Shown here: piece after piece, positions 1 to 64,000 of the stretch
Numbering within the stretch: the first letter of the stretch is position 1
How the letters are laid out: the number at the start of each line of letters is the position of its first letter
From: Streptomyces flavofungini
GTDB taxonomy: Bacteria > Actinomycetota > Actinomycetes > Streptomycetales > Streptomycetaceae
Assembly (NCBI RefSeq): GCF_030388665.1
Contig: NZ_CP128846.1
Location: forward strand, 7,970,001 to 8,034,000
DNA length: 64,000 nt
Direction: 5' to 3'
The notes under the pieces: generated by a model
The model's database searches: none
The model's input: the letters and a program-made list of their open reading frames with translations, nothing else
What the model was told of the DNA's origin: nothing
Translations under genes and position numbers: made by a program

Positions 1-2
1 CC

Positions 3-2018
3 TGGGGGCAGGTCTTCTCCGACACGGTGAACACGGGCATCTATGTGATGGAGCCCGAGGTCTTCGACTACGTCGAGGCGGATGTCCCGGTCGACTGGTC
101 GGGTGACGTCTTCCCACAGCTCATGAAGGAAGGCAAGCCCATCTACGGCTACATCGCCGAGGGCTACTGGGAGGACGTCGGAACGCACGAGAGCTATGTG
201 AAGGCCCAGGCGGACGTCCTTGAAGGCAAGGTCGACGTCGAACTCGACGGCTTCGAGATCTCGCCCGGCGTATGGGTCGCCGAAGGTGCCGAAGTCCATC
301 CCGACGCCGTACTGCGGGGTCCGCTGTACGTCGGTGACTACGCGAAGATCGAAGCGGACGCCGAGATCCGAGAGCACACCGTCGTCGGTTCGAACGTCGT
401 CGTGAAGAGCGGCGCGTTCCTGCACAAGGCCGTCGTGCACGACAACGTCTACATCGGGCAGCACAGCAATCTGAGAGGCTGTGTCGTCGGGAAGAACACC
501 GACATCATGCGGGCCTCCCGCATCGAGGACGGCGCCGTCATCGGCGACGAATGCCTCGTCGGTGAAGAATCGATCATTCAGGGCAATGTGCGGGTCTACC
601 CGTTCAAGACGATCGAGGCAGGAGCGTTCGTCAACACCTCGGTCATCTGGGAGTCCCGCGGGCAGGCGCATCTCTTCGGAGCCCGAGGTGTCTCCGGCAT
701 CCTGAACGTGGAGATCACACCGGAACTCGCCGTGCGGCTCGCCGGCGCATACGCGACGACGCTCAAGAAGGGCTCCACGGTCACGACGGCGCGTGACCAC
801 TCGCGTGGCGCGCGGGCCCTGAAGCGGGCTGTGATCTCCGCCCTCCAGGCCAGCGCCATCGACGTACGCGACTTGGAGAACGTACCCCTGCCGGTCGCGC
901 GGCAGCAGACGGCGCGAGGCAGCGCCGGCGGCATCATGATCCGTACGACGACGGGGGTGCCGGACTCCGTCGACATCATGTTCTTCGACGGGCGCGGGGC
1001 GGACCTCTCGCAGGCGAGCCAGCGCAAGCTCGACCGGGTGTACGCGCGCCAGGAGTACCGTCGTGCCTTCCCCGGAGAGATCGGTGACCTGCACTTCCCC
1101 GCCAGCGTCTTCGACTCCTACACCGGATCGCTGCTGCGCAATGTCGACACGACAGGCATCGCCGAGTCGGAGCTCAAGGTCGTCGTGGACGCGTCCAACG
1201 GCAGCGCCGGGCTCGTCCTGCCCAGCCTGCTCGGGAAACTCGGCGTCGACGCGCTGACGATCAACCCGGGGCTCGACGAGTCGCGGCCCACCGAGTCGGC
1301 CGACGCGCGCCGGTCCGGTCTGATGCGGCTCGGTGAGATCGTTGCGTCGGCCCGCGCGGCCTTCGGGGTGCGCTTCGACCCCGTGGGCGAACGGCTTTCG
1401 CTCGTCGACGAGAAGGGGCGCATCGTCGAGGACGACCGGGCCCTCCTCGTGATGCTGGACCTGGTGGCCGCGGAGCGGCGCAGCGGCCGGGTCGCGCTGC
1501 CGGTGACCACGACACGTATCGCCGAGCAGGTCGCTGCGTACCACGGCACCCAGGTGGAGTGGACGACGACGTCACCGGACGATCTGACCCGGGTCGGGCG
1601 CGGTGACTCGACGGTCTTCGGAGGAGACGGGCGCGGCGGGTTCATCGTGCCCGAGTTCAGCAGCGTCTTCGACGGCACAGCGGCGTTCGTGCGGCTCATC
1701 GGGCTCGTGGCGCGTACGCAGCTCACGCTCAGCCAGATCGACGCCAGGATCCCCCGTGCGCACGTCCTGCGGCGCGACCTCGCCACTCCCTGGGCCGTCA
1801 AGGGCCTGGTGATGAGGCGCGTCGTGGAGGCCGCGGGAGAGCGGTCCGTGGACACGACGGACGGAGTCCGGGTCGTGGAGGCCGACGGACGCTGGGTGCT
1901 CGTCCTGCCCGACCCGGCCGAAGCCGTCACGCACCTGTGGGCCGAGGGACCCGACGACGCGTCCGCCCAGGCGCTGCTCGACGAGTGGGCCGCGGTGGTG
2001 GACAGCGCCGGACGCTGA
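3..2018 (+). CDS. Mannose-1-phosphate guanylyltransferase / phosphomannomutase-like fusion protein (5' end outside window)
   Basis: The reading frame is open to the left edge, so about 671 C-terminal residues are visible and the start is missing. The first ~40 residues are the tail of a nucleotidyltransferase domain. Residues ~70-200 form a left-handed beta-helix with hexapeptide repeats. The rest (~225-660) is phosphohexomutase-like, with the ARDHSRGAR stretch where the phosphoserine loop normally lies; it lacks a canonical TASHNP-type loop, so mutase activity is uncertain. The family is expected to make or modify GDP-mannose-type precursors in the cytoplasm. It ends ~100 bp before the DUF881 cluster. 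Family assignment is firm; exact substrate is inferred. Confidence 0.85.
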   Translation, partial: WGQVFSDTVNTGIYVMEPEVFDYVEADVPVDWSGDVFPQLMKEGKPIYGYIAEGYWEDVGTHESYVKAQADVLEGKVDVELDGFEISPGVWVAEGAEVHPDAVLRGPLYVGDYAKIEADAEIREHTVVGSNVVVKSGAFLHKAVVHDNVYIGQHSNLRGCVVGKNTDIMRASRIEDGAVIGDECLVGEESIIQGNVRVYPFKTIEAGAFVNTSVIWESRGQAHLFGARGVSGILNVEITPELAVRLAGAYATTLKKGSTVTTARDHSRGARALKRAVISALQASAIDVRDLENVPLPVARQQTARGSAGGIMIRTTTGVPDSVDIMFFDGRGADLSQASQRKLDRVYARQEYRRAFPGEIGDLHFPASVFDSYTGSLLRNVDTTGIAESELKVVVDASNGSAGLVLPSLLGKLGVDALTINPGLDESRPTESADARRSGLMRLGEIVASARAAFGVRFDPVGERLSLVDEKGRIVEDDRALLVMLDLVAAERRSGRVALPVTTTRIAEQVAAYHGTQVEWTTTSPDDLTRVGRGDSTVFGGDGRGGFIVPEFSSVFDGTAAFVRLIGLVARTQLTLSQIDARIPRAHVLRRDLATPWAVKGLVMRRVVEAAGERSVDTTDGVRVVEADGRWVLVLPDPAEAVTHLWAEGPDDASAQALLDEWAAVVDSAGR

Positions 2019-2116
2019 TGGCGCATATGTGCCGGACAGCACCCGTAAGTGGCGCTGTCCGGCACGCCGGTGGGGCCGTTCGGAGGTAGTGCCCGCGACG
2101 TGCGACGATGTGCGGC

Positions 2117-3007
2117 ATGCCGCAGCAGCCCCCCGTTCGGAGCACCGTCTCGCGCCCCCGGCGCCCGGACGCCTCCATGTCGCTGCTCACCACTGTCATG
2201 GACCACAGCCTGGACGAGGGGTACGCGGAAGCGGCCGCCCGCAAGAGGGAATCCGGCACAGGTGGAGTCCCCAAGACGCTGCGGGCCAAGCTCGGGCTCG
2301 CGGTCGGCCTGGTGCTCGCCGCGCTCGTGGTGACCGTGGGTGCGGCGCAGGCGCGGATAGCGGCGCCTGAGCTGGCCAAGGAGCGCTCCGAGCTGATCGA
2401 GCGGGTCGAGTCGGCGACCGCGGACGCGGACGAGCTCGAGGACGAGGTCGACGACCTGCGCGGGGACGTGAGCGCGCGCCAGCGGGCCGCGCTGGAGAAA
2501 CACGGCGGCGGCCGGGCCGAGTTGGTGTCGCTGCTGTCCGGTGCGACGGAAGTGCACGGGCCGGGCGTGAAGCTCGTGGTCGACGACAAGAAGGAAGCCG
2601 ACCAGGGCGGCGGCGGTCCGCGGGAGAGCTCGGGGTTCTCCGACAACGGCCGGGTGCGCGACCGCGACATGCAGCGGGTCGTCAACGGCCTGTGGGAGTC
2701 GGGCGCCGAGGCCATCGCGATCAATGACCAGCGGCTGACCGCGCTGTCGGCGATCAGGGCGGCCGGCGACGCGATACTGGTCGACAACAAGCCGCTGGTG
2801 CCGCCGTATACGGTGCTCGCGGTGGGTGACGGGCAGAAGCTGAGCACGAGGTTCCAGAACAGCGTCGACGGCCAGTATCTGCACGGTCTGCAGCAGAACT
2901 TCGGCGTCCGGACCAGCATTTCGGCGGTGGAGGACATCCGGCTTCCGGCCGCGCCCAGTGTGACCGTACGAACAGCAGAGCCGAAGGCAGGAAAGGGCAC
3001 ATCGTGA
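2117..3007 (+). CDS. DUF881 family membrane protein (first copy)
   Basis: DUF881 protein of ~296 residues, function unknown. A cytoplasmic basic N-terminus (~1-57) is followed by one transmembrane helix (~59-79), a charged coiled coil (~85-130) and the conserved DUF881 domain. ATG 2117 gives the usual MPQQ-type N-terminus; ATG 2108 in frame is an alternative. Its stop overlaps the next gene's GTG (GTGA), showing translational coupling. A second DUF881 gene lies two genes on. The same DUF881-sbp-DUF881 order is found in mycobacteria (Rv1823-Rv1825), so the three products probably form a membrane assembly; that is inference. Confidence 0.85.
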   Translation: MPQQPPVRSTVSRPRRPDASMSLLTTVMDHSLDEGYAEAAARKRESGTGGVPKTLRAKLGLAVGLVLAALVVTVGAAQARIAAPELAKERSELIERVESATADADELEDEVDDLRGDVSARQRAALEKHGGGRAELVSLLSGATEVHGPGVKLVVDDKKEADQGGGGPRESSGFSDNGRVRDRDMQRVVNGLWESGAEAIAINDQRLTALSAIRAAGDAILVDNKPLVPPYTVLAVGDGQKLSTRFQNSVDGQYLHGLQQNFGVRTSISAVEDIRLPAAPSVTVRTAEPKAGKGTS

Positions 3008-3336
3008 TCGCCGTACTGGGCCTCGTCGTGGGAGTCGTGGCCGGATTGTTGGTTCGGCCCGAGGTTCCGGCGGTGGTCGAGCCGTACCTTCCGATCGCCG
3101 TGGTGGCCGCGCTCGACGCGGTGTTCGGCGGTCTGCGCGCGATGCTCGACGGCATCTTCGACGACAAGGTCTTCGTGGTGTCGTTCCTGTCGAACGTGGT
3201 GGTGGCCGCCCTGATCGTCTTCCTCGGCGACAAGCTGGGCGTGGGCGCGCAGCTGTCCACCGGTGTCGTCGTGGTCCTCGGCATCCGGATCTTCTCCAAC
3301 GCCGCGGCGATCCGCCGGCACGTCTTCCGGGCGTGA
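3004..3336 (+). CDS. sbp: Small basic protein, DUF1290 (sbp)
   Basis: A 110-residue, almost wholly hydrophobic protein with three predicted membrane segments (about 1-20, 28-50 and 58-100) and short basic turns. This matches the DUF1290/small basic protein family known beside DUF881 genes in actinobacteria and in Bacillus cell-division clusters. It starts at GTG 3004 inside the previous stop and its own TGA overlaps the following GTG at 3333. It is thus the middle member of a tightly coupled three-gene operon. The molecular role is not established. Confidence 0.85.
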   Translation: MIAVLGLVVGVVAGLLVRPEVPAVVEPYLPIAVVAALDAVFGGLRAMLDGIFDDKVFVVSFLSNVVVAALIVFLGDKLGVGAQLSTGVVVVLGIRIFSNAAAIRRHVFRA

Positions 3337-4226
3337 CGCCGATGAGTCCCATCGACCCCGAGCGCCCCAAGAACCCCGAGAGGCCCGCGCACATGGGCAG
3401 CCCATCCGCGGACGGAGGGCGCAGGGAGCTGCCCCCGGAGGTCCCGGTGACGTCCCGCACAGCCGCTGACGGGCCGCCCGGCGGTCAGGGCGGGGACCCC
3501 TCCCTGACCGGGCGTCAGAGGCTCGTACAGGGAATCTGGCCGCCGCGCCTGACACGGGCGCAACTCATCGTCGCCCTGCTGCTGTTCGTTCTCGGCCTCG
3601 GGCTCGCCATCCAGGTGCGGTCCACGAACGACAGCAGTGCGCTGCGCGGGGCACGACAGGAAGATCTCGTACGTATTCTCGATGAACTGGATGACCGAAG
3701 TCAGCGTCTGGAAGATGAGAAGCGGAGACTGGAGGAACAGCGCACCGGTCTCGAGAACAGCTCGGACCAGGCCGAGGAGGCTCGCAAGCAGACCGCCGAG
3801 AGGGAACGACAGCTCGGCATCCTGGCGGGCACCGTGGCCGCGCAAGGCCCCGGCATCACGCTGACGATCGACGACAAGAAGGGGACGGTTGAGGCTGACA
3901 TGCTGCTCGACGCCATCCAGGAGTTGCGCGCCGCCGGTGCGGAGGCCATCCAGGTCAATGACGTCAGGGTGGTGGCCAGTACCCATTTGTCGGACGCGAC
4001 GGGCGGCGGTGTGCGGGTGGACGGCCGGAAGGTCTCCGCGCCCTACCGCTTCAAGGTCATCGGCAAGCCGCAGGACCTGGAGCCGGCTCTGAACATTCCC
4101 GGCGGGGTGGTGCAGACTCTGGAGAAGGAGCAGGCCACGGTCGCTGTCGCACGTACGGAGAAGATCGTCGTGGATGCCTTGCGACCGGCGAAGCGGCCTG
4201 ACTACGCTCGGTCGTCCTCCCAGTGA
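3333..4226 (+). CDS. DUF881 family membrane protein (second copy)
   Basis: Second DUF881 protein, 297 residues from GTG 3333 (ATG 3342 is an in-frame alternative). A ~70-residue proline-rich cytoplasmic region precedes one membrane helix (LIVALLLFVLGLGLAI, ~76-92). A strongly charged coiled coil follows (~105-155, many Glu/Arg), then the DUF881 core with the LTIDDKKG motif shared with the first copy. Overlap of start and preceding stop indicates coupling. After it comes a 199-bp gap where mycobacteria carry gcvH. Confidence 0.85.
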   Translation: MTPMSPIDPERPKNPERPAHMGSPSADGGRRELPPEVPVTSRTAADGPPGGQGGDPSLTGRQRLVQGIWPPRLTRAQLIVALLLFVLGLGLAIQVRSTNDSSALRGARQEDLVRILDELDDRSQRLEDEKRRLEEQRTGLENSSDQAEEARKQTAERERQLGILAGTVAAQGPGITLTIDDKKGTVEADMLLDAIQELRAAGAEAIQVNDVRVVASTHLSDATGGGVRVDGRKVSAPYRFKVIGKPQDLEPALNIPGGVVQTLEKEQATVAVARTEKIVVDALRPAKRPDYARSSSQ

Positions 4227-4425
4227 TCCGGGGGCGCATGGGGGCCGCTGGTCCAGGGCATGAGGTTGCGGGGGGTCGGCGCACCGCAGACGGGGTGCGT
4301 GATGGAAACTGTTTGGCGGCTACGGACGTTGTGAGGATGTCCGTGGTGCCGCGGTATGACGGTGTGTGCAATCAGGGTTCGTCCTGCCCCACGGGCGGGT
4401 CTGTTTCGGTCAAGGGGAATCGCCC

Positions 4426-5250
4426 GTGAAGTTGTTTGCGAAGTTGTTCGGCAAGAGCGCACGTGAAGACGCCCGTCATCGTGCGCCGCGCGCCACAGAC
4501 GTGCCGGAGACGCAGGTGGGCGAGCGCCCCCTGTTCCGGGACCAGGTCGGCGGAGACATTTCGGGCGGACAGGGCGCGTCGTCTGTTGACCCTGCCAGTT
4601 CCGGCCGCATAGGTTTCGGGGAACCGTCAACCTCAAGTACGGGTGGAGGGTTTACCTCCGACCCGTACGCGTCCCATGCCCCTGCGGGGCAGCCGCGGCA
4701 GGAGGATCCGTCCATGTCGGCCCTGGTGTGTACGAGGTGCGGGAACCGCAACGCGCAGGCGAGCCGGTTCTGTTCCAACTGCGGTGCGCCGCTGCGGGCC
4801 GGAGCGGTCGCCGAGCGTCCGTCCGAGACCACTTCGACGATCTCCATCTCCGGACTCGAGGCCTACGACGCCGAGGTCACGGGGCAGACGCCGTCCCCGG
4901 CGCTGTCGCCCGAGGCCCAGGCGGCCGTGGACGCGCTGCCGCTCGGCTCGGCGCTGCTCGTCGTGCGGCGCGGCCCGAACTCGGGCAGCCGCTTCCTCCT
5001 GGACGGCGAGCTGACGACGGCGGGGCGCCACCCGCAGAGCGACATCTTCCTGGACGACGTGACCGTGTCGCGCCGTCACGTGGAGTTCCGTCGCCTCGCG
5101 GACGGCTCCTTCACCGTCGCCGACGTGGGCAGCCTCAACGGCACGTATGTGAACCGGGAGCGGATCGACTCCGTCGCGCTGTCCAACGGTGACGAGGTGC
5201 AGATCGGCAAGTACCGGCTGGTCTTCTACGCGAGCCAGCGGGGCATCTGA
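4426..5250 (+). CDS. FHA-domain protein with zinc ribbon, GarA/OdhI type
   Basis: A 274-residue signalling protein. GTG 4426 is chosen because AAGGGGAA lies 7 bp upstream and gives the VKLFAKLFGK N-terminus. Residues ~20-98 are low-complexity. A zinc ribbon has Cys pairs at ~102/105 and 116/119. An ETTST motif at ~134-138 matches the phosphorylated threonine motif of GarA/OdhI. The C-terminal FHA domain (~175-265) has GRHPQSDIFL, SRRHVEF and SLNGTYVN motifs. In mycobacteria and corynebacteria such proteins are Ser/Thr-kinase targets controlling 2-oxoglutarate metabolism; that role here is inferred from motif and synteny. The zinc ribbon and long N-terminus are extra relative to the ~150-residue mycobacterial GarA. 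Confidence 0.88.
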   Translation: MKLFAKLFGKSAREDARHRAPRATDVPETQVGERPLFRDQVGGDISGGQGASSVDPASSGRIGFGEPSTSSTGGGFTSDPYASHAPAGQPRQEDPSMSALVCTRCGNRNAQASRFCSNCGAPLRAGAVAERPSETTSTISISGLEAYDAEVTGQTPSPALSPEAQAAVDALPLGSALLVVRRGPNSGSRFLLDGELTTAGRHPQSDIFLDDVTVSRRHVEFRRLADGSFTVADVGSLNGTYVNRERIDSVALSNGDEVQIGKYRLVFYASQRGI

Positions 5251-5254
5251 CCCT

Positions 5255-5275
5255 CCCCCAGACTCCGTCTGGGGG
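5255..5275 (+). terminator. Hairpin between FHA gene and ftsR
   Basis: CCCCCAGAC-TCC-GTCTGGGGG forms a perfect 9-bp stem with a 3-nt loop five bases after the FHA stop and ~18 bp before the ftsR start. No T run follows. Very similar CCCCCAGAC hairpins recur between genes in Streptomyces, so it may be a dispersed repeat acting as partial terminator or mRNA stabiliser. Confidence 0.6.
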
Positions 5276-5292
5276 GACCCCCAGGAAGGTCC

Positions 5293-6036
5293 ATGCTGCA
5301 CACAACGAGGGGCGGTGCCGGAAACGGCACCGCCGCCGCGGATCACCGGCTGATGAGCATCGGCACCGTGCTGAACGTGCTGCGTGACGAATTTCCCGAG
5401 GTCACCATCTCCAAGATCAGGTTCTTGGAGTCCGAAGGACTCATCGAGCCGCAGCGAACGCCCTCCGGCTACCGCAAGTTCAGTCCCGAGGACGTCGAGC
5501 GGCTCGGGTACGTCCTGCGGATGCAGCGCGACCACTACCTGCCGCTGAAAGTGATCCGCGAGCAGCTGGACGCCGCGGAGCGCGGCGAGGGCCCCGCCGT
5601 ACCCGCGCCCGGGCAGTCGCCCGAATCCGCCGACAGCGAACTCGCGGAGGCGGAGGAGGAGCGCACGGCGGCCCGGCTCGGCCGTGACACCCTGCTGGCC
5701 GCAGCCGAGGCCGACGAGCGGCAGCTCGCCGAATGGGAGACGTACGGCCTGATCACGCCCTTGCCCGACGGCAGCTACGACGCGGACGCCGTGACGGTGG
5801 CCGCTCTGGTCGTGGAACTCGGGCGATTCGGTATCGAACCCCGCCATCTGCGAGCCATGAAAGCGGCCGCAGACCGGGAGGCCGGCCTCGTGGACCAGGT
5901 CGTCGCGCCGCTGCGCAGGCACCGCAATCCGCAGACCAGGGCCCATGCGGAAGCCCGTACGAAGGAGCTCGCGGGGCTCACGGGCAGGCTGCACGCGGCG
6001 CTCGTGCACAGTGCGCTCGGCGTCCGGGTGCGCTGA
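5293..6036 (+). CDS. ftsR: MerR-family regulator FtsR
   Basis: A 247-residue DNA-binding regulator. The N-terminal MerR winged helix (~20-90) contains SIGTVLNVLRDEFP, TISKIRFLESEGLI and TPSGYRKF, the signature of FtsR/Rv1828 proteins. Corynebacterial FtsR activates ftsZ. A Glu/Ala-rich linker (~100-140) precedes a second winged-helix-like C-terminal domain. AGGAAGG lies just upstream of ATG 5293. The neighbours (garA-like gene before, DUF151 gene after) are as in Rv1827-Rv1829. Confidence 0.88.
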   Translation: MLHTTRGGAGNGTAAADHRLMSIGTVLNVLRDEFPEVTISKIRFLESEGLIEPQRTPSGYRKFSPEDVERLGYVLRMQRDHYLPLKVIREQLDAAERGEGPAVPAPGQSPESADSELAEAEEERTAARLGRDTLLAAAEADERQLAEWETYGLITPLPDGSYDADAVTVAALVVELGRFGIEPRHLRAMKAAADREAGLVDQVVAPLRRHRNPQTRAHAEARTKELAGLTGRLHAALVHSALGVRVR

Positions 6037-6077
6037 CCCGATCGGTGCCCGACTACCCAAACCTGCCGGGCACGTCC

Positions 6078-6083
6078 TAGGGT
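6078..6083 (+). promoter_or_regulatory. -10 element (TAGGGT) for a probable leaderless DUF151 mRNA
   Basis: TAGGGT ends 6 bp before the GTG at 6090, and no Shine-Dalgarno sequence lies between. This spacing fits transcription starting at the start codon, common in actinobacteria. No good -35 is visible. Confidence 0.5.
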
Positions 6084-6089
6084 TGCTGT

Positions 6090-6563
6090 GTGAACGAGCT
6101 CGACGTCGTAGGTGTCCGGGTCGAAATGCCCTCCAACCAGCCGATCGTGCTCCTGCGTGAAGTGGGAGGCGACCGGTACCTCCCCATCTGGATCGGACCA
6201 GGGGAGGCGACCGCCATCGCCTTCGCACAGCAGGGCATGGCGCCCGCGCGGCCGCTGACGCACGACCTGTTCAAGGACGTGCTGGAGGCCGTAGGCCAGG
6301 AGCTCACCGAAGTACGCATCACCGACCTGCGAGAAGGCGTGTTCTACGCCGAGCTGGTCTTCGCCAGTGGGGTCGAGGTGAGCGCGCGGCCCTCCGACGC
6401 CATAGCGCTCGCGCTGCGCACCGGGACGCCGATCTTCGGCAGCGACGGGGTGCTCGACGACGCTGGGATCGCCATTCCGGACGAGCAGGAGGACGAGGTG
6501 GAGAAGTTCCGCGAGTTCCTCGATCAGATCTCGCCCGAGGACTTCGGCACCAACAGCCAGTGA
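6090..6563 (+). CDS. DUF151 bifunctional-nuclease family protein
   Basis: A 157-residue DUF151 protein starting at GTG 6090 (VNELDVVGVRVE). The core (~1-130) carries the family motifs LPIWIGPGEA, the FKDVLEAVG helix and RPSDAIALALR. The C-terminus is an acidic tail. Plant and some bacterial members have been reported as DNase/RNase; the actinobacterial role is unproven. The position between two MerR genes is the same as Rv1829. It appears to be transcribed as a leaderless message. Confidence 0.88.
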   Translation: MNELDVVGVRVEMPSNQPIVLLREVGGDRYLPIWIGPGEATAIAFAQQGMAPARPLTHDLFKDVLEAVGQELTEVRITDLREGVFYAELVFASGVEVSARPSDAIALALRTGTPIFGSDGVLDDAGIAIPDEQEDEVEKFREFLDQISPEDFGTNSQ

Positions 6564-6737
6564 GCCGCTCCCGGCGGCGGAACCGGCGCTTGTGCGGCGG
6601 TGGATCCGGCGCTCGTGCCGGGCCGTCGGCGGTCGGTCACGGGTGATCGTCCCTCACCCGTAGGACCCCTCCGGGAGGCCGTCCCCGGATCATTCGGCTA
6701 GCCTTTCCCCGCAGTGTGGGAGGGGAAACCACTCGCA

Positions 6738-6752
6738 GGGTGATTATCACCC
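6738..6752. promoter_or_regulatory. Perfect palindrome GGGTGATTATCACCC, operator candidate
   Basis: A 7-1-7 perfect palindrome located 22 bp upstream of the -35 box of the second MerR gene. AT bases in its centre stand out in this GC-rich DNA. It could bind the MerR protein itself or another dimeric regulator; the binding protein is unknown. Confidence 0.5.
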
Positions 6753-6774
6753 GGCGTGCCGAGTGTGGCGTTCG

Positions 6775-6803
6775 TTGACGAGCCCCTGGTGACTGCCTAC
6801 CGT
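6775..6803 (+). promoter_or_regulatory. Promoter of second MerR gene (TTGACG-N17-TACCGT)
   Basis: A near-consensus -35 TTGACG at 6775-6780 and -10 TACCGT at 6798-6803 with a 17-bp spacer. The predicted start lies ~25 nt upstream of the GTG at 6834, leaving room for its GGAGG site. Confidence 0.65.
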
Positions 6804-6833
6804 CGAGGAGGCAGGTCAAGGACGGAGGTCGGC

Positions 6834-7466
6834 GTGAGAAGCAGCGGCGACGGCACAGCGGTGGGCGGTCCGTACCCGCATCACAGCAGCTCGGCCGATC
6901 ACTCTCCGAAACGCCCGGTAGCAGTGCCCGGCGGCACCTCCGGACCGGAAGGTCAGGGGGAGAGCCCCGCGCAGGACCGGGTCGGATATCGGGGTCCCAC
7001 GGCGTGCGCCGCCGCGGGCATCACGTACCGCCAGTTGGACTACTGGGCGCGGACCGGGCTTGTGGAGCCCAGTGTGCGCGCGGCCGGTGGCTCCGGGACC
7101 CAGCGGCTCTACAGCTTCCGTGACGTGGTCGTACTGAAGATCGTGAAGCGGTTCCTCGACACCGGGGTGTCGTTGCAGAACATCCGCACCACGGTCCAGC
7201 ACCTGCGTGACAGCGGATTCCGGGACCTGGAGCGCACGACGCTGATGAGCGACGGAGCGACGGTCTACGAATGCACCTCGCCCAGCGAGGTGCACGATCT
7301 GCTCCAGGGTGGACAGGGCGTCTTCGGGATCGCCGTGGGCGTCGTGTGGCGCGATGTGGAGACCGCGCTTTCGCAGCTCCACGGAGAGCGCGTCGACACC
7401 GGGGAGACCCTGGTGGGGCACCACCCCGGGGACGAGCTCGCCAGGCGGCGCAACCGGGCCGTCTGA
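6834..7466 (+). CDS. MerR-family transcriptional regulator (Rv1830-like)
   Basis: A 210-residue MerR regulator. GTG 6834 has GGAGG 5 bp upstream. A ~55-residue Ser/Gly/Pro-rich leader precedes the DNA-binding domain (GYRGPTACAAAGITYRQLD, then DYWARTGLVEPS, ~57-125). The C-terminal half (~126-210) has no recognised ligand-binding domain. Genomic position matches mycobacterial Rv1830, reported to influence cell division. Promoter and palindrome upstream suggest its own transcription unit. Confidence 0.87.
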   Translation: MRSSGDGTAVGGPYPHHSSSADHSPKRPVAVPGGTSGPEGQGESPAQDRVGYRGPTACAAAGITYRQLDYWARTGLVEPSVRAAGGSGTQRLYSFRDVVVLKIVKRFLDTGVSLQNIRTTVQHLRDSGFRDLERTTLMSDGATVYECTSPSEVHDLLQGGQGVFGIAVGVVWRDVETALSQLHGERVDTGETLVGHHPGDELARRRNRAV

Positions 7467-7539
7467 GGTGGTCGGCGGTGGCCTGCGGCAGGTCGGCGAT
7501 GGTCCTGGCGGGGCGGTCGTGCCCGGTGGCTCAGGGGCA

Positions 7540-7562
7540 TTGTCAGTGGCGTAGGGCAGCAT
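7540..7562 (+). promoter_or_regulatory. DNA-damage (RecA-NDp/PafBC-type) promoter of dinB
   Basis: TTGTCAGTG at 7540-7548, 8 bp, then CAGCAT at 7557-7562. The upstream half matches the TTGTCAGTG-N8-TAnnnT motif of LexA-independent, PafBC-activated promoters exactly; the -10 is imperfect. The predicted start falls at the GTG 7570, giving a leaderless dinB mRNA. Confidence 0.6.
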
Positions 7563-7569
7563 CGGAGAT

Positions 7570-9165
7570 GTGAGGACCGCGCCGACGATTCTGCATCTCG
7601 ACATGGACGCCTTCTACGCGTCCGCCGAGCAGGCCGCAAAACCGAGCCTGCGGGGCAAGGCTGTCGTCGTCGGCGGGCTCGGACCGCGCGGTGTGGTCGC
7701 CACCGCCTCCTACGAGGCGCGTCGGTTCGGGGTGCACTCGGCGATGCCCATGGGACAGGCGCGGCGGCTCGCGCCGAACGCCGCGTACCTCGTGCCCCGG
7801 TTCTCGTTCTACCGGGCGATCAGCGACCAGGTGATGCGGCTCCTGCGGGAGCTGTCGCCGCTGGTGGAGCCGCTGAGCCTGGACGAGGCCTTCGTGGACC
7901 TGGAGGCCGGCGGCGTCGCGGCGGACGAGGCGGCCGCGCGGGCCGTGGGGGAGCGGCTGCGGGCGGACATCCTACGGGTCACGGGACTGACGGGGTCCGT
8001 GGGGCTGGCCGCCTCCAAGATGCTGGCGAAGATCGCCTCCGAGCAGGCCAAGCCGGACGGGCTGGTGCTGATATCGCCGGGCACGGAGCGGGAACTGCTC
8101 GCGCCCATGACCGTGCGGACACTGCCGGGGGTCGGGCCCGCGACCGGCGACCACCTGCGACGGGCTGGGATCACCACCGTCGGGGAGCTGGCCGAGGCCG
8201 GGGAGGACGAGCTCGTACGGCTCCTGGGGAAGGCGCACGGCGGGTCGCTGTACGCCATGGCGCTGGCGCGGGACGAGCGGCCCGTGGTGGCCGAGCGGGA
8301 CACCAAGTCGGTCAGCGTCGAGGACACCTACGACGTGGACATCCACGACCGGGTGCGGGTCCGGACGGAGGTGGCGCGGCTCGCCGACCGGTGCGTGCGG
8401 CGGCTGCGGGAGGCGGGGCACTCCGGGCGGACCATCGTGCTGAAGGTGCGGCGCTTCGACTTCTCCACCCTGACGCGCTCCGAGACGCTGCGCGGACCCA
8501 CGGACGACCCCGGCGTGGTGCGGGAGGCGGCGGCGCGGCTCCTTGAGTCCGTGGACACGACGGGTGGGGTGCGCTTGCTGGGGGTCGGGGTGAGCGGTCT
8601 TGCGGACTACACGCAGGAGGATCTGTTCGCCCAAGCCCAAGCCCAGGCGCAGGCCGATGCGGATGGGGCGGGCGCGGGGGGCAGTGCGGGCGAGGCGGGT
8701 GCTCAGGGTGAGGTGGGGGGTGAGGCGGGCGCCTGGCAGGGGGCCGTGGATGAGGGCGGGGACGGGGCTGAGGTCGGGGCGCTGGACGGGGGCGGGCGCG
8801 AGGGCGCCGGGGGCGGGGGTGAGTCTGGTGGTGGCGGGCTCGGCGGGGTGCCTGGTGGCGGTGAGAGCGGGGGCGGGGAGTCCGCGTCGTTGGCCGACCG
8901 CAGGTGGTCGGCCGGGCACGACGTGCGGCATGCGGTGCACGGGGCGGGGTGGGTGCAGGGGAGCGGTCTGGGGCGGGTGACGGTGCGGTTCGAGACGCCG
9001 GGGTCGGCGCCGGGGCGGGTGCGGACGTTCCGGACGGATGATCCGGACCTGGAGCCGTCGGATCCGTTGCCGTTGGTGGCGGAGGTGGCGGAGGTGGCGG
9101 AGGGCGTGGAGGGCGTGGAGGCGTCCGCCCTGGCCGCGACCTGTGTGGATTCACGGTCGGTGTGA
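7570..9165 (+). CDS. dinB: DNA polymerase IV (Y-family translesion polymerase)
   Basis: A 531-residue Y-family polymerase for lesion bypass. Motifs: HLDMDAFYASAE (~8-20, metal-binding Asp), SLDEAFVDLE (~97-106, catalytic Asp-Glu) and GLAASKMLAKIAS (~143-156). The little-finger domain runs to ~345 and ends at a QEDLF-type motif. A Gly/Ala/Glu low-complexity insert (~350-440) follows, then a conserved tail (~440-531) with a DVRHAVHG and GRVTVRFET stretch. It is longer than typical enzymes (350-470) because of this insert. It starts at GTG directly downstream of a DNA-damage promoter. Active-site residues look intact. Confidence 0.92.
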   Translation: MRTAPTILHLDMDAFYASAEQAAKPSLRGKAVVVGGLGPRGVVATASYEARRFGVHSAMPMGQARRLAPNAAYLVPRFSFYRAISDQVMRLLRELSPLVEPLSLDEAFVDLEAGGVAADEAAARAVGERLRADILRVTGLTGSVGLAASKMLAKIASEQAKPDGLVLISPGTERELLAPMTVRTLPGVGPATGDHLRRAGITTVGELAEAGEDELVRLLGKAHGGSLYAMALARDERPVVAERDTKSVSVEDTYDVDIHDRVRVRTEVARLADRCVRRLREAGHSGRTIVLKVRRFDFSTLTRSETLRGPTDDPGVVREAAARLLESVDTTGGVRLLGVGVSGLADYTQEDLFAQAQAQAQADADGAGAGGSAGEAGAQGEVGGEAGAWQGAVDEGGDGAEVGALDGGGREGAGGGGESGGGGLGGVPGGGESGGGESASLADRRWSAGHDVRHAVHGAGWVQGSGLGRVTVRFETPGSAPGRVRTFRTDDPDLEPSDPLPLVAEVAEVAEGVEGVEASALAATCVDSRSV

Positions 9166-9240
9166 GCCCCCACGGCCTGCGTGACCCCACGACCTGCGGA
9201 GGGGGCAAGCCACGGACGGCGCCCAGCCGGGCCGAGCTGA

Positions 9241-9300
9241 GCCGAGCCGGGCCGGGCTGGACCGAGCCGGGCCGGGCTGGACCGAGCCGGGCCGGGTTTG
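9241..9300. repeat. Three 20-bp tandem repeats (ACCGAGCCGGGCCGGGCTGG)
   Basis: Three head-to-tail 20-bp units beginning at 9241, 9261 and 9281; the last diverges at its end (GTTTG). They lie in the 273-bp non-coding space between the dinB stop and the PRC-barrel gene's 3' end, preceded by shorter GCCGAGC fragments. No gene was seen in 9166-9438. Role unknown; could form hairpin-prone structure or terminate transcription. Confidence 0.8.
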
Positions 9301-9438
9301 GCCGGGAAGGGCCCGGCTGAGCCGCTGACCGAGTCTCCAAGCCCTCGGCTCCATGGACGCCCCCGGGCCCAGCCGCCTCGGCCTGCGCAACCGCCCCCGG
9401 CCCACGCAGCCGCCCTGGGCCCGCACAGACCCCCTCGG

Positions 9439-9801
9439 CTACGTGGACGTCTGACCGAAGTCCGCGTCCGGTGGGGGCGGCGGCGGGGCCAGGTCCAGGC
9501 CGTAGTGGCGGTAGAGCTGGAGTTCCTGCTCCGGGGACAGGTGGCGGCCGACGCCGAAGTCCGGGGCGTCCTTGATCAGGGAGCGTTCGAAGGGGACCCG
9601 GAGGGTGCCGTCGTTGACCAGCTCGCTGGGTTCGAGGGGGACGAAGGCATCCCTGCTGAACAGCCCCGTCCGTATGGCCGCCCACTCCGGCGCACCGGTG
9701 GCATCGTCGAGATAGACCTCGTCGACTGTGCCGATCTTGGCCCCGTCGCGGTCGAACGCTTTGCGGCCGATCAGGTTGCGCGGATCGATGTCGGTCTGCA
9801 C
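9439..9801 (-). CDS. PRC-barrel domain protein
   Basis: A 120-residue protein. GTG 9801 is preferred because GGAGG lies 6 bp upstream on the minus strand, giving the N-terminus VQTDIDPRNLIGRKAFD. The PRC-barrel (~5-85) contains GAKIGTVDEVYLDD and EWAAIRTG. It ends in a proline run before DADFGQTST. Such small barrel proteins occur widely in Streptomyces as possible stress or ligand-binding proteins; no specific role is known. It converges with dinB. Confidence 0.82.
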   Translation of the reverse strand: MQTDIDPRNLIGRKAFDRDGAKIGTVDEVYLDDATGAPEWAAIRTGLFSRDAFVPLEPSELVNDGTLRVPFERSLIKDAPDFGVGRHLSPEQELQLYRHYGLDLAPPPPPPDADFGQTST

Positions 9802-9811
9802 GGGCCCTCCA

Positions 9812-9905
9812 ACTGGTCGCGAGTCGTGCGTGCTCGTACCTGCTTGTGCGTGCTTGTGCCAGCTCGTCCGCACTCGTACGTACTCTCACGTGCTCGTCCA
9901 GAATT
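9812..9905. repeat. Degenerate GCTCGTAC/GCTTGTGC short repeats upstream of PRC-barrel gene
   Basis: Roughly eight 8-11 bp variants of GTGCTCGTAC, GTGCTTGTGC, GCTCGTCC and ACTCGTAC run back to back just upstream of the PRC-barrel ribosome site. Translation of this stretch gives low-quality Thr/Ser/His sequence, which also supports the downstream start. Confidence 0.55.
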
Positions 9906-10001
9906 CGCTCGTCACCACTACGAAAGAGCACATCGAGGCGGGCGGCCACTCGAGGGATCGGTCGCGGTCCTCGCTGGTAGGCTGACAAGTGGCTGTTGAC
10001 C

Positions 10002-10213
10002 CCGTGCGGGAGAGCTCTTCGGTGGCAGCACCGGAGGCGCCGAAGGAGCAACTCCTCCCCGGAATCTCTCAGGCCCATGTACCGCACGGACGAGGTCACT
10101 CTGGAAAGCAGGGCGGGCGTCGGGCGGGCACGTTCGGAACCCTTCCTCACCGACGGTGAAAGCAGCGCTGCCCTCGGGCGGTGCTGTGAAGCTCTCAGGT
10201 TGAGATGACAGAG
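10002..10213 (+). promoter_or_regulatory. Tandem glycine riboswitch upstream of gcvP
   Basis: Aptamer 1 spans 10002-10089: its P1 arms CCGTGCGG (10002-10009) and CCGCACGG (10082-10089) pair over 8 bp and enclose GGGAGAGCTC, GCGCCGAAGGAGCAA and GAATCTCTCAGGC, the glycine aptamer core. Aptamer 2 spans ~10098-10213: CTCTG (10099-10103) pairs with CAGAG (10209-10213) around CTGGAAAGCAG, CACCGACGGTGAAAGC and AGCTCTCAGG. This cooperative two-aptamer form is known to sense glycine; here it should raise gcvP expression when glycine is plentiful. Confidence 0.93.
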
Positions 10214-10282
10214 GGGGAGGCCGTCCGGGTACCCGCGCCGTGGTGCCCCTCGCAGGTCGTGTCAGACCAGGAGGCCTCCGCA

Positions 10283-13171
<2,889 letters not shown>

Positions 13172-13241
13172 TACCGCGGCGCCGCGTGTGCCGTCGACGC
13201 CGTGCGCGCGGTGCCGACGGACCCGCGGTCGCACATGAGTC

Positions 13242-13275
13242 AGGGCCGGTTCGGACGGAAGTCCGGGCCGGCCCT
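13242..13275. terminator. Bidirectional terminator between gcvP and DUF5999 gene
   Basis: A 15-bp stem (AGGGCCGGTTCGGAC pairing with GTCCGGGCCGGCCCT, two G-T wobbles) closes a GGAA tetraloop. No T tract, as usual in Streptomyces. It lies 70 bp after gcvP and 21 bp before the end of the convergent gene, so it can serve both. Confidence 0.85.
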
Positions 13276-13295
13276 TGGTGTACGTGGTGGACGGC

Positions 13296-13502
13296 TCAGG
13301 CGGCCGTCATCACCTGGCTGGTGCCCAGCGGTCGATGCGGGGCGATGATCTCCCCGTTCGGCAGCAGCTCACCGGTGTCCTCGAAGAGCAGGACGCCGTT
13401 GCACAGCAGACTCCATCCCTGCTCCGGGTGGTGTGCCACGAGGAACGCGGCTTCCCGGTCGGCGGATTCGGCTGTCGGGCACGCTGGCTGGTGCTGGCAC
13501 AT
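13296..13502 (-). CDS. DUF5999 family protein
   Basis: A 68-residue small protein beginning MCQHQPACPTAESADREAA, followed by VAHHPEQGWSLLCNGVLLFEDTGELLPNG. This is the highly conserved DUF5999 family known only from actinomycetes; function unknown. ATG 13502 is preferred since the family motif starts there; a longer in-frame start at 13568 adds non-conserved residues. Several conserved Cys/His (C2, H4, C8) hint at metal binding, which is speculation. Confidence 0.88.
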   Translation of the reverse strand: MCQHQPACPTAESADREAAFLVAHHPEQGWSLLCNGVLLFEDTGELLPNGEIIAPHRPLGTSQVMTAA

Positions 13503-13674
13503 GGAAGGGTTCTTTCGCTGCGTGGTGATGGTTGTGACGTCTGTCTTGCGGCTCGATGCGGTGTTCATCGCCGCCCCCCGTTTTTTGTCGGTCCGGTCCA
13601 GTGTTGCCCCACGGCCGTGATTCCGCAGGGATTTTGCTGCAGCGGTTCCTACTGCTTAATGACGTATCACCCGC
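13503..13674 (-). other. Gene-free leader region of the DUF5999 gene
   Basis: With 13675-13860 this makes a 358-bp gap. No convincing ORF is seen. It is locally AT-richer (TTTTTTGTCGG, TACTGCTTAATGACG) and probably holds the DUF5999 promoter, but no clear -35/-10 pair can be fixed. Confidence 0.4.
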
Positions 13675-13742
13675 CCGGACGGTTCAGCCCAACTCCCCTG
13701 TCTCTTCGGGTGGTTCGTGATAGTCGAAGTGGGCTAGTCCGG
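13675..13742 (-). terminator. Long imperfect hairpin downstream of the 13861-14445 gene
   Basis: Outer arms CCGGAC (13675-13680) and GTCCGG (13737-13742) and inner arms AGCCCA (13686-13691) and TGGGCT (13730-13735) can stack into one long stem with an internal loop. It lies ~120 bp after the end of the minus-strand gene and upstream of the DUF5999 gene. Confidence 0.5.
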
Positions 13743-13860
13743 TTGGGCGGGTCGGGACGGGGGGTGACGAGGCGCTGACCCGCGGCAACCGGGCAGCTCA
13801 CAGCCGTGCCCCGCGGCCGGGGCGGGGCGGCGGGGCACGGTGGGACTCGGGGCGGCGGCC

Positions 13861-14445
13861 TCAGGCGGGCGAGCTCAGGAGCGGCGCCGGGGTCAGGCGG
13901 TGGGTGAGGACGGGCAGCAGGTCGGCGGCGCGGTGCGGGCGGTGGGCCGCGATGCCGGGGGGCGCCGGGGCGAGCGGCACCAGGAGGTCCGTGGGGGCGA
14001 GCGGGCCGCTCGCGCCGTCGTCCGCGCAGTCGGCGTGCAGCCACAGCGTGAGCATGTACAGCCCGGGCACGGAGAGCAGCCGGGGCTGGTAGGACTTCGG
14101 CATGGCCTCCGCGTGCCGCAGGGCCCGCTCCGCCGAGGCGATGTACGGGCCCTCGCAGAAGTGCGAGAAGGCCCAGCCGTCCGGCGTGAGCATCGTGTCG
14201 GCCGCGGCGACCGCGCGCTCGCCGCAACGGATCAGGAAGCGCCACCCGGTGAGCTTGGTCGGGGACGTGCCCGTCGCCGTGACGTGGTCCAGCTCGTGGA
14301 CCGGGAGCGGCAGTTCCGCACTCGTGGGGCCCTGGGTGGCGCGCAGGACCGGGGTGCGGGCCCCGCGGACGGCGGTCGGGGAACCGAGGGCCGCGAGGAC
14401 GCTGCGCAGGGCGGGCGCGGGAGCCGGGGGGACATGCAGGGGCAT
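13861..14445 (-). CDS. Conserved hypothetical protein (Streptomyces-type)
   Basis: A 194-residue protein of unknown function starting MPLHVPPAPAPALRS. It has no signal peptide or membrane segment. A central part (~60-140) with KLTGWRFLIRCGERAVAAAD and WAFSHFCEGPYIASAE looks like a genuine folded domain; the ends are Pro/Ala-rich. The N-terminal ribosome site is weak (GAGAGG 9 bp upstream). A TATAAA at 14575-14580 on the same strand may be its -10, giving a ~120-nt leader. Codon use is typical of the neighbourhood. Confidence 0.7.
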   Translation of the reverse strand: MPLHVPPAPAPALRSVLAALGSPTAVRGARTPVLRATQGPTSAELPLPVHELDHVTATGTSPTKLTGWRFLIRCGERAVAAADTMLTPDGWAFSHFCEGPYIASAERALRHAEAMPKSYQPRLLSVPGLYMLTLWLHADCADDGASGPLAPTDLLVPLAPAPPGIAAHRPHRAADLLPVLTHRLTPAPLLSSPA

Positions 14446-14927
14446 GGTGAGTCGCCTCTCTCATTCGACAGGCACAGTGGAGCGGGGGCAGGTGCGGACG
14501 TCGCTGTCAGCTCTGGGCCAGAGGGGCGGGGGCAGGGGGACCGCGAGCGCCAACTCTCTGCCTCAACCGCGGAGTTTATACGACGGGTGTTCAGGGATTG
14601 TTTCGCCTAGCCGTTCCGAATATCGCGGACAAGTCGCTATCCGGTCGGACTGCTGGGGCTTTTCTCCCGATTCTGGATCGCTTCCCGAGCGATGACCTCG
14701 GTACTTCCCGTGGCCGCGGTCGGCCGATTCTCGTTGGTTTTCTCACCATCACGCGAGGGCCGGAAACTGCGCACTTCGTCATGCCTGGTGAATGTGCCGC
14801 GCCGCAACTCGCTCAAGGGTACTTGTCCATGGTCCGCCGCGGGGCGTTATGGATCACATCGGCTGGGCATCATCCCCCGTACACAGCGGCCGGGACGTCG
14901 GCGGCCGCTCCGAGGAGGGACGCGTCG
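14446..14927. other. 482-bp divergent intergenic region with candidate promoters
   Basis: No gene is supported. It is noticeably less GC-rich than its surroundings around 14570-14800. It holds a minus-strand TATAAA (14575-14580) and a plus-strand TTGTCC-N18-TTATGG pair (14823-14852) ahead of the ligase gene. Both promoter calls are by eye. Confidence 0.45.
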
Positions 14928-16448
14928 ATGGGCGAGAAGGTCGTGGCAGGAACGTTCGACCTGTCCGATCGTCACCAGTACCGGATCAAGCTCCGGCAGT
15001 GCCTCGCGGCGCTGGCCCGGCTCCTCGAGGAGCAGCGGTTCGACCGGCCCAAGAATCTGATGGGCCTGGAGATAGAGCTGAATCTGGCGGGACCCGACGG
15101 CATGCCGAGAATGATGAATGCGGAAGTTCTCGAGCGCATCGCGAGTCGCGATTTCCAGACCGAGCTCGGAATGTTCAATCTGGAAGTGAACATTGCCCCG
15201 CACCGGTTGGGCGGCCGTGTTCTCGACCGCCTCGCCGAAGAGCTGCGCACCGGCCTCGCCTATGCTCACCGGAAAGCGAACGAGGTGGACGCGGGCATCG
15301 TGATGATCGGCATTCTGCCGACGCTGTCGCGCCAGGACCTGGTCTCCGCGAACCTTTCCGACGTGGACCGCTACGTCCTGCTCAACGACCAGATCGTGGC
15401 GGCGCGCGGCGAGAGCTTCGCGCTGGACATCGAGGGCGTGGAGCGGTTGACGTGCACGTCCGCTTCGATCGCGCCGGAGGCGGCCTGCACGTCGGTGCAG
15501 CTGCACCTCCAGGTCACGCCGGGGAAGTTCGCCGACGTGTGGAACGCGGCGCAGTCCGTCGCCGCCGCGCAGGTCGCGGTGGGCGCCAACGCGCCGTTCC
15601 TGTTCGGCCGCGAGCTGTGGAGCGAGTCGCGGCCGCCGCTGTTCCTGCAGTCCACCGACACCCGGCCGCCCGAGCTCCAGGCACAGGGGGTGCGGCCGCG
15701 CACCTGGTTCGGCGAGCGCTGGATCTCGAGCGCGTACGAGCTCTTCGAGGAGAACCTGCGCTACTTCCCGGCCCTGATCCCGCTGTGCGAGGAAGAGGAC
15801 CCGCTGCGCGTCCTCGACGCCGGCGGGGTGCCGCAGCTGGCGGAACTCGCCCTGCACAACGGCACGGTGTACCGCTGGAACCGGCCGGTGTACGGCATCG
15901 CCGACGGCGTACCGCACCTGCGCGTGGAGAACCGGGTGCTGCCCGCGGGGCCCACGGTGACCGATGTGATCGCCAACGCCGCCTTCTACTACGGCGTGGT
16001 GCGGGCGCTCGCCGAGGAGACGCGGCCGGTGTGGTCGCGGCTGCCGTTCGAGGCGGCGGCCCGCAACTTCGACACCGCCTGCCGCTATGGCATCGAGGCC
16101 CGCCTGGAGTGGCCGCGCCGCGGTCGCTACGGCGGCACGACGCGGGTGCCCGCCGTCGATCTCGTACGCGAGGAGCTGCTGCCGCTGGCGGCTGCCGGGC
16201 TCGACGCGTGGGGCGTGGAGCCGGCCGACCGGGACCTGTACCTCGGCGTGATCGAGGAGCGATGTCGCAGGCGGGTCAACGGCGCCTCCTGGCAGTCCGT
16301 CACCTATCACCGGGCCCTGGAGCGCGGCCTGGAGCGGGACGCGGCGCTCGCGGCCACCACGCGGCGCTACTGCGAGCTGATGCACACGGGCGAGCCGGTG
16401 CACACGTGGCCGGTGGGGCTGCCGGAACCGGCCTTGCCGCTGGGGTAG
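14928..16448 (+). CDS. Glutamate-cysteine ligase family protein
   Basis: A 506-residue GCS2-type carboxylate-amine ligase homologue. ATG 14928 has GAGGAGGGA 8 bp upstream and gives MGEKVVAGTFDLSDRHQY. The stretch LMGLEIELNL (~45-54) carries the paired acidic metal/ATP-binding residues, and ELGMFNLEVNIAPHRLGG (~82-99) the second catalytic cluster. It may join glutamate (or another acid) to an amine. Streptomycetes use mycothiol instead of glutathione, so true glutathione synthesis is doubtful. It stands alone, with a VWA pseudogene converging on its 3' end. Confidence 0.82.
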   Translation: MGEKVVAGTFDLSDRHQYRIKLRQCLAALARLLEEQRFDRPKNLMGLEIELNLAGPDGMPRMMNAEVLERIASRDFQTELGMFNLEVNIAPHRLGGRVLDRLAEELRTGLAYAHRKANEVDAGIVMIGILPTLSRQDLVSANLSDVDRYVLLNDQIVAARGESFALDIEGVERLTCTSASIAPEAACTSVQLHLQVTPGKFADVWNAAQSVAAAQVAVGANAPFLFGRELWSESRPPLFLQSTDTRPPELQAQGVRPRTWFGERWISSAYELFEENLRYFPALIPLCEEEDPLRVLDAGGVPQLAELALHNGTVYRWNRPVYGIADGVPHLRVENRVLPAGPTVTDVIANAAFYYGVVRALAEETRPVWSRLPFEAAARNFDTACRYGIEARLEWPRRGRYGGTTRVPAVDLVREELLPLAAAGLDAWGVEPADRDLYLGVIEERCRRRVNGASWQSVTYHRALERGLERDAALAATTRRYCELMHTGEPVHTWPVGLPEPALPLG

Positions 16449-16449
16449 T

Positions 16450-17728
16450 CGGTGCGGAGGGCGGGGTCGTCGACCTCGTGACCGGAGCCGCCCGTGGCGC
16501 GGGCGATCCGGTCGGCCTCGCGCTCGTCGGCGTCCGGGCCGACCGCGATGGCGATGATCGGCAGCGGCTTTTCCGGGTCGGCGAGGGAGCGCAGGCGCGA
16601 GATCAGTTCGGCGCGCGAGACGCTGCCCGGGTCCTGATTGACGCCGTCGGTGAGCAGGACGAGCGTGTTGAACTCGCCGGGTGCGTAGCCTTCGCGGGCC
16701 TTCTCGTAGGCGGCCAGCGTCGTGTCGTACAGGCCGGTGGCTCCGCCGGGGACGGGCTGGAGCGCGCCGAACGCCTTGGTGAGACGGTCGCGGTGGGTGC
16801 CGTCACCCGTCTTCTCGCCGAGGCGCCCGGTGGGCACGAGCTCGCGGTGGTCGCGCGCGCCGTCGAGCCGCGTGGCGAACTCCCACAGGCCGATCTCGTC
16901 GTCGTCCGTGAAGCCCGCGAGAGCCCGCAGCAGGGCGGACTTCGTGACGTCCACGCGGGACTCGCCGCGCCCCGGCACGAGCCGGCGCATCGAGTCCGAC
17001 GCGTCGACCACGGTGATGAACCGCGCGCTCTGCACCGTGATGGTCCACATGCCGAGGGCCTCCTGCACCTCCTTGTCGGAGGGCGCGTCGCCGGGCTCGC
17101 GCGTGTACGGCTGTTGAAGCGCAGCGCTGCCCGGCTCTGGTCGGTGGAGAGGTCGTTCTCGTGGATCAGCGTGTAGGGGTAGTCGAGGGTCGGTGAGCCG
17201 TCCTCGGGGTAGAAGAGGTCGAGCTCCTGCTCCTCGTCCGCGGCCGCGTTGTGCGCGAACGACGCCTGCTCGGAGAGGATCAGCGCCTCGTTGCGGCGCG
17301 GGCAGGCGTACGTCTTCCGTGGCCACCCCGGATCCTCCGCGGCCGACCCCAGCATGCCGACGCCGAGCGGCGAGGAGGCGATGGTCCCCGCGGGGGACCC
17401 CGCGCCTGGCTGCCGCCGGTCCCTGCGCGCTGCACCCACACCTGGGAGTCCGGCACCCACACGTCGTACGCCGCTCTCGAGCCGTCGCGGCGGAGCTCGT
17501 CCGCGACCCGGTACGGCTCGCGCGCGGTGACGCGGATGTCCATGCAGGGGCCGTCCGAGGTGATGTCCCGGTCGCGCACGTGGGTGGCGGCTTCCGTCAG
17601 GGCGGGGGCCACGGCGCGGCGACGACCAGGACGAGGGCCGTGACCAGGGCGACGGCGCCGCCACGACCCCGTGGACGTGGGGCGGATGCCGCTGTCCTGC
17701 GTCCATCGGGCAAGCTGTGACGTCCCAT
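16450..17728 (-). pseudogene. Decayed substrate-binding and VWA-domain protein
   Basis: Homology jumps between all three minus-strand frames. From ATG 17728 (GGGGAGGGG site, MGRHSLPDG) a membrane helix LVTALVLVVAAPW is in one frame, VADELRRDGSRAAYDVWVPD in a second, NEALILSEQASFAHN and ELDLFYPEDGSPTLDYP in the third, and VWA motifs (VVDASDSMRRL, LVLLTDG, VGPDADEREADR) in a fourth segment after another shift. Family members run ~540-590 residues without breaks; here segments also appear deleted after WPRKTY and after RAALRF, and the C-terminal helix is lost at ~16460. Multiple frameshifts plus deletions point to a true pseudogene rather than one sequencing error. Confidence 0.8.
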
Positions 17729-17931
17729 GGCGGTGCTCCCCTCCCCGTGCGATGAAGCTGCGACGAAGCGATGAAAAGCAACAAACAAGGATGAACGAGG
17801 ATGAGGGGGACGGCGCGCCACGGTCGGCGTCCGTCCCCCTCGGCCTGTCGCGCACGTGGTTCGTAAGTTCTTTCGAGACCCTGGCGGCACGGAGACGGGG
17901 ATGAGCCGGGATTACTCAACTGGAGGCAGGA

Positions 17932-18732
17932 GTGCAAGCGGAGCCGGGGCCAATGGCCGGTTCTATTCCCGAGGCGGGGCCCTCGCGGCGGATCCTGCGG
18001 GACGAGACGGTGCTCGTCCTGGCGCTCTCACTGGGTGCGAGCGGAGTGTCCGCGCTGATCAGCTTTGTTGGCTCGGTCACGAGGCCGGGTGGTCTCAAGG
18101 ACCAGGCGGCGACCCTCAACTCGTCGGCCGCGCCGGGGCGCCCGTGGCTCGATCTGGCCTGGCAGCTGTTCGGCATCACGACCGCCCTGGTGCCGGTCGC
18201 GCTGGTCGCGCACTTCCTGCTGCGTGAGGGCTCGGGACTGCGGGCCATCGGCTTCGACCGGAGCCGCCCCTGGCCGGACCTCGGGCGGGGGGCGGCGGTG
18301 GCTGCCGTCATCGGCTCGACCGGCATCGCGTTCTATCTGGCGGCCCGCGGGCTCGGCTTCAACCTCACGGTGGTGCCCGAGGACCTGCCCGACGTGTGGT
18401 GGAAGTACCCCGTCCTGGTCCTCTCCGCGCTGCAGAACTCCATCCTGGAGGAGGTGATCGTCGTCGGGTATCTGCTGCGCAGGCTGGACCAGTTGGGCTG
18501 GAGCCCGACGAAGGCGCTGATCGGGAGTTCGGTGCTGCGCGGCTCGTACCACCTGTACCAGGGCATCGGCGGGTTCATCGGGAACATGGTGATGGGCGTG
18601 GTGTTCGTGTACCTGTACCGGCGGTGGGGCCGGGTCGGGCCGCTCGTCGTGGCCCACTCCCTCCTCGACATCGGGGCGTTCGTGGGCTACGCGCTGCTCG
18701 CGGGGAAGGTGGGCTGGCTGCCGACGGCGTGA
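17932..18732 (+). CDS. CPBP family intramembrane metalloprotease
   Basis: A 266-residue polytopic membrane protein. GTG 17932 has GGAGG 5 bp upstream. The C-terminal ABI/CPBP domain (~150-255) holds the motif EEVIVVGYLLRRL (glutamate pair), GSYHLYQGIGGF with a conserved His, and VVAHSLLD with the last His. These residues form the presumed zinc site of Rce1-like proteases. Substrate is unknown. Six to eight hydrophobic segments are visible. Confidence 0.88.
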   Translation: MQAEPGPMAGSIPEAGPSRRILRDETVLVLALSLGASGVSALISFVGSVTRPGGLKDQAATLNSSAAPGRPWLDLAWQLFGITTALVPVALVAHFLLREGSGLRAIGFDRSRPWPDLGRGAAVAAVIGSTGIAFYLAARGLGFNLTVVPEDLPDVWWKYPVLVLSALQNSILEEVIVVGYLLRRLDQLGWSPTKALIGSSVLRGSYHLYQGIGGFIGNMVMGVVFVYLYRRWGRVGPLVVAHSLLDIGAFVGYALLAGKVGWLPTA

Positions 18733-18808
18733 GGTGCGCGGGGGCGCGTGGCGCCTCGTGGTCCTGCCACGAGCCCGCGCCGCCGCCCGTCCTGCCCGCG
18801 AGCCGCCG

Positions 18809-19636
18809 TCACGCCAGCAGGTCGCCCTCGATGACTGTCACCGCGCGGCCGGTCAGGAGCGTGCGCTCGCCGCGGATCGCGGTGCGGACGAGGCCGGAGC
18901 GGGGCGAGGCCTGCAGGCCGGTCAGGTCGGTGCGGCCCAGGCGCCCGCTCCAGAACGGCGCGAGCGCGGTGTGCGCGCTGCCCGTCACCGGGTCCTCGTC
19001 GATCCCGACGCGCGGGAAGAAGCAGCGCGAGACGTAGTCGTACCCCCGGCCCGGGTCCTCGGCGGGCGCGGTCGCGATGACGCCGCGCTCGGAAGTCCGG
19101 GCGAGGCTCCGGTGGTCCGGCGTGAGGGTGCGGACCGCCTTCTCGTCGGCCAGTTCGACCAGCAGGTCGCCGAGGTGCGGGCCCGTGTCGTACGCGGCGA
19201 GCGGCCGTGCGCCCAGGGCCTCGACCGCGGCCTCGGACAGCTCGGCCGGGGTGAGCGGGGCCGTCGGGAAGTCGAGGGTGACGGTGCCGTCGGCGTGGGC
19301 GGTGGCGCGGAGCACGCCCGCGCGGGTGGCGAAGCGGACGGGGCCGGTGGCGGCGCCCGTGGCGTGCAGGACGTGGGCCGTGGCCAGCGTGGCGTGCCCG
19401 CACAGGGCGACCTCGGTGGCGGGCGTGAACCAGCGCAGCGCCCAGTCGGCCTCACCGCCCGCGGGCAGGGGGTGGGCGAAGGCCGTCTCGGCGTGATTGA
19501 CCTCCAGGGCCACGCGCTGGTGCCAGGCGTCGTCCCGGAACGCGTCGAGGAGGACGACCCCGGCGGGGTTGCCCGTGAACGGGCGGTCGGCGAAGGCGTC
19601 GACGATACGGATCCGCGTGCTCGGTGCTGTCGTCAT
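18809..19636 (-). CDS. PhzF family phenazine-biosynthesis-like isomerase/epimerase
   Basis: A 275-residue PhzF-fold protein. The N-terminal VDAFADRPFTGNPAGVV and NHAETAF (with the catalytic Glu of the family) and the C-terminal EDPVTGSAHTAL motif are all present, as is the GHATLATAHVL segment. Members isomerise or epimerise small acids; no phenazine genes are here so the substrate is unknown. GCCAA-type repeats lie directly upstream. Confidence 0.9.
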   Translation of the reverse strand: MTTAPSTRIRIVDAFADRPFTGNPAGVVLLDAFRDDAWHQRVALEVNHAETAFAHPLPAGGEADWALRWFTPATEVALCGHATLATAHVLHATGAATGPVRFATRAGVLRATAHADGTVTLDFPTAPLTPAELSEAAVEALGARPLAAYDTGPHLGDLLVELADEKAVRTLTPDHRSLARTSERGVIATAPAEDPGRGYDYVSRCFFPRVGIDEDPVTGSAHTALAPFWSGRLGRTDLTGLQASPRSGLVRTAIRGERTLLTGRAVTVIEGDLLA

Positions 19637-19645
19637 GGGACGACG

Positions 19646-20464
19646 TTAGAAGGCCAATCGTGCGTGTGGCCAAAGCCAATTCGCCGTGACTGGCCCTGAA
19701 CTGACGCCTGCCTCAGGGCGACAGCACCGCGCCGGAGTTCTGCAGGCTCGGGCGAGGGGCACCCCGCCGGCCCCGGATCCACGGCGTCCGCCTCGCCGGC
19801 GATCCGGGAGCGGTGCCGGACCGCCGGCACCGCTCCCGGCGCGCCCTGACCCTCGACGCGTGGAGCCGTACGAGCCGGTGCGATCAGGTGGGGTGGCAGC
19901 TGCTCTGGCGGCCCGCTCGATCTCCGCGCGCCGGGCTTGCCAGAAGGTCGCGTCGTGGTGGGGAGTCGCGTGCCGGGCTGTCGTGCCTGTCGACTCGTCG
20001 AGCTGTTCGCGCAGGATGTCGGCGTGTCCCGCGTGCCGGCTGGTCTCGGTGAGCATGTGGACCAGGACGTTGAACAGCTTCACTTCGGGGCGTGGCCACC
20101 AGGGCACGTGGCCGGGAGAGTCGAGGGCGAGGGCAGTGATCGTCGCGTCCGAGTGCTCCAGGGCGCGACGGTAACGGTCGACGATCTCGGCGCGCTTCTC
20201 GTGCTCGGTGGCCCACATGTCGGCACCGTGTTCCCCGTCGTCGTCCCACCGGGGCAGGGGCTCGGGGAACGGCCGGTCGAAGACCTCGCCGAAGTATCGG
20301 GACTCCAGGACCGACAGGTGCTTGACCAGACCGAGAAGGTTGGTGCCCGTCGCGGTCAGGGGACGGCGGACGTCGTATTCGCCGAGCCCGTCGAGCTTCC
20401 AGAGCATCGCCTCGCGCATCTCCCGGAGATCGGTGTGCAGGTACTCCTTCGCGAAGTCATCCAT
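19646..20464 (-). CDS. DinB-fold (DUF664) protein with unusual C-terminal extension
   Basis: A 272-residue frame from ATG 20464 (MDDFAKEYLHTDLREMREA). The first ~190 residues are a typical DinB/DUF664 four-helix metalloprotein, with conserved His in LVKHLSVLESRYF and ETSRHAGHADILREQL. Thiol-dependent functions (mycothiol/bacillithiol transferases) are known for the superfamily. After ~190 the sequence becomes Gly/Arg/Pro-rich and unlike the family (usual length 165-190), suggesting stop loss or a frameshift. The frame runs into the PhzF promoter region. Confidence 0.75.
   Translation of the reverse strand: MDDFAKEYLHTDLREMREAMLWKLDGLGEYDVRRPLTATGTNLLGLVKHLSVLESRYFGEVFDRPFPEPLPRWDDDGEHGADMWATEHEKRAEIVDRYRRALEHSDATITALALDSPGHVPWWPRPEVKLFNVLVHMLTETSRHAGHADILREQLDESTGTTARHATPHHDATFWQARRAEIERAARAAATPPDRTGSYGSTRRGSGRAGSGAGGPAPLPDRRRGGRRGSGAGGVPLARACRTPARCCRPEAGVSSGPVTANWLWPHARLAF
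19652..19680. promoter_or_regulatory. GGCCAA repeats upstream of PhzF gene
   Basis: GGCCAA at 19652 and 19668 and GCCAAT at 19675 (TTGGC on the PhzF strand, where they read ATTGGCT-TTGGCC-N10-TTGGCC). Directly repeated TTGGC half-sites resemble operators of MocR/GntR regulators, but no such gene is adjacent and the site overlaps the 3' end of the next gene. Confidence 0.35.
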
Positions 20465-20616
20465 CACGGCGCATGAGCCTCTCATGCGCCCTCGGGGGGG
20501 GGCTCAACCCACGGCCACGGCTGTCTGCGGTCCCGGCCCGGCCACCACTCGAAGCCGACGTGCCGCTCGGCCGTCGCTGTCCGATTCCGGCACGGGGGTT
20601 GTCGACCGAACAGTTC

Positions 20617-20626
20617 CGATATATCG
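20617..20626. promoter_or_regulatory. CGATATATCG palindrome, PadR operator candidate
   Basis: A perfect 10-bp AT-centred palindrome ~95 bp upstream of the PadR gene, followed by a CATCG half-site. ATATATCG-type boxes are usual targets of PadR repressors, so autoregulation is likely. Confidence 0.55.
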
Positions 20627-20645
20627 TTGAGGCATCGCGACGGGT

Positions 20646-20666
20646 CGACGATGTCACTGATCGTCG
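20646..20666. promoter_or_regulatory. Inverted repeat CGACGAT-N7-ATCGTCG upstream of PadR gene
   Basis: Perfect 7-bp arms separated by 7 bp, 54 bp before the PadR start. It could be a second operator or an mRNA hairpin. Confidence 0.5.
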
Positions 20667-20719
20667 ATGTCGCGGAAGGCTCGCCACGAGGGCGAGCCAC
20701 GACGAAAGGAATGATCGAT

Positions 20720-21337
20720 ATGCGTTCCCACGGTTTTGAGCACAAGCACGGTCATGGGCGCGGGCGCGGCCCGTACGGCCCCGGTCGCGAGGATCGGGGC
20801 GGGTTCGAGGGGCGGCGCGCGGCGTTCGGGCCGTTCGGGCCCGGGTTCGGTGGCCCTTGGGGCGGCGGGCGCGGTGGTCGGGGCGGGCCCAGGGGCAGGG
20901 CGCGGCGCGGAGATGTGCGGGCCTCGATCCTGGCCCTGCTGAAGGACCGGCCGATGCACGGTTACGAGATGATCCAGGAGATCGCCGAGCGCAGCGGCGG
21001 GGCGTGGAAGCCCAGCCCCGGCTCGGTCTACCCGACCCTCCAGCTCCTGGAGGACGAGGGGCTGATCGCCAGCGAGAGCGAGGGCGGCAAGAAGCTGTTC
21101 GCGCTCACCGACTCCGGCCGCGAAGCGGCGGACGAGGGACCCGACGCCCCCTGGGAGGAGGCCGGGCGCGGGGTCGACTTCGAGGCGCTCACCGAGGTCC
21201 GGCAGGCCGGGTTCGGCCTGATGGAGGCGTTCGGCCAGGTCTGGAAGACCGGCTCCAAGGAGCAGCGCGAGAAGGCGCTCACGGTCATCAACGACGCCCG
21301 CAAGAAGCTGTACCTGATCCTCGCCGATGAGGACTGA
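20720..21337 (+). CDS. PadR family transcriptional regulator
   Basis: A 205-residue regulator. ATG 20720 is preferred over ATG 20711 because AAAGGA lies 9 bp upstream of the former and abuts the latter. A His/Gly/Arg-rich low-complexity tail (~1-65, many GRGG) precedes the PadR winged helix (~68-150: SILALLKDRPMHGYEMIQEI, SPGSVYPTLQLLEDEGLI) and a C-terminal dimerisation helix region. No effector gene is adjacent; palindromes upstream suggest self-control. A strong terminator follows. Confidence 0.9.
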   Translation: MRSHGFEHKHGHGRGRGPYGPGREDRGGFEGRRAAFGPFGPGFGGPWGGGRGGRGGPRGRARRGDVRASILALLKDRPMHGYEMIQEIAERSGGAWKPSPGSVYPTLQLLEDEGLIASESEGGKKLFALTDSGREAADEGPDAPWEEAGRGVDFEALTEVRQAGFGLMEAFGQVWKTGSKEQREKALTVINDARKKLYLILADED

Positions 21338-21369
21338 GGCGGAGCGGGCTCATCGCCCGCACCGCTGGT

Positions 21370-21402
21370 GAGGCGCCCCGCGCGTGCTGCGCGGGGCGCC
21401 TC
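21370..21402. terminator. Bidirectional terminator, perfect 14-bp stem
   Basis: GAGGCGCCCCGCGC (21370-21383), loop GTGCT, then its exact complement to 21402. It sits between the convergent PadR and SRPBCC genes and can serve both. Confidence 0.9.
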
Positions 21403-21432
21403 GATGCCCATCGCGCCCCCGGCGCGCCAAGG

Positions 21433-21870
21433 TCAGGTCACCAGCGCTCCCAGCTTGCGGAGCGACTCGTTCATGGCCGCCGTCGCCGAGTCCTTGAGCT
21501 TGCCCGCCATGAGGCTCACCGCGGCGCCGGAGAACTCGCCGTTCGCGCGGATCGTCGTCGCCCCGCCGTCGGCTTCGAGCGTGTAGCGGGTGCTGACGTC
21601 GACGCCCATCGGGCCCTTGCCCTTGATCGCAAAGACGCGGGCCGTCTCCACCTCCACGATCGTCCAGGCGACCTCGGCCGGGAAGCCCATGAGCTTCATG
21701 TTCTCCGTGAAGGTGCCGCCCGCCTCAAGGGTCTCGGGGCCGCCCTTCGGGAAACTGGTGTGCGTGGAGTTCCACTGCGCGTACGAGGTGAAGTCCGTGA
21801 GCTGGGCCCAGACCTTCTCCGCCGGTGCCTCGATGTGTGCCTCCGCGCTGACTTCGGCCAATGCGACCAC
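21433..21870 (-). CDS. SRPBCC family protein (polyketide cyclase/START-like)
   Basis: A ~145-residue SRPBCC-fold protein (VSAEAHIEAPAEKVWAQLTD, then YAQWNSTHTSFPKG). The family binds hydrophobic ligands in a deep cavity; Rv0910-type members have been annotated as toxins, but nothing supports that here. GTG 21870 is closely preceded by GAAGGG; TTG 21861 (the MAEVSA start usual in homologues) has better spacing. An inverted repeat lies in its divergent promoter region. Confidence 0.85.
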   Translation of the reverse strand: MVALAEVSAEAHIEAPAEKVWAQLTDFTSYAQWNSTHTSFPKGGPETLEAGGTFTENMKLMGFPAEVAWTIVEVETARVFAIKGKGPMGVDVSTRYTLEADGGATTIRANGEFSGAAVSLMAGKLKDSATAAMNESLRKLGALVT

Positions 21871-21945
21871 CCCTTCTCGTCGGGTGCTGCGCCGGGCGCA
21901 GCCACGGTGTCGCGGAACGTATCCCCAGGCCTTGGAACAATCAAT

Positions 21946-21962
21946 ACTGACGTCCCGTCAGT
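21946..21962. promoter_or_regulatory. Inverted repeat ACTGACG-TCC-CGTCAGT, TetR-type operator
   Basis: Perfect 7-3-7 palindrome centred in the divergent region between the SRPBCC and methyltransferase genes, next to AT-rich CAATCAAT. The form is typical of TetR-family operators. No TetR gene is adjacent. Confidence 0.6.
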
Positions 21963-22016
21963 TCTGGTCGCCCGGGTAGGATCGACTTCTTTGTCCGGAC
22001 CGCAGGAAGGCTCTCG

Positions 22017-22793
22017 ATGCCCTGGTCAGCCCACTCCGCCGTCGTGACACGGCTGCGCGCCGCGGGCTGCGTGTTCGCGGAGGACGAGGCGGACCTGCTG
22101 CTCGCCGCAGCCGACGACCCGGACCAGCTGGACGCCATGGTGGCGCGCCGGGTGAGCGGGCTTCCGCTGGAACACGTCGTCGGGTGGGCCGAGTTCGCCG
22201 GGCTGCGCGTCGCCGTCGACCCGGGCGTCTTCGTGCCGCGCCGCCGCACCGAGTTCCTGGTCCGCGAGGCGGCCTCGCTCGCCGGACCCGGCGCCCTGGT
22301 CGTCGACCTGTGCTGCGGCTCGGGCGCGCTCGGCGCCGCGCTCGCCGCCGCCCTCGGGGGCGTCGAACTGCACGCCGCCGACATCGACCCGGCCGCCGTG
22401 GCCTGCGCCCGCCGCAATGTCGCCGCCGCCCTGGGGCACGTGCACGAGGGCGACCTCTACGAAGCGCTGCCCGGCCGCCTCCGGGGCCGTGTCGACGTAC
22501 TGCTCGCGAATGTCCCGTACGTCCCGACCGGCGAGGTCGCCCTGCTGCCCGCCGAGGCCCGCGAGCACGAGGCGCGGGTGGCCCTCGACGGGGGTGCGGA
22601 CGGCCTCGACGTGCTGCGGCGGGTGACCGCGGACGCGCCGCGGTGGCTGGCGCCGGGCGGGCGGCTCCTGTTCGAGACGAGTGAACGGCAGGTGCCGTCG
22701 GCGGTCGAGGCCGTCGGGGCGGCGGGGCTCGTGCCGGGAGTGGTCAGGGACGCGGAGCTCCACGCGACCGTGGTGGTGGGGGAGGCGGCGTAG
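22017..22793 (+). CDS. Putative protein N5-glutamine methyltransferase (PrmC/HemK-like)
   Basis: A 258-residue SAM methyltransferase. AGGAAGG lies 6 bp before ATG 22017. An N-terminal helical domain (~1-60) is followed by PRRRTEFLV, the SAM motif VVDLCCGSGALGAAL (~93-107), ADIDPAA, and NVPYVP (~163) in the place of the NPPY motif of PrmC. This Val substitution occurs in an actinobacterial subgroup. The substrate (release factor glutamine or another) is thus uncertain. Confidence 0.85.
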   Translation: MPWSAHSAVVTRLRAAGCVFAEDEADLLLAAADDPDQLDAMVARRVSGLPLEHVVGWAEFAGLRVAVDPGVFVPRRRTEFLVREAASLAGPGALVVDLCCGSGALGAALAAALGGVELHAADIDPAAVACARRNVAAALGHVHEGDLYEALPGRLRGRVDVLLANVPYVPTGEVALLPAEAREHEARVALDGGADGLDVLRRVTADAPRWLAPGGRLLFETSERQVPSAVEAVGAAGLVPGVVRDAELHATVVVGEAA

Positions 22794-22830
22794 GGCGCGG
22801 CGGCTCCCTGTTCGTACGGGGCGACCCGGC

Positions 22831-23019
22831 TCAGCCCACGCGCTGTATCACCGCCGCGTCGAAGAGGTCCAGGGCGCGCGGGAAGGGGCCCTCGTCGTGG
22901 CAGTGCCAGGCGTCCCAGAACAGGTCGGCGGGCAGCGCGTCCGCGGGCGCGTACACCCGGTACACGTACTGTCTGCCGTCGATGGCCAGGAGGGCGACCA
23001 TCCAGCACCTGCTTTCCAT
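22831..23019 (-). CDS. Small conserved hypothetical protein
   Basis: A 62-residue protein, MESRCWMVALLAIDGRQYVYRV then APADALPADLFWDAWHCHDEGP. ATG 23019 has AGAGG just upstream. Residues are of mixed, non-shadow composition (W, F, Y, H rich) and codon third positions are GC. Function unknown. It is divergent from the Clp-N gene. Confidence 0.6.
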   Translation of the reverse strand: MESRCWMVALLAIDGRQYVYRVYAPADALPADLFWDAWHCHDEGPFPRALDLFDAAVIQRVG

Positions 23020-23208
23020 GCCTCTGACAGACGAGCGCCGGTGTGTGACGGTTGCGCACCCGGCGTGAAGCAAGGCGGCGCGCGCCCCACCAGGGGAAAC
23101 AGTCAGATGTCATCCGTAAGGAGGACAACCTGTTCGGCCATCCCCAACCTGTGTCGGACGGAGAAATGCTTCCCGCCGCCGATGCCTCGGCCCTTGGAGG
23201 CTGATGGG

Positions 23209-23760
23209 GTGGGGGATGTGCAAAGCCGTTCCCCCCAGGGCGCCGAACCCGGCCCGAACCGAGCAGACATCGAATCCAGCCTGAGTGCGGCGCTGGCCTC
23301 GGTGGTGGCCGGCGCGCGCCGCCGGGCCGTGCGCGACGGGGACCGGCAGGTCGACACCGCCCATCTGCTGCACTCGCTCCTGGAGCAGGAGCCGCGTGTG
23401 CGGTCCGTCTTCGACGGCGGCCCGCAGATCGCGCGGCTGCTCGGCTATCTCGTCCAGCGCAGCATCGGCTACGGGCTGCAGTGGCAGGGCACCGTCGAGG
23501 ACTCCGGGGCCGTGCCACTGGTGGCGGCGGCCAAAGAAACGGTTCTCTCGCCCGCGGCCGCCGGTGCCATGGAAGCCGCGTCCGACCGCGCCGTGCTGCG
23601 CGGGCAGCCGCAGGCCGAGGGCGTCGACCTGCTCGCGGCCCTGGCCGCCGACACCGAGTGCCGGGCCGTCGAGGTGCTGCGGCGCGCGGGCGTGGACGTG
23701 GACGCGCTGCTGTCGCGGATCGAGAACGGGTGCGAGACGGGGTGCGAGTCCGGCTGGTGA
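23209..23760 (+). CDS. Clp N-domain (substrate-binding repeat) protein
   Basis: A 183-residue protein from GTG 23209 (GGAGG 8 bp upstream); ATG 23182 is an in-frame alternative. It has two ClpA/B N-terminal-type repeats (~20-85 and ~100-170): DTAHLLHSLLEQEPRVRSVF and GVDLLAALAADTECRAVEVL. There is no AAA+ ATPase domain, so it may be an adaptor or stand-alone peptide binder. Role inferred from domain only. Confidence 0.78.
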   Translation: MGDVQSRSPQGAEPGPNRADIESSLSAALASVVAGARRRAVRDGDRQVDTAHLLHSLLEQEPRVRSVFDGGPQIARLLGYLVQRSIGYGLQWQGTVEDSGAVPLVAAAKETVLSPAAAGAMEAASDRAVLRGQPQAEGVDLLAALAADTECRAVEVLRRAGVDVDALLSRIENGCETGCESGW

Positions 23761-23853
23761 GCCGGGGCGCCCGAAGCTCCCGCCGGTGTCCGCTGTCCGC
23801 CGGTTGAGACAGTGGTCAAAGAGGGTGACGGTCATGACGTCGCCTGTCATCAT

Positions 23854-24900
23854 GTGCCGGTGCTTGGGTCTGAGAAGTCGCACGGGAACCCGCCGGGCCG
23901 TGCGCGGGGGAACCCACGGGGGCGTGCCGAGCGCGGGCGGGGGCTCGGCCTCGGCCTCGCGCTCCTCTCGGCGTGCGCGTTCGGCGGCTCGGGCGTCGCG
24001 GCCAAGCCGCTGATCGAGGCAGGCCTCGACCCGCTGCACGTGGTGTGGCTGCGGGTGGCCGGTGCGGCCCTGGTGATGCTGCCGCTCGCCTGGCGCCACC
24101 GCACGCTGGTGCGGCAACGCCCCGCCCTGCTCGCGGGCTTCGGGCTCCTCGCCGTCGCCGGTGTGCAGGCCTGCTACTTCGCCTCGATCTCCCGCATCCC
24201 CGTCGGCGTGGCCCTGCTCGTCGAGTATCTGGCGCCCGCCCTCGTCCTCGGCTGGGTGCGCTTCGTGCAGCGCAGGCCCGTCACCAAGGCCGCGGCGTTC
24301 GGCGTGGTCCTCGCCGTGGGCGGCCTGGCCTGCGTCGTCGAGGTGTGGTCGGGCCTGAGCTTCGACACCGTCGGGCTGCTGCTCGCGCTCGGCGCCGCCT
24401 GCTGCCAGGTCGGCTACTTCGTCCTGTCCGACCAGGGCAGCGACGCGGGCGAGGCGGCACCCGACCCGCTCGGCGTCATCGCGTACGGGCTGCTGGTCGG
24501 CACGGCCGTGCTCACCGTCATCGCGCGCCCCTGGGGCATGGACTGGCAGGTGCTCGCCGGGAGCGCCGACATGGACGGCTCGGCGGTGCCCGCCTGGACC
24601 CTCATCGGCTGGATCGTGCTCGTCGCCACCGTCATCGCGTACGTCACCGGGATCGTGTCGGTGCGCACGCTCTCGCCGCAGGTCGCGGGCGTCGTGGCAT
24701 GCCTGGAGGCGGTCATAGCGACCGTGCTCGCCTGGGTCATGCTCGGCGAACGGCTCTCGGCTCCGCAGCTCGCAGGGGGCGCCATCGTCCTGGTGGGCGC
24801 GTTCATCGCCCAGTCGGCGACGCCCGCGAAGAAGGAGGGCTCCGCGGTGCGCGTCTCAGAGTCCGAAGAGGAGTTGTCACCGAGCGGCAGCGCCGCCTAG
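23854..24900 (+). CDS. EamA/DMT family transporter (exporter)
   Basis: A ~348-residue permease with ten hydrophobic helices in two EamA repeats (~35-165 and ~180-320). Motifs LVEYLAPALVLGWVRF and VVACLEAVIATVLAWVMLGE are typical of the RhtA-like amino-acid/metabolite exporters. The start is uncertain (GTG 23854 chosen; GTG 23812 and 23860 possible). Its last ~30 codons contain the promoter of the downstream leader peptide and second EamA gene, so the two are adjacent but separately controlled. Confidence 0.82.
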   Translation: MPVLGSEKSHGNPPGRARGNPRGRAERGRGLGLGLALLSACAFGGSGVAAKPLIEAGLDPLHVVWLRVAGAALVMLPLAWRHRTLVRQRPALLAGFGLLAVAGVQACYFASISRIPVGVALLVEYLAPALVLGWVRFVQRRPVTKAAAFGVVLAVGGLACVVEVWSGLSFDTVGLLLALGAACCQVGYFVLSDQGSDAGEAAPDPLGVIAYGLLVGTAVLTVIARPWGMDWQVLAGSADMDGSAVPAWTLIGWIVLVATVIAYVTGIVSVRTLSPQVAGVVACLEAVIATVLAWVMLGERLSAPQLAGGAIVLVGAFIAQSATPAKKEGSAVRVSESEEELSPSGSAA

Positions 24901-24903
24901 GGT
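24874..24903 (+). promoter_or_regulatory. Promoter TTGTCA-N18-TAGGGT inside the end of the first EamA gene
   Basis: -35 TTGTCA (24874-24879) and -10 TAGGGT (24898-24903) with an 18-bp spacer. The predicted start at ~24910 coincides with the ATG of a 13-codon leader ORF, so the message would be leaderless. Confidence 0.7.
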
Positions 24904-24910
24904 GGCGATC

Positions 24911-24952
24911 ATGCACGCACGAGCGCTCGTCCTTCCGCCTCCCGCCGCCTAG
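24911..24952 (+). CDS. Probable regulatory leader peptide (13 residues) for the second EamA exporter
   Basis: ATG CAC GCA CGA ... GCC TAG encodes MHARALVLPPPAA. It begins 7 bp after a -10 box and ends 24 bp before a GC-rich hairpin; the next gene starts 186 bp later. The run Leu-Val-Leu-Pro-Pro-Pro is noteworthy: Leu/Val codons are typical of branched-chain amino-acid leaders and Pro triplets slow ribosomes. A control role by attenuation is inferred from architecture only. Confidence 0.6.
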   Translation: MHARALVLPPPAA

Positions 24953-24976
24953 CGCGCGGGCCTCTCACGGATCACG

Positions 24977-24993
24977 CCCGGCCGTCGGCCGGG
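24977..24993 (+). terminator. Attenuator-like hairpin after the leader peptide
   Basis: CCCGGCC-GTC-GGCCGGG, perfect 7-bp stem with 3-nt loop. An alternative pairing CGGGC (24957-24961) with GCCCG (24976-24980) would disrupt it. A second hairpin with 9 bp and a 2-nt bulge follows at 25063-25086 (CACCC-ACAG / CTGT-AC-GGGTG). Confidence 0.55.
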
Positions 24994-25138
24994 TGGGCGG
25001 TGCTGCCCGCGGACGCCAGTCCAGGACCTGCGTCACCGGGCCTCCTCCCCGGCGTGCCCACGCACCCACAGCTCTCTGTACGGGTGCCGGTGCGCCCGTG
25101 ACGCGGTCTTCCTCCTGAACCTCTGCGGAGAATTCCAC

Positions 25139-26137
25139 GTGTCGAGCGTGTCAAGCATGTCGAACGCGTCCACCGCGTCGACCGATTCAACTGCCGTGTC
25201 CCGCCTCTCTGTCCGGCGCGGCCTCCTCTACCTGGGCATCGCCGGTGCCGCCTGGGGCACCGCCGGAGCCGCCGCGTCGCTGGTCTTCTCGGACAGTGAC
25301 ATGGGGCCCGTCGCCCTCTCCTTCTGGCGCTGCGCCGGAGGGTTCCTGCTCCTTCTCGGCGCACGGGTCGCGCGGCCGCGCCGGGGCGCGCGCTTCGGGG
25401 CCGTGCTGCCGCTCCGCCGCCGGGTGCTCCGGGTCACCGCCATCGGCGTGACCCTCGCCGTCTTCCAGACCGCCTACTTCGCCGCCGTCGAGGCCACCGG
25501 GCTCGCCGTCGGCACCGTCGTCACGCTCGGCGCGGGGCCCGTTCTCATCGCGCTCGGCGCCCGACTCGCCCTGGGTGAGCGGCTCGGATTCGGGGGCGGC
25601 TGCGCGGTGGGCGGCGCGCTCGCCGGACTCGTCGTGCTGTTCGTCGGCGGCGGGGACGCGGCGGTCCGCCCCTGGGGTGTCGCCTTCGCCCTGGTGTCGG
25701 CTGCCGGGTACGCCGTCATGACGCTGCTGACCCGGTGGTGGGGACGCGACGGCGGGACGGACTCCTCCGGCGACACGACGATGTGGGCCTTCGCCGTCGT
25801 GTCCGTGTGCCTGCTGCCGCTCGCCGCCGCCGAGGGCCTCGTGCCGCACACGGCCGAACCCGCGCGCGTGCTGGCCTGCTTGTTCTACATCGCCGCGGTG
25901 CCGACGGCTCTCGCGTACGCGCTGTACTTCGCCGGGGCCGCCGTCGTCCGGTCCGCGACCGTCTCCGTGATCATGCTTCTGGAGCCGGTGAGCGCGGCCG
26001 CCATCGCCGTCGCCCTGCTCGGCGAGGAACTGAACACGGCGACCGTCGTGGGCACGCTGCTCATGCTGGCGGCGGTCACGGGGCTCGCCGGGGCCGAGGC
26101 ACGAGGCGCCTCGCGGGGGCAGAGGGAGGGGGCGTGA
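25139..26137 (+). CDS. EamA/DMT family transporter behind a leader peptide
   Basis: A 332-residue permease with ten helices in two EamA repeats (~25-160, ~175-310), e.g. [37 protein letters not shown] region and [24 protein letters not shown] 25139 follows CGGAGAATTCCAC. Probably exports amino acids or related metabolites. The 238-bp leader upstream carries its own promoter, a short ORF and two hairpins, implying attenuation by substrate or translation status. Confidence 0.87.
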
Positions 26138-26338
26138 CGGGATAGGGGAGGCGGACGGGGCGTGCCGCGCGGGGGCGTGCCGCCTGGCGGCCGCCCCGTC
26201 GGCCCGCGCCCCCGCGAGCCCCACCCTCGCCCGCGAGCCCCGCCCCCGGCTCGCCCGCGCGAGCTCCGTCCCTCGCCCGGGCGAGCCCCCGCCTCCGCCC
26301 GCGCCCCGCCCGCCTTCGCTTCTCCCGCCCGGCCCCGG
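26138..26338. repeat. CpG-rich intergenic region with CTCGCCCGCGAGC repeats
   Basis: A 200-bp convergent space of almost pure G/C with several CGCGAGCCCC/CTCGCCC variants and a perfect 14-bp palindrome CTCGCCCGGGCGAG at 26272-26285. No gene seen. Probably terminates both flanking genes. Confidence 0.5.
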
Positions 26339-26990
26339 CTACTTCGCCGCGCGCCCCTCCAACTGGTGGGCCAGCGCGGCCGCGTCACGCGGGCCGCCGC
26401 GCTCCTTCAGGCCCGCCGCTATCCGGTCCTGCACCTCCAGCGGCTTGTGGTGGGCGTACTTGAACTTCGCCTGTACGTCGACGACGTCGAGGCACACCCC
26501 CCCGGATCCCGGCGAGCAGCCGGCCGAACGGCTCCTCGCCCACGGCCGTCCGCGCCGAGCCCCCGTCGGGCTGGAAGTGGCCGACCTGGCGGTTCAGGAG
26601 CTCGGCCTTCTCGGCGGGGTCGTCCACGATCCGGGCCGTGCAGTGGAGCTGGACGGCGGCGTAGAAGCTGGTCGGAACGCCGTGCTCGGGCAGGGCTTCG
26701 GGGGCGGCGCCCCACGGACCCGGCACGAAGACGTAGTCGTCGACCACGCTCAGGACGACGTGCGCGTTCGCTTCCAGGGCCGCCCACAGCGGGTTCGGGC
26801 GCGCCAGGTGGAGCAGGACGCGGCCGCGCGGGCCGGTGTCGGCGTCGTACACGAAGTGCGTGGGCTGGATGTGCGGCGGCTCGCCGGGCAGGCCGTTCAC
26901 GGCGAGCTGCCCGAAGTCGTGCTGGGCCAGCCATCGTCGCCACTCGGTGTCGGAGGCGGGCGCGTCCCAGGGGTGGACGAGCAGCACCAC
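26339..26990 (-). pseudogene. FMN-binding split-barrel protein (PaiB type), frameshifted
   Basis: From GTG 26990 the first ~165 residues (VVLLVHPWDAPASD, QPTHFVYDAD, YVFVPGPWG, EEPFGRLLAGIRG) are a normal PaiB-like FMN-binding regulator. The frame then breaks at a run of seven C (26497-26503); removing one restores the family C-terminus VCLDVVDVQAKFKYAHHKP to a TAG at 26339-26341. Everything else is intact, so this is either a phase-variable or recent mutation, or a homopolymer sequencing error. It begins one base after the upstream gene's TGA, so the two are one operon. Confidence 0.8.
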
Positions 26991-26991
26991 G

Positions 26992-27693
26992 TCAGGCCTT
27001 CAGCAGATAGTCGGGCACGGCGACGCCGGGGGCGAGGTCCGCCGCCGGGATGACGGGGTCGTAGCCCTTGCGGAGCGGGACGACACCGGACCAGTAGGGC
27101 AGCTCCAGGTCCTCCGGCTCGTCGCTCGGGGCGCCCGTGCGCATCTTCGCCGACACCTCTTCGAGGTCGAGGTACAGCACGGCGGTCGCGGCGAGCTCCT
27201 TGGCGTTGGCGGGGCGGGAGTCGGCGGCGCGGCCCGGCACCACGTGGTCGACCAGGGAGTCCAGGGCGGTGCGCTTCTCCTCGGGGTCCGTGACCTGACG
27301 CGCGATGCCGTGCACCACCACGGAGCGGTAGTTGATGGAGTGGTGGAAGGCCGAACGGGCCAGGACGAGACCGTCGACATGGGTGACCGTCAGGCAAACC
27401 GGAAGACCCGGGTCCGCCTCGCCGTCCGGTGCGGAACCCGCCATCCGCAGGGGCCGCGACCCCGTCGAGCCGTGTACGTAGAGACGCTCGCCGACCCGGC
27501 CGTACAGCGTCGGCAGGACCACGGGGGCGCCGTCGCGCACGAAGCCGAGGTGGCAGACGTAGGACTCGTCCAGTATCGCGTGCACCAACTCGCGGTCGTA
27601 CGCGGCGCGGTCGCGGGACCGCGTGGGGACGGTGCGGTCGGTCGGGGTGTAGGGGGCGCTGTCCGGCGCGGCCGGCTGCGTCGTCGTCTCCAT
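26992..27693 (-). CDS. Pyridoxamine 5'-phosphate oxidase family (FMN split-barrel) protein
   Basis: A ~233-residue FMN/F420-type split-barrel flavoprotein. ATG 27693 has GGAGAAGG 2 bp upstream; ATG 27705 is alternative. Motifs YVCHLGFVRDGAPVVLPTLY, YVHGSTGSRPLR and FHHSINYRSVVVHG. Close homologues occur beside MocR regulators, and here a MocR gene is divergent with a palindrome between, so activation by that regulator is likely. Downstream it is coupled to the frameshifted PaiB gene. Confidence 0.85.
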   Translation of the reverse strand: METTTQPAAPDSAPYTPTDRTVPTRSRDRAAYDRELVHAILDESYVCHLGFVRDGAPVVLPTLYGRVGERLYVHGSTGSRPLRMAGSAPDGEADPGLPVCLTVTHVDGLVLARSAFHHSINYRSVVVHGIARQVTDPEEKRTALDSLVDHVVPGRAADSRPANAKELAATAVLYLDLEEVSAKMRTGAPSDEPEDLELPYWSGVVPLRKGYDPVIPAADLAPGVAVPDYLLKA

Positions 27694-27745
27694 GGCCTTC
27701 TCCATCGCTTCGCGGACCTGAGGGTCGGGGGCGTCTTGCTGCGCC

Positions 27746-27774
27746 TTGCCGACGCTTTTGCACTAGTGCATAAT
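27746..27774 (+). promoter_or_regulatory. MocR promoter with palindromic operator TGCACTAGTGCA
   Basis: -35 TTGCCG (27746-27751), 17-bp spacer and -10 CATAAT (27769-27774). The perfect 12-bp palindrome TGCACTAGTGCA at 27759-27770 fills the spacer and touches the -10, an ideal place for autorepression. The start would fall near GTG 27782. The divergent flavoprotein gene begins 66 bp away. Confidence 0.7.
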
Positions 27775-27781
27775 GTTCTTT

Positions 27782-29113
27782 GTGCTAGGAGACTATCCGA
27801 TCGAAGGGCGCGGCGCAGCAGAGATCGCGTCGAGCGTCGAGCGCGCGGTGAGCGGCGGTGCGCTGGAGCCCGGCCAATCGCTGCCTCCGATGCGGGAGTT
27901 GGCGGTTCTGCTGGGCGTCAATCCCAATACGGTCGCGGCGGCGTACCGCACTCTGCGCGAGCGGGGCGTGATCGAGACGGCCGGCCGGCGCGGCAGTCGC
28001 GTCCGCAGCAAGCCCGCCACGACGGCCCGTGACTACGTCCGCCTCGACGTGCCGCCCGGCGTGCGCGACGTGTCGAGCGGCAATCCGGACACGGCCCTGC
28101 TGCCGCCCCTCGCCCGGGCGTTCGCGGTGGCCGCTGCCCAGTCGGACCGGGCTCCCGCGCTGTACGGGGAGGCGCCGGTGCTGCCGGAGTTCCAGCGCCG
28201 CGCGCGTGCGGCGCTGGACGCGGACGGGGTGCCGGACGGGCCCGTCGCCCTCGCGTCGGGGGCGTTGGACGCCATCGAGCGGGTGCTCGCCGCGCGCCTC
28301 AGGATGGGCGACGCGGTGGCCGTGGAGGACCCGGGGTGGGGGAGCGTGCTCGACCTCGTGTCGGGGCTCGGGCTCCGGCCGGTCCCGGTCGGGGTGGACG
28401 ACGACGGGCCGTTGCCCGACGACGTGGAGCGGGCGCTCCGGTCCGGCGCGCGGGCCCTGGTCGTCACCAGCCGCGCCCAGAACCCGACGGGGGCCGCCAC
28501 GGGAGCCGCACGCGCGCGTGCCGTGCGCCAGGTCCTGGCCGCGCACCAGGACACGCTCGTCGTCGAGGACGACCACGGCCACGGCATCGTCGACCTGCCG
28601 CTGCACACGCTGGCCGGAGCCACGCGCGCGTGGGCCTTCGTCCGCTCCACCGCCAAGGCCTACGGCCCGGATCTGCGGCTCGCCGTGCTCACCGGCGACG
28701 CGGAGACGGTCGACCGGGTGCAGGGGCGGATCAGCCTGGGGCCCGGGTGGGTCAGCAAGGTGCTCCAGCGGGCCGTCGTATGTCTCTGGGAGGACGGGGT
28801 GGTGGACGCGCGGGAGGTGTCGGCTGCGTACGGACGCAGACGTGACGCACTGATCGACGCGCTCGCCGCGCGCGGGGTCGCGGCCCGCGGGCGCAGCGGG
28901 ATGAACGTGTGGGTGCCGGTGCCGGACGAGACCGGCGTGGTCGCGAGCCTGCTGCACGCGGGCTGGGCGGTGTCGCCCGGCGCGCGGTACCGCCTGGATT
29001 CGCCCCCGGGGGTGCGGATCACCGTGTCCGGGCTGTCCGGCGAGGACATCGACGCGGTGGCCGCCGCGGTCGCGGCGGCTGTCGGGCCGGTGCCCGCGCG
29101 GAGGTACGGCTGA
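27782..29113 (+). CDS. MocR-type regulator (GntR winged helix fused to PLP aminotransferase fold)
   Basis: A 443-residue protein. GTG 27782 fits a leaderless start; ATG 27773 overlaps the -10. The GntR domain (~5-75) contains LPPMRELAVLLGVNPNTVAAAYR. The fold-type I aminotransferase domain (~95-440) has SRAQNPTGAA and the presumed PLP lysine in STAKAYGPDLRLA (~Lys294). MocR proteins sense PLP or amino adducts. Divergent flavoprotein genes of the pyridoxamine-oxidase fold are the likely target. Confidence 0.9.
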   Translation: MLGDYPIEGRGAAEIASSVERAVSGGALEPGQSLPPMRELAVLLGVNPNTVAAAYRTLRERGVIETAGRRGSRVRSKPATTARDYVRLDVPPGVRDVSSGNPDTALLPPLARAFAVAAAQSDRAPALYGEAPVLPEFQRRARAALDADGVPDGPVALASGALDAIERVLAARLRMGDAVAVEDPGWGSVLDLVSGLGLRPVPVGVDDDGPLPDDVERALRSGARALVVTSRAQNPTGAATGAARARAVRQVLAAHQDTLVVEDDHGHGIVDLPLHTLAGATRAWAFVRSTAKAYGPDLRLAVLTGDAETVDRVQGRISLGPGWVSKVLQRAVVCLWEDGVVDAREVSAAYGRRRDALIDALAARGVAARGRSGMNVWVPVPDETGVVASLLHAGWAVSPGARYRLDSPPGVRITVSGLSGEDIDAVAAAVAAAVGPVPARRYG

Positions 29114-29178
29114 GGAGAGGGGGTGGACGCGCGCTGAGGCTGAGGGGGGTGGGGGGACGCGAGCTGAGGCTGAGGGGA

Positions 29179-29202
29179 ATGGGGATGGGGATGGGGATGG
29201 GG
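29179..29202 (+). repeat. (ATGGGG)4 hexamer repeat
   Basis: Four perfect copies, preceded by two ~36-bp imperfect repeats (GGGTGGACGCGCGCTGAGG-type, 29118-29175). The G runs could form a quadruplex. It lies between convergent genes, with no ORF of its own. Confidence 0.8.
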
Positions 29203-29243
29203 CGGATGCGGGCTGCGGCTGCCCGGGGTGGGGCGGGGTGCGG

Positions 29244-30257
29244 CTAGCTCTTCCGGGGTGCGCGCGGTCGCGGCCTCGACTGCGTGAGTGCCGCGCCCGC
29301 CAGGATGACGACGGCTCCGACAGGCGTCGTCCACGTCAGTGACTCGCCGAGCACCGCCACCCCCGCCGCCGTCGCGATGACCGGGACGAAGTACGTGACC
29401 ATCTGCGCCGTCGTCGGTCCGACCTCGGCGACGATGCCGTACTGGATCAGGAACGCGATGCCCGTGCCGAGTGCGCCCAGGGCGACGATGGCGAGCAGTG
29501 GCACCACCGGGAGGTGGGACGGCGCGGACGTGAACAGGGGCGTCACCACGGCCAGTTCGAGCGTGGCCACGAGGAGCTGTGCGCCCGAGAGGGAGAGGTT
29601 CGAGTGGCCGGAGCCCGCCAGTGTGCGGCGGACGTAGATCCAGCCGATCGGATAGCTCAGGGAGGCGAGCAGCGCCATCGCCGTGCCGCGCGGCTCCAGG
29701 TCGCTGAAGCCCTGCCAGGCGCCGAGCACCGTGAGCACCCCGACGAAGCCGAGCGCGAGCCCCGCGACCCGGCGCCGCGTCGGACGGTCCTCGGAGAGCG
29801 CGGCGAGCGAGAGGACCATGCCCCACAGCGGCGACGTCGCGTTGCAGATCCCCGCGAGCGTCGAGGGGATCGTCAGCTCCGCGTAGGCGAAGAGGGAGAA
29901 CGGCAGGGCGTTCAGGAGCAGGGCCGCCACCGTCAGATGGGCCCAGGTGCGCGGGGAGCGCGGCAGCCGCTCGCGCCTGACGACCAGGACGGCCGCGACC
30001 ACCGCCGTGCCGAAGAAGAGCCGTCCGAAGGTGACCTGGAACGGGGCGTACCCCTCCGTGCCGACCTTGATCAGGAGGAAGCTGAAGCCCCAGATCAGGG
30101 ACAGGACGGCGAAGCGGACGCGCCAGTCCAGGGTGCGGCGCCCACCGGTCCGTGCCCGGGGTTCCCGCGCAGGTGGGGTGGGGGTGGTGCGAGGGTCCGA
30201 CGCGGCGGTCGGCTCGGGGGTGGACGTCGGCGCGGAAGGGGCCGCGGAGGTGCTCAT
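29244..30257 (-). CDS. EamA/DMT family transporter divergent from LysR gene
   Basis: A 337-residue permease from ATG 30257 (AAGGTGG site). A ~45-residue Pro/Thr-rich cytoplasmic start precedes ten helices in two EamA repeats (FAVLSLIWGFSFLLIKVGTE, then GTGIAFLIQYGIVAEVGPTT). The divergent LysR regulator 74 bp away probably controls it, a common exporter/LysR arrangement. Substrate unknown. Confidence 0.88.
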   Translation of the reverse strand: MSTSAAPSAPTSTPEPTAASDPRTTPTPPAREPRARTGGRRTLDWRVRFAVLSLIWGFSFLLIKVGTEGYAPFQVTFGRLFFGTAVVAAVLVVRRERLPRSPRTWAHLTVAALLLNALPFSLFAYAELTIPSTLAGICNATSPLWGMVLSLAALSEDRPTRRRVAGLALGFVGVLTVLGAWQGFSDLEPRGTAMALLASLSYPIGWIYVRRTLAGSGHSNLSLSGAQLLVATLELAVVTPLFTSAPSHLPVVPLLAIVALGALGTGIAFLIQYGIVAEVGPTTAQMVTYFVPVIATAAGVAVLGESLTWTTPVGAVVILAGAALTQSRPRPRAPRKS

Positions 30258-30318
30258 GCGAGCCACCTTGAGGCATCCAATGTCTTAGTACAAGCGAGAT
30301 TCTGTGCCCGATATCGCG

Positions 30319-30324
30319 TAGCAT
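30319..30324 (+). promoter_or_regulatory. -10 element (TAGCAT) for leaderless LysR mRNA
   Basis: TAGCAT ends 7 bp before the ATG at 30332, and there is no ribosome site, fitting leaderless transcription. Confidence 0.5.
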
Positions 30325-30331
30325 CGCTTAC

Positions 30332-31234
30332 ATGTTGAACCTGGAGCGCCTGCGGACCCTCGACGCCCTCGCCCGGCACGGATCGGTGAGCGGCGCCGCG
30401 GCGGGACTGCACGTCACCACGTCCGCCGTCTCCCAGCAGATGACCAAGCTGGAGCGGGAGGTGGGCCAGCAGCTGCTCGCGAAGAACGGCCGTGGCGTGC
30501 GGCTCACCGACGCCGGGCGGCTGCTCGCCGAGCACGCCGCGCGCATCCTGTCCCAGGTCGAGCTGGCCCAGTCGGACCTGGAGCGGCAGCGCGGCCAGGC
30601 GGTCGGCGAGCTGCGGATCTCCGCGTTCCCGACGGCGATGCGCGGGCTCCTGCCGTCCGCGCTGTCGTCCCTGCGCGTGCGCCACCCGGGCCTGCGCGTC
30701 GGCGCCCAGGAGCTGGAGCCGCAGCAGGGGGTCAACGGCGTGGTGCGCGGCGACCTGGACCTGGCGGTGGTCCTCGACTGGTACAACAAGCCGCTGCCGG
30801 TGCCCGAGGGCCTGATGAAGGCACCGCTCATCGACGACCCCGCCGACGTCGCGATGCCCGTCGCCCACCCGATGGCCGACCGCGCAGAGGTGGACCTGGA
30901 GGACTTCGCGGACGACGAGTGGATCACGTGGGCGGACGGCGAGTTCTGCCACGAGTGGCTGATGTTCACGCTCCGCGCGAAGGGCTTCGAGCCGCGCATC
31001 GGGCACCGTGCGGAGGAGCACCACACACAGCTCGCGCTGGTCGCCGCGGGACTGGGGGTCTGCGTGGCGCCGCGCCTCGGCCGCGACCCGATGCCGGCGG
31101 GCGTGCGCACGGTCCCCGTGCGACACCGGGTGCGGCGGCATGTGTACGTGGTGTGGCGCGCGGACGCCGACCGGCGGCCGTCGATCCAGGCGGCGGTGGA
31201 GGCGCTGCGGGTGGCGGGGGCGGGGCTGGGGTGA
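30332..31234 (+). CDS. LysR family transcriptional regulator
   Basis: A 300-residue LTTR. The winged helix (~1-60: LRTLDALARHGSVSGAAAGL, TTSAVSQQMTKLEREVGQQL) is followed by the effector-binding domain (~90-295). It is divergent from an EamA exporter which it likely regulates in response to the exported compound. The C-terminal end is normal for the family. Confidence 0.92.
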   Translation: MLNLERLRTLDALARHGSVSGAAAGLHVTTSAVSQQMTKLEREVGQQLLAKNGRGVRLTDAGRLLAEHAARILSQVELAQSDLERQRGQAVGELRISAFPTAMRGLLPSALSSLRVRHPGLRVGAQELEPQQGVNGVVRGDLDLAVVLDWYNKPLPVPEGLMKAPLIDDPADVAMPVAHPMADRAEVDLEDFADDEWITWADGEFCHEWLMFTLRAKGFEPRIGHRAEEHHTQLALVAAGLGVCVAPRLGRDPMPAGVRTVPVRHRVRRHVYVVWRADADRRPSIQAAVEALRVAGAGLG

Positions 31235-31322
31235 GGGGTGTCGGCCCGGTGGGCGGGGCTGGGGGGTGTCTGCCCGGTGGGCGGGGCAGCCGGGCGGGCC
31301 GAGGCCGGCCCCGGGGCGACCG

Positions 31323-31790
31323 CTAGAGCCGCGCCAGCTTCCGGAAGTCCCAGGAGGCGATCGCGTCCGGCGTGAGCCGGAGCCACGCGTGTCGGCCGTC
31401 GTGCACCATCTGCTCCATGCCGAAGTTCTTGCGTGCGAACAGCTGCTCCGGCAGGTCCAGTTCGGGGCACGGCTCCCCGGTGCGCGGCGTCTCGCCGACG
31501 ACCTCCGCGGTGCCGGTCAGCTCCACGCCGCGCAGCTCCCCGTACTGCTCCCCGGCGTCGACGACCACGGCGACACGGGGGTCGCGGCGCAGCTCGGCCC
31601 AGCGCTTGCTGCGTGTGATCGAGTACAGCCACAGCGACGTGCCGTCCCACGCGAACCACAGCGCGCTGACGTGCGGTGCGCCGTCGGCGGACACCGTCGC
31701 GACCCGGCACGTGCGCTCGGCCGCGAGGAAGGCGTCCACCTCGTCCGGCGTCATCATGATCCGGCGACCGCGCCGCTGTGTGGTGGCCAT
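31323..31790 (-). CDS. Pyridoxamine 5'-phosphate oxidase / F420-type split-barrel protein
   Basis: A 155-residue single-domain split barrel. ATG 31790 has GGGAGG 7 bp upstream. Motifs CRVATVSADGAPHVSALWFAW, ITRSKRWAELRRDPRVAVVV and VELTGTAEVV match small F420- or FMN-binding reductases common in actinobacteria. No partner gene suggests a substrate. Confidence 0.87.
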   Translation of the reverse strand: MATTQRRGRRIMMTPDEVDAFLAAERTCRVATVSADGAPHVSALWFAWDGTSLWLYSITRSKRWAELRRDPRVAVVVDAGEQYGELRGVELTGTAEVVGETPRTGEPCPELDLPEQLFARKNFGMEQMVHDGRHAWLRLTPDAIASWDFRKLARL

Positions 31791-31999
31791 GTGTCGTCCT
31801 CCCGTAGTCGAAGAGCCCGTCTTGTCGCAAGGGACGGCGCCAGTCGCGTAACTGACTGAGCGTCAGAGAAGCATGGGGCGTCTTCCTTCGTGACGCAATG
31901 CCGGTTAACCTCCCGCGCACCGCGATCTCCGCCCGCGGGGCACCGCCGCCCCGCGGGCGCGCGGCTCCGGCAGCACCGAGGTCCGCGACAGGGGGAAGT

Positions 32000-32644
32000 A
32001 TGCCGTCGTACGCACAGCTCAAGGAGATCGTCGACCCCGTGAGCACGGTCCTGATGACCGTCGAGTGCCAGCAGGGCGTCGTCGGAACCGGCAGCGCGCT
32101 GCCCGAACTCGCCAAGGAGGCCCGCTCGTCCGGCGCGCTCGCCAATGTCGCCCGGCTCGTGCACGCCGCGCACCTCGGCGGGGTCCAGGTCCTGCACGCC
32201 GTCGCCGAGCGCCGTCCCGACGGACGCGGCGCCAACCGCAACGCGCGGCTTTTCCGCGCCGCCGAACGGCTGCCCGTGCAGCAGCTCTCCGGCACGACGG
32301 CGGTGCGGATCGCGCCGCCGATCGAGGTCGCGGAGGAGGACTTCGTCGTACGCCGCCTGCACGGCCTGTCGCCGGTCGCGGGCACCGAGGTCGACGCGCT
32401 GCTGCGCAATCTGGGCTGCCGCACCCTGGTCGTGACCGGCGTCTCGGCCAACGTGGCGATACCGAACGCCGTCTTCGACGCGGTGAACCTCGGCTACACC
32501 GCCGTCGTGCCCGCCGACGCCATCGCGGGCGTCCCCGCCGATTACACCCCCGCCGTCGTCAAGAACACCCTCGCCCTGGTCGCCACCGTCACCACGACGG
32601 ATGAGGTGCTCGGCGCGTGGAAAGAGCCGCGCCGCGCCGGGTGA
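32000..32644 (+). CDS. Isochorismatase-family protein lacking the catalytic triad
   Basis: A 214-residue cysteine-hydrolase fold. ATG 32000 follows GGGGGAAGT. The Rossmann-like core is normal (NVARLVHAAHLGGVQVLHAV, LLRNLGCRTLVVTGVSANVAIP), but the Asp-Lys-Cys triad is not: Glu22 in VECQQGV, Arg in FVVRRLHG and Ala153 in SANVAIPN stand where Asp, Lys and Cys are expected. Similar variants exist in Streptomyces, so it may bind rather than hydrolyse a ligand. Confidence 0.82.
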   Translation: MPSYAQLKEIVDPVSTVLMTVECQQGVVGTGSALPELAKEARSSGALANVARLVHAAHLGGVQVLHAVAERRPDGRGANRNARLFRAAERLPVQQLSGTTAVRIAPPIEVAEEDFVVRRLHGLSPVAGTEVDALLRNLGCRTLVVTGVSANVAIPNAVFDAVNLGYTAVVPADAIAGVPADYTPAVVKNTLALVATVTTTDEVLGAWKEPRRAG

Positions 32645-32718
32645 CCCCCGTCGCGGCGCGGCTCCCGCCGGACTGCGCCGTCCTGTGCGCGCTCCGGCGT
32701 CAGAGGCGAGCTCGACCG

Positions 32719-33279
32719 TCAGGCGAGCTTGATCGAGTCGCCGTCGACGGTGATCTTCGTCGCGGGCAGCGGCTTCGGCGCCGGGTTCTGCTTGACGCTG
32801 CCGTCGTTGATGTCGAACTTGCTGCCGTGGCAGGGGCAGTTGATGGTGCCGCCCTCGACGCTCGTCACCGGGCACCCCTTGTGCGTGCAGCGGTTCGAGA
32901 AGGCCTTGAACTCGCCCTTCGTGGGCTGGGTGACCACGACGTTCTCGTCCTTGAAGATCTTGCCGCCGCCCACGGGAATGTCCGCCGTCTTGGCCAGCAC
33001 GGCACCGCCGCCGCCACCCTCCTGCTTCTCCGACGCCTCACCGGCGGGCTCCGACGAGCCCTTGTCGTCGTCCGAGCCGCAGGCCACGAGCGCGGCGGCC
33101 AGGCCGACGGCGCCCACCGCCGTGACGACGGTGCGACGGGTGGGGCTCGGGGAGCCGGTCGGGTTCGACGAGGTGTTCAGGCAGAGGCCGGAGGGGCGTG
33201 CGGAGAGGGTGGTGGTGGGGCTGTCCGCCGTCGGCGAGGGCTCGGCGGTGTCGGCCCTGTCTTCCCTGGAAGCAGTCAT
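32719..33279 (-). CDS. Rieske [2Fe-2S] lipoprotein
   Basis: A 186-residue exported lipoprotein. A long N-terminal region ends in a Tat-like twin-Arg (PTRRTVVTAVGAVG) and a lipobox with Cys67 (LVACGS). After a Gly-rich linker, the Rieske domain (~100-186) has CTHKGC and CPCHGSKF, all four cluster ligands. The class acts as a periplasmic-side electron carrier or ferredoxin; the partner is unknown. It is downstream of the S9 peptidase gene on the same strand. Confidence 0.92.
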   Translation of the reverse strand: MTASREDRADTAEPSPTADSPTTTLSARPSGLCLNTSSNPTGSPSPTRRTVVTAVGAVGLAAALVACGSDDDKGSSEPAGEASEKQEGGGGGAVLAKTADIPVGGGKIFKDENVVVTQPTKGEFKAFSNRCTHKGCPVTSVEGGTINCPCHGSKFDINDGSVKQNPAPKPLPATKITVDGDSIKLA

Positions 33280-33311
33280 GCCGGATGGTACGGACGGCAG
33301 CGCCGGGTTGT

Positions 33312-35507
33312 TCAGGCGTTCAAGGACTTTTTCAGGAAGTCGAGTTCCAGATTCAGCAGATTGGCCGCAACGTCCTGCTGGGCCACCAGATGGCTCGCCC
33401 CGGGCAGTGGCAGGACCGTGTGCGGCCGTCCCGCGGCGAGCAGCGCCGACGACAGGCGCAGCGTGTGCACCGGCAGGACGTTGTCGTCGGACAGGCCGTG
33501 GACCAGCATCAGCGGCCGCGACAGGCGGTGCGCGTGCGCCACCAGGGAGCAGCGCTCGTAGTGAGCGGGCTGGACGTCCGGGTGCCCCAGGAACCGTTCC
33601 TTCCAGTGGGTGTCGTAGAGCCGCAGGTCCGACGGCGCGGCCCCGGCCACCGCCGCGTGGAAGACATCGGGACGGTGCAGGACCGCGCCCGCCGCGAGAT
33701 AGCCGCCGAAGGACCAGCCGCGGATGCCGACGCGCCCCAGGTCGAGGTCGGGAAACAGCCCGGCCGCGGCCCGCACCGCGTCGACCTGGTCGTCGAGGAC
33801 GGGCGTCAACTGATCGCCGTACACCTCGTGTTCCCAGCCCCGCCCGCGCCCCGGCGTGCCCCGCCCGTCCGCGATCAGGACCGCGAAGCCCTGCTCGGCG
33901 AACCACTGGGCGACGACCGTCCACCACGCGCGCGCGTGCACCACGAGTTGCAGGGACGGACCGGAGTACGGACACAGCAGGACCGGCAGCTTCCCGGAGC
34001 CGCGCTCGTGCCACGACGGCAGGAACAGCATGCCGCGCACCTCGCGTTCCCCGAGGGTGAGGTGCCGGGGGTCCGGCCTCACGACGGGCTCTTCGGAGAG
34101 CACGCCTATCCGCCCCGCCGGGCGCCCGCCGCGCAGCACCGTCACCGTGTGCCCGTCCGGCGTCCGGCTGTCGAGGACCACGGTGTCCCCGCCGACCGCC
34201 GCGGTGTGCACGCCCGGGCCCTGACTGAGGCGCACCGGGGCCGCGGTGCGCGGCGGGCCCTTCGGACCACCGGCCGCCGAGAACGACCAGACGTGCACCT
34301 CCGTGGGCTCGTCCGACGCGGTCAGCCACACCCGCTCGCCGATGGTGGCGAGCACGCCGCGCACACGCAGCCCCGGCGGCGTCACCGTGCCGCCGACACG
34401 CAGGCCCGCTGTGTCGGGGTCGACGAGCCGGTGCAGCACGGGCGTGCCGTCCGCGAGGCGGGCCGGGGTGCCCGGGACGAGGTCGAGCCACGGGCTCTCG
34501 TGCTGTTCGTCGACCAGGCGGCACGCGCCGCTGCGCGGGTCGACCTCCAGTACGTACGCCGTGCGCTGGTCGCGGGTCTGGAGGGTGACGAGAGGGCCGT
34601 GCGCGTCCCAGGAGGCCCGCAGGACGTAGTCGAAGTCGGTGTCCGTCCACGCGGACGCGGGTCCGGCGTCGTCCCGGGGGCACGGCGGGGCGGGCTCCGA
34701 CGCCGTCGACGGCGTGCGGACGGCGACCCGCGAGCCGTCCGTCCGCAGGATGTGCAGCGTCGTCTCCGCGTTGTCGGTGCCCGCCGCCGGGTACGGCAGC
34801 GAGCGCGGCGGCCGCTCCGGGCGCGCCGGGTCCGTGAGCCACCAGCGCCGCACGCGCGCGGTGTCCACGCGTGCGACGAGCAGGGCCTCGCCGTCCGGAG
34901 ACCACCAGAACGCCCGGTGCCTGTCCATGGATTCGGCGGCGACGTGATCGGCGAGCCCGTACGTCACCTCGGCGCCCTCCGGCTCGGCAAGCGCCCGGTC
35001 GCCCGTGCCGTCGGCGCCGACCACGCGCAGGGCGCCCCCGGAGACGTACGCGATGAGCGAACCGTCGGGGGAGGGGCGCGGGTCGACGACGGGGCCCGGG
35101 GTGCTGATCCGGCGCGGGATGCCGCCGTCCGTGCGGACCGTCCACAGGGCGCCCGACACCGAGAAGGCCACCACGCGCGCGTAGTCGTCGGCGGCGAAGG
35201 ACACCACTCCCCGGGAGGCTTCCCGGGCGCGCTCCCTGCGCACGCGTTCGGCCTCGGGCACCGGCCCGGCGGCGCCCAGCGCGAGCGGATCCGCGAGCAT
35301 CCGCTCGCCTCCGGGACCGCCCCCGGCCCCCGCCGCCGCGTCGGCCCCGACCTCGTACAGCCAGAGCCTGCTCACCGGGTCGTCGCCCGCCGTCGAGCGC
35401 GCGAACAGCACCCGGGCCCCGTCCCGCGACACGGTCAGGCCGCGCGGAACCCCGAACGCGTAGCGCTGCGTGCGGGCGAACTGGGCCGGGAGGTCAGGGA
35501 AGTTCAT
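33312..35507 (-). CDS. S9 family prolyl oligopeptidase (DPP IV-like)
   Basis: A 731-residue serine peptidase. A beta-propeller DPP IV N-domain (~50-480) precedes the alpha/beta hydrolase domain (~490-731). Catalytic triad candidates are Ser in GWSFGGYLA (~597), Asp in HGLSDDNVLPVHT and His in GASHLVAQQ. There is no signal peptide, so it is cytoplasmic and likely trims short peptides. Confidence 0.92.
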   Translation of the reverse strand: MNFPDLPAQFARTQRYAFGVPRGLTVSRDGARVLFARSTAGDDPVSRLWLYEVGADAAAGAGGGPGGERMLADPLALGAAGPVPEAERVRRERAREASRGVVSFAADDYARVVAFSVSGALWTVRTDGGIPRRISTPGPVVDPRPSPDGSLIAYVSGGALRVVGADGTGDRALAEPEGAEVTYGLADHVAAESMDRHRAFWWSPDGEALLVARVDTARVRRWWLTDPARPERPPRSLPYPAAGTDNAETTLHILRTDGSRVAVRTPSTASEPAPPCPRDDAGPASAWTDTDFDYVLRASWDAHGPLVTLQTRDQRTAYVLEVDPRSGACRLVDEQHESPWLDLVPGTPARLADGTPVLHRLVDPDTAGLRVGGTVTPPGLRVRGVLATIGERVWLTASDEPTEVHVWSFSAAGGPKGPPRTAAPVRLSQGPGVHTAAVGGDTVVLDSRTPDGHTVTVLRGGRPAGRIGVLSEEPVVRPDPRHLTLGEREVRGMLFLPSWHERGSGKLPVLLCPYSGPSLQLVVHARAWWTVVAQWFAEQGFAVLIADGRGTPGRGRGWEHEVYGDQLTPVLDDQVDAVRAAAGLFPDLDLGRVGIRGWSFGGYLAAGAVLHRPDVFHAAVAGAAPSDLRLYDTHWKERFLGHPDVQPAHYERCSLVAHAHRLSRPLMLVHGLSDDNVLPVHTLRLSSALLAAGRPHTVLPLPGASHLVAQQDVAANLLNLELDFLKKSLNA

Positions 35508-35593
35508 GGAGTGACTGTAGGCACCACCGGGGCGGCCCGGCGGGGGGTTGACGAGGCCTCCGGGGGAGCGGCCGGGGTGTCGGACCTCGGCAG

Positions 35594-35599
35594 TAACCT
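35594..35599 (+). promoter_or_regulatory. -10 element (TAACCT) for leaderless hipA-like mRNA
   Basis: TAACCT ends 6 bp before ATG 35606 and no ribosome site is visible. Confidence 0.45.
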
Positions 35600-35605
35600 G
35601 GGGCG

Positions 35606-36382
35606 ATGCTCACCGAAGTCACCGCCGTCCGGTACGTCACGCCGCTGCGTGAGGGCGGATCGCTGCCCGGGCTCGTCGAGACCGACGACGGCCGCGGGGC
35701 GTACGAGACGTACGTCATGAAGTTCACGGGCGCGGGCCAGGGCCGCAAGACGCTCGTCGCCGAGGTGATCTGCGGGCGGCTCGCCCACCGCCTCGGGCTG
35801 CGCGTGCCGGGGCTCGTGGGAATCCACCTCGACCCGGTGCTCGGCCTCGGCGAACCGGATCAGGAGGTGCAGCAGCTGCTGAGGTCGAGCGGCGGTCTGA
35901 ACCTGGGCATGGGCTACCTGCCGGGCGCCCTCGGCTTCGACCCGCTGGCCTTCGAGGTGGACCCCTTGGAGGCCGGGCGCGTCATCTGGTTCGACGCGCT
36001 GATCAACAACGTGGACCGCTCCTGGCGCAACCCCAACCTCCTGGTGTGGCACGGCGACGTCTGGCTCATCGACCACGGCGCGAGCATGATCTGGCACCAC
36101 AACTGGCCGACCGCCCGCGCCGCGGCCACCAAGTCCTACGACGCCACGGACCACGTCCTCGCCCGGTACGCCCCCGACCTCGCCGCGGCCGCCGCCGAGC
36201 TGGCCCCCCGGGTCACCGCGGACCTGCTCGCCGAGGTGACCGCCGAGGTGCCCGACGCGTGGTTGGCCGACGAGGCGGGCTTCGACACTCCCGACGAGGT
36301 GCGGCGCGCGTACGCGCAGACGCTGCTCCCGCGCGCGGAGAGCATCCACGAACGCATCACCCTGGAAGGCGCCGCGACGTGA
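35606..36382 (+). CDS. HipA-family kinase domain protein
   Basis: A 258-residue short HipA-like kinase. The N-lobe Lys in YVMKFTG (~Lys39) would bind ATP; INNVDRSWRNPN (~138-149) is the catalytic loop with Asp and Asn, and WLIDHGASM (~157) the metal-binding Asp. HipA toxins phosphorylate tRNA synthetases, but this short class paired with DUF3037 is not characterised. Its TGA overlaps the next GTG. It starts probably as a leaderless mRNA. Confidence 0.87.
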   Translation: MLTEVTAVRYVTPLREGGSLPGLVETDDGRGAYETYVMKFTGAGQGRKTLVAEVICGRLAHRLGLRVPGLVGIHLDPVLGLGEPDQEVQQLLRSSGGLNLGMGYLPGALGFDPLAFEVDPLEAGRVIWFDALINNVDRSWRNPNLLVWHGDVWLIDHGASMIWHHNWPTARAAATKSYDATDHVLARYAPDLAAAAAELAPRVTADLLAEVTAEVPDAWLADEAGFDTPDEVRRAYAQTLLPRAESIHERITLEGAAT

Positions 36383-36867
36383 CCGAAGCGTGGGGACCGA
36401 TGGGATCGAACGAGCCGACAGCGTGGGGACCGATGGGATCGAACGGGCCGACCGGACCGACCGAGGCAGCCGTGCCCGACGGCGCTCCCGCGCGGGACGT
36501 CTTCGAGTACGCCCTGCTGCGCGTCGTGCCGCGCGTGGAGCGCGGTGAGCAGTTCAACGCGGGCGTCGTGCTCTACTGCCGCGCCAAGTCCTACGTGGCC
36601 GCCCGCACGCATCTGGACGAGGCGAAGCTGCGCGCCCTGGACCCGGGCGCGGACGCGGCGGGCGTGCGCGCGGCACTGTCGGCCGTCGAGGGCGTCTGCG
36701 CGGGCGGCGCCGCGGCCGGGCAGGCGGCGGGCGACGACGCCGGACGGCGCTTCCGCTGGCTGATCGCGCCGCGCTCCACCGTCGTCCAGCCGGGTCCGGT
36801 GCACACGGGCCTCACGGCGGACCCCGAGGCCGAGGTGGAGCGCCTGGTCGCGCTGCTGGTGCGCTAG
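36379..36867 (+). CDS. DUF3037 protein coupled to the HipA-like kinase
   Basis: A 162-residue protein starting at GTG 36379 with a 4-base overlap with the kinase gene. Residues ~4-25 are an exact-phase duplication of AWGPMGSNxPT. The DUF3037 domain (~38-160) contains YALLRVVPRVERGEQFNAGVVLY and RFRWLIAPRSTVVQPGPVHTG. HipA-DUF3037 pairing is widespread in bacteria, so this partner is likely a regulator, substrate or antitoxin-like protein; this is inference. Confidence 0.87.
   Translation: MTEAWGPMGSNEPTAWGPMGSNGPTGPTEAAVPDGAPARDVFEYALLRVVPRVERGEQFNAGVVLYCRAKSYVAARTHLDEAKLRALDPGADAAGVRAALSAVEGVCAGGAAAGQAAGDDAGRRFRWLIAPRSTVVQPGPVHTGLTADPEAEVERLVALLVR
36388..36453 (+). repeat. In-frame 33-bp tandem duplication in DUF3037 gene
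   Basis: Units 36388-36420 and 36421-36453 start GCGTGGGGACCGATGGGATC and differ at two positions. Each adds 11 codons (AWGPMGSN plus three) at the N-terminus, outside the conserved domain. Confidence 0.9.
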
Positions 36868-36928
36868 CGCCGACCGGAAGGTTCGGGGCCTTCGGGAGAC
36901 GTAATGAGTCACAGTGGCCTGAGGGCCG

Positions 36929-36957
36929 TTGACACCGGGTGTCAGGGCTTCTAGCGT
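36929..36957 (+). promoter_or_regulatory. Promoter TTGACA-N17-TAGCGT of the fabG-SDR operon
   Basis: Consensus -35 at 36929-36934 and -10 at 36952-36957, 17-bp spacer. Just downstream, CTAAGCGGTCGCTCA (36975-36989) is a short AGCG-GT-CGCT inverted repeat of TetR-operator appearance. The leader to ATG 37071 is ~107 nt. Confidence 0.7.
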
Positions 36958-37070
36958 CTCGTCTGCTGAAGGTACTAAGCGGTCGCTCACCTGAGGGCGT
37001 GCCGTGGCACCGCACCTCCAGAAGATCCGCACGGCATGAGAGCCGCACCCCAAGGGCGAGGAGAGCCAGC

Positions 37071-37832
37071 ATGTCCACCACTGAGCAGCGCGTCGCGATC
37101 GTGACCGGAGCGGCGCGAGGCATCGGCGCGGCGACCGCCGTCCGGCTGGCCGCCGAGGGCCGCGCCGTCGCCGTGATCGACCTCGACGAGGCCGCCTGCA
37201 AGGACACCGTCGAGCAGATCACCGCCGCCGGTGGCAAGGCGATCGCCGTGGGCTGCGACGTGGCCGACGAGGCCCAGGTCGAGGCCGCCGTCACCCGGAT
37301 CGCGGCGGAGCTCGGGGCGCCCACGATCCTGGTCAACAACGCGGGCGTGCTGCGCGACAACCTGCTGTTCAAGATGAGCGCGAGCGACTGGGACACGGTC
37401 ATGAACGTGCATCTGCGCGGCGCGTTCCTGATGTCCCGCGCCTGTCAGTCGCACATGGTGGACGCGGGCTTCGGCCGCATCGTCAACCTCTCCAGCTCCT
37501 CCGCGCTCGGCAACCGCGGCCAGGTGAACTACGCGGCCGCCAAGGCGGGCATGCAGGGCTTCACCAAGACGCTCGCCAAGGAGCTCGGCAAGTTCGGCGT
37601 CACCGCCAACTCCGTCGCGCCCGGCTTCATCGTCACCGAGATGACCAAGGCCACCGCCGAGCGCGTCGGCATGGGCTTCGAGGACTTCCAGGCCGCGGCC
37701 GCCTCCCAGATCCCGGTGCAGCGCGTCGGCAGGCCGGAGGACATCGCCAACGCCATCGCCTTCTTCACCGGCGACGCGGCGGGATTCGTGTCCGGGCAGG
37801 TCATGTACGTGGCCGGTGGCCCGCTCAACTAG
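37071..37832 (+). CDS. fabG: 3-oxoacyl-ACP reductase FabG-like SDR
   Basis: A 253-residue classical short-chain dehydrogenase. GAGGAGA lies 7 bp before ATG 37071. NAD(P) motif TGAARGIG (~13-20), VNNAG (~86), catalytic Ser-Tyr-Lys (SSSSALGNRGQVNYAAAKAG, Tyr~154, Lys~158) and the C-terminal GQVMYVAGGPLN. It could reduce 3-oxoacyl chains in fatty-acid or secondary metabolism. It forms an operon with a second SDR 46 bp downstream. FabG versus other SDR is by overall similarity only. Confidence 0.9.
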   Translation: MSTTEQRVAIVTGAARGIGAATAVRLAAEGRAVAVIDLDEAACKDTVEQITAAGGKAIAVGCDVADEAQVEAAVTRIAAELGAPTILVNNAGVLRDNLLFKMSASDWDTVMNVHLRGAFLMSRACQSHMVDAGFGRIVNLSSSSALGNRGQVNYAAAKAGMQGFTKTLAKELGKFGVTANSVAPGFIVTEMTKATAERVGMGFEDFQAAAASQIPVQRVGRPEDIANAIAFFTGDAAGFVSGQVMYVAGGPLN

Positions 37833-37878
37833 CGGCCCGCCCGACAAGCACCGGATCAAGCGCAAAGGATCACGACAG

Positions 37879-38634
37879 ATGGCAGTGCAGGACAGCGGCA
37901 AGGCGGCGCTCATCACCGGAGCGAGCCGCGGCATCGGCTACGGCATCGCGGAGGCGCTGGTCGCCCGCGGCGACCGCGTGTGCATCACCGGGCGCAACGA
38001 GGACGCGCTCAAGGAGGCCGTGGAGAAGCTCGGCGCCGACCGCGTCATCGGCGTCCCCGGCAAGGCCCACGACGAGGCCCACCAGGCGGTCGCCGTCGAG
38101 CGCGCCATGGAGGCGTTCGGGCGCGTCGACTTCCTCATCAACAACGCCGGTACGAACCCGGTGTTCGGGTCGATGGCCGACATGGACCTGAACGTGGCCC
38201 GCAAGGTCTTCGAGACCAACGTGATCTCCGCGCTCGGCTTCGCCCAGCTCACCTGGAAGGCCTGGCAGAGCGAGCACGGCGGCGCGATCGTCAACATCGC
38301 CTCCATCGCGGGCGTCGCGCCGTCGCCGTTCATCGGGGCGTACGGCATCAGCAAGGCCGCCATGGTCAACCTGACCCTGCAGCTGGCGCACGAGTTCGCG
38401 CCGAAGGTGCGGGTCAACGCCATCGCCCCGGCCGTGGTCAAGACCAAGTTCGCGCAGACGCTGTACGAGGGCCGCGAGGAGGAGGCCGCGGCGGCCTACC
38501 CGCTCGGCCGGCTCGGGGTGCCGTCCGACATCGGCGGCGCGGCGGCGTTCCTGACCTCCGAGCAGTCCGACTGGATCACCGGTCAGACGCTCCAGATCGA
38601 CGGGGGCATGTTCCTCAACGCGGGCGTCGGCTGA
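37879..38634 (+). CDS. Short-chain dehydrogenase/reductase
   Basis: A 251-residue SDR. Glycine motif TGASRGIGYGIAEAL (~14-28), INNAG (~90) and catalytic GAYGISKAA (Tyr~155, Lys~159) are intact; the terminal GGMFLNAGVG is family-typical. AAAGGA precedes ATG 37879. It follows fabG in one operon, so both probably reduce successive or related acyl/ketone substrates. Confidence 0.9.
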   Translation: MAVQDSGKAALITGASRGIGYGIAEALVARGDRVCITGRNEDALKEAVEKLGADRVIGVPGKAHDEAHQAVAVERAMEAFGRVDFLINNAGTNPVFGSMADMDLNVARKVFETNVISALGFAQLTWKAWQSEHGGAIVNIASIAGVAPSPFIGAYGISKAAMVNLTLQLAHEFAPKVRVNAIAPAVVKTKFAQTLYEGREEEAAAAYPLGRLGVPSDIGGAAAFLTSEQSDWITGQTLQIDGGMFLNAGVG

Positions 38635-38717
38635 CAGAACCGGACATCGGCCGCCGGAGCGAAGGAACCCCCTGGGAAGCCGGTATTTCCGTGCGTACGT
38701 GACGTTCTCCCGCATGA

Positions 38718-38757
38718 AGTGCCCCGTCGGTGAGCCTGGTTGGCACCACGGGGCACT
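38718..38757. terminator. Hairpin AGTGCCCCGT / ACGGGGCACT
   Basis: A perfect 10-bp outer stem (38718-38727, 38748-38757) continues after one bulged C with GGTG/CACC. It lies 83 bp after the SDR stop and overlaps the -35 of the next gene's promoter, so it could terminate the SDR operon and also act as an operator. Confidence 0.7.
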
Positions 38758-38767
38758 GCGGTATGGT
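38740..38767 (+). promoter_or_regulatory. Promoter TTGGCA-N16-TATGGT of the peptide-binding lipoprotein gene
   Basis: -35 TTGGCA (38740-38745) and -10 TATGGT (38762-38767). The predicted start is ~30 nt upstream of GTG 38806, allowing its GAGGAG site. Confidence 0.55.
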
Positions 38768-38805
38768 CTGCCGATCCATGGCACGGCGGACCGAGGAGCG
38801 TGCAC

Positions 38806-40392
38806 GTGTTCAGAAGAGTTCCCCCGCGTCGTCGGCGGCCGGTCACCCTGCTCGCGTCCCTGTCCCTCGTCGCCGGGTGCGGAGTGCTGTCCTCCGAGGG
38901 CTCGGACGACGGGGACACCATCACCGTCGGTACGACGAGCGCGCCGAGCACCCTCGATCCGGCCGCGGCCTACGACGGCTCCTGGGAGCTGTACCGGAAC
39001 ATCTTCCAGACGCTCCTGAGCTTCCCCTCCGGTGCCACCGAGCCCCAGCCCGACGCGGCGGAGCGCTGCCGCTTCACCGACAGCAGCAGCATGGTCTACA
39101 CGTGTACGTTGCGCGCGGGCCTGAAGTTCTCCGACGGCCACGAGCTGGACGCGCGGGCCGTGAAGTTCTCCATCGACCGGATGCGCCGCATCGACGTCAA
39201 GGGCGGTCCGGCCGGACTTCTGGGCGCGCTGTCGACGGTGCAGACCAAGGGGGACCGGACCGTCGTCTTCCGGCTGCGCAAGCCCGACGCCACGTTCCCG
39301 TTCGTCCTCGCCACCCCGGCCATGTCGATCGTCGACCCGCGCGAGTACCCGGCCGACAAGATACGCGAGGGCGACGAGGTCAACGGCTCGGGTCCGTACA
39401 CCCTCGACTCCTACCAGGCCGGTGACCGGGCCGTACTCACCAAGAACAGCCACTACGAGGGCGCGGCCGAGCGCAAGAACGACGCCGTGACCATCCGCTA
39501 CTTCCGCGACTCCGACTCCATGGTCGAGGCACTGCGTGACAAGGATCTCGACGTCACCTTCCGCGGTCTCGCGGCGCGGGACATCGTGGCGCAGCAGGGC
39601 CCGGACAAGGAGAGCGACATCCGGCTCGTCGAGGGCGCGGGAACCGAGATCCGCTACCTGGTGTTCAACCCGAAGGACCCGTGGGCGCGCAAACCCGCCG
39701 TGCGCAAGGCGTTCGCCCAGGTACTCGACCGCGGCGCCATCGCCCACAAGGTCTACAAGGACACCGTGGAGCCGCTGTTCTCGATGGTCCCGCGCGGGGT
39801 CACCGGACACGGCACGAGCTTCTTCGACGACTACGGCGACCCGAGCACGGCCAAGGCGCGGCGGATCCTGACGGCGGCGGGCATCACCGAGCGCGTGCCG
39901 CTCACCCTCTGGTACACCACCGACCGCTACGGCTCGGCGACCGAGCCGGAGTTCGCCGAGATCAAACGGCAGCTGGAGGCCTCGGGCCTGTTCAAGATCA
40001 CGATCAAGGGGAAGCCGTGGAAGGAGTTCGACGCGGCGTACAAGCGCGGCGAGTACCCCGTCTTCGGGCGCGGCTGGTTCCCGGACTTCCCGGACGCGGA
40101 CAACTTCATCGCGCCCTTCGTGGGCGAACGCAACGTCCACAACATGCCCTACCCGTCGCGGGAACTCACCGAGGACCTGCTGCCGCGCTCGCGCCGCGAG
40201 GCCGACCGGAGCCACGTCGTGGACCAGTTCGAGCGCGCCCAGCGGATCCTCGTCGACGACGCGCGGCTCCTCCCGGTGTGGCAGGGCAAGCAGTACGTCA
40301 TGGTGAGCGAGGAGATCTCGGGCGCCGAGCGGGCCCTGGACCCCTCGGCGATCATGATGATGTGGGAGCTGGGGCGGAAGACGAGCTGGTAG
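38806..40392 (+). CDS. ABC transporter substrate-binding lipoprotein (SBP_bac_5, peptide type)
   Basis: A 528-residue exported lipoprotein. GTG 38806 has GAGGAG 7 bp upstream; Arg-rich start, hydrophobic VTLLASLSLVAGC with lipobox Cys. The mature part is a family 5 solute-binding protein (TSAPSTLDPAAAYDG, the RNIFQTLLSF motif, GPYTLDSYQAGDR). It should bind oligopeptides or similar outside the membrane. No permease or ATPase genes are adjacent, so it is an orphan component. Confidence 0.9.
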   Translation: MFRRVPPRRRRPVTLLASLSLVAGCGVLSSEGSDDGDTITVGTTSAPSTLDPAAAYDGSWELYRNIFQTLLSFPSGATEPQPDAAERCRFTDSSSMVYTCTLRAGLKFSDGHELDARAVKFSIDRMRRIDVKGGPAGLLGALSTVQTKGDRTVVFRLRKPDATFPFVLATPAMSIVDPREYPADKIREGDEVNGSGPYTLDSYQAGDRAVLTKNSHYEGAAERKNDAVTIRYFRDSDSMVEALRDKDLDVTFRGLAARDIVAQQGPDKESDIRLVEGAGTEIRYLVFNPKDPWARKPAVRKAFAQVLDRGAIAHKVYKDTVEPLFSMVPRGVTGHGTSFFDDYGDPSTAKARRILTAAGITERVPLTLWYTTDRYGSATEPEFAEIKRQLEASGLFKITIKGKPWKEFDAAYKRGEYPVFGRGWFPDFPDADNFIAPFVGERNVHNMPYPSRELTEDLLPRSRREADRSHVVDQFERAQRILVDDARLLPVWQGKQYVMVSEEISGAERALDPSAIMMMWELGRKTSW

Positions 40393-40465
40393 GCGGCGGC
40401 CTCCCGGCGGGCCCGGGCCGGGCAGGGGCCGAGCGGGCCGGGCGGCGAGGCTCGCGGGCGACGGA

Positions 40466-40488
40466 TTGTCAGTGGCCGCCGGTAGGTT
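40466..40488 (+). promoter_or_regulatory. DNA-damage (RecA-NDp/PafBC-type) promoter of ung
   Basis: TTGTCAGTG (40466-40474), exactly 8 bp, TAGGTT (40483-40488): a full match to TTGTCAGTG-N8-TAnnnT. Transcription should start ~40495, 33 nt before the GTG. Confidence 0.85.
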
Positions 40489-40527
40489 CTGTGGTGCAGA
40501 ACCGAACGCACCCCGGAGGTTGTTGAC

Positions 40528-41211
40528 GTGACCGACATCGCCATGCTGCCCGCGTCCTGGCGCGGAGTCCTCGGCGAGGAGCTGCAGAAGCCCTACTTCA
40601 AGGAGCTCATCGAGTTCGTCGAGGAGGAGCGGGCGAAGGGGCCGGTCTTCCCGCCGCGCGACGAGGTGTTCGCCGCGCTCGACGCGACGCCGTTCGACCA
40701 GGTCAAGGTTCTGGTCCTCGGCCAGGACCCGTATCACGGCGAGGGCCAGGGCCACGGCCTGTGCTTCTCGGTCCGCCCCGGAGTGAAGACCCCGCCCTCC
40801 CTGCGGAACATCTACAAGGAGATGAAGGAGGACATCGGCCTCCCCGTGCCGGACAACGGCTATCTGATGCCGTGGGCCGAGCAGGGCGTGCTGCTCCTGA
40901 ACGCGGTCCTGACGGTCCGTTCCGGCGAGGCCAACTCCCACAAGGGCAAGGGCTGGGAGAAGTTCACCGACGCCGTGATCCGCGCCGTGGCCGAGCGGCC
41001 GGACCCGGCGGTCTTCGTCCTGTGGGGCAACTACGCCCAGAAGAAGCTGCCGCTCATCGACGCCGAGCGGCACGTCGTGGTCAAGGGCGCGCACCCCTCG
41101 CCGCTGTCCGCGAAGAAGTTCTTCGGCTCCCGCCCCTTCACGCAGATCAACGAGGCGGTGGCGGCCCAGGGGCACGAGTCCATCGACTGGCGCATCCCCG
41201 ACCTGGGCTGA
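40528..41211 (+). CDS. ung: Uracil-DNA glycosylase
   Basis: A 227-residue family 1 UDG that removes uracil from DNA in base-excision repair. GTG 40528 follows CGGAGG. Motifs LGQDPYHGEGQ (catalytic Asp67), FSVRPGVKTPPSLRNIYKE, LLLNAVLTVR and GAHPSPLSAKKFFGSRPF (His~190). Complete and of normal length. The upstream promoter matches the PafBC DNA-damage class, consistent with a repair role. Confidence 0.97.
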   Translation: MTDIAMLPASWRGVLGEELQKPYFKELIEFVEEERAKGPVFPPRDEVFAALDATPFDQVKVLVLGQDPYHGEGQGHGLCFSVRPGVKTPPSLRNIYKEMKEDIGLPVPDNGYLMPWAEQGVLLLNAVLTVRSGEANSHKGKGWEKFTDAVIRAVAERPDPAVFVLWGNYAQKKLPLIDAERHVVVKGAHPSPLSAKKFFGSRPFTQINEAVAAQGHESIDWRIPDLG

Positions 41212-41252
41212 GCAGGCGGGAGCGCCCCGCCTCGCACCGCGCCTGACCGCGA

Positions 41253-41275
41253 TTGTCAGTGGTGGCGGCTAGCGT
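41253..41275 (+). promoter_or_regulatory. DNA-damage (RecA-NDp/PafBC-type) promoter of the 41351 gene
   Basis: TTGTCAGTG (41253-41261), 8 bp, TAGCGT (41270-41275): a second perfect match to TTGTCAGTG-N8-TAnnnT within 1 kb. The start would be ~41282, ~69 nt before ATG 41351. Confidence 0.85.
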
Positions 41276-41350
41276 CGGAACCGACTCGTACCGACACGTG
41301 GGGCCGGCGGCCGGACACCGGCCGAAGGCCCCACGGCTGACGGACGACCG

Positions 41351-41941
41351 ATGGATCGACTGACGGCTGACGACGGACTGACGCCGGACCCGCCGCGGGG
41401 CCCCGCCCGGCCCGCGGCGGACCCGGCGGACGCGGAGGGCGACGTGGTGGCGGAGCGGCAGGAACAGACGACGGACGACGAAGACGCCATGATGACCCGG
41501 ATCGGGCAGGCGGTCATGCTCCAGCACGCGGGCGACCGCGAGGAGGCGAGGACGCGCTTCCTCGTGCTCTGGTCGGAGATCGGCGAGGACGGCGACGCCC
41601 TGCACCGCTGCACCCTCGCGCACTACATGGCCGACACCCAGGACGACCCGGCGGACGAACTGGCCTGGGACCTCAGGGCGTTGTCGGCGGCCCACGAGCT
41701 GACGGACGAGCGTGTCGGCGCCCACCACCAGTCCCTCGCGGTGCGCGGCTTCTACCCCTCGCTGCACCTCAACCTGGCCGCGGACTATGTGAAGCTCGCC
41801 CGCCCCGAGGCCGCCCGCAGCCACCTCCGGCTGGCCCGCGGCGCGGTGGGCGCGCTCGGCGACGACGGCTATGGGGACGGCATCAGGGCGGCACTTGCCC
41901 GACTGGAGGCGCAGGTGGGGGAGGGGGCGGTCGAGGAGTAG
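41351..41941 (+). CDS. TPR-like protein of unknown function, probable DNA-damage regulon member
   Basis: A 196-residue protein; not assigned to a named family. Residues ~1-45 are acidic/Pro-rich. From ~46 (MMTRIGQAVMLQHAGDREEA) helical pairs resembling tetratricopeptide repeats follow: TRFLVLWSEIGEDGDALHRC, ALSAAHELTDERVGAHH, LHLNLAADYVKLARPEAARSHL and the last with ALARLEAQ. No catalytic motif, signal or membrane segment. Start could also be Met 47/48 (41489/41492). The perfect damage-type promoter suggests it takes part in the DNA-damage response. Confidence 0.8.
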   Translation: MDRLTADDGLTPDPPRGPARPAADPADAEGDVVAERQEQTTDDEDAMMTRIGQAVMLQHAGDREEARTRFLVLWSEIGEDGDALHRCTLAHYMADTQDDPADELAWDLRALSAAHELTDERVGAHHQSLAVRGFYPSLHLNLAADYVKLARPEAARSHLRLARGAVGALGDDGYGDGIRAALARLEAQVGEGAVEE

Positions 41942-41965
41942 CGGCTCGGCTGGATCCGGTCCCTG

Positions 41966-42490
41966 TCAACGACCGTACGCCGCCCGGCAGATGGCCGCCT
42001 CCTGGCTGTCCGGCTCCCACCCCCCGTGCGTGCGGCCGAGTGCGCACAGGTCGACCTCGGCGAGGGCGGGTGGCGGCGCGTCGGGCCGGGGTGCCTTCCC
42101 GGCGTCGGGGCCGGGGGCCTGCGGGCTGCCTGCCGGGCGGTGCGAGGCCGAGTGCCCGTGGCGCTTGTCGCGCTCGTGAGCGGCGGCGGCGTCGGTGGGC
42201 GAGGGCGGCGTCGTCGAGGGCCGGGGCGGGGAGGCCTTCGGCCGCAGGGGCGCGGTGGGGGACGGCGTGTCCGCCGGGCCGCCGCGCTCCAGCGCGTCAC
42301 GCGCAGGGGCCTGCACCGCCGGCGGCCGACTCGACGGCGCCCGGGCGGGCGTCGCCGGACCCGCGGACACCGCGCCCCGGCCGGACGCCCGCTCCACCCC
42401 CGTGCACCCGGAGAGCGTCAGCACGGCCACGGCCACGGACGTGGACACAAGGAGCACCGAGGTGGTCGTCGATCGCTGCATCCACGCCAC
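41966..42490 (-). CDS. Lipoprotein with proline-rich linker, hypothetical
   Basis: A 174-residue exported protein: n-region MAWMQRSTT, hydrophobic core SVLLVSTSVAVAVLTLSGC with lipobox Cys29. A long Pro/Ala/Ser/Arg disordered linker (~32-145) leads to a short conserved C-terminus VDLCALGRTHGGWEPDSQEAAICRAAYGR-like motif with two Cys that may form a disulfide. Function unknown; the C-terminal motif is seen in other Streptomyces lipoproteins. Confidence 0.75.
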   Translation of the reverse strand: MAWMQRSTTTSVLLVSTSVAVAVLTLSGCTGVERASGRGAVSAGPATPARAPSSRPPAVQAPARDALERGGPADTPSPTAPLRPKASPPRPSTTPPSPTDAAAAHERDKRHGHSASHRPAGSPQAPGPDAGKAPRPDAPPPALAEVDLCALGRTHGGWEPDSQEAAICRAAYGR

Positions 42491-42627
42491 TCTGCTGCGC
42501 CCGGCGTGCTCCGGGGCGCCGAACGGGCGCGTATGCCCCGCACGGGTGACAGTGCCGTGCGGGCCCCGAAGGGCGCGCTGCCCTGACGCGGCCCCGTCCC
42601 CCGGCGACGCCCGCCCTCAAGCCAGTC

Positions 42628-43242
42628 CTACGCCCCGCCCCGTGCCTCCCCGTCGAGCATCCCCCGCAGCAACTCCCCGAACCCGTCCCGCAGTTCGTCC
42701 ACCGTCGGCGCCGTCGCGTGGTACGAACCCGCGACGCACGAGAACATCATCCCGTCGCACCACGCCACCAGCGACAGTGTGTGCCGCTCCGGTTCCTTGG
42801 AGCCCGCGGCGACCATCAGTTCGCGCAGCGGCTCGCGGAACTGGGCGCCCGCCGAGTCGTAGTACGACCGCAGTTCGGGGCGCCGGGTCGCCTCCAGGGC
42901 CAGTTCGTAGCGGGACAGGAGCAGGCCGCGGTGGTCGTCGCCGGTGAGGAAGCGGTGCAGGGCCACGGCCAGGCCGGAGACCAGGGTGTCGCGGTCGCCC
43001 GCCGGATCCGGCAGCTCGCTCGGGGTGAGGATGTCGTTCTCGCGCTCGGCCTGCCGCCGGACCGCGGCCTCCAGGAGGGCGAGCCGGGTGCGGGCGTGAT
43101 TCGACGTCGACCCGGGAGGGAGCCCGGCCGCCTCGTCGACGGCCCGGTGGGTGAGGCCGCGCATGCCGCGCTCGGCGAGCAACGAGAGGGCGGTGTCGGC
43201 GATGAGTTCGGTGCGGGCTGTCCCCGTGGCGCGTACAGGCAT
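42628..43242 (-). CDS. TetR family regulator of the divergent monooxygenase
   Basis: A 204-residue TetR repressor. HTH region ~10-55 (IADTALSLLAERGMRGLTHRAVDEAAGLPPGS); C-terminal ligand domain of the TetR_C type (~80-195). Two matching palindromes lie in the 137-bp divergent region, so it very likely represses itself and the FAD monooxygenase gene. Confidence 0.92.
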   Translation of the reverse strand: MPVRATGTARTELIADTALSLLAERGMRGLTHRAVDEAAGLPPGSTSNHARTRLALLEAAVRRQAERENDILTPSELPDPAGDRDTLVSGLAVALHRFLTGDDHRGLLLSRYELALEATRRPELRSYYDSAGAQFREPLRELMVAAGSKEPERHTLSLVAWCDGMMFSCVAGSYHATAPTVDELRDGFGELLRGMLDGEARGGA

Positions 43243-43263
43243 GTGGTCCAGCCTACCGCTTTC

Positions 43264-43277
43264 ACTACAGATGTAGT
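43264..43277. promoter_or_regulatory. TetR operator 1 (ACTACA-GA-TGTAGT)
   Basis: Perfect 6-2-6 palindrome, 22 bp from the tetR start. Shares both arms exactly with operator 2. Confidence 0.8.
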
Positions 43278-43294
43278 ACCGTCTGGATGTGGTT

Positions 43295-43308
43295 ACTACA
43301 CCTGTAGT
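43295..43308. promoter_or_regulatory. TetR operator 2 (ACTACA-CC-TGTAGT)
   Basis: Perfect 6-2-6 palindrome, centre 31 bp (three helical turns) from operator 1, on the same DNA face. It is 71 bp upstream of the monooxygenase start. Confidence 0.8.
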
Positions 43309-43379
43309 TTCCGGTGCTTCCGCCTGTGCCCAGCATCCGCGCGACTCGGTGCCAAGTATGCGCGTGACAAGGAGAGATC

Positions 43380-44618
43380 ATGCCCGGAACAGCGAAATCC
43401 CCCGAGCTCCACGCCGTCGTCATAGGCGGTGGGATCGGTGGTCTCACCGCGGCCATCGGCCTGGGTGAGGCCGGTTGGCGGGTCACGGTCCTGGAGCGCG
43501 CCGAGTCCCTGGAGCCCGTCGGCTCCGGCATCGGGCTCGCGCCCAACGCCCAGCGCGCCCTGGACGTGCTCGGCCTCGGCGACCGGGTGCGCGAACTGGC
43601 CGCGTGGCAGGGGCCCGGCGGGGTGCGCGCGCAGGACGGGCGCTGGATCGTGCGGACCAGCGCGGCCGCGACGGCGCGGCAGTTCGGCGGCACGCTGGTG
43701 CTGCTGCACCGCGCCACGCTGGTCGACCTGCTCGCCGCCGAACTGCCCGCGGACAGCCTGCGCACCGGCGTCGAGGCCCGCGTCGCCGACCGCGGCGGCC
43801 CCGGCCGCTGGGCCGTCGTCACGACCCCCGACGGCGACATCGAGGCCGACCTCGTCGTCGGCGCCGACGGCATCAACTCCACCGCCAGGACCGCCCTGTT
43901 CTCCGGGCACCCCGCGCCCGCGTACACCGGCTTCACCGCCTGGCGGCTCGTCGTGCCCGCGCCCGAACGCCCCTTCGCACCGCACGAGACCTGGGGGCGC
44001 GGCGGCGTCTGGGGCACCCAGCCGCTCAAGGACGGCCGGGTGTACGCGTACGCCACCGCACTCCTCCCCGAGGGCGGGCGCGCCCCCGACAACGAGAAGG
44101 CCGAGCTGGAGCGGCGCTTCGCGCACTGGCACGACCCGATCCCCGAGATCATCGCCGCCGCCCGCCCCGAGGACGTCCTGCGCAACGACGTGCGCCACCT
44201 GATCGATCCGCTGCCCGCCCACCACCGCGGCCGGACCGTCCTCATCGGCGACGCCGCGCACGCCATGGCGCCCACCCTCGGCCAGGGCGGCAACCAGGCC
44301 ATCGAGGACGCCGTCGTGCTCGCCCATCACACGGCACCGGGCACCGACCTCTTCGCGGGCCTGGCCGCGTACAGCGCGGTACGCGTGCCGCGGACCACGG
44401 CGATCGTGCGCCAGGCCGCCCGCGCCGCCCGCCTCAACCACGTCACCAGCGGCCCTCTTCGGGCGGTGCGCGACACCCTGGTGCGCACGGCGTCCCGGCT
44501 CGGCCCGGACCTGCTCACGCGGAGCTTCGCCGCCATCGCCGACTGGCGGCCGCCGCAGCCCCCGTATGCTGCGGGAACAGGCTCGGGGGCGCAGGGGCGT
44601 GAACCGGCACGACGGTAG
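43380..44618 (+). CDS. FAD-dependent monooxygenase
   Basis: A 412-residue group A flavin hydroxylase. ATG 43380 follows AAGGAGA. FAD motif VVIGGGIGGLTAAI (~13-26), the DG motif VVGADGINSTAR (~159-170) and GDAAHAMAPTLGQGGNQAIE (~290-309). Such enzymes hydroxylate aromatic or polyketide substrates using NAD(P)H and O2. It is controlled by the divergent TetR. The Gfo/Idh gene begins 10 bp after its stop and is probably cotranscribed. Confidence 0.93.
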   Translation: MPGTAKSPELHAVVIGGGIGGLTAAIGLGEAGWRVTVLERAESLEPVGSGIGLAPNAQRALDVLGLGDRVRELAAWQGPGGVRAQDGRWIVRTSAAATARQFGGTLVLLHRATLVDLLAAELPADSLRTGVEARVADRGGPGRWAVVTTPDGDIEADLVVGADGINSTARTALFSGHPAPAYTGFTAWRLVVPAPERPFAPHETWGRGGVWGTQPLKDGRVYAYATALLPEGGRAPDNEKAELERRFAHWHDPIPEIIAAARPEDVLRNDVRHLIDPLPAHHRGRTVLIGDAAHAMAPTLGQGGNQAIEDAVVLAHHTAPGTDLFAGLAAYSAVRVPRTTAIVRQAARAARLNHVTSGPLRAVRDTLVRTASRLGPDLLTRSFAAIADWRPPQPPYAAGTGSGAQGREPARR

Positions 44619-44628
44619 GGAGACAGTG

Positions 44629-45534
44629 GTGAAGGTCGGCTGCATCGGACTCGGCGACATCGCGCAGAAGGCGTACCTCCCGGTGCTCGCCGCGCAGCCC
44701 GGTGTCGAGCTGCACCTCCAGACCCGTACGCCCACCACCCTGGAGCGTGTCGCCGCCGTCCACCACGTACCGGGGGAGCGCAGCCACACGGACCTGGACT
44801 CCCTGCTCGCCCAGGGCCTGGACGCGGCCTTCGTGCACGCGCCCACCGCCGTCCACCCCGAGATCGTCGGCCGGCTCCTGGAGGCCGGTGTGGCGACGTA
44901 CGTGGACAAGCCCATCGCGTACGAACTCGCCGACTCCGAGCGTCTCGTGGACCTGGCCGAGGAGCGCGGCGTGAGCCTCGCCGTCGGCTTCAACCGCCGC
45001 TACGCCCCCGGCTACGCCCAGTGCGTCGAGCACCCGCGCGAGCTCATCCTGATGCAGAAGAACCGCGTGGGCCTGCCGGAGGACCCGCGCACCCTGGTCC
45101 TCGACGACTTCATCCACGTCGTCGACACCCTGCGCTTCCTCGTGCCGGGCCAGATCGACGACGTGAGCGTGCGCGGCCGGGTCGAGAACGGTCTGCTCGA
45201 ACACGTCGTGCTGCAGCTCGGAGGCGCCGGGTTCACCGCGATCGGCGTGATGAACCGGCTGAGCGGGTCCGCCGAGGAGATCCTCGAGGTCTCGGGTCAG
45301 GACACCAAGCGGCAGGTCCTGAACCTCGCCGACGTCGTCGACCACAAGGGCCAGCCCACCGTGCGGCGGCGCGGCGACTGGGTGCCGGTGGCGCGCCAGC
45401 GCGGCATCGAGCAGGTCGTGCTCGCGTTCCTCGACTCCGTGCGCGCGGGCAAGGTGCTCAGCGCGCGGGACGCGCTGGCGAGCCATGAGCTGTGCGAGCG
45501 TGTGGTGCGGGCCGTTCAGGAGCGGGCCGCCTGA
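44629..45534 (+). CDS. Gfo/Idh/MocA family oxidoreductase
   Basis: A 301-residue NAD(P)-dependent dehydrogenase. GTG 44629 has AGGGAGA 7 bp upstream and gives VKVGCIGLGDIAQKAYLPVL; the Rossmann part (~1-120) includes YVDKPIAYEL (EKP-type motif as DKP). The C-terminal domain includes DDFIHVVDTLRFLV with the family His. Substrate (sugar or cyclitol) unknown. Its last 77 bp overlap the convergent lnt gene. Confidence 0.9.
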   Translation: MKVGCIGLGDIAQKAYLPVLAAQPGVELHLQTRTPTTLERVAAVHHVPGERSHTDLDSLLAQGLDAAFVHAPTAVHPEIVGRLLEAGVATYVDKPIAYELADSERLVDLAEERGVSLAVGFNRRYAPGYAQCVEHPRELILMQKNRVGLPEDPRTLVLDDFIHVVDTLRFLVPGQIDDVSVRGRVENGLLEHVVLQLGGAGFTAIGVMNRLSGSAEEILEVSGQDTKRQVLNLADVVDHKGQPTVRRRGDWVPVARQRGIEQVVLAFLDSVRAGKVLSARDALASHELCERVVRAVQERAA

Positions 45535-47119
45535 ACGCCCGCGCGCCCTCCGCCGCGCACAGCAGGGCGAGCACGACGAGGGCCGCGTGCACCGGCCAGT
45601 CGCCGAACCGCACGTACGGGGTGGTGCCGGTGGCCAGCGGCACGTCGTACTGCGCGGTGCTCGACGCCGACGTGCCGAGCGGCGCGCCGACGCGTTCGCC
45701 GCTCGGGCCGTAGACGGCCGAGACGCCGGTGAGGGTGGCGTGCACCATGGGGCGGCCGGTCTCGGCGGCCCGCACCGCCGCGAGGGAGGCGTGCTGCTCG
45801 GGCGCCCAGCTGTGCTGGAACGTCGACGTGGCGGACTGGGCGAGCAGCAGCTGCGCGCCCTCGCGGGTGAGGTGGCGGCTCATGTCGGGGAACGCGGACT
45901 CGAAGCACACCAGCGGTCCGACCCGCAGGGCTTGCCCTTGTCTTTGTCCTGGTCCTTGCCCTTGCCCTTGCCCGATGGTCATGACGACGGGCCGGTCACC
46001 GCGCCTGCGGTCCTCGCCCGCGGCCTTGCCGACGGAGGTCGCCCAGCCGAGCAGGGAACGGGCGGGCACGTACTCGCCGAAGGGGACCAGGCGCATCTTG
46101 TCGTAGCGATCACCCGTCGGTCCCTGGGGGCCGACGAGCACCGAGCTCTTGAAGATGCCCGGCTGGTCCGAGCGGCGCGCGTCGACGTTGACCAGGATGT
46201 CGGCGCCGACCTGCCGGGACAGCGCGGTGATCCGTCCGGCGAGATCGGGCCGCTCGGTCAGGTCGTGGCCCACGCTGCTCTCGCCCCACACCACGAGGTC
46301 CAGATCGCGGCCCGCGAGGGAGCGGGTCAGGGCCTCCTCGCGGGCGAACCGCTGGTCGGCGCTGTCGATGCCGTTCATGACGCCGGGCTGGACGACGGCG
46401 ACGCGGACGTCGCCCGCGGGCTCGGGGCGCGGGGACCAGGTCCAGGCCGCCGTGGTGGCCGCGCCGACGGCGACGAGACCGGCGACGGCGGGGACACGGG
46501 CGCCGCGGTGCGCGACGAGCACGGCGACGCCGGTGTTCACGGCCACGACCAGGGCGCTGACCAGCCAGACCCCGCCGACCGACGCGAGGCGCAGGGCGGG
46601 CTCGACCTGCCACTGGCTGGAGCCGAGCAGCCCCCAGGGCCCGCCGAGCCCCTCCCAGGACCGCACCAGCTCCACCATCAGCCAGCCGGAGGGAAGGACG
46701 AGCAGCGCGGTGGCGGCGCGCCCGGAGGAGGGCGTGCCGCCGAGGAGATGCCGCACGAGCCAGCCCCACGGTGCCCAGAGCAGACCGAGCAGCGCGGCGA
46801 TGACGAGTGTGAACACATGCAGGCTCGGCAGCAGCCAGTGGTGCACGGCGACCATGAAGCCGAGCCCGCCGAGCCATCCGTCCAGGGCCGCGCGCCGACC
46901 GGTCGGGGCCGAGCGGGCGAGCAGGAGCCACGGCACGAGCGCGACGTACGCGAACCACCACCAGGACGGCGCGGGGAACGCCAGGGCGGGCAGGGCGCCG
47001 CACAGGGCCGCGAGGATCCCGCGCCGCCACGGCGAGGCGAGGCCGACGCGCCGCCACGCCTTCGCGTCCGCCCATCGCGGCACCCAGCGGTGCCGCCGCT
47101 TGCTGCCGAGTGCGTCCAT
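45458..47119 (-). CDS. lnt: Apolipoprotein N-acyltransferase
   Basis: A 553-residue membrane enzyme that N-acylates lipoproteins. Eight hydrophobic segments (~35-230) precede a nitrilase-like domain (~240-500). Catalytic candidates: Glu in VVWGESSVG (~281), Lys in YDKMRLVPFGEYVPAR (~340) and Cys in LVCFESAFPD (~404). A Gly-Gln repeat (GQGQGQGPGQRQGQ, ~384-397) interrupts the region before the Cys, encoded by a CTTGCC-type microrepeat. The gene's 3' end overlaps the convergent oxidoreductase gene by 77 bp. Confidence 0.92.
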   Translation of the reverse strand: MDALGSKRRHRWVPRWADAKAWRRVGLASPWRRGILAALCGALPALAFPAPSWWWFAYVALVPWLLLARSAPTGRRAALDGWLGGLGFMVAVHHWLLPSLHVFTLVIAALLGLLWAPWGWLVRHLLGGTPSSGRAATALLVLPSGWLMVELVRSWEGLGGPWGLLGSSQWQVEPALRLASVGGVWLVSALVVAVNTGVAVLVAHRGARVPAVAGLVAVGAATTAAWTWSPRPEPAGDVRVAVVQPGVMNGIDSADQRFAREEALTRSLAGRDLDLVVWGESSVGHDLTERPDLAGRITALSRQVGADILVNVDARRSDQPGIFKSSVLVGPQGPTGDRYDKMRLVPFGEYVPARSLLGWATSVGKAAGEDRRRGDRPVVMTIGQGQGQGPGQRQGQALRVGPLVCFESAFPDMSRHLTREGAQLLLAQSATSTFQHSWAPEQHASLAAVRAAETGRPMVHATLTGVSAVYGPSGERVGAPLGTSASSTAQYDVPLATGTTPYVRFGDWPVHAALVVLALLCAAEGARAFRRPAPERPAPHARTAHGSPARPAR

Positions 47120-47223
47120 GCAGCGCGCCTTTCTGCCCTGATCCGTCCGACGCGGCCGGTGCCCCCCGCCGTCGTAGGTTCAGTGTGCGCGCCCCCGACG
47201 ATCTAGGACAGGGGGCGCCTGCT

Positions 47224-47706
47224 TCAGGTAACCGGGTCGGAGCAGTTCTGTCTGCGCCACTTCTCCTGGACGACCACCTGACGCAGCCGCCAGCCGTTGT
47301 GGGTGCGGACGGCGGTGAAGGCGTAGCGCCCGCCGCACTCGAAGTCGGGGGCGGCACTGTCGGGGCTCTCCGCCTTGTCCGCGAACCGCATGGGGTTGGC
47401 GTAGTCGGCCTGTATCCGGGCGGTGTCGCCGACGTCCTGGTCGCGGACGTCGAATTGGATCCTGCGGTTGACGATGAGGTGCTGGCGTACCGCGAAGATC
47501 CGCAGGGACTCCGTGAGCCAGTCGGCGACCTCGGAGGCTGGTCCTTCGATGCCGCCCGCCGAGCGGTAGTCGGCGCGTCCGTCGGGTGCGAAGAGACGAC
47601 GGTAGGCGTCCCAGTCGCCGTCGTCGACGGTGATGGCGTAGTCGGTGATGAGGGTGTCGATGGCCAACCGGTCAAGGACTGCGGCGAGTTCCACGCGCTG
47701 CGTCAT
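47224..47706 (-). CDS. Nuclear transport factor 2-like (SnoaL/scytalone-dehydratase type) protein
   Basis: A 160-residue cone-fold protein from ATG 47706 (MTQRVELAAVLDRLAID); ATG 47724 is possible. Residues DTLITDYAITVDDGDWDAYRRLF and GGRYAFTAVRTHNGWRL are typical. Members are small dehydratases, isomerases or ligand-binding proteins; function not predictable. Confidence 0.85.
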   Translation of the reverse strand: MTQRVELAAVLDRLAIDTLITDYAITVDDGDWDAYRRLFAPDGRADYRSAGGIEGPASEVADWLTESLRIFAVRQHLIVNRRIQFDVRDQDVGDTARIQADYANPMRFADKAESPDSAAPDFECGGRYAFTAVRTHNGWRLRQVVVQEKWRRQNCSDPVT

Positions 47707-47816
47707 CTGATCAGTCTTGGGCACCGGGGGTGCGGAGCCAAGAGGCCGGGCGCGAGTCGTTGTACCGCGCTGGGCCGGGATGGCTCGATGTGTCCGTCCG
47801 GGCCGGTGGGGAGAGT

Positions 47817-47847
47817 GCGCGCGAGCGGGTCGGGATCGCTCGCGCGC
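47817..47847 (-). terminator. Hairpin with perfect 11-bp stem
   Basis: GCGCGCGAGCG (47817-47827) and CGCTCGCGCGC (47837-47847) with a 9-nt loop, 102 bp after the small 47949-48128 gene. It probably ends that transcript. Confidence 0.75.
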
Positions 47848-47948
47848 GGTGAGGAACTCATCGGTGGAGGACGGGCCTCCGGTGCGGTGACGCCGAAGGA
47901 CGGCTCACGCGCGGAAGATGCGTGCGTACTGCCCCCGTTGCGTGCCGC

Positions 47949-48128
47949 TTACGCGGCCTGCACGATCTCTGCGCGTACCGCCTCGGCCCACTCGGTCACC
48001 AACTGCTCGTACTCCCGCCGCTGTTCGACGGAGAGGCGGCCGCCCGCACGCAGCCACAGGCCGCGTATCCGCTCGTTCAACTCGGCCGACGACCGCACGG
48101 AACCATGGGGTTGAGGGGTGAGGGGCAT
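47949..48128 (-). CDS. Small conserved hypothetical protein
   Basis: A 59-residue helical protein (MPLTPQPHGSVRSSAELNER, then LSVEQRREYEQLVTEWAEAV). ATG 48128 is preceded at 7 bp by TAGGCT, fitting a leaderless mRNA. The charged amphipathic helix and ordinary codon use support a real gene; function unknown. Confidence 0.68.
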   Translation of the reverse strand: MPLTPQPHGSVRSSAELNERIRGLWLRAGGRLSVEQRREYEQLVTEWAEAVRAEIVQAA

Positions 48129-48135
48129 GACGTCA

Positions 48136-48141
48136 AGCCTA
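48136..48141 (-). promoter_or_regulatory. -10 element (TAGGCT) of the small 47949-48128 gene
   Basis: On the minus strand TAGGCT is followed by 7 bp and the ATG, with TTCCGA 17 bp upstream as a poor -35. Fits a leaderless start. Confidence 0.5.
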
Positions 48142-48655
48142 GGGGATAGCCCTGGCAATCGGAACTGTCAGCTACCGCACACCTGCGGCATGTGATCGCG
48201 CCGGGGCGCCGCAAGGCGCGCGCGTCCGGCGCGAGTTGGAGCAGGTGCGCTGGTCAGCGGGGCGGAGCGAGGCTCTTGAGGGTGGTTGGGGCGCGGTAGG
48301 ACGGCCTCGCGCAGTGATGGACGGCACGATTCCGTACGTCACTTGGCGCGGCGGGTGCCCGCGTTCGGTGATGCCGCCGTCGGACAGCGGCATCACCGGC
48401 ACTGGACCGGGGCCCGGCGTGCGTCGGGCCGCGCGGGGCCGGATGCGATGCGCCGTGAGGACTCCGGCGGCCGCGAGGGCGGCTGAGAGGGCGGCTGAGA
48501 GGGCGGCGGTGAGGGCGACGGGGGTGGACCACCAGGGGGTCGTCCCGGCGGCCGGGGCCGTGGCGGCGCAGCTGCGGCACCGCGAGCGCCGCCGCGGCCA
48601 CGCCCGGCGGCAGCACCAGGACGCCCCGTGCCCCGGTCGGCCGACCGGCTGAGTC
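48142..48655 (-). pseudogene. Possible remnant of a membrane transporter next to a LysR gene
   Basis: A 514-bp stretch without an intact gene. On the minus strand, pieces in two frames look transporter-like: VLPPGVAAAALAVPQLRRHG, then after a shift a hydrophobic segment PVALTAALSAALSAALAAAG. A short GGCGGCTGAGA repeat (48479-48511) underlies part of it. LysR genes are often paired with such permeases. Evidence is weak; plain non-coding sequence is possible. Confidence 0.25.
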
Positions 48656-49588
48656 TCAGGCCCGCAGCGCCCGCAGCGCCCGGAGCAGATGGCGCAGCGG
48701 TGGGCCGGGCGGGCCCGGCAACACGGCAAGGGACGTGGTGAGTTCGGGCGTGGCAAGGCGTCGTACGGCCACGTGGGGCACCGGCGGCAGCCCCGTCACT
48801 TCGTAGAAGACCGTCCAGGACGGGGAGCCGGCGCGCTGCTCGGCCAGGTCGGTCAGCGTCTCCTGGAGAGTGGTGAACGGCGGCCCGAGCGGCGGCTGCG
48901 CCCCGGCGGCCCGCAGCGCGCCGGTCACCAGGTCGTGGAAGGGCGGGTTGTGCTCACGCGGGGCCAGGCGCAGCGGGAGGTCCGCGAGCCGGTCGAGGCG
49001 CAGGGGCGGGGCGCACGCCGGGCTCGGGGCGGGCGCGGACCGCGGTCCGCCGTCGGGCGGGGCCACCGCCGGGTGGTCCTCGGGCAGCGCCACGTACAGC
49101 GGATCCCGCCACACCGGCAGCAGTTCGAGCCCAGGAGCCGTCGCCGCCGCCCGCACCAGCGCGGCGTCCAACTCGCCCGAACGCACCGCCGCGAGCCGCT
49201 CGGTGAGGGGCAGCCGGCGCAGCCGCACGTGGAGCCCGGGGGCCGTGCGCCGCAGCTCGTCGAGGAGGCGGTACGTCCGGTCGCCCGGCCCCTGGACGGT
49301 GCCGAGGCGGAGCAGGCCCTCGTCGCCGGCCACGAGGTCGGCCGCGACCCGCCGGGTGCGCCGGGCCGCCGCGAGCACGGCGTGGGCCTCGGGAAGCAGC
49401 CGCTCGCCCGCGGCGGAGAGACGGACGGACCGCGTGGACCGGTCGAACAGCGCGACGCCGAGCTCCCGTTCGAGGCGGCGGACCTGCTGGCTGACCGCCG
49501 ACTGCACGATGCCGAGCCGCTCGGCGGCCCGGCTGAAGCCGCCCGCGTCGGCCACGGCGGCGAAGTACTGGAGCTGGCGCAGTTCCAC
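48656..49588 (-). CDS. LysR family transcriptional regulator
   Basis: A 310-residue LTTR. GTG 49588 has AGGAGG 5 bp upstream and starts VELRQLQYFAAVADAGGF; longer in-frame starts are not needed. HTH ~1-60 (FSRAAERLGIVQSAVSQQVRRL); effector domain ~90-300. It is divergent from the cupin gene (161 bp between) and may control it. Confidence 0.92.
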   Translation of the reverse strand: MELRQLQYFAAVADAGGFSRAAERLGIVQSAVSQQVRRLERELGVALFDRSTRSVRLSAAGERLLPEAHAVLAAARRTRRVAADLVAGDEGLLRLGTVQGPGDRTYRLLDELRRTAPGLHVRLRRLPLTERLAAVRSGELDAALVRAAATAPGLELLPVWRDPLYVALPEDHPAVAPPDGGPRSAPAPSPACAPPLRLDRLADLPLRLAPREHNPPFHDLVTGALRAAGAQPPLGPPFTTLQETLTDLAEQRAGSPSWTVFYEVTGLPPVPHVAVRRLATPELTTSLAVLPGPPGPPLRHLLRALRALRA

Positions 49589-49749
49589 GCGTTCCTCCTG
49601 CGGCGCCGATTCATCACGATCGGTGATTTCTGCAGGGAACAACTGCTTCTGGTTCGCGGCTTCTTCCCCGGATCGAATGGGGGCCACGGAACGTCGCACC
49701 GCGCGACGAGAGCCCTGGCGGACCAGAGAGCACAGGAAGAGCACGGACC

Positions 49750-50316
49750 ATGACGCATCGAGCGACCCCACAGACCCCCGAAGCCGTTCGAGCCCCGGCC
49801 ATGCCCGGCGCCCTCGTGGTGCGCGCCGGGTGCGCCGAACACGTACCCCTTCCGCACGGCGGCGGCTTCGACCTGCTGGCCGACGCCGCGCACACCGGCG
49901 GCGCCCTGGGCGCCAACCTGCTGACCCTCGGCGCGGGCGCGGACGGCGCGAGGCCGCACGTCCACACGCGGTCGACGGAGCTGTTCCACGTGCTCGACGG
50001 AGCCGTGGAGTTCTCCCTGGACGGCGGGATGACGACGGTGACCCGCGGGGGTCTCGTCGTCATCCCGCCCGGGACGCCGCACGCGTTCGGCGCGGCGGCC
50101 GGAGCGACCGCCGAACTGCTGGCGGTCCTGACACCGGGCGTCGACCGGTTCGGCTACTTCCGCGCCCTGGGCCGCGTACAGCACGGCCTGGACACGTTCG
50201 ACAGCCTCCTGCCCGAACAGGACCGGTACGACGTGCACTTCCTCGGCGGCGCGGACGCCGCCGCCTGGGACGCGGCGCGCGGCCGGACTACGCCGGGTCG
50301 CGCACCGTCCCGGTGA
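49750..50316 (+). CDS. Cupin domain protein
   Basis: A 188-residue cupin from ATG 49750. The barrel (~50-130) contains both metal-binding motifs: RPHVHTRSTELFHVLDGAVEF (His, His, Glu) and PPGTPHAFG (His). It may be a dioxygenase or a ligand-binding protein. The ribosome site is weak, and Met18 is an alternative start. Its 3' end overlaps the convergent hydrolase gene by 29 bp. Confidence 0.87.
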   Translation: MTHRATPQTPEAVRAPAMPGALVVRAGCAEHVPLPHGGGFDLLADAAHTGGALGANLLTLGAGADGARPHVHTRSTELFHVLDGAVEFSLDGGMTTVTRGGLVVIPPGTPHAFGAAAGATAELLAVLTPGVDRFGYFRALGRVQHGLDTFDSLLPEQDRYDVHFLGGADAAAWDAARGRTTPGRAPSR

Positions 50317-53104
50317 CCGTCGGGCCGGGGTGCGGCTGCCACGACTGGTCGTAGGTGAGCAGCCGCAGCCGCACGGTCTCCTTCGACTCGCGCACCCGGT
50401 CCTTGACGGTGGGCACGGACACCACGACGCTGCGCTTGCCCGCGGCGATGCCCGCCGGGACGTACGGCATCTCCGACACCTTGGACAGGCGGCGCGCCGG
50501 GTTCGGCGACCGGTCGAAGGTCTCCTTCAGCCAGCGCTTGCTGACGTCCTTGGTGGACAGTTCGGTGCCGCTGGTGACCCGGCGGAGCTCGAATCCGGCC
50601 TCGATGTCGGTGTCGGCCGCCTCGGACAGCGTGACGCGCCACTTGAGGGCCTTGCCCTCGGTGACCCGGTCGGCGATCGGCCGCACGCTGACCTTGGGCA
50701 TCGGGTCGTCGTTGCGCACGAGCACCCCGCCCTGGTGGGAGCCGACCACCGCGCTGCTGATCGCCTTGGCCATGACCTCGTGGGAGGTGTCGGTGCCGTA
50801 GCGCTTGTCGCCCCGCACGGTGACGGGCACCTCGACGGCGTCGCCGCCCGGCCGCACCGTCACGATCCGGTTCGTGGTCCGTTGCGTACGAGAGTCGGTC
50901 ACGAAGAGACGGACCTTGCCGGTGCCCTGCCCGGAGACCCGGACCGGCACCTTGTACGTGCGCACTCCGGAGTCGCCCTCGTCGACCTTGAGCCGGCCGA
51001 TGTCGACCCGCGCGAGGTCGGCGGTCCCGGCGTCCGGAGTGCCCGGGCGCCAGCCCCACGCGTCCATCAGCCAGGCGCGCCCGGACCGGTTCTGCGGGGT
51101 CAGCTCCAGCGACATGACCTGCTTGAGGTCGAGTCCGGCGCGGGCGGCGGCGGACAGCGGCAGACGCACCTCGCGCCCCCAGTAGGAGGAGGTCATCTCG
51201 GTGCCGGGCAGCCCGTCCACGCGGACCTGGCCGAGCTTCGCCCGGTGGCCCGAGGCGTCGGTGACGGTGACGTCGAGGCGGGTGCCCCTGGTGTTGGGCG
51301 GCACGATCACGCGCAGGGCCAGCTTGTCGGCGCCCGCCAGGGACACGGGCTTCTTCGGCCGGAGCTTGGTCGGGGTGCCGGTCCGCGTCCAGCGCATCGC
51401 GACCGCGTGGCGGCCCGGTTCCGGCGAGGGGCCCCAGACCGCGAAGTGCGGCGAGGAGCCGCGCACGTCGGGGGCGAGGCAGGAGCGGGACGCCTTGCGG
51501 TCCACCTGCGCGCACAGCCGTCCGCCGGACACCCCGAGCGAGGAGTTCGGCACGAACGCGGGGGTGCGGTTGCCGCCGACGGCGTGGGTGAGCACGCGCG
51601 CGGGCTTCGCCGAGGGCGCGCGGCGGCCGGAGCCGTCGAGGAGCGGACGCACCCGGTCGTCACCGCCGACGAACAGGCGGGCCGCCGCCGCGATGTAGGT
51701 GGAACCCGCCTTCTGCTGCTGCTTGGCGGTCAGACGCGTGTCCTTGCCCTTGGCGCACACCGCGTCGGGCCTGCTGCCGGAGCTGAAGTCGTCGTTCGCG
51801 GGCGCCTCGGCCTGCCCCGGAGTCCACTCGCTGTTGAAGAAGTTGTGGTTGGCGCCGACCACGTAGACCGCGCTGTGCAGGGCCGTGCCGCGGCTGACGC
51901 CGCGCGTCCCGTCGGCGTAGATCTGGCCCTGGAGGTCGGACACGTCGCCGTCGCAGCCGGGCAGGACGGTCATGGAGGGCACGTCGGGGACCGGGTTCTG
52001 GCCGAAGATCGTGGGGCCGATCAGGACGGTGCCGCGGATGGTCCAGCGCGCCGGGCCCACAGCCCCGTCCTCGGTGGCGGGCGGCGGGGCCAGGCTGTCG
52101 AGCGCGGCCCGGTTGACGCCCTCGCCGCCGCGGGAGTGGCCGACGAGCAGCACGCGGGACAGGTCGGCGGGTGCGGTGGCGCGCACGGCCCCCGGCACGT
52201 CGCCGCGGCCCGCGGCCCAGTCCGCCCAGCGGCCGAGGTGCTGACGCACCAGCGACGAACGCGCCTCGGCGCCGCCGTCCTCGGCCACGTCGTCCTGGCC
52301 GTTGATGCCGTTGGCGGCGATCGACACCGTCACATAGCCCTGCGAGGCCAGGAGCTTCTGGTCGTGCAGATAGCCGCGATGGCTCGGGACGGGCTTCATG
52401 CCGCCCTTGCAGGGCCAGCCGCCGTCCTGGTCGCCACGGGCGTTGTAGCAGGTGTAGTGCCGGCCGTGCAGGAACAGCGCGAGCGGGCGCTTGCCCGGGG
52501 CGTCCACCGGCCCGACCACGGTGCCGCGCATCTCCACCGGCGCGCGGAAGCCGGGCAGCCGCACCGACTTCTGGGTGTACTCACCGCTCACCGTGCGGTA
52601 CTTGCCCGGTACGCCCGGATCGACCCGATTCGCGGGCAGCGGGGCCGACTCCTCGGCGGAGGCGGCGGGCGGCGAGACCCGTGGGGCTTCCTTCGCAGCC
52701 TCGTCGAGACGGCGGCCGCCGGCCTGCGCCCGCAGCTCCGCGGCGGGGCCGACCCGCGTGTCGTCGAGTCGCAGCCGGAAGGTGCGCTGGTCGTCGTGGG
52801 GCACGGGGACGCCGAGGAGCCGGTCGCCGGAGTAGAACTCGACTCGGGAGTCGCCCATCGGCACCGCCCGAGGGGCCTGCCAGACCAGTTCCTTGCGGGC
52901 GCCGGCCCCGTCGACCCGCCACCCCTTGGGGAGTTGGCCCTCGGCCTCTTCCGGCGGCGTGGGGTCGTCCGGCGACGTGACGGGTCTCGGGGACGCGGGC
53001 GGTATTCGATCGGCTGAGGGCTGCGCGTGCGCGAGGCCCGGCACCCCCGCCGCCAGCGCGAGGACCGCCGCGGCGGCGGTCACCGAGCGCGGGACATGGA
53101 TCAA
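50288..53104 (-). CDS. Large secreted alpha/beta hydrolase (esterase/lipase-like)
   Basis: A 938-residue exported protein. Signal peptide MIHVPRSVTAAAAVLALAAG cut near AHA-QP (~27). The alpha/beta hydrolase domain (~180-500) contains LALFLHGRHYTCY, the nucleophile elbow LVGHSRGGEGVNRAAL and a likely catalytic His in GANHNFFNSEW. The C-terminal ~400 residues hold beta-sandwich modules, the last two Calx-beta-like (RLKVDEGDSGVRTYKVPVRV; DRVTEGKALKWRVTLSE). Probably an extracellular esterase or depolymerase. Substrate unknown. Confidence 0.88.
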   Translation of the reverse strand: MIHVPRSVTAAAAVLALAAGVPGLAHAQPSADRIPPASPRPVTSPDDPTPPEEAEGQLPKGWRVDGAGARKELVWQAPRAVPMGDSRVEFYSGDRLLGVPVPHDDQRTFRLRLDDTRVGPAAELRAQAGGRRLDEAAKEAPRVSPPAASAEESAPLPANRVDPGVPGKYRTVSGEYTQKSVRLPGFRAPVEMRGTVVGPVDAPGKRPLALFLHGRHYTCYNARGDQDGGWPCKGGMKPVPSHRGYLHDQKLLASQGYVTVSIAANGINGQDDVAEDGGAEARSSLVRQHLGRWADWAAGRGDVPGAVRATAPADLSRVLLVGHSRGGEGVNRAALDSLAPPPATEDGAVGPARWTIRGTVLIGPTIFGQNPVPDVPSMTVLPGCDGDVSDLQGQIYADGTRGVSRGTALHSAVYVVGANHNFFNSEWTPGQAEAPANDDFSSGSRPDAVCAKGKDTRLTAKQQQKAGSTYIAAAARLFVGGDDRVRPLLDGSGRRAPSAKPARVLTHAVGGNRTPAFVPNSSLGVSGGRLCAQVDRKASRSCLAPDVRGSSPHFAVWGPSPEPGRHAVAMRWTRTGTPTKLRPKKPVSLAGADKLALRVIVPPNTRGTRLDVTVTDASGHRAKLGQVRVDGLPGTEMTSSYWGREVRLPLSAAARAGLDLKQVMSLELTPQNRSGRAWLMDAWGWRPGTPDAGTADLARVDIGRLKVDEGDSGVRTYKVPVRVSGQGTGKVRLFVTDSRTQRTTNRIVTVRPGGDAVEVPVTVRGDKRYGTDTSHEVMAKAISSAVVGSHQGGVLVRNDDPMPKVSVRPIADRVTEGKALKWRVTLSEAADTDIEAGFELRRVTSGTELSTKDVSKRWLKETFDRSPNPARRLSKVSEMPYVPAGIAAGKRSVVVSVPTVKDRVRESKETVRLRLLTYDQSWQPHPGPTVTGTVRDPA

Positions 53105-53289
53105 GACATTCCTCCGGTTTCATCCTGTTCGTCGGCCACCCCGGATCCCTGGAGAGATCGCCGGGGCCCCGGAACTGGAGGATGGCAACGCGCGTACCGG
53201 GGTTGCCTCGTGTCGCGCTCTTCACCGGACCGTCCTCGGCCACGCGCCCGCACTTGTCCCCGCGTCCGTCCGCCGCGCATCATGCGGAG

Positions 53290-53832
53290 GTGGACGATCA
53301 TGATTTCGGGACCCTGACCGCGGTCCGGCTCACCGCGTACGCACGGGCCGAGCAGGACGAGATACTCGGCGACGGCACCGACCCGTTCGGCGTCGCGGGC
53401 ACCGGCCTGACGTGGCTGCCCAAGGAGGTGCACTTCGGCGTGCGGTCGACGGCGGGCCGACTCGTCGCCCACGCGGGCCTGTTGCGGCTGCCGGTCGCGA
53501 TCGACGGGAGCCCCACGGAGGTGATCGGCGTCGGTGGTGTGGCCGTCGCACCCGACCTGCGGGGCCGGGGCCTCGCGCGGACCGTCCTCACGGCGGCGCT
53601 CGACCACGCCCGCACCATGGGCCCCCGGCACGCCCTGCTCTTCTGCCGCCCGCCCCTCGTCGCCCTCTACGACCGCCTCGGCTGGCGGGAGTTGACGGGC
53701 GACGTCCAGGTGGAGCAGCCCGCCGGTCCCGTGGTCATGCCGCTGCGCACGATGTGGACGCCGTTGGAGGCGGGACCCGGGGCCGCCCCGTGGCCCGCGG
53801 GTGACGTGCGGGTGCTTTCGTTCCCGATGTGA
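53290..53832 (+). CDS. GNAT family N-acetyltransferase
   Basis: A ~180-residue acetyltransferase with the acetyl-CoA motif GGVAVAPDLRGRGLARTVL (~75-93) and ALLFCRPPLVALYDRLGW. GTG 53290 begins where the family sequence starts but GGAGG abuts it; ATG 53182 gives 36 extra unconserved residues and also has an abutting GGAGG, so the start is uncertain. NodA-like/aminoglycoside acetyltransferase-type subgroup by general look; substrate unknown. Confidence 0.85.
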   Translation: MDDHDFGTLTAVRLTAYARAEQDEILGDGTDPFGVAGTGLTWLPKEVHFGVRSTAGRLVAHAGLLRLPVAIDGSPTEVIGVGGVAVAPDLRGRGLARTVLTAALDHARTMGPRHALLFCRPPLVALYDRLGWRELTGDVQVEQPAGPVVMPLRTMWTPLEAGPGAAPWPAGDVRVLSFPM

Positions 53833-53929
53833 GCGGCGCGTTCGGCGCGGGGCGGCGGGTGCGCGGTGGCGCCGACGGTGGCGCCGTCGAGGTGGGCGGG
53901 GCCGGGTCGGCGTGGGTGTGGGGGACGCG

Positions 53930-54275
53930 GAAGAAGCCGCGGCTCTCGCCGGGGTGGTCGCAGTCGTACGTACGCAGTGCCAGGACGTAGCCGTGCCCCC
54001 GGAACAGGGTGTCGTGGCCGAGGCTCTGGGTGTCGCCGAGCCACCGCTGGACCGCGTCGGGGCCCGCGAAGCTGTGCCGTCGCGCATGTCCCCATGGGTG
54101 ACGGGCTGCCGCCAGGTGGCGGAGGCCCACAGCGGTACGCCGTCGTCCGTGCGGAACAGGACCAGGTTGCCGTCCCCTCCGCGTGACGAGGCGTATCCGT
54201 CCGTTGGGCGAGGCCAACTCACCCGCGGCGTCCAGGTGTTGACCGGCGAGCAGGCGATGCGTGGCAGATCCCCCC
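53930..54275 (-). pseudogene. B-type (bulb) lectin domain protein, broken by frameshifts
   Basis: On the minus strand, HRLLAGQHLDAAGELASPNG and IRLVTR are in one frame, GGDGNLVLFRTDDGVPLWAS in another, and RWLGDTQSLGHDTLFRGHGY with VLALRTYDCDHPGE back in the first. GDGNLVLF is the mannose-lectin consensus. The shifts are near 54175-54185 and ~54075. Neither frame alone makes a domain. Ends are uncertain. Real decay or two sequencing indels are both possible. Confidence 0.6.
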
Positions 54276-54279
54276 AGCG

Positions 54280-54913
54280 CACGTGCGGGTTCCCTCGCCG
54301 TGCGCGGGGGTGCCCCGCACGGCGGTCGCTGGGAGCGTCCCACCGGAGGGGCCCTTCGTAAGCCTTCGTCAGGCGAGGCGTCGCCGTCCGGGTGATCGGG
54401 GCCCGGGGGCCCCGCGGCCGACCCGGTCGACGGTCGTGCGCGCGGCCTCGCGGTGCCCTGTGGCACGGGGGGCCAGGCGCCGCGTGCGGGAAGGGCGCGC
54501 ACCGGGCGCACGAGGCGCAGAACTGGCGCGGGAGACGGGCGCGCGTGTGCACTGGCCGGGGCTCCGACCGGCGCTTACAGTGTGGGGCCCATGGCGCTGC
54601 GGTACCGAGCACGGAGTCCGAGTGCGGCACTGAGCAGGGACACGGAACCGAGTACGGAAACGGCACACGGGGCCACGGCCCCGCGGCACGCATCGGGGCG
54701 GGCGCGGTCCCGCCCCGTGGTCACGAGGGCCCCCGGCCGGGCGTCGCCCCGGCCCGCCACCACCGGGACGGCCGGCGGGCGCGGGCGCGGCGCCGCATGG
54801 GCCTCCGTGACACGCTGCCGCGGGCCCGCCCCGTCCCGCCGTGACCTCCGCCCGGGCCCGCGCCACGTCGTGCGCGCGGACCGAGTGCGCGCCGAGAGCC
54901 GCTGGAGGCCGCC
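54280..54913. other. 634-bp region without a supported gene
   Basis: Only low-quality Arg/Pro/Ala-rich frames occur. Degenerate CCGAGYACGGA repeats (CCGAGCACGGA, CCGAGTGCGG, CCGAGTACGG) cluster at ~54605-54660. It may hold the ATP-grasp gene's promoter, not identifiable by eye. Confidence 0.5.
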
Positions 54914-55933
54914 GTGTCCGGACCGTGCGTCGCCCTGATCACCGACCCCACGTCCCCCGAAGGCTGCCGGGACTACCTGGCCCGCGCCGTGGAACTCCTC
55001 ACCGGCGCCCCGCCCCGCCGCATCGACTCCCACCACTTCGCCCCGTGCGGCACCGGCCGCGTCCATGAGCGCGAAGGGAGTCGCTTACGCCTCGACGTGC
55101 CCGACCAGGGCCTGGAGGTGGTGCCCGACGTGGTGGTGCTGTACGAGATCCCGCCGCACCGGCGCCGCTCCCTCACCGCGTTCCAGCGCGCCCTCGCCCA
55201 CCATCGGGCGGTGACCCTGGGCGCCGGGGTGACGGCGTGGCGTACGGCCACCGAGAAGGACCGCACGGTCGCCCGCTTCCGGCGGGACGGCATCGCGCAG
55301 ATGGACACGGTCGTCCTGGCGCGGCCGAGCGCGCGCGAGGCGGTCGCAGCCTTCGACGGCCTCGGCCGCGACACCTGGGCCCGGCCCGTCGTCGGCACCG
55401 GCGGCAGCGACACCTTCCACGTCACCTCGGAGGCGCAACTGGCCGAGGCGGCCGAGTACTACGCGCGTCGGCGCAGCGCCTGGCTGCTCTCGCGCGACGC
55501 GGGCAACATCACCGCCGACGGCGACCGGCACCAGTTCCGCGTGTTCGTCCTGGGCGGCCGCGTCATCCACGCCCGCGAGCACATCCAGCCCGCGACGGAC
55601 ACCCCCTGCAACACCTGTCAGGGGGCCAGCGCCACCTTCATCGCCCCGCGCGACCTGCCGCGCCGCCTCACCGAACTGGCCGTCGCCGCCACCGCGTCGG
55701 TCGGGCTGCCCTTCGCCGGGGTCGACCTGGCCATCGAGAACGGCGGGGTCGTCTTCGAGGTCAACGTCCAGCCCGCCTTCATCGAGGGCGAGTTGGAGCA
55801 CGTGGCCGTCCCGTACGTCCAGGCCCACCTCGACGCGCTCGCCCAGGTGACGGGGAGCCGCCGGGGCCGCCATCCCGCCCGGGGCAGGCGGCGGGGCAGC
55901 CAGCTGCACGGGCGCTCGCCGCGGGTCGCGTAA
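54914..55933 (+). CDS. ATP-grasp (RimK-type) ligase-like protein
   Basis: A 339-residue protein. GTG 54914 has TGGAGG 5 bp upstream. The ATP-grasp fold spans ~90-310: WARPVVGTGGSDTF (phosphate loop region), QFRVFVLGGRVIHAREH, and the metal site GVDLAIENGGVVFEVNVQPAF with Glu and Asn. RimK-like enzymes attach amino acids to peptides or small acids. The C-terminal ~25 residues are Arg-rich. Two secreted small proteins follow downstream, but separate transcription is likely. Confidence 0.85.
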   Translation: MSGPCVALITDPTSPEGCRDYLARAVELLTGAPPRRIDSHHFAPCGTGRVHEREGSRLRLDVPDQGLEVVPDVVVLYEIPPHRRRSLTAFQRALAHHRAVTLGAGVTAWRTATEKDRTVARFRRDGIAQMDTVVLARPSAREAVAAFDGLGRDTWARPVVGTGGSDTFHVTSEAQLAEAAEYYARRRSAWLLSRDAGNITADGDRHQFRVFVLGGRVIHAREHIQPATDTPCNTCQGASATFIAPRDLPRRLTELAVAATASVGLPFAGVDLAIENGGVVFEVNVQPAFIEGELEHVAVPYVQAHLDALAQVTGSRRGRHPARGRRRGSQLHGRSPRVA

Positions 55934-56052
55934 GGGGCGACACCGGGCCCTGCACCCCTTCGGGTGACAGCTGGAATGCGTGGCTCCGCGCGGGGGCAGC
56001 ATCGCCGTGCCCACGCCCCGGTCCGCACGGGCGGGGGCTCCCCAGCGACACG

Positions 56053-56457
56053 ATGAGCGACCCGAAGGTGGCCATGCTCCGCAGACTCGCCCTGTCCACG
56101 GCCCTGTTCGCCGCCCTGGCCCCCGCGCTCGTCCAGACAGCCCCCGCATCGGCGTCCGCGCCCGGAGCCGGGGCCGTCGAGCGCGGCCCGGGGGAGGTGT
56201 GCTTCTGGACCCGGGCCGGCCAGCACGGCACGGGCTGGTGCTACCGGCCCCCGGGGTACGCCGATGTCCCCAACTCCCATCACGACAAGACCGTGTCCTT
56301 CCGCTCGGACGTGAACCAGAACCTGTACGCGATCGACTGGGGGCGGCACACCTGCTCCTACCGCCTCATCCGCCCGTACGACTTCAGTGACAACTGGTCC
56401 TGGGGCTCCCGGATCGACGGGATCTCCGACAAGACCGAGGGCTGCCAGGCCGCCTGA
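56053..56457 (+). CDS. Secreted peptidase inhibitor family I36-like protein (first)
   Basis: A 134-residue exported protein (ATG 56053; Met8 at 56074 with AAGG upstream is an alternative). Signal peptide LRRLALSTALFAALAPALV cut near ASA. The mature ~95 residues have VCFWTRAGQHGTGWCYRPPG and end with SRIDGISDKTEGCQAA; four Cys suggest two disulfides. Beta/gamma-crystallin-like I36 proteins include the metalloprotease inhibitor SMPI. Role here inferred from the fold. Confidence 0.82.
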   Translation: MSDPKVAMLRRLALSTALFAALAPALVQTAPASASAPGAGAVERGPGEVCFWTRAGQHGTGWCYRPPGYADVPNSHHDKTVSFRSDVNQNLYAIDWGRHTCSYRLIRPYDFSDNWSWGSRIDGISDKTEGCQAA

Positions 56458-56496
56458 CGGGCCGTCGGCCGAACGCGGCCGCCCTCGCACCCGCAG

Positions 56497-56533
56497 TACC
56501 TCACCACCTCACCACCTCACTACCTCACCACCA
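56497..56533 (+). repeat. CCTCACCAC tandem microrepeat
   Basis: Four ~9-bp units (CCTCACCAC, CCTCACCAC, CTCACTAC, CCTCACCAC) lie 56-92 bp upstream of the second I36-like gene. May be a leader or binding site; role unknown. Confidence 0.75.
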
Positions 56534-56588
56534 CGCCGCTCAGACGCAGCGGACGCACACGCACCGAACAGAAGGGCACCACCCCGAC

Positions 56589-57011
56589 ATGACGCTGAAG
56601 CACTCCACCACCACTGCCGCGCCCGCGCCGAGGACGAGGACCGTCAGGCGTGCCCTGCTCGGCATGGCCGCGGCACTCCTGGTGACCGGAAGTCTCGCCG
56701 TCGCGAACCCGGCCGGGGCGGCCGACTGCCCCAGCGGCGAGTTCTGCGCCTGGGAGCACGCCGACTACAAAGGCCAGCGCGCCAACTGGTCCGGGGACGA
56801 CAGCTGGTGGGAGAGCTACATCGCGGACGAGGACTCCTCGTGGGCCAACCACGGCATCTCGGGGCCGGGCATCAAGGACCACGTCAAGGTGTACTCGCGC
56901 GCCGGCCAGGGCGGTCACATGACCATCTGCCTGACGCCGGGACAGGAGGTCAGTCACAACGGCCTGGCCAATGACGACGGCGACTCCCACACGTGGGCCA
57001 TGAGCTGCTGA
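56589..57011 (+). CDS. Secreted peptidase inhibitor family I36-like protein (second)
   Basis: A 140-residue exported protein. Signal peptide RRALLGMAAALLVTGSLAV cut near AGAA-DC (~45). The mature part shows SGEFCAWEHADYKGQRANW, a crystallin-like Greek-key start, WANHGISGPGIKDHVKVYS and a C-terminal Cys. It is paired with the preceding gene of the same class. A strong terminator follows 18 bp downstream. Confidence 0.85.
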   Translation: MTLKHSTTTAAPAPRTRTVRRALLGMAAALLVTGSLAVANPAGAADCPSGEFCAWEHADYKGQRANWSGDDSWWESYIADEDSSWANHGISGPGIKDHVKVYSRAGQGGHMTICLTPGQEVSHNGLANDDGDSHTWAMSC

Positions 57012-57028
57012 CAGCCCTGGTGCGCGTG

Positions 57029-57064
57029 GTACGGGCCTGCCGCCTTCGGGCGGCGGGCCCGTAC
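57029..57064 (+). terminator. Intrinsic terminator with UUCG loop
   Basis: A 16-bp stem (GTACGGGCCTGCCGCC with GGCGGCGGGCCCGTAC, one G-T pair) capped by TTCG, 18 bp after the I36-like gene. Confidence 0.92.
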
Positions 57065-57300
57065 GCATATCCGCCGTTCTGCGCCCGACCTGTCCCGGCG
57101 GGGCACAAGCGGGGCAGGACCGCGTATAAGAGAAGTACCGCGTATCAGAGAAGTGAGGAACAGCGAGAACAGCGTCGAGGCCCCGCCCGCCCCGGGCCGG
57201 CCGACGGCGGGCACTGCCCCGGACCCCGGCTCACCCCTCCAGGGGTGTCGTCCCTGCCCGTCCACGCTCTCCGGGCCGCGGCGGCACGAGGAGGTCGACT

Positions 57301-57936
57301 GTGGGGACCGTGCGCCGCATGACGGAGGCCGAGTGCCACGAGGTCCTTGCCCGGGCCTGGACCGGACGCCTCGCGGTGGCCCGGCGCGGGCGTCCGTACG
57401 TGGAGCTGGTCGGACTGGTGGTCCGGGACGGGGCGCCGGTGGCGCTGGTGTCGGAAGCGGGGCCGGTCGCGCGGGCGCTGCCGCCCGTGGTGGCGCCCCG
57501 TCAACTGGTGGTCCTCGAGGCCGATGACGTGGACACCACCGATGACGGCGACGGCACCGGAGGGCTCCGCCGCGCGGTCCGGGCGGTCACCGCGCTGGGG
57601 CGGCCGCGGTGGGTGGTCGCGACGGACGAAGTGGGCGCGTGCCGGCACGCCGCGGGGGCCCGGGGTCTGGACGTCACGGTGGACGTCCGGTTCCTCACGC
57701 TGACCGGGCCGGTGCTCACTGGCGAGCACCACGTGCTGCGGTGCGGGCCCGGCGGGAGGGCTCCCGCGGTCGACGCCGCACCTGAGCTCCCTGCTGAGCT
57801 CACTCCTGGACCCACTCCGGGACCCACTCCTGGGGCAGTTGAGGCCATCGGAGACAGAAACGCGCGTGGGGCGTCCGTGCGCGGAGGAATCGCCTCCCGT
57901 TTGCGGCAGCGGTCTTCACTGCGTGGACTGGTTTGA
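57301..57936 (+). CDS. Hypothetical protein with pyridoxamine-oxidase-like N-terminus
   Basis: A 211-residue frame from GTG 57301 (GAGGAGG 6 bp upstream). The N-terminal ~40 residues (MTEAECHEVLARAWTGRLAV) resemble the start of FMN split-barrel proteins, but the rest keeps little of the barrel. The C-terminal ~70 residues are Pro/Gly/Arg-rich with a PGPTPGPTPG repeat encoded by GGACCCACTCC units. It may be a degenerated flavoprotein. Moderate doubt that it is functional. Confidence 0.55.
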   Translation: MGTVRRMTEAECHEVLARAWTGRLAVARRGRPYVELVGLVVRDGAPVALVSEAGPVARALPPVVAPRQLVVLEADDVDTTDDGDGTGGLRRAVRAVTALGRPRWVVATDEVGACRHAAGARGLDVTVDVRFLTLTGPVLTGEHHVLRCGPGGRAPAVDAAPELPAELTPGPTPGPTPGAVEAIGDRNARGASVRGGIASRLRQRSSLRGLV

Positions 57937-58277
57937 CTACCGTGGGTACAGGCATGGTCAGGACGCGGCCACCGAGGCATGGGCATCGCCCAGGAACAGC
58001 CCCTTGGATTTCCCACGGACCTCCCACGGACTTTGCACGAGGTCCCACGGGCTGCTCACGGAATTCCCAGGACGTGTCACGGACTTGCCAGGACTCACCA
58101 TGCGGCCGCACCCGCCCTCCCCGCCCCGGGGGCGCGGTCGTGCGGCGACCTCCGGCGACCGGCCGCCCTGCGGGCCGGTGCTCGGCGGGCGGCTGTTCCT
58201 GACGGACGCCGCACGAAAGAGGGGATGAGGCAGCCGGGGCCGCGCTCCAGGCAGCGGACACCGCGGTCCCGGCTCCT
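57937..58277. other. Gene-free stretch with degenerate CCCACGGAC repeats
   Basis: From ~58009 to 58096, variants of CCCACGGAC, CCCACGGGC, TCACGGAATT, CCCAGGACG and TCACGGACT recur every 12-14 bp. Translations on both strands are unconvincing. Purpose unknown. Confidence 0.5.
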
Positions 58278-58318
58278 CCTCTCCTCGGGGGAGGCTCTCG
58301 CCCGCCCCCGAGGAGAGG
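58278..58318. terminator. Hairpin 1 of three: CCTCTCCTCGGGGG / CCCCCGAGGAGAGG
   Basis: A perfect 14-bp stem with a 13-nt loop. First of three adjoining large hairpins in a gene-free region; may be a terminator or part of a structured RNA. Confidence 0.7.
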
Positions 58319-58323
58319 GCAGC

Positions 58324-58369
58324 GGTGCGAGGACGCCCGGCGGAGGGGGAGCCGCCACGTCCTCGCACC
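58324..58369. other. Hairpin 2 of three: GGTGCGAGGACG / CGTCCTCGCACC
   Basis: A perfect 12-bp outer stem, then inner GGCGG/CCGCC (58339-58343 with 58352-58356) and an 8-nt loop. Begins 5 bp after hairpin 1. Confidence 0.7.
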
Positions 58370-58371
58370 TC

Positions 58372-58409
58372 GCGGCCGCCGCCCCCGCCGACGAGCCGGC
58401 GGCGGCCGC
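58372..58409. other. Hairpin 3 of three: GCGGCCGCCGCC / GGCGGCGGCCGC
   Basis: A perfect 12-bp stem with a 14-nt loop, 2 bp after hairpin 2. Confidence 0.7.
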
Positions 58410-58678
58410 CGGGGATACGCCCGTACGAACAGCGTGCACCCATCGGACGGAAAAAGCGCCCCCCTTGCCTACACAACGTGCCCAGATCCCCATTTTAGGT
58501 AGCAGAGGGACACATGAGGCCAAAGTGACTACGCACGGTGACCAGTTGAAGGGTGCCGAACGGGCCGCCATCCGCCGAACCCGCCTGATTGCCCGGCCCG
58601 CAGCGCCGAGCGGGACGCGTGTCCGGCACGCGGATCTCCGTTTCGGCGTCCCCCCGTCACCGGTACGATCATCGGCGG
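58410..58678. other. Gene-free region upstream of the tRNA-like gene
   Basis: Contains locally AT-rich pieces (GGAAAAAGCG, CCCATTTTAGGTAGC) unlike the surroundings. No convincing ORF or promoter could be fixed; it could carry the tRNA-like gene's promoter. Confidence 0.4.
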
Positions 58679-58757
58679 GTGGGGCGTAGCGCAGTGGTTG
58701 TCGCGCCTTACACAGCATGTGGGGAGGACGCCGGTTCGAATCCGGCCGCCCCGCCCA
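58679..58757 (+). tRNA. tRNA-like gene with abnormal anticodon arm, identity not assignable
   Basis: Acceptor GTGGGGCG pairs with CGCCCCGC (8 bp, including a G-1:C73 pair as in tRNA-His and one T-G), followed by encoded CCA. D arm: GCGC-loop with GG-GCGC, box A-like TAGCGCAGTGG. T arm: GCCGG-TTCGAAT-CCGGC. The spacing between D and T arms is normal (23 nt), but positions 27-43 (TTACA CAGCATG TGGGG) pair poorly and position 33 is A, not T. By numbering the anticodon would read GCA (Cys), with 32-38 and 33-37 able to pair. It may be a tRNA pseudogene, an unusual tRNA or an attachment-site relic. Confidence 0.6.
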
Positions 58758-58997
58758 CCCGAACGGGTTGCCAATCCGATGCGTGACCCGGAGAAGGCGA
58801 AAAGCGGGTGACGGCTCGGTCGCGCTGCCCCGCCGAATCGCCCGCGCGCGGGCTCAGGGTGCCCGCGCCCACCAGGGTGAACAGCTCCATCTGCACAGTT
58901 ACGTTCGCGTACGGGGCGCTGTTGTCATCGCGCCCTGTTGATGTCGAGCCGCCGCCACCTACCTTCGCGTCGGCTGATCGCGCGGGCGCGGGCGCAC

Positions 58998-59078
58998 TTC
59001 GCGGACGCGTGAGAATCTCCGCGAATCACGCCGGGCGGCAGCCGAATACTCGCGAATCAGGATGCACTCTGATTCGCG
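58998..59078. repeat. GCGAATCA repeat cluster (iteron/operator-like)
   Basis: Inverted TTCGCGG/CCGCGAA (58998-59004, 59019-59025), direct GCGAATCA copies at 59021 and 59052, and a perfect inverted repeat CGCGAATCAG-N8-CTGATTCGCG (59051-59078). They lie 22-100 bp before the ATG at 59100, a natural place for repressor binding or replication iterons. The 342-bp gap 58758-59099 holds no gene otherwise. Confidence 0.65.
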
Positions 59079-59099
59079 GCGCTGGCTGACGTCCCGGTC

Positions 59100-59574
59100 A
59101 TGGACGCACCGACGCGCTTCGCGCACTGCGCCGCGACCGACGACTGGCTCGCGCGCACCCACCCCCTGCCGGAGCGGGCCCGCGCTGAGTGGGCCGAGCG
59201 CGGGGTGGCCTTGCTCCCGCTCGGCCGGCGCTTCGACGTGATCCGGGCCCCCGCTGAGCGTATGCACACGGTGGTCGGTAGCGACGAGGTGGGCGCAGCG
59301 CCTGGGCGCGCCGGCCGATGCTCTGGCCCCGTGGTTGCACGGTCCCGTGTTCCGCGATACCCGGTACAGCGAGGGTCCGTACTACGTGCTCGTGCTCGCG
59401 GGCGCCCGGTGGGACGGCGAGGAGGCACACCTCGGCGAGGGGCGTACCTCGGTGTCCCGCGGGTCGGTGACGCGACGCTTGCTTGCGGCGTGGGTGGTGC
59501 GGCCTCGGCATCCGGGGGGGGGCCTGTGCGATCCGGTGCGTGTGAGCGCCCTGCTGTCGACGGCTGAGACGTAG
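59100..59574 (+). pseudogene. Accessory protein of unknown function, broken by one frameshift
   Basis: ATG 59100 starts MDAPTRFAHCAATDDWLART and continues RAEWAERGVALLPLGRRFDV to GSDEV near 59300. Removing one G from the GGG at ~59299-59301 links it to AQRLGAPADALAPWLHGPVF, RDTRYSEGPYYVLVLAGARW and a TAG at 59572-59574, giving one ~157-residue protein. Similar proteins occur in Streptomyces accessory regions and resemble the start of primase-polymerase domains, but I cannot name the family. Either a real frameshift or a base-call error. Confidence 0.65.
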
Positions 59575-59588
59575 AAGGAGGTCGAGCG

Positions 59589-59759
59589 GTGAACGGGATC
59601 GACACCGAGCGCGCTGACCAGTTGTACCGGATACAGCTCCGTCACCTTGCTGACTGCCCGGTGTGCAGGAGAGGCGCCGAGTGCGGCAGGGGCATTCGGC
59701 TGCGTCGTGCGGTGCGTGCGGCTCGGCTCGCCGCTGACAAGAGGCGGCCGCGGTCCTAA
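59589..59759 (+). CDS. Small cysteine-motif protein, hypothetical
   Basis: A 56-residue protein starting GTG 59589 with AGGAGG 7 bp upstream, 14 bp after the previous stop. It reads VNGIDTERADQLYRIQLRHL, then ADCPVCRRGAECGRG and a basic helix ending RRPRS. The Cys23-X2-Cys26 plus Cys32 may bind metal. It is probably cotranscribed with the broken gene upstream, and a long perfect terminator follows. Typical of small proteins in integrated elements; function unknown. Confidence 0.7.
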   Translation: MNGIDTERADQLYRIQLRHLADCPVCRRGAECGRGIRLRRAVRAARLAADKRRPRS

Positions 59760-59805
59760 CGGACGGGGCGGCGGAGGGGTCCCCGTGCCGGGCTGCGACC
59801 GGCAC

Positions 59806-59845
59806 CGCGAAGGCCCCCGCAGACGCATCTGCGGGGGCCTTCGCG
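59806..59845. terminator. Perfect 18-bp terminator hairpin
   Basis: CGCGAAGGCCCCCGCAGA (59806-59823), loop CGCA, exact complement to 59845. It ends the small accessory operon and can also serve the convergent uppP gene. Confidence 0.93.
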
Positions 59846-59969
59846 ATGTCCAGGGGCCGGACTGGGAGACGACAGGGAGGTGATGGAGGGGAGGAGCCTC
59901 TCGGAGGCTCTGAGCAGCTCCAGTCATCCCTGGATCTGCAAGGTGGAAAGCCGGCGACCGGCGGCGGGT

Positions 59970-60842
59970 CTAGTCCCCGGATTCGCCCGCGTGCGGACTG
60001 AGCTCACCCACTCCGACCAGCACAAACAGCACGATGCCGAGCAGGATGCGGTAGTAGACGAACGGCATGAAGGACTTCGTGGTGATGAACTTCATGAACC
60101 ACGCGATCACCGCGTATCCGACCACGAAGGCGACGATCGTGGCGAAGATCGTCGGCCCCCAGGAGACGTGGCCCTCGCCCGCGTCCTTGAGTTCGTAGGC
60201 GCCCGAGGCGAGGACGGCGGGGATGGCGAGGAGGAAGGAGTAGCGGGCCGCGCTCTCGCGGGTGTAGCCCATGAGGAGGCCGCCGCTGATCGTGGCGCCG
60301 GAGCGGGAGACGCCGGGGATGAGGGCCATGGCCTGGCAGACGCCGTAGATCAGGCCGTCCCTGACGCCCAGATCCTTGAGGCTCTTGCGTTCGCGTACGG
60401 CGCGGTGCTTGCCGCCGGTCTCGTCGCGGGCCGCCAGGCGGTCGGCGACGCCGAGGACGATGCCCATGACGATGAGGGTCGTGGCGATCAGGCGCAGATC
60501 GCGGAACGGGCCCTCGATCTGGTCCTTGAGCGTGACGCCGAGGACGCCGATCGGGATCGAGCCGACGATCACCAGCCAGCCCATCTGCGCGTCGTGGTCC
60601 GAGCGCGGCACCTTGCCGATCAGCGAGCCGAACCAGGCGCTGACGATCCGCCCGATGTCCTTGCGGAAGTAGATCAGGACCGCGGTCTCCGTGCCGATCT
60701 GGGTGATCGCGGTGAAGGCGGCACCCGGGTCGTGCCAGCCCGCGAACGCCGCGGTCAGTCGCAGATGAGCGCTGGATGAGATCGGAAGGAACTCGGTCAG
60801 TCCCTGGACGAGTCCGAGAATGAACGATTCGAGCCAAGACAT
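59970..60842 (-). CDS. uppP: Undecaprenyl-diphosphatase (UppP/BacA)
   Basis: A 290-residue polytopic membrane enzyme recycling undecaprenyl pyrophosphate for cell-wall synthesis; often gives bacitracin tolerance. Motifs GLVQGLTEFLPISSSAH (~10-26, catalytic Glu/His loop) and the second loop ALIPGVSRSGATISGGL (~171-187). Seven to eight helices. ATG 60842 lacks a ribosome site, so a leaderless start is possible. Complete. Confidence 0.96.
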   Translation of the reverse strand: MSWLESFILGLVQGLTEFLPISSSAHLRLTAAFAGWHDPGAAFTAITQIGTETAVLIYFRKDIGRIVSAWFGSLIGKVPRSDHDAQMGWLVIVGSIPIGVLGVTLKDQIEGPFRDLRLIATTLIVMGIVLGVADRLAARDETGGKHRAVRERKSLKDLGVRDGLIYGVCQAMALIPGVSRSGATISGGLLMGYTRESAARYSFLLAIPAVLASGAYELKDAGEGHVSWGPTIFATIVAFVVGYAVIAWFMKFITTKSFMPFVYYRILLGIVLFVLVGVGELSPHAGESGD

Positions 60843-61146
60843 GAAAACTGCGCCGTCCAGTAACTGATCGGGTGCTGACCCGTGCGGTGGCGGTCAGAAG
60901 CGTGGGCGGGGGACCAGGGGCGGCGAGGCGTGATGCGGGTGTGCGCGGGGTCGTTCGATGGGCCGGGAGGGACGATCACGTGCCTCGACGGGGGGCAGCG
61001 TAGCGGCACAAGATGAATCACTCGTGCGAGGGCCGTCGCCCGGGGCGTCCGGGCAGTGGCCGACGGGGCGGCGGTCGGGGGCGGGCAGGCGCGGCGGAAG
61101 CGAGCGGGCAGGCGCGGCCGGGAGGCGGCCAGGGGGCCGGCCCGGC

Positions 61147-61854
61147 TCAGCGGCCGCCCCGCAGGCGGTGCCGCTTGCACCACGCCACCACCGCGCCCCC
61201 GAGACCCGTCACCGCGATGAAACCCATCGCGATCAGGAACGCGGGCGAGGTCGGCGTCGACGCGCGGGCGCCCGCTATGACGTACGCTGTCGTGTTCGGG
61301 ATCGAGCCCAGGCCGGTGGCGAGCAGGAAAGGCAGCCAGCCCATGCGGGACACGGCGGCACAGTAGTTGGCGGCGGCGAACGGCACGCCGGGGAAGAGCC
61401 GCACCGCCAGCATCGAGCGGAACCCGTGCCGGCTCAGCTGGCCGTCGGCCGCCTTCAGCCAGCGGCCTCGCAGCAGCGGCCGCAGCGCGTCCTGCCCGAG
61501 CACCCGGCCGAGCCCGAAGGACACCCCGGCCCCGAGGACCGTGCCCGCGATCGCCGCGGGAATCCCCGCCTGCGAGCCGAACAGCGCGCCCGCCGCCAGA
61601 TTGAGCAGCGGCCGCGGCACGAACGCGACCGTGCACATGCCGTACGCCACCGCGAACGCGCACACCGCGGCGGCCCCGTTCACCTGCGGCGGCCAGCCCT
61701 CCGCGAGCAGTCGCTGCGGTTCGAAGAGCAGCACGCCCGTACCGGCCGCGGCCAGCATCAGGACGAGCAGGGACAGCCGCGACCACGGTGAGAGGAGCAC
61801 CCGGGTGCAGCGCACGGCGAGGCCCGGCGTCGGGGCGGCGGCGGTATCGAGCAT
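61147..61854 (-). CDS. TVP38/TMEM64 (DedA-like VTT domain) membrane protein
   Basis: A 235-residue protein with five to six membrane segments. The VTT/SNARE-associated domain (~60-190) includes the motifs FVPRPLLNLAAGALFG, GTVLGAGVSFGLGRVLG and RLFPGVPFAAANYCAAVSR. Family members may act in lipid scrambling or transport. It is divergent from the DNA repair gene; start ATG 61854. Confidence 0.9.
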   Translation of the reverse strand: MLDTAAAPTPGLAVRCTRVLLSPWSRLSLLVLMLAAAGTGVLLFEPQRLLAEGWPPQVNGAAAVCAFAVAYGMCTVAFVPRPLLNLAAGALFGSQAGIPAAIAGTVLGAGVSFGLGRVLGQDALRPLLRGRWLKAADGQLSRHGFRSMLAVRLFPGVPFAAANYCAAVSRMGWLPFLLATGLGSIPNTTAYVIAGARASTPTSPAFLIAMGFIAVTGLGGAVVAWCKRHRLRGGR

Positions 61855-61890
61855 CCGGGGAGACTAACCGACCGATGTGACTGATCGCCG

Positions 61891-61896
61891 TAGGGT
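61891..61896 (+). promoter_or_regulatory. -10 element (TAGGGT) for leaderless alkylation-repair gene
   Basis: TAGGGT ends 7 bp before ATG 61904; no Shine-Dalgarno sequence. No clear -35. Confidence 0.55.
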
Positions 61897-61903
61897 GCGT
61901 CTC

Positions 61904-62608
61904 ATGAGCGTCACAGTGCCGCCGAGTTCTCTGGCCGACACCGTGCTCGAACGGCTCGCCGCACGCTACGCGGAGGCGGCCGATCCGGTCCGGGCCGCGG
62001 ACATGCGGGCGTACATGAAGGACATCGCGCCGTTCCTCGGCCTCGCCTCGCCGGTGCGGCGCGCGCTGCACCGGGACGTCCTCGCCGGGACGCCGCGCCC
62101 CGACGAGGCGGACTGCGCCGCGATCGCCCTGCGCTGCTGGGAGCTGCCGGAGCGCGAGTACCAGTACTTCGCCGTCGACTACCTGCGGCGCCACGTGCGG
62201 CGGTGCTCGTCCGGCTTCCTGCCCGTCGCCCGGCACCTGGTCACGACCCGCCCGTGGTGGGACACCGTCGACGCGCTCGCCGCGCACGTCGTGGGCGCCC
62301 TCGTCGCCGCCGACCCCGCGCTCAAGGCCGACATGGACGCCTGGATCGAGGACGAGGACCTGTGGGCGGCCAGGACCGCGCTCCTCCACCAGCTGCGCTA
62401 CAAGCACGCCACCGACACCGGCCGCCTCTTCGCGTACTGCGAACGCCAGGCACGCCACCCCGACTTCTTCATCCGCAAGGCCATCGGCTGGTGCCTGCGG
62501 GAGTACGCGAAGACGGACCCCGACGCCGTACGGGACTTCGTCGCCCGGCACCGGGAGGCCCTCGCACCCCTCTCCGTGCGCGAGGCGCTGAAGAACATCG
62601 GGGGCTGA
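61904..62608 (+). CDS. DNA alkylation repair protein (AlkD family)
   Basis: A 234-residue HEAT-like repeat glycosylase. AlkD proteins excise N3/N7-alkylated bases. Characteristic stretches: RAYMKDIAPFLGLASPVRR, the catalytic region RPWWDTVDALAAHVVG (Trp-Asp pair, ~108-123) and HPDFFIRKAIGWCLREYAKT. ATG 61904 fits the upstream -10 box as a leaderless start. It should act on alkylation damage, separate from the PafBC-type promoters seen elsewhere in the window. Confidence 0.92.
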   Translation: MSVTVPPSSLADTVLERLAARYAEAADPVRAADMRAYMKDIAPFLGLASPVRRALHRDVLAGTPRPDEADCAAIALRCWELPEREYQYFAVDYLRRHVRRCSSGFLPVARHLVTTRPWWDTVDALAAHVVGALVAADPALKADMDAWIEDEDLWAARTALLHQLRYKHATDTGRLFAYCERQARHPDFFIRKAIGWCLREYAKTDPDAVRDFVARHREALAPLSVREALKNIGG

Positions 62609-62621
62609 CGGGGCACAACTG

Positions 62622-62671
62622 CCCTGTGCGGCCGGTGTGTCAGGACTTCCCTGTGCGGCCGGTGTGTCAGG
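62622..62671 (+). repeat. Two 23-bp direct repeats upstream of the tuf leader
   Basis: CCCTGTGCGGCCGGTGTGTCAGG at 62622-62644 and again at 62649-62671, period 27 bp, after the alkylation-repair gene stop. Followed by an unusually AT-rich GGAAAATGATTCG. Could be operator sites for the EF-Tu transcript; unproven. Confidence 0.85.
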
Positions 62672-62704
62672 GAAAATGATTCGACGCGGACCAGGGCGTC
62701 AGCA

Positions 62705-62854
62705 ATGATCGTCGACATGTTCCGGCACGCCTCCCTCCCGCTCACGTCCGCAGTCGCGGACGCGGTCGAGGCTGCCGTCCCGCCGCTCGCCCTCGCGGTC
62801 ACCGCACCGCCGGCCGCACTCGCCGCACTTCCTTCCGACGGCGCCCGAAGCTGA
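62705..62854 (+). CDS. Short ORF (49 residues) in the leader of the EF-Tu gene
   Basis: ATG 62705 to TGA 62852-62854 encodes [20 protein letters not shown] followed by an Ala/Pro/Val-rich part ([19 protein letters not shown]). Ribosome site is poor. The stop codon is inside the left arm of a hairpin just upstream of the EF-Tu gene, an arrangement like translation-linked attenuation. It could instead be chance; no family is recognised. Confidence 0.35.
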
Positions 62855-62895
62855 CCCTCCCCGGACATTCCGGCGGACCCCGCAGGGGGAGGGTC
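62853..62895 (+). terminator. Hairpin in the EF-Tu leader
   Basis: GACCCTCCCC (62853-62862) and GGGGAGGGTC (62886-62895) form a perfect 10-bp stem over a 23-nt loop; the left arm overlaps the TGA of the short ORF. The EF-Tu ATG is 81 bp further on. Confidence 0.6.
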
Positions 62896-62975
62896 GGCCA
62901 GGCCCCCGGGGGTCCCCGTCCGCAGGCCGTCCGTGCCGCGGGCCACACCTTTCGAGTTCCGGAGAAGGAACCACC

Positions 62976-64000
62976 ATGTCCAAGAAGGCTTACGTCCGCA
63001 CCAAGCCTCACCTCAACATCGGCACGATGGGCCACGTCGACCACGGCAAGACCACCCTGACCGCCGCCATCACCAAGGTCCTCAGCGAGCGCGGCACCGG
63101 CACGTTCGTGCCCTTCGACCGCATCGACCGGGCTCCTGAGGAGGCGCAGCGCGGCATCACCATCAACATCGCGCACGTCGAGTACGAGACCGACACCCGG
63201 CACTACGCCCACGTCGACATGCCCGGCCACGCCGACTACGTGAAGAACATGGTCACGGGCGCCGCGCAGCTCGACGGCGCGATCCTCGTCGTGTCCGCGC
63301 TCGACGGCATCATGCCGCAGACCGCCGAGCACGTGCTGCTCGCCCGGCAGGTCGGCGTCGACCACATCGTCGTGGCCCTGAACAAGGCGGACGCGGGCGA
63401 CCCGGAGCTGACCGACCTGGTCGAGCTGGAGGTCCGCGAGCTGTTGTCCGCGCACGGGTACGGCGGGTACAGCGGGGACACCGTGCCCGTGGTCCGGGTC
63501 TCCGGGCTCAAGGCCCTCGCGGGCGACCCGCGGTGGACGGCGTCGATCGAGGCGCTGCTCGACGCGGTGGACACCTACGTCCCGATGCCCGAGCGGTACG
63601 TCGACGCGCCGTTCCTGCTCCCGGTCGAGAACGTCCTCACCATCACCGGCCGGGGCACCGTCGTCACCGGCGCCGTCGAGCGCGGCACCGTCCGCGTCGG
63701 CGACCGGGTGCAGGTGCTCGGCACCGACGGCGACACCGAGACGGTCGTCACCGGCCTGGAGACCTTCGGCAAGCCGATGGACTCCGCGCAGGCCGGTGAC
63801 AACGTCGCGCTGCTCCTGCGCGGCATGCCACGCGACGGCGTCCGCCGCGGCCATGTGGTCGCGGCGCCGGGCAGCCTCAGTCCGAGCCGCCGCTTCACCG
63901 CGCAGGTGTACGTCCTCTCCACCCGTGAGGGCGGCCGCAGCACTCCGGTGTCCACGGGGTACCGCCCGCAGTTCTACATCCGCACCGCGGACGTGGTCGG
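62976..64000 (+). CDS. tuf: Elongation factor Tu, divergent tuf3-type (3' end outside window)
   Basis: ATG 62976 follows GGAGAAGGA. About 341 residues are visible of ~390. GTPase motifs [11 protein letters not shown] (~19-29), [26 protein letters not shown] (~80) and NKAD (~135) are intact; domains 2 and part of 3 follow. It differs from housekeeping EF-Tu at many places ([12 protein letters not shown] start, [32 protein letters not shown]). Streptomycetes carry such a second, divergent tuf (tuf3) with minor or stress-related expression and possible elfamycin resistance. That assignment is by similarity. Confidence 0.92.

Follow-up and report, generated by a model that had tools for sequence, protein, structure and literature searches.

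The window, a stretch of 64,000 nucleotides from contig NZ_CP128846.1 of Streptomyces flavofungini, carries two EamA genes in tandem on its forward strand, here termed E1 and E2, each of which comprises two Pfam EamA stretches (EamA repeats). The upstream gene E1 (23812..24900, +; Pfam EamA 1.6e-27) is an open frame whose 5' end is taken as the first possible start, and E2 (25139..26137, +; Pfam EamA 2.9e-26), the gene that we regard as regulated, begins with GTG and encodes a transporter of the EamA/DMT family. From its sequence the E2 product is a putative exporter-type protein, for which no relative of solved structure was found by sequence at E<=0.001, and a genus-wide search of 392 genomes found a match in 288 (E<=1e-60). 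A -35-like TTGTCA (24874..24879, +) within the 3' end of E1 is followed, after an 18-nt spacer, by the -10 element TAGGGT (24898..24903, +), whose TAG (24898-24900) is at the same time the stop codon of E1. Seven bases after TAGGGT an ATG opens a leader ORF of 13 residues, MHARALVLPPPAA-stop (24911..24952, +), which is predicted to be leaderless with a transcription start at 24911; the initial annotation had placed the promoter, the spacing and the peptide exactly as we find them.

The -10 pattern TANNNT is conserved, and TTGTC(A/C/G) occupies the -35 position in 79 of the 92 E1-E2 loci with a leader; by eye, the -35-like motif is not visible in some loci lacking E1, such as L155. For S. lividans, one study gives TAnnnT as the -10 element and 17% of transcripts as leaderless (PMC8079986), which makes the A at 24911 a plausible transcription start. 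A strict scan for E. coli-type signals returned neither a promoter nor a terminator at the locus, and the promoter call thus rests on the Streptomyces TAnnnT element together with conservation. Rfam gave no match at the gathering score in 22000-28000 and none at E<=1 in 24850-25180, and a known RNA family was therefore rejected as an explanation.

Conservation of the leader was evaluated with a scan that is blind to proline, covering 480 nt upstream of E2 in 130 distinct loci from E2-protein searches and accepting any frame of 7-24 residues that opens with ATG or GTG and has TANNNT 6-8 nt before the start. A leaderless ORF of this description is present in 128 of the 130 loci, and every one of the 128 ORFs has Pro-Pro within its last six residues, with no other kind of ORF appearing. 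The two loci that the scan missed are L068, which has no leader, and L191, whose leader, MHPHVLVLPPPAV, can be read by eye. In the scanned regions 122 of 351 ATG triplets have such a -10 element, compared with 121 of 5133 on the whole plus strands of the same loci, a background that itself still counts many of the leaders. Taken together, the presence in 128 of 130 loci and the enrichment of the -10 element at scanned ATGs imply that the leaderless Pro-Pro ORF is more than a chance occurrence, and these counts are to be read as coming from loci that are related to one another and not independent. The initial annotation had named absence from close relatives as an outcome that would refute it; the leader proves to be widely conserved, and this refutation thus failed.

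Two further leader detectors required prolines, one of them also requiring a GGGC-like motif after the stop. In a set of 156 loci, the -10 element stands 7 nt before the start in 126, 6 nt in 15 and 8 nt in 14, and is missing in one. The detector behind this set flagged 11 loci as having no leader, of which nine have one on inspection (L150, L151, L020, L022, L036, L065, L111, L191 and L197). Of the remaining two, L040 duplicates the contig of L022, whereas L068 truly lacks a leader. When only distinct loci with both E1 and E2 are considered, the leader was seen at once in 92 of 94; L086 has its leader further downstream with its own TAAAGT, and in L068 E2 lies close behind E1. The 156 loci yield 79 distinct leader peptides and 75 distinct codon windows.

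The distribution of changes within these codons indicates what is being retained. Across the 75 windows the codons of the last two prolines have no entropy at their first two positions and 1.4 bits at the third, and the three codons up to the last proline accumulate 4210 synonymous compared with 536 nonsynonymous pairwise differences; the loci used for codon entropy had been pre-filtered for (P/S/T)PP, so that the invariance of Pro-Pro itself rests on the proline-blind scan. N-terminal residues and length of the leader vary, the changes in length being whole codons, and start and stop are kept. In the window the proline codons are CCG CCT CCC (24935..24943, +), which conservation and folding models mark as the predicted stall site; across families the last two prolines are kept, and Ser or Ala may stand in place of the first. 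Since the third positions of these codons change freely and the N-terminus is variable, we conclude from the sequences that this short ORF is under selection as a coding sequence, the selected peptide feature being Pro-Pro near the stop codon and not Leu-Val-Leu. The final pair of codons before the stop is mostly Ala-Ala, also Ala-Arg and Ala-Val, and is probably kept in part for pairing with the RNA strand that follows the stop.

The same pattern bears on the idea that the conserved DNA is a promoter plus a structured RNA, protein-binding or riboswitch-like, in which the ORF is incidental. Two near-invariant motifs downstream, GCGGGC and TGCCCGC, are what such a reading would predict; part of the ORF does base-pair, and the final Ala-Ala codons may persist for pairing with the first of these motifs. 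Against these points stand the codon-periodic variation, in which the proline codons change freely at their third base, the retention of start and stop while the N-terminal length shifts in whole codons, and the lack of an Rfam match, and we consider an incidental ORF improbable.

Outside the genus, the leader follows E2 rather than E1. Upstream of the leader the E1 match is missing in five loci of other genera (L149, L153, L155, L156 and L159), and Glycomyces loci likewise have the leader and E2 with no E1; the leader therefore travels with E2. Glycomyces belongs to a different order (Glycomycetales versus Kitasatosporales), and its four loci carry the leaders MPLGFLPPPAA (twice), MGFGISPPAV and MDFGISPPAA. 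When the E2 protein was searched class-wide, 36 of 296 genomes matched at E<=1e-40, and two further families, in which E2 identity falls to about 43%, have leaders such as MTPFTVSPPPAR, MSSTVLSPPAA and MTFTALAPPAA, among others. The loci taken from one named collection are the best 80 of 98 that encode a relative. Judged by these sequences, the leader spans Streptomyces, Glycomyces and the two further families, and is thus a feature of several actinobacterial families.

These peptides also decide the fate of the Leu-Val-Leu codons, which the initial annotation had read as making ribosome speed depend on branched-chain aminoacyl-tRNA, with EF-P or ribosome inhibition as its other option. LVL is present in most of the 92 E1-E2 leaders, and S. 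lividans ilvL, MRTRILVLGKRVG, is a leaderless leader of equal length (PMC8079986), both of which speak for such a dependence. Glycomyces and the two further families (f17 and f18), however, have lost LVL, as have most of the leaders read in other genera, and Pro-Pro is retained throughout. Sensing of branched-chain amino acids was therefore rejected, and we regard it as very improbable; the half of the earlier proposal that invoked EF-P and stalling fits best.

A covariance model built from 64 leaders (R1) matches 79 of 249 genomes of the family (E<=0.01, strict filters). Inspection of 20 places matched by R1 found ...VLPPPA(A/V/R)-stop in 19, and the twentieth, the second E2 copy of one genome (L162), reads MQTFLTPPPPAV-stop; these places were chosen because R1 matched them and give no measure of frequency. 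In the window's own genome R1 matches only this locus (E 3e-12). Three more R1 matches in the same genome, at E 2-9, were taken as chance. A broader model, R2, finds a single place in each of 49 of 394 genomes class-wide, all of them in families f1, f17 and f18, and the R2 matches listed adjoin E2 on its upstream side, in genomes that had also been searched with the E2 protein. R2 misses G088, G192 and G703 at E<=0.01, although E2 and a leader are visible there by eye (L192, L089 and L197).

Four RNA strands, all read on the + strand, describe the region from the end of the leader ORF to the start of E2. Strand 1 (24941..24948), at the end of the ORF, forms by folding and alignment a hairpin over the stop codon with strand 2 (24956..24961), the conserved GCGGGC directly after the leader stop. 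Strand 3 (25005..25010), GCCCGC, can pair either with strand 2 in a putative ON state or, in a putative OFF state, with the Shine-Dalgarno region of the exporter, as alignment and folding suggest. Strand 4 (25122..25131), TCTGCGGAGA, includes the E2 Shine-Dalgarno GGAGA (25127-25131). GCGGGC occurs in 137 of 156 loci, as found by a detector that already required a GGGC-like motif there, and GCGGGC and TGCCCGC are near-invariant and complementary across loci. In one Streptomyces clade GCGCGC replaces GCGGGC, opposite CCGCGCGC.

The helix between strands 1 and 2 is part of the minimum-energy fold of the window and is paired in 95% of cells across 64 sequences. The helix between strands 2 and 3 is paired in 98.7% of cells of alignment A1, which excludes the 28 of 92 leaders whose first 62 nt after the stop contain no strand-3 motif, and it is the sole consensus helix in alignment A3, a set of 43 sequences hand-chosen for diversity with L190 left out. 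In A3 99.6% of its cells are paired, compared with 28-63% when the strands are slid by 1-3 columns. Neither A1 nor A3 gave covariation in this helix, because the strands are near-invariant. Complementarity of strands 3 and 4 is found in most Streptomyces examined and amounts to -12.6 kcal/mol in the window; sequestration of the Shine-Dalgarno is weak in the Streptomyces loci L017, L020, L074, L076, L092, L100, L102, L103 and L107. At the level of sequence, then, the ORF and its conservation, the spacing of the promoter and the conserved complementary strands are in place.

Between strands 2 and 3 lies the GC hairpin CCCGGCC-GTC-GGCCGGG (24977..24993, +), the seven-base-pair element that had been annotated at this position, in which four of eight pairs have changes on both sides among the 64 sequences. 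The overlapping alternative pairing of 24957-24961 with 24976-24980, annotated alongside it, can form, but the partner whose conservation extends across families is GCCCGC at 25005-25010. A second annotated hairpin, 25063-25086, exists as well; by eye it is readable in L033 and L034, the nearest relatives, and in no others. The long hairpin (25028..25106, +), in which 25028-25036 pairs with 25098-25106 and which is followed by UCUUCCUCCU, also occurs in L033 and L034 and is a possible weak terminator. In several other genera strand 3 forms, by eye, part of a hairpin loop closed by arms such as GGTCGCC...GGCGACC; L160, for example, has a terminator-like hairpin followed by TTTTCTTTTCTT. The arms of this terminator-like hairpin differ between lineages with their pairing retained, again by eye. 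For the 64 Streptomyces leaders, RNAalifold prefers a long-range helix of the Ala-Leu-Val codons with GGAACGGTGC, in which two of seven pairs covary and whose probability in the ribosome-free folding model is a weak 0.21; in the models this helix would be compatible with the OFF state. Folding and alignment thus describe mutually exclusive structures that overlap both the ORF and the expression platform, with some loci that do not fit. The initial annotation's possible attenuation system is accordingly supported in its leaderless coding ORF and its alternative structures, but not in its dependence on branched-chain aminoacyl-tRNA.

The effect of a ribosome on these structures was modeled by blocking a footprint from -14 to +15, counted from the start of the P-site codon, in sets of 86, 76 and 63 of 91 loci, from which loci with long spacers or lacking motifs were left out. 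Over 63 loci, the mean pairing of strands 2 and 3 was 0.10 with no ribosome; it rose to 0.45 when the second proline occupied the P site and was 0.12 for the third and 0 for the stop, and that of strands 3 and 4 was 0.48, 0.33, 0.50 and 0.53 in the same order. In the window the predicted change is complete: moving from no ribosome to a P site at the second proline, pairing of strands 2 and 3 rises from 0.00 to 1.00 and that of strands 3 and 4 falls from 0.62 to 0.00. When the 3' edge of the footprint was varied from +11 to +17, the peak of 2:3 pairing shifted from the third to the first proline and always fell on proline codons. The cost of opening the Shine-Dalgarno was minimal at the second proline, at 4.49 compared with 5.87 kcal/mol without a ribosome (86 loci), and in 68 of 86 loci it lay below the mean of the Val and last-residue positions.

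A control in which the middle was shuffled limits how this release is to be read. The drop in opening cost at the second proline was 1.37 kcal/mol for real sequences and 1.27 for shuffled ones, and of 76 loci there were 20, against an expected 12.7, in which the real drop exceeded that of each of the five shuffles. By position, the real drops were 0.38, 1.37 and 0.55 and the shuffled drops 1.20, 1.27 and 1.29, the second value in each series being that at the second proline. In the models, therefore, only the position dependence of Shine-Dalgarno release is specific, its total size being hardly greater than in shuffled sequences. The simple claim that any ribosome on the leader frees the Shine-Dalgarno was rejected, since the size of the effect is hardly above the shuffles.

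A divergent set of 23 loci (17 from other genera or families and 6 from Streptomyces), for which both the loci and the hairpin arms were picked by eye, gave a corresponding profile for the terminator-like hairpin. Its mean probability was 0.60 with no ribosome, dropped to 0.23-0.35 for P-site positions that begin two codons ahead of the prolines and run up to and including the second proline, and returned to 0.63 at the third proline and 0.67-0.68 at the end of the leader. Misfits occur in this set: neither L194 nor L198 switches, L195 and L196 switch partially and ahead of the prolines, L153 and L156 switch earlier and not at the second proline, and in L100, L103, L164 and L184 the 2:3 helix dominates already without a ribosome.

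From these observations we consider it probable that the leader is a cis-acting, ribosome-controlled attenuator of E2, in which a stall at Pro-Pro switches the exporter on. We infer that the leader is transcribed and translated and that the ribosome stalls, and likewise which way the switch turns and to what signal it responds. The leaderless transcript would begin at the leader ATG and a ribosome would translate it at once. If that ribosome passes the prolines and leaves, strand 1 would pair with strand 2 and leave strand 3 free, which in many Streptomyces would hide the E2 Shine-Dalgarno by pairing with strand 4 and in several other genera would lie in the loop of the terminator-like hairpin, both of these being OFF states. 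If instead the ribosome is slow or stalled on Pro-Pro(-Pro), it would cover strand 1, allowing strands 2 and 3 to pair and E2 to be expressed (ON). The signal may be a shortage of EF-P activity or of Pro-tRNA, or else a molecule that targets the ribosome. Ribosome profiling of E. coli without EF-P gave pausing at only some Pro-Pro motifs, with the upstream residues deciding which (PMC4140641).

The position of the modeled stall bears on whether the leader might report hunger for Pro-tRNA, with a ribosome waiting at starved proline codons to turn E2 on, as in the Salmonella mgtP leader. Two consecutive proline codons are the sole residues kept in every leader seen, and mgtP itself responds to proline limitation (PMC3641672). 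The window model switches at every P-site position from Val through the third proline (2:3 pairing of 0.75-1.00), and the divergent loci switch at pre-proline positions too, both of which are compatible with starvation. Such hunger would be expected to stall the ribosome with the first proline in the A site, however, and with the P site one codon before the first proline the averaged Streptomyces model gives a 2:3 pairing of only 0.09 and no switch, which disfavors pure Pro-tRNA hunger. One of the three proline codons is moreover Ser or Ala in several lineages, and E2, an exporter-type protein, has no known tie to proline. We therefore hold proline starvation to be unlikely. A ligand-dependent arrest peptide, in which a ribosome-acting small molecule, either an antibiotic or the substrate of E2, would halt translation at Pro-Pro and then be exported by E2, we also judge doubtful. 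The E2 product is a putative exporter, and drugs that target the ribosome induce an exporter through a leader peptide in the case of bmrB (PMC4191407), yet the residues that would line the exit tunnel ahead of Pro-Pro vary widely among the 79 distinct peptides and no ligand is indicated. The window model on its own, like the models of the divergent loci, does not tell EF-P, Pro-tRNA and ligand readings apart.

The Pro-Pro attenuator proposed here has its nearest described counterpart in the mgtP leader of the mgtCBR operon of Salmonella. mgtCBR is a Mg2+ transporter operon whose leader ORF has three consecutive proline codons; these coincide with stem-loops that exclude each other, and the mgtC ribosome-binding site is hidden in one of them (PMC3641672). 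A drop in EF-P reportedly raises mgtC by way of mgtP (cited in PMC5021804). The two leaders have in common a short ORF with consecutive proline codons and overlapping alternative stem-loops that are unlike intrinsic terminators; under the proposed mechanism they would also share an alternative that hides the ribosome-binding site of the next gene, and stalling that favors expression. mgtP follows a Shine-Dalgarno-like sequence and stands in tandem with mgtM, whereas the EamA leader is leaderless and stands alone before one EamA family. Common descent with mgtP- or mgtL-type leaders, which have a next gene of mgtC or mgtA type, was not found, the next gene here being an EamA transporter; mgtP also comes from another phylum, and we saw no sequence relation between the two.

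In the erm translational attenuators, pairing of strands 1:2 and 3:4 alternates with pairing of 2:3, and a ribosome arrested on the leader in the presence of macrolides brings about the 2:3 state that releases the Shine-Dalgarno. The EamA leader would follow an equivalent strand logic, and differs in having no recognized macrolide motif and in using, in some lineages, a terminator-like hairpin instead. The proposed mechanism may thus be described as an erm-like relay driven by an mgtP-type stall.

Leaderless short ORFs have been described in S. lividans as the amino-acid leaders leuL, ilvL, trpL, thrL and metL, several with hairpins that, like those considered here, have no clear U-tract; they precede genes for biosynthesis, tRNA ligases or uptake, and the EamA leader is not among the eight leaders given there (PMC8079986). 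Attenuation of an exporter through a leader peptide is likewise on record, in that the B. subtilis drug exporter BmrC/BmrD is controlled by ribosome-mediated attenuation at the bmrB leader peptide (PMC4191407). BmrC/BmrD differs in being an ABC exporter with an intrinsic terminator inside the leader ORF and in its induction by antibiotics that target protein synthesis (PMC4191407). The initial annotation's remark that no attenuator of this kind was described for an exporter was therefore too strong; the cmlA and mef leaders speak against it as well, and so does the three-proline leader ORF of mgtCBR (PMC3641672). A description of the EamA leader itself was not found among the matches listed from freely accessible journal papers.

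The leader probably belongs, on the strength of its sequences and the folding models, to ribosome-mediated attenuation, and it would be a regulatory leader common to several actinobacterial families and missing from Rfam. More tentatively, we suggest as a possibility that a Pro-Pro stall sensor is old in Actinomycetes and attached to one exporter, that it reads the ease of Pro-Pro translation (EF-P, or inhibition by a substrate of the exporter), and that its output has moved between a terminator-like hairpin and the Shine-Dalgarno while the peptide and the 2:3 helix stayed fixed. The different outputs by lineage would then present a case of attenuators changing their read-out. Translation across Pro-Pro would gain a natural reporter in this leader, which may also provide a first handle on what E2 and its relatives export, since whatever stalls the leader would be a candidate signal or substrate.

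In Streptomyces aureocirculatus (locus L036, 2560-2731), a 172-bp insertion is placed between strand 2 (GCGGGC, window 24956-24961) and the stop codon of the leader, its ends forming 22-nt terminal inverted repeats that are 86% complementary and its two sides each flanked by CTAG. Because this insertion parts the leader codons from strand 2, the locus reads as a natural disruption of the proposed relay.

The leader region of the window is also predicted to form an alternative long-range helix, in which the Ala-Leu-Val codons (24924-24931) pair with bases immediately 5' of strand 3 (24996-25002); both sides are changed in two of its seven pairs. Between strands 3 and 4 lies a long hairpin (25028-25106), followed by UCUUCCUCCU, which may act as a U-poor terminator, and the same place in a number of Streptomyces is occupied by different hairpins followed by C/U-rich stretches.

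Elsewhere in the window, a third EamA-like reading frame (29247-30284, minus strand), judged by eye from its translation, adjoins a gene (27773-29113, plus strand) for a regulator of the MocR type, which carries a GntR and an aminotransferase domain and whose top NCBIfam model is PtsJ, with a score under that model's cut-off.

A second, diverged copy of the transporter gene E2 (~48% identical) is found within one Streptomyces genome (L162, G361:C14:108000-110500) and retains a leader of its own, MQTFLTPPPPAV-stop, indicating that the leader travels with the E2 gene.
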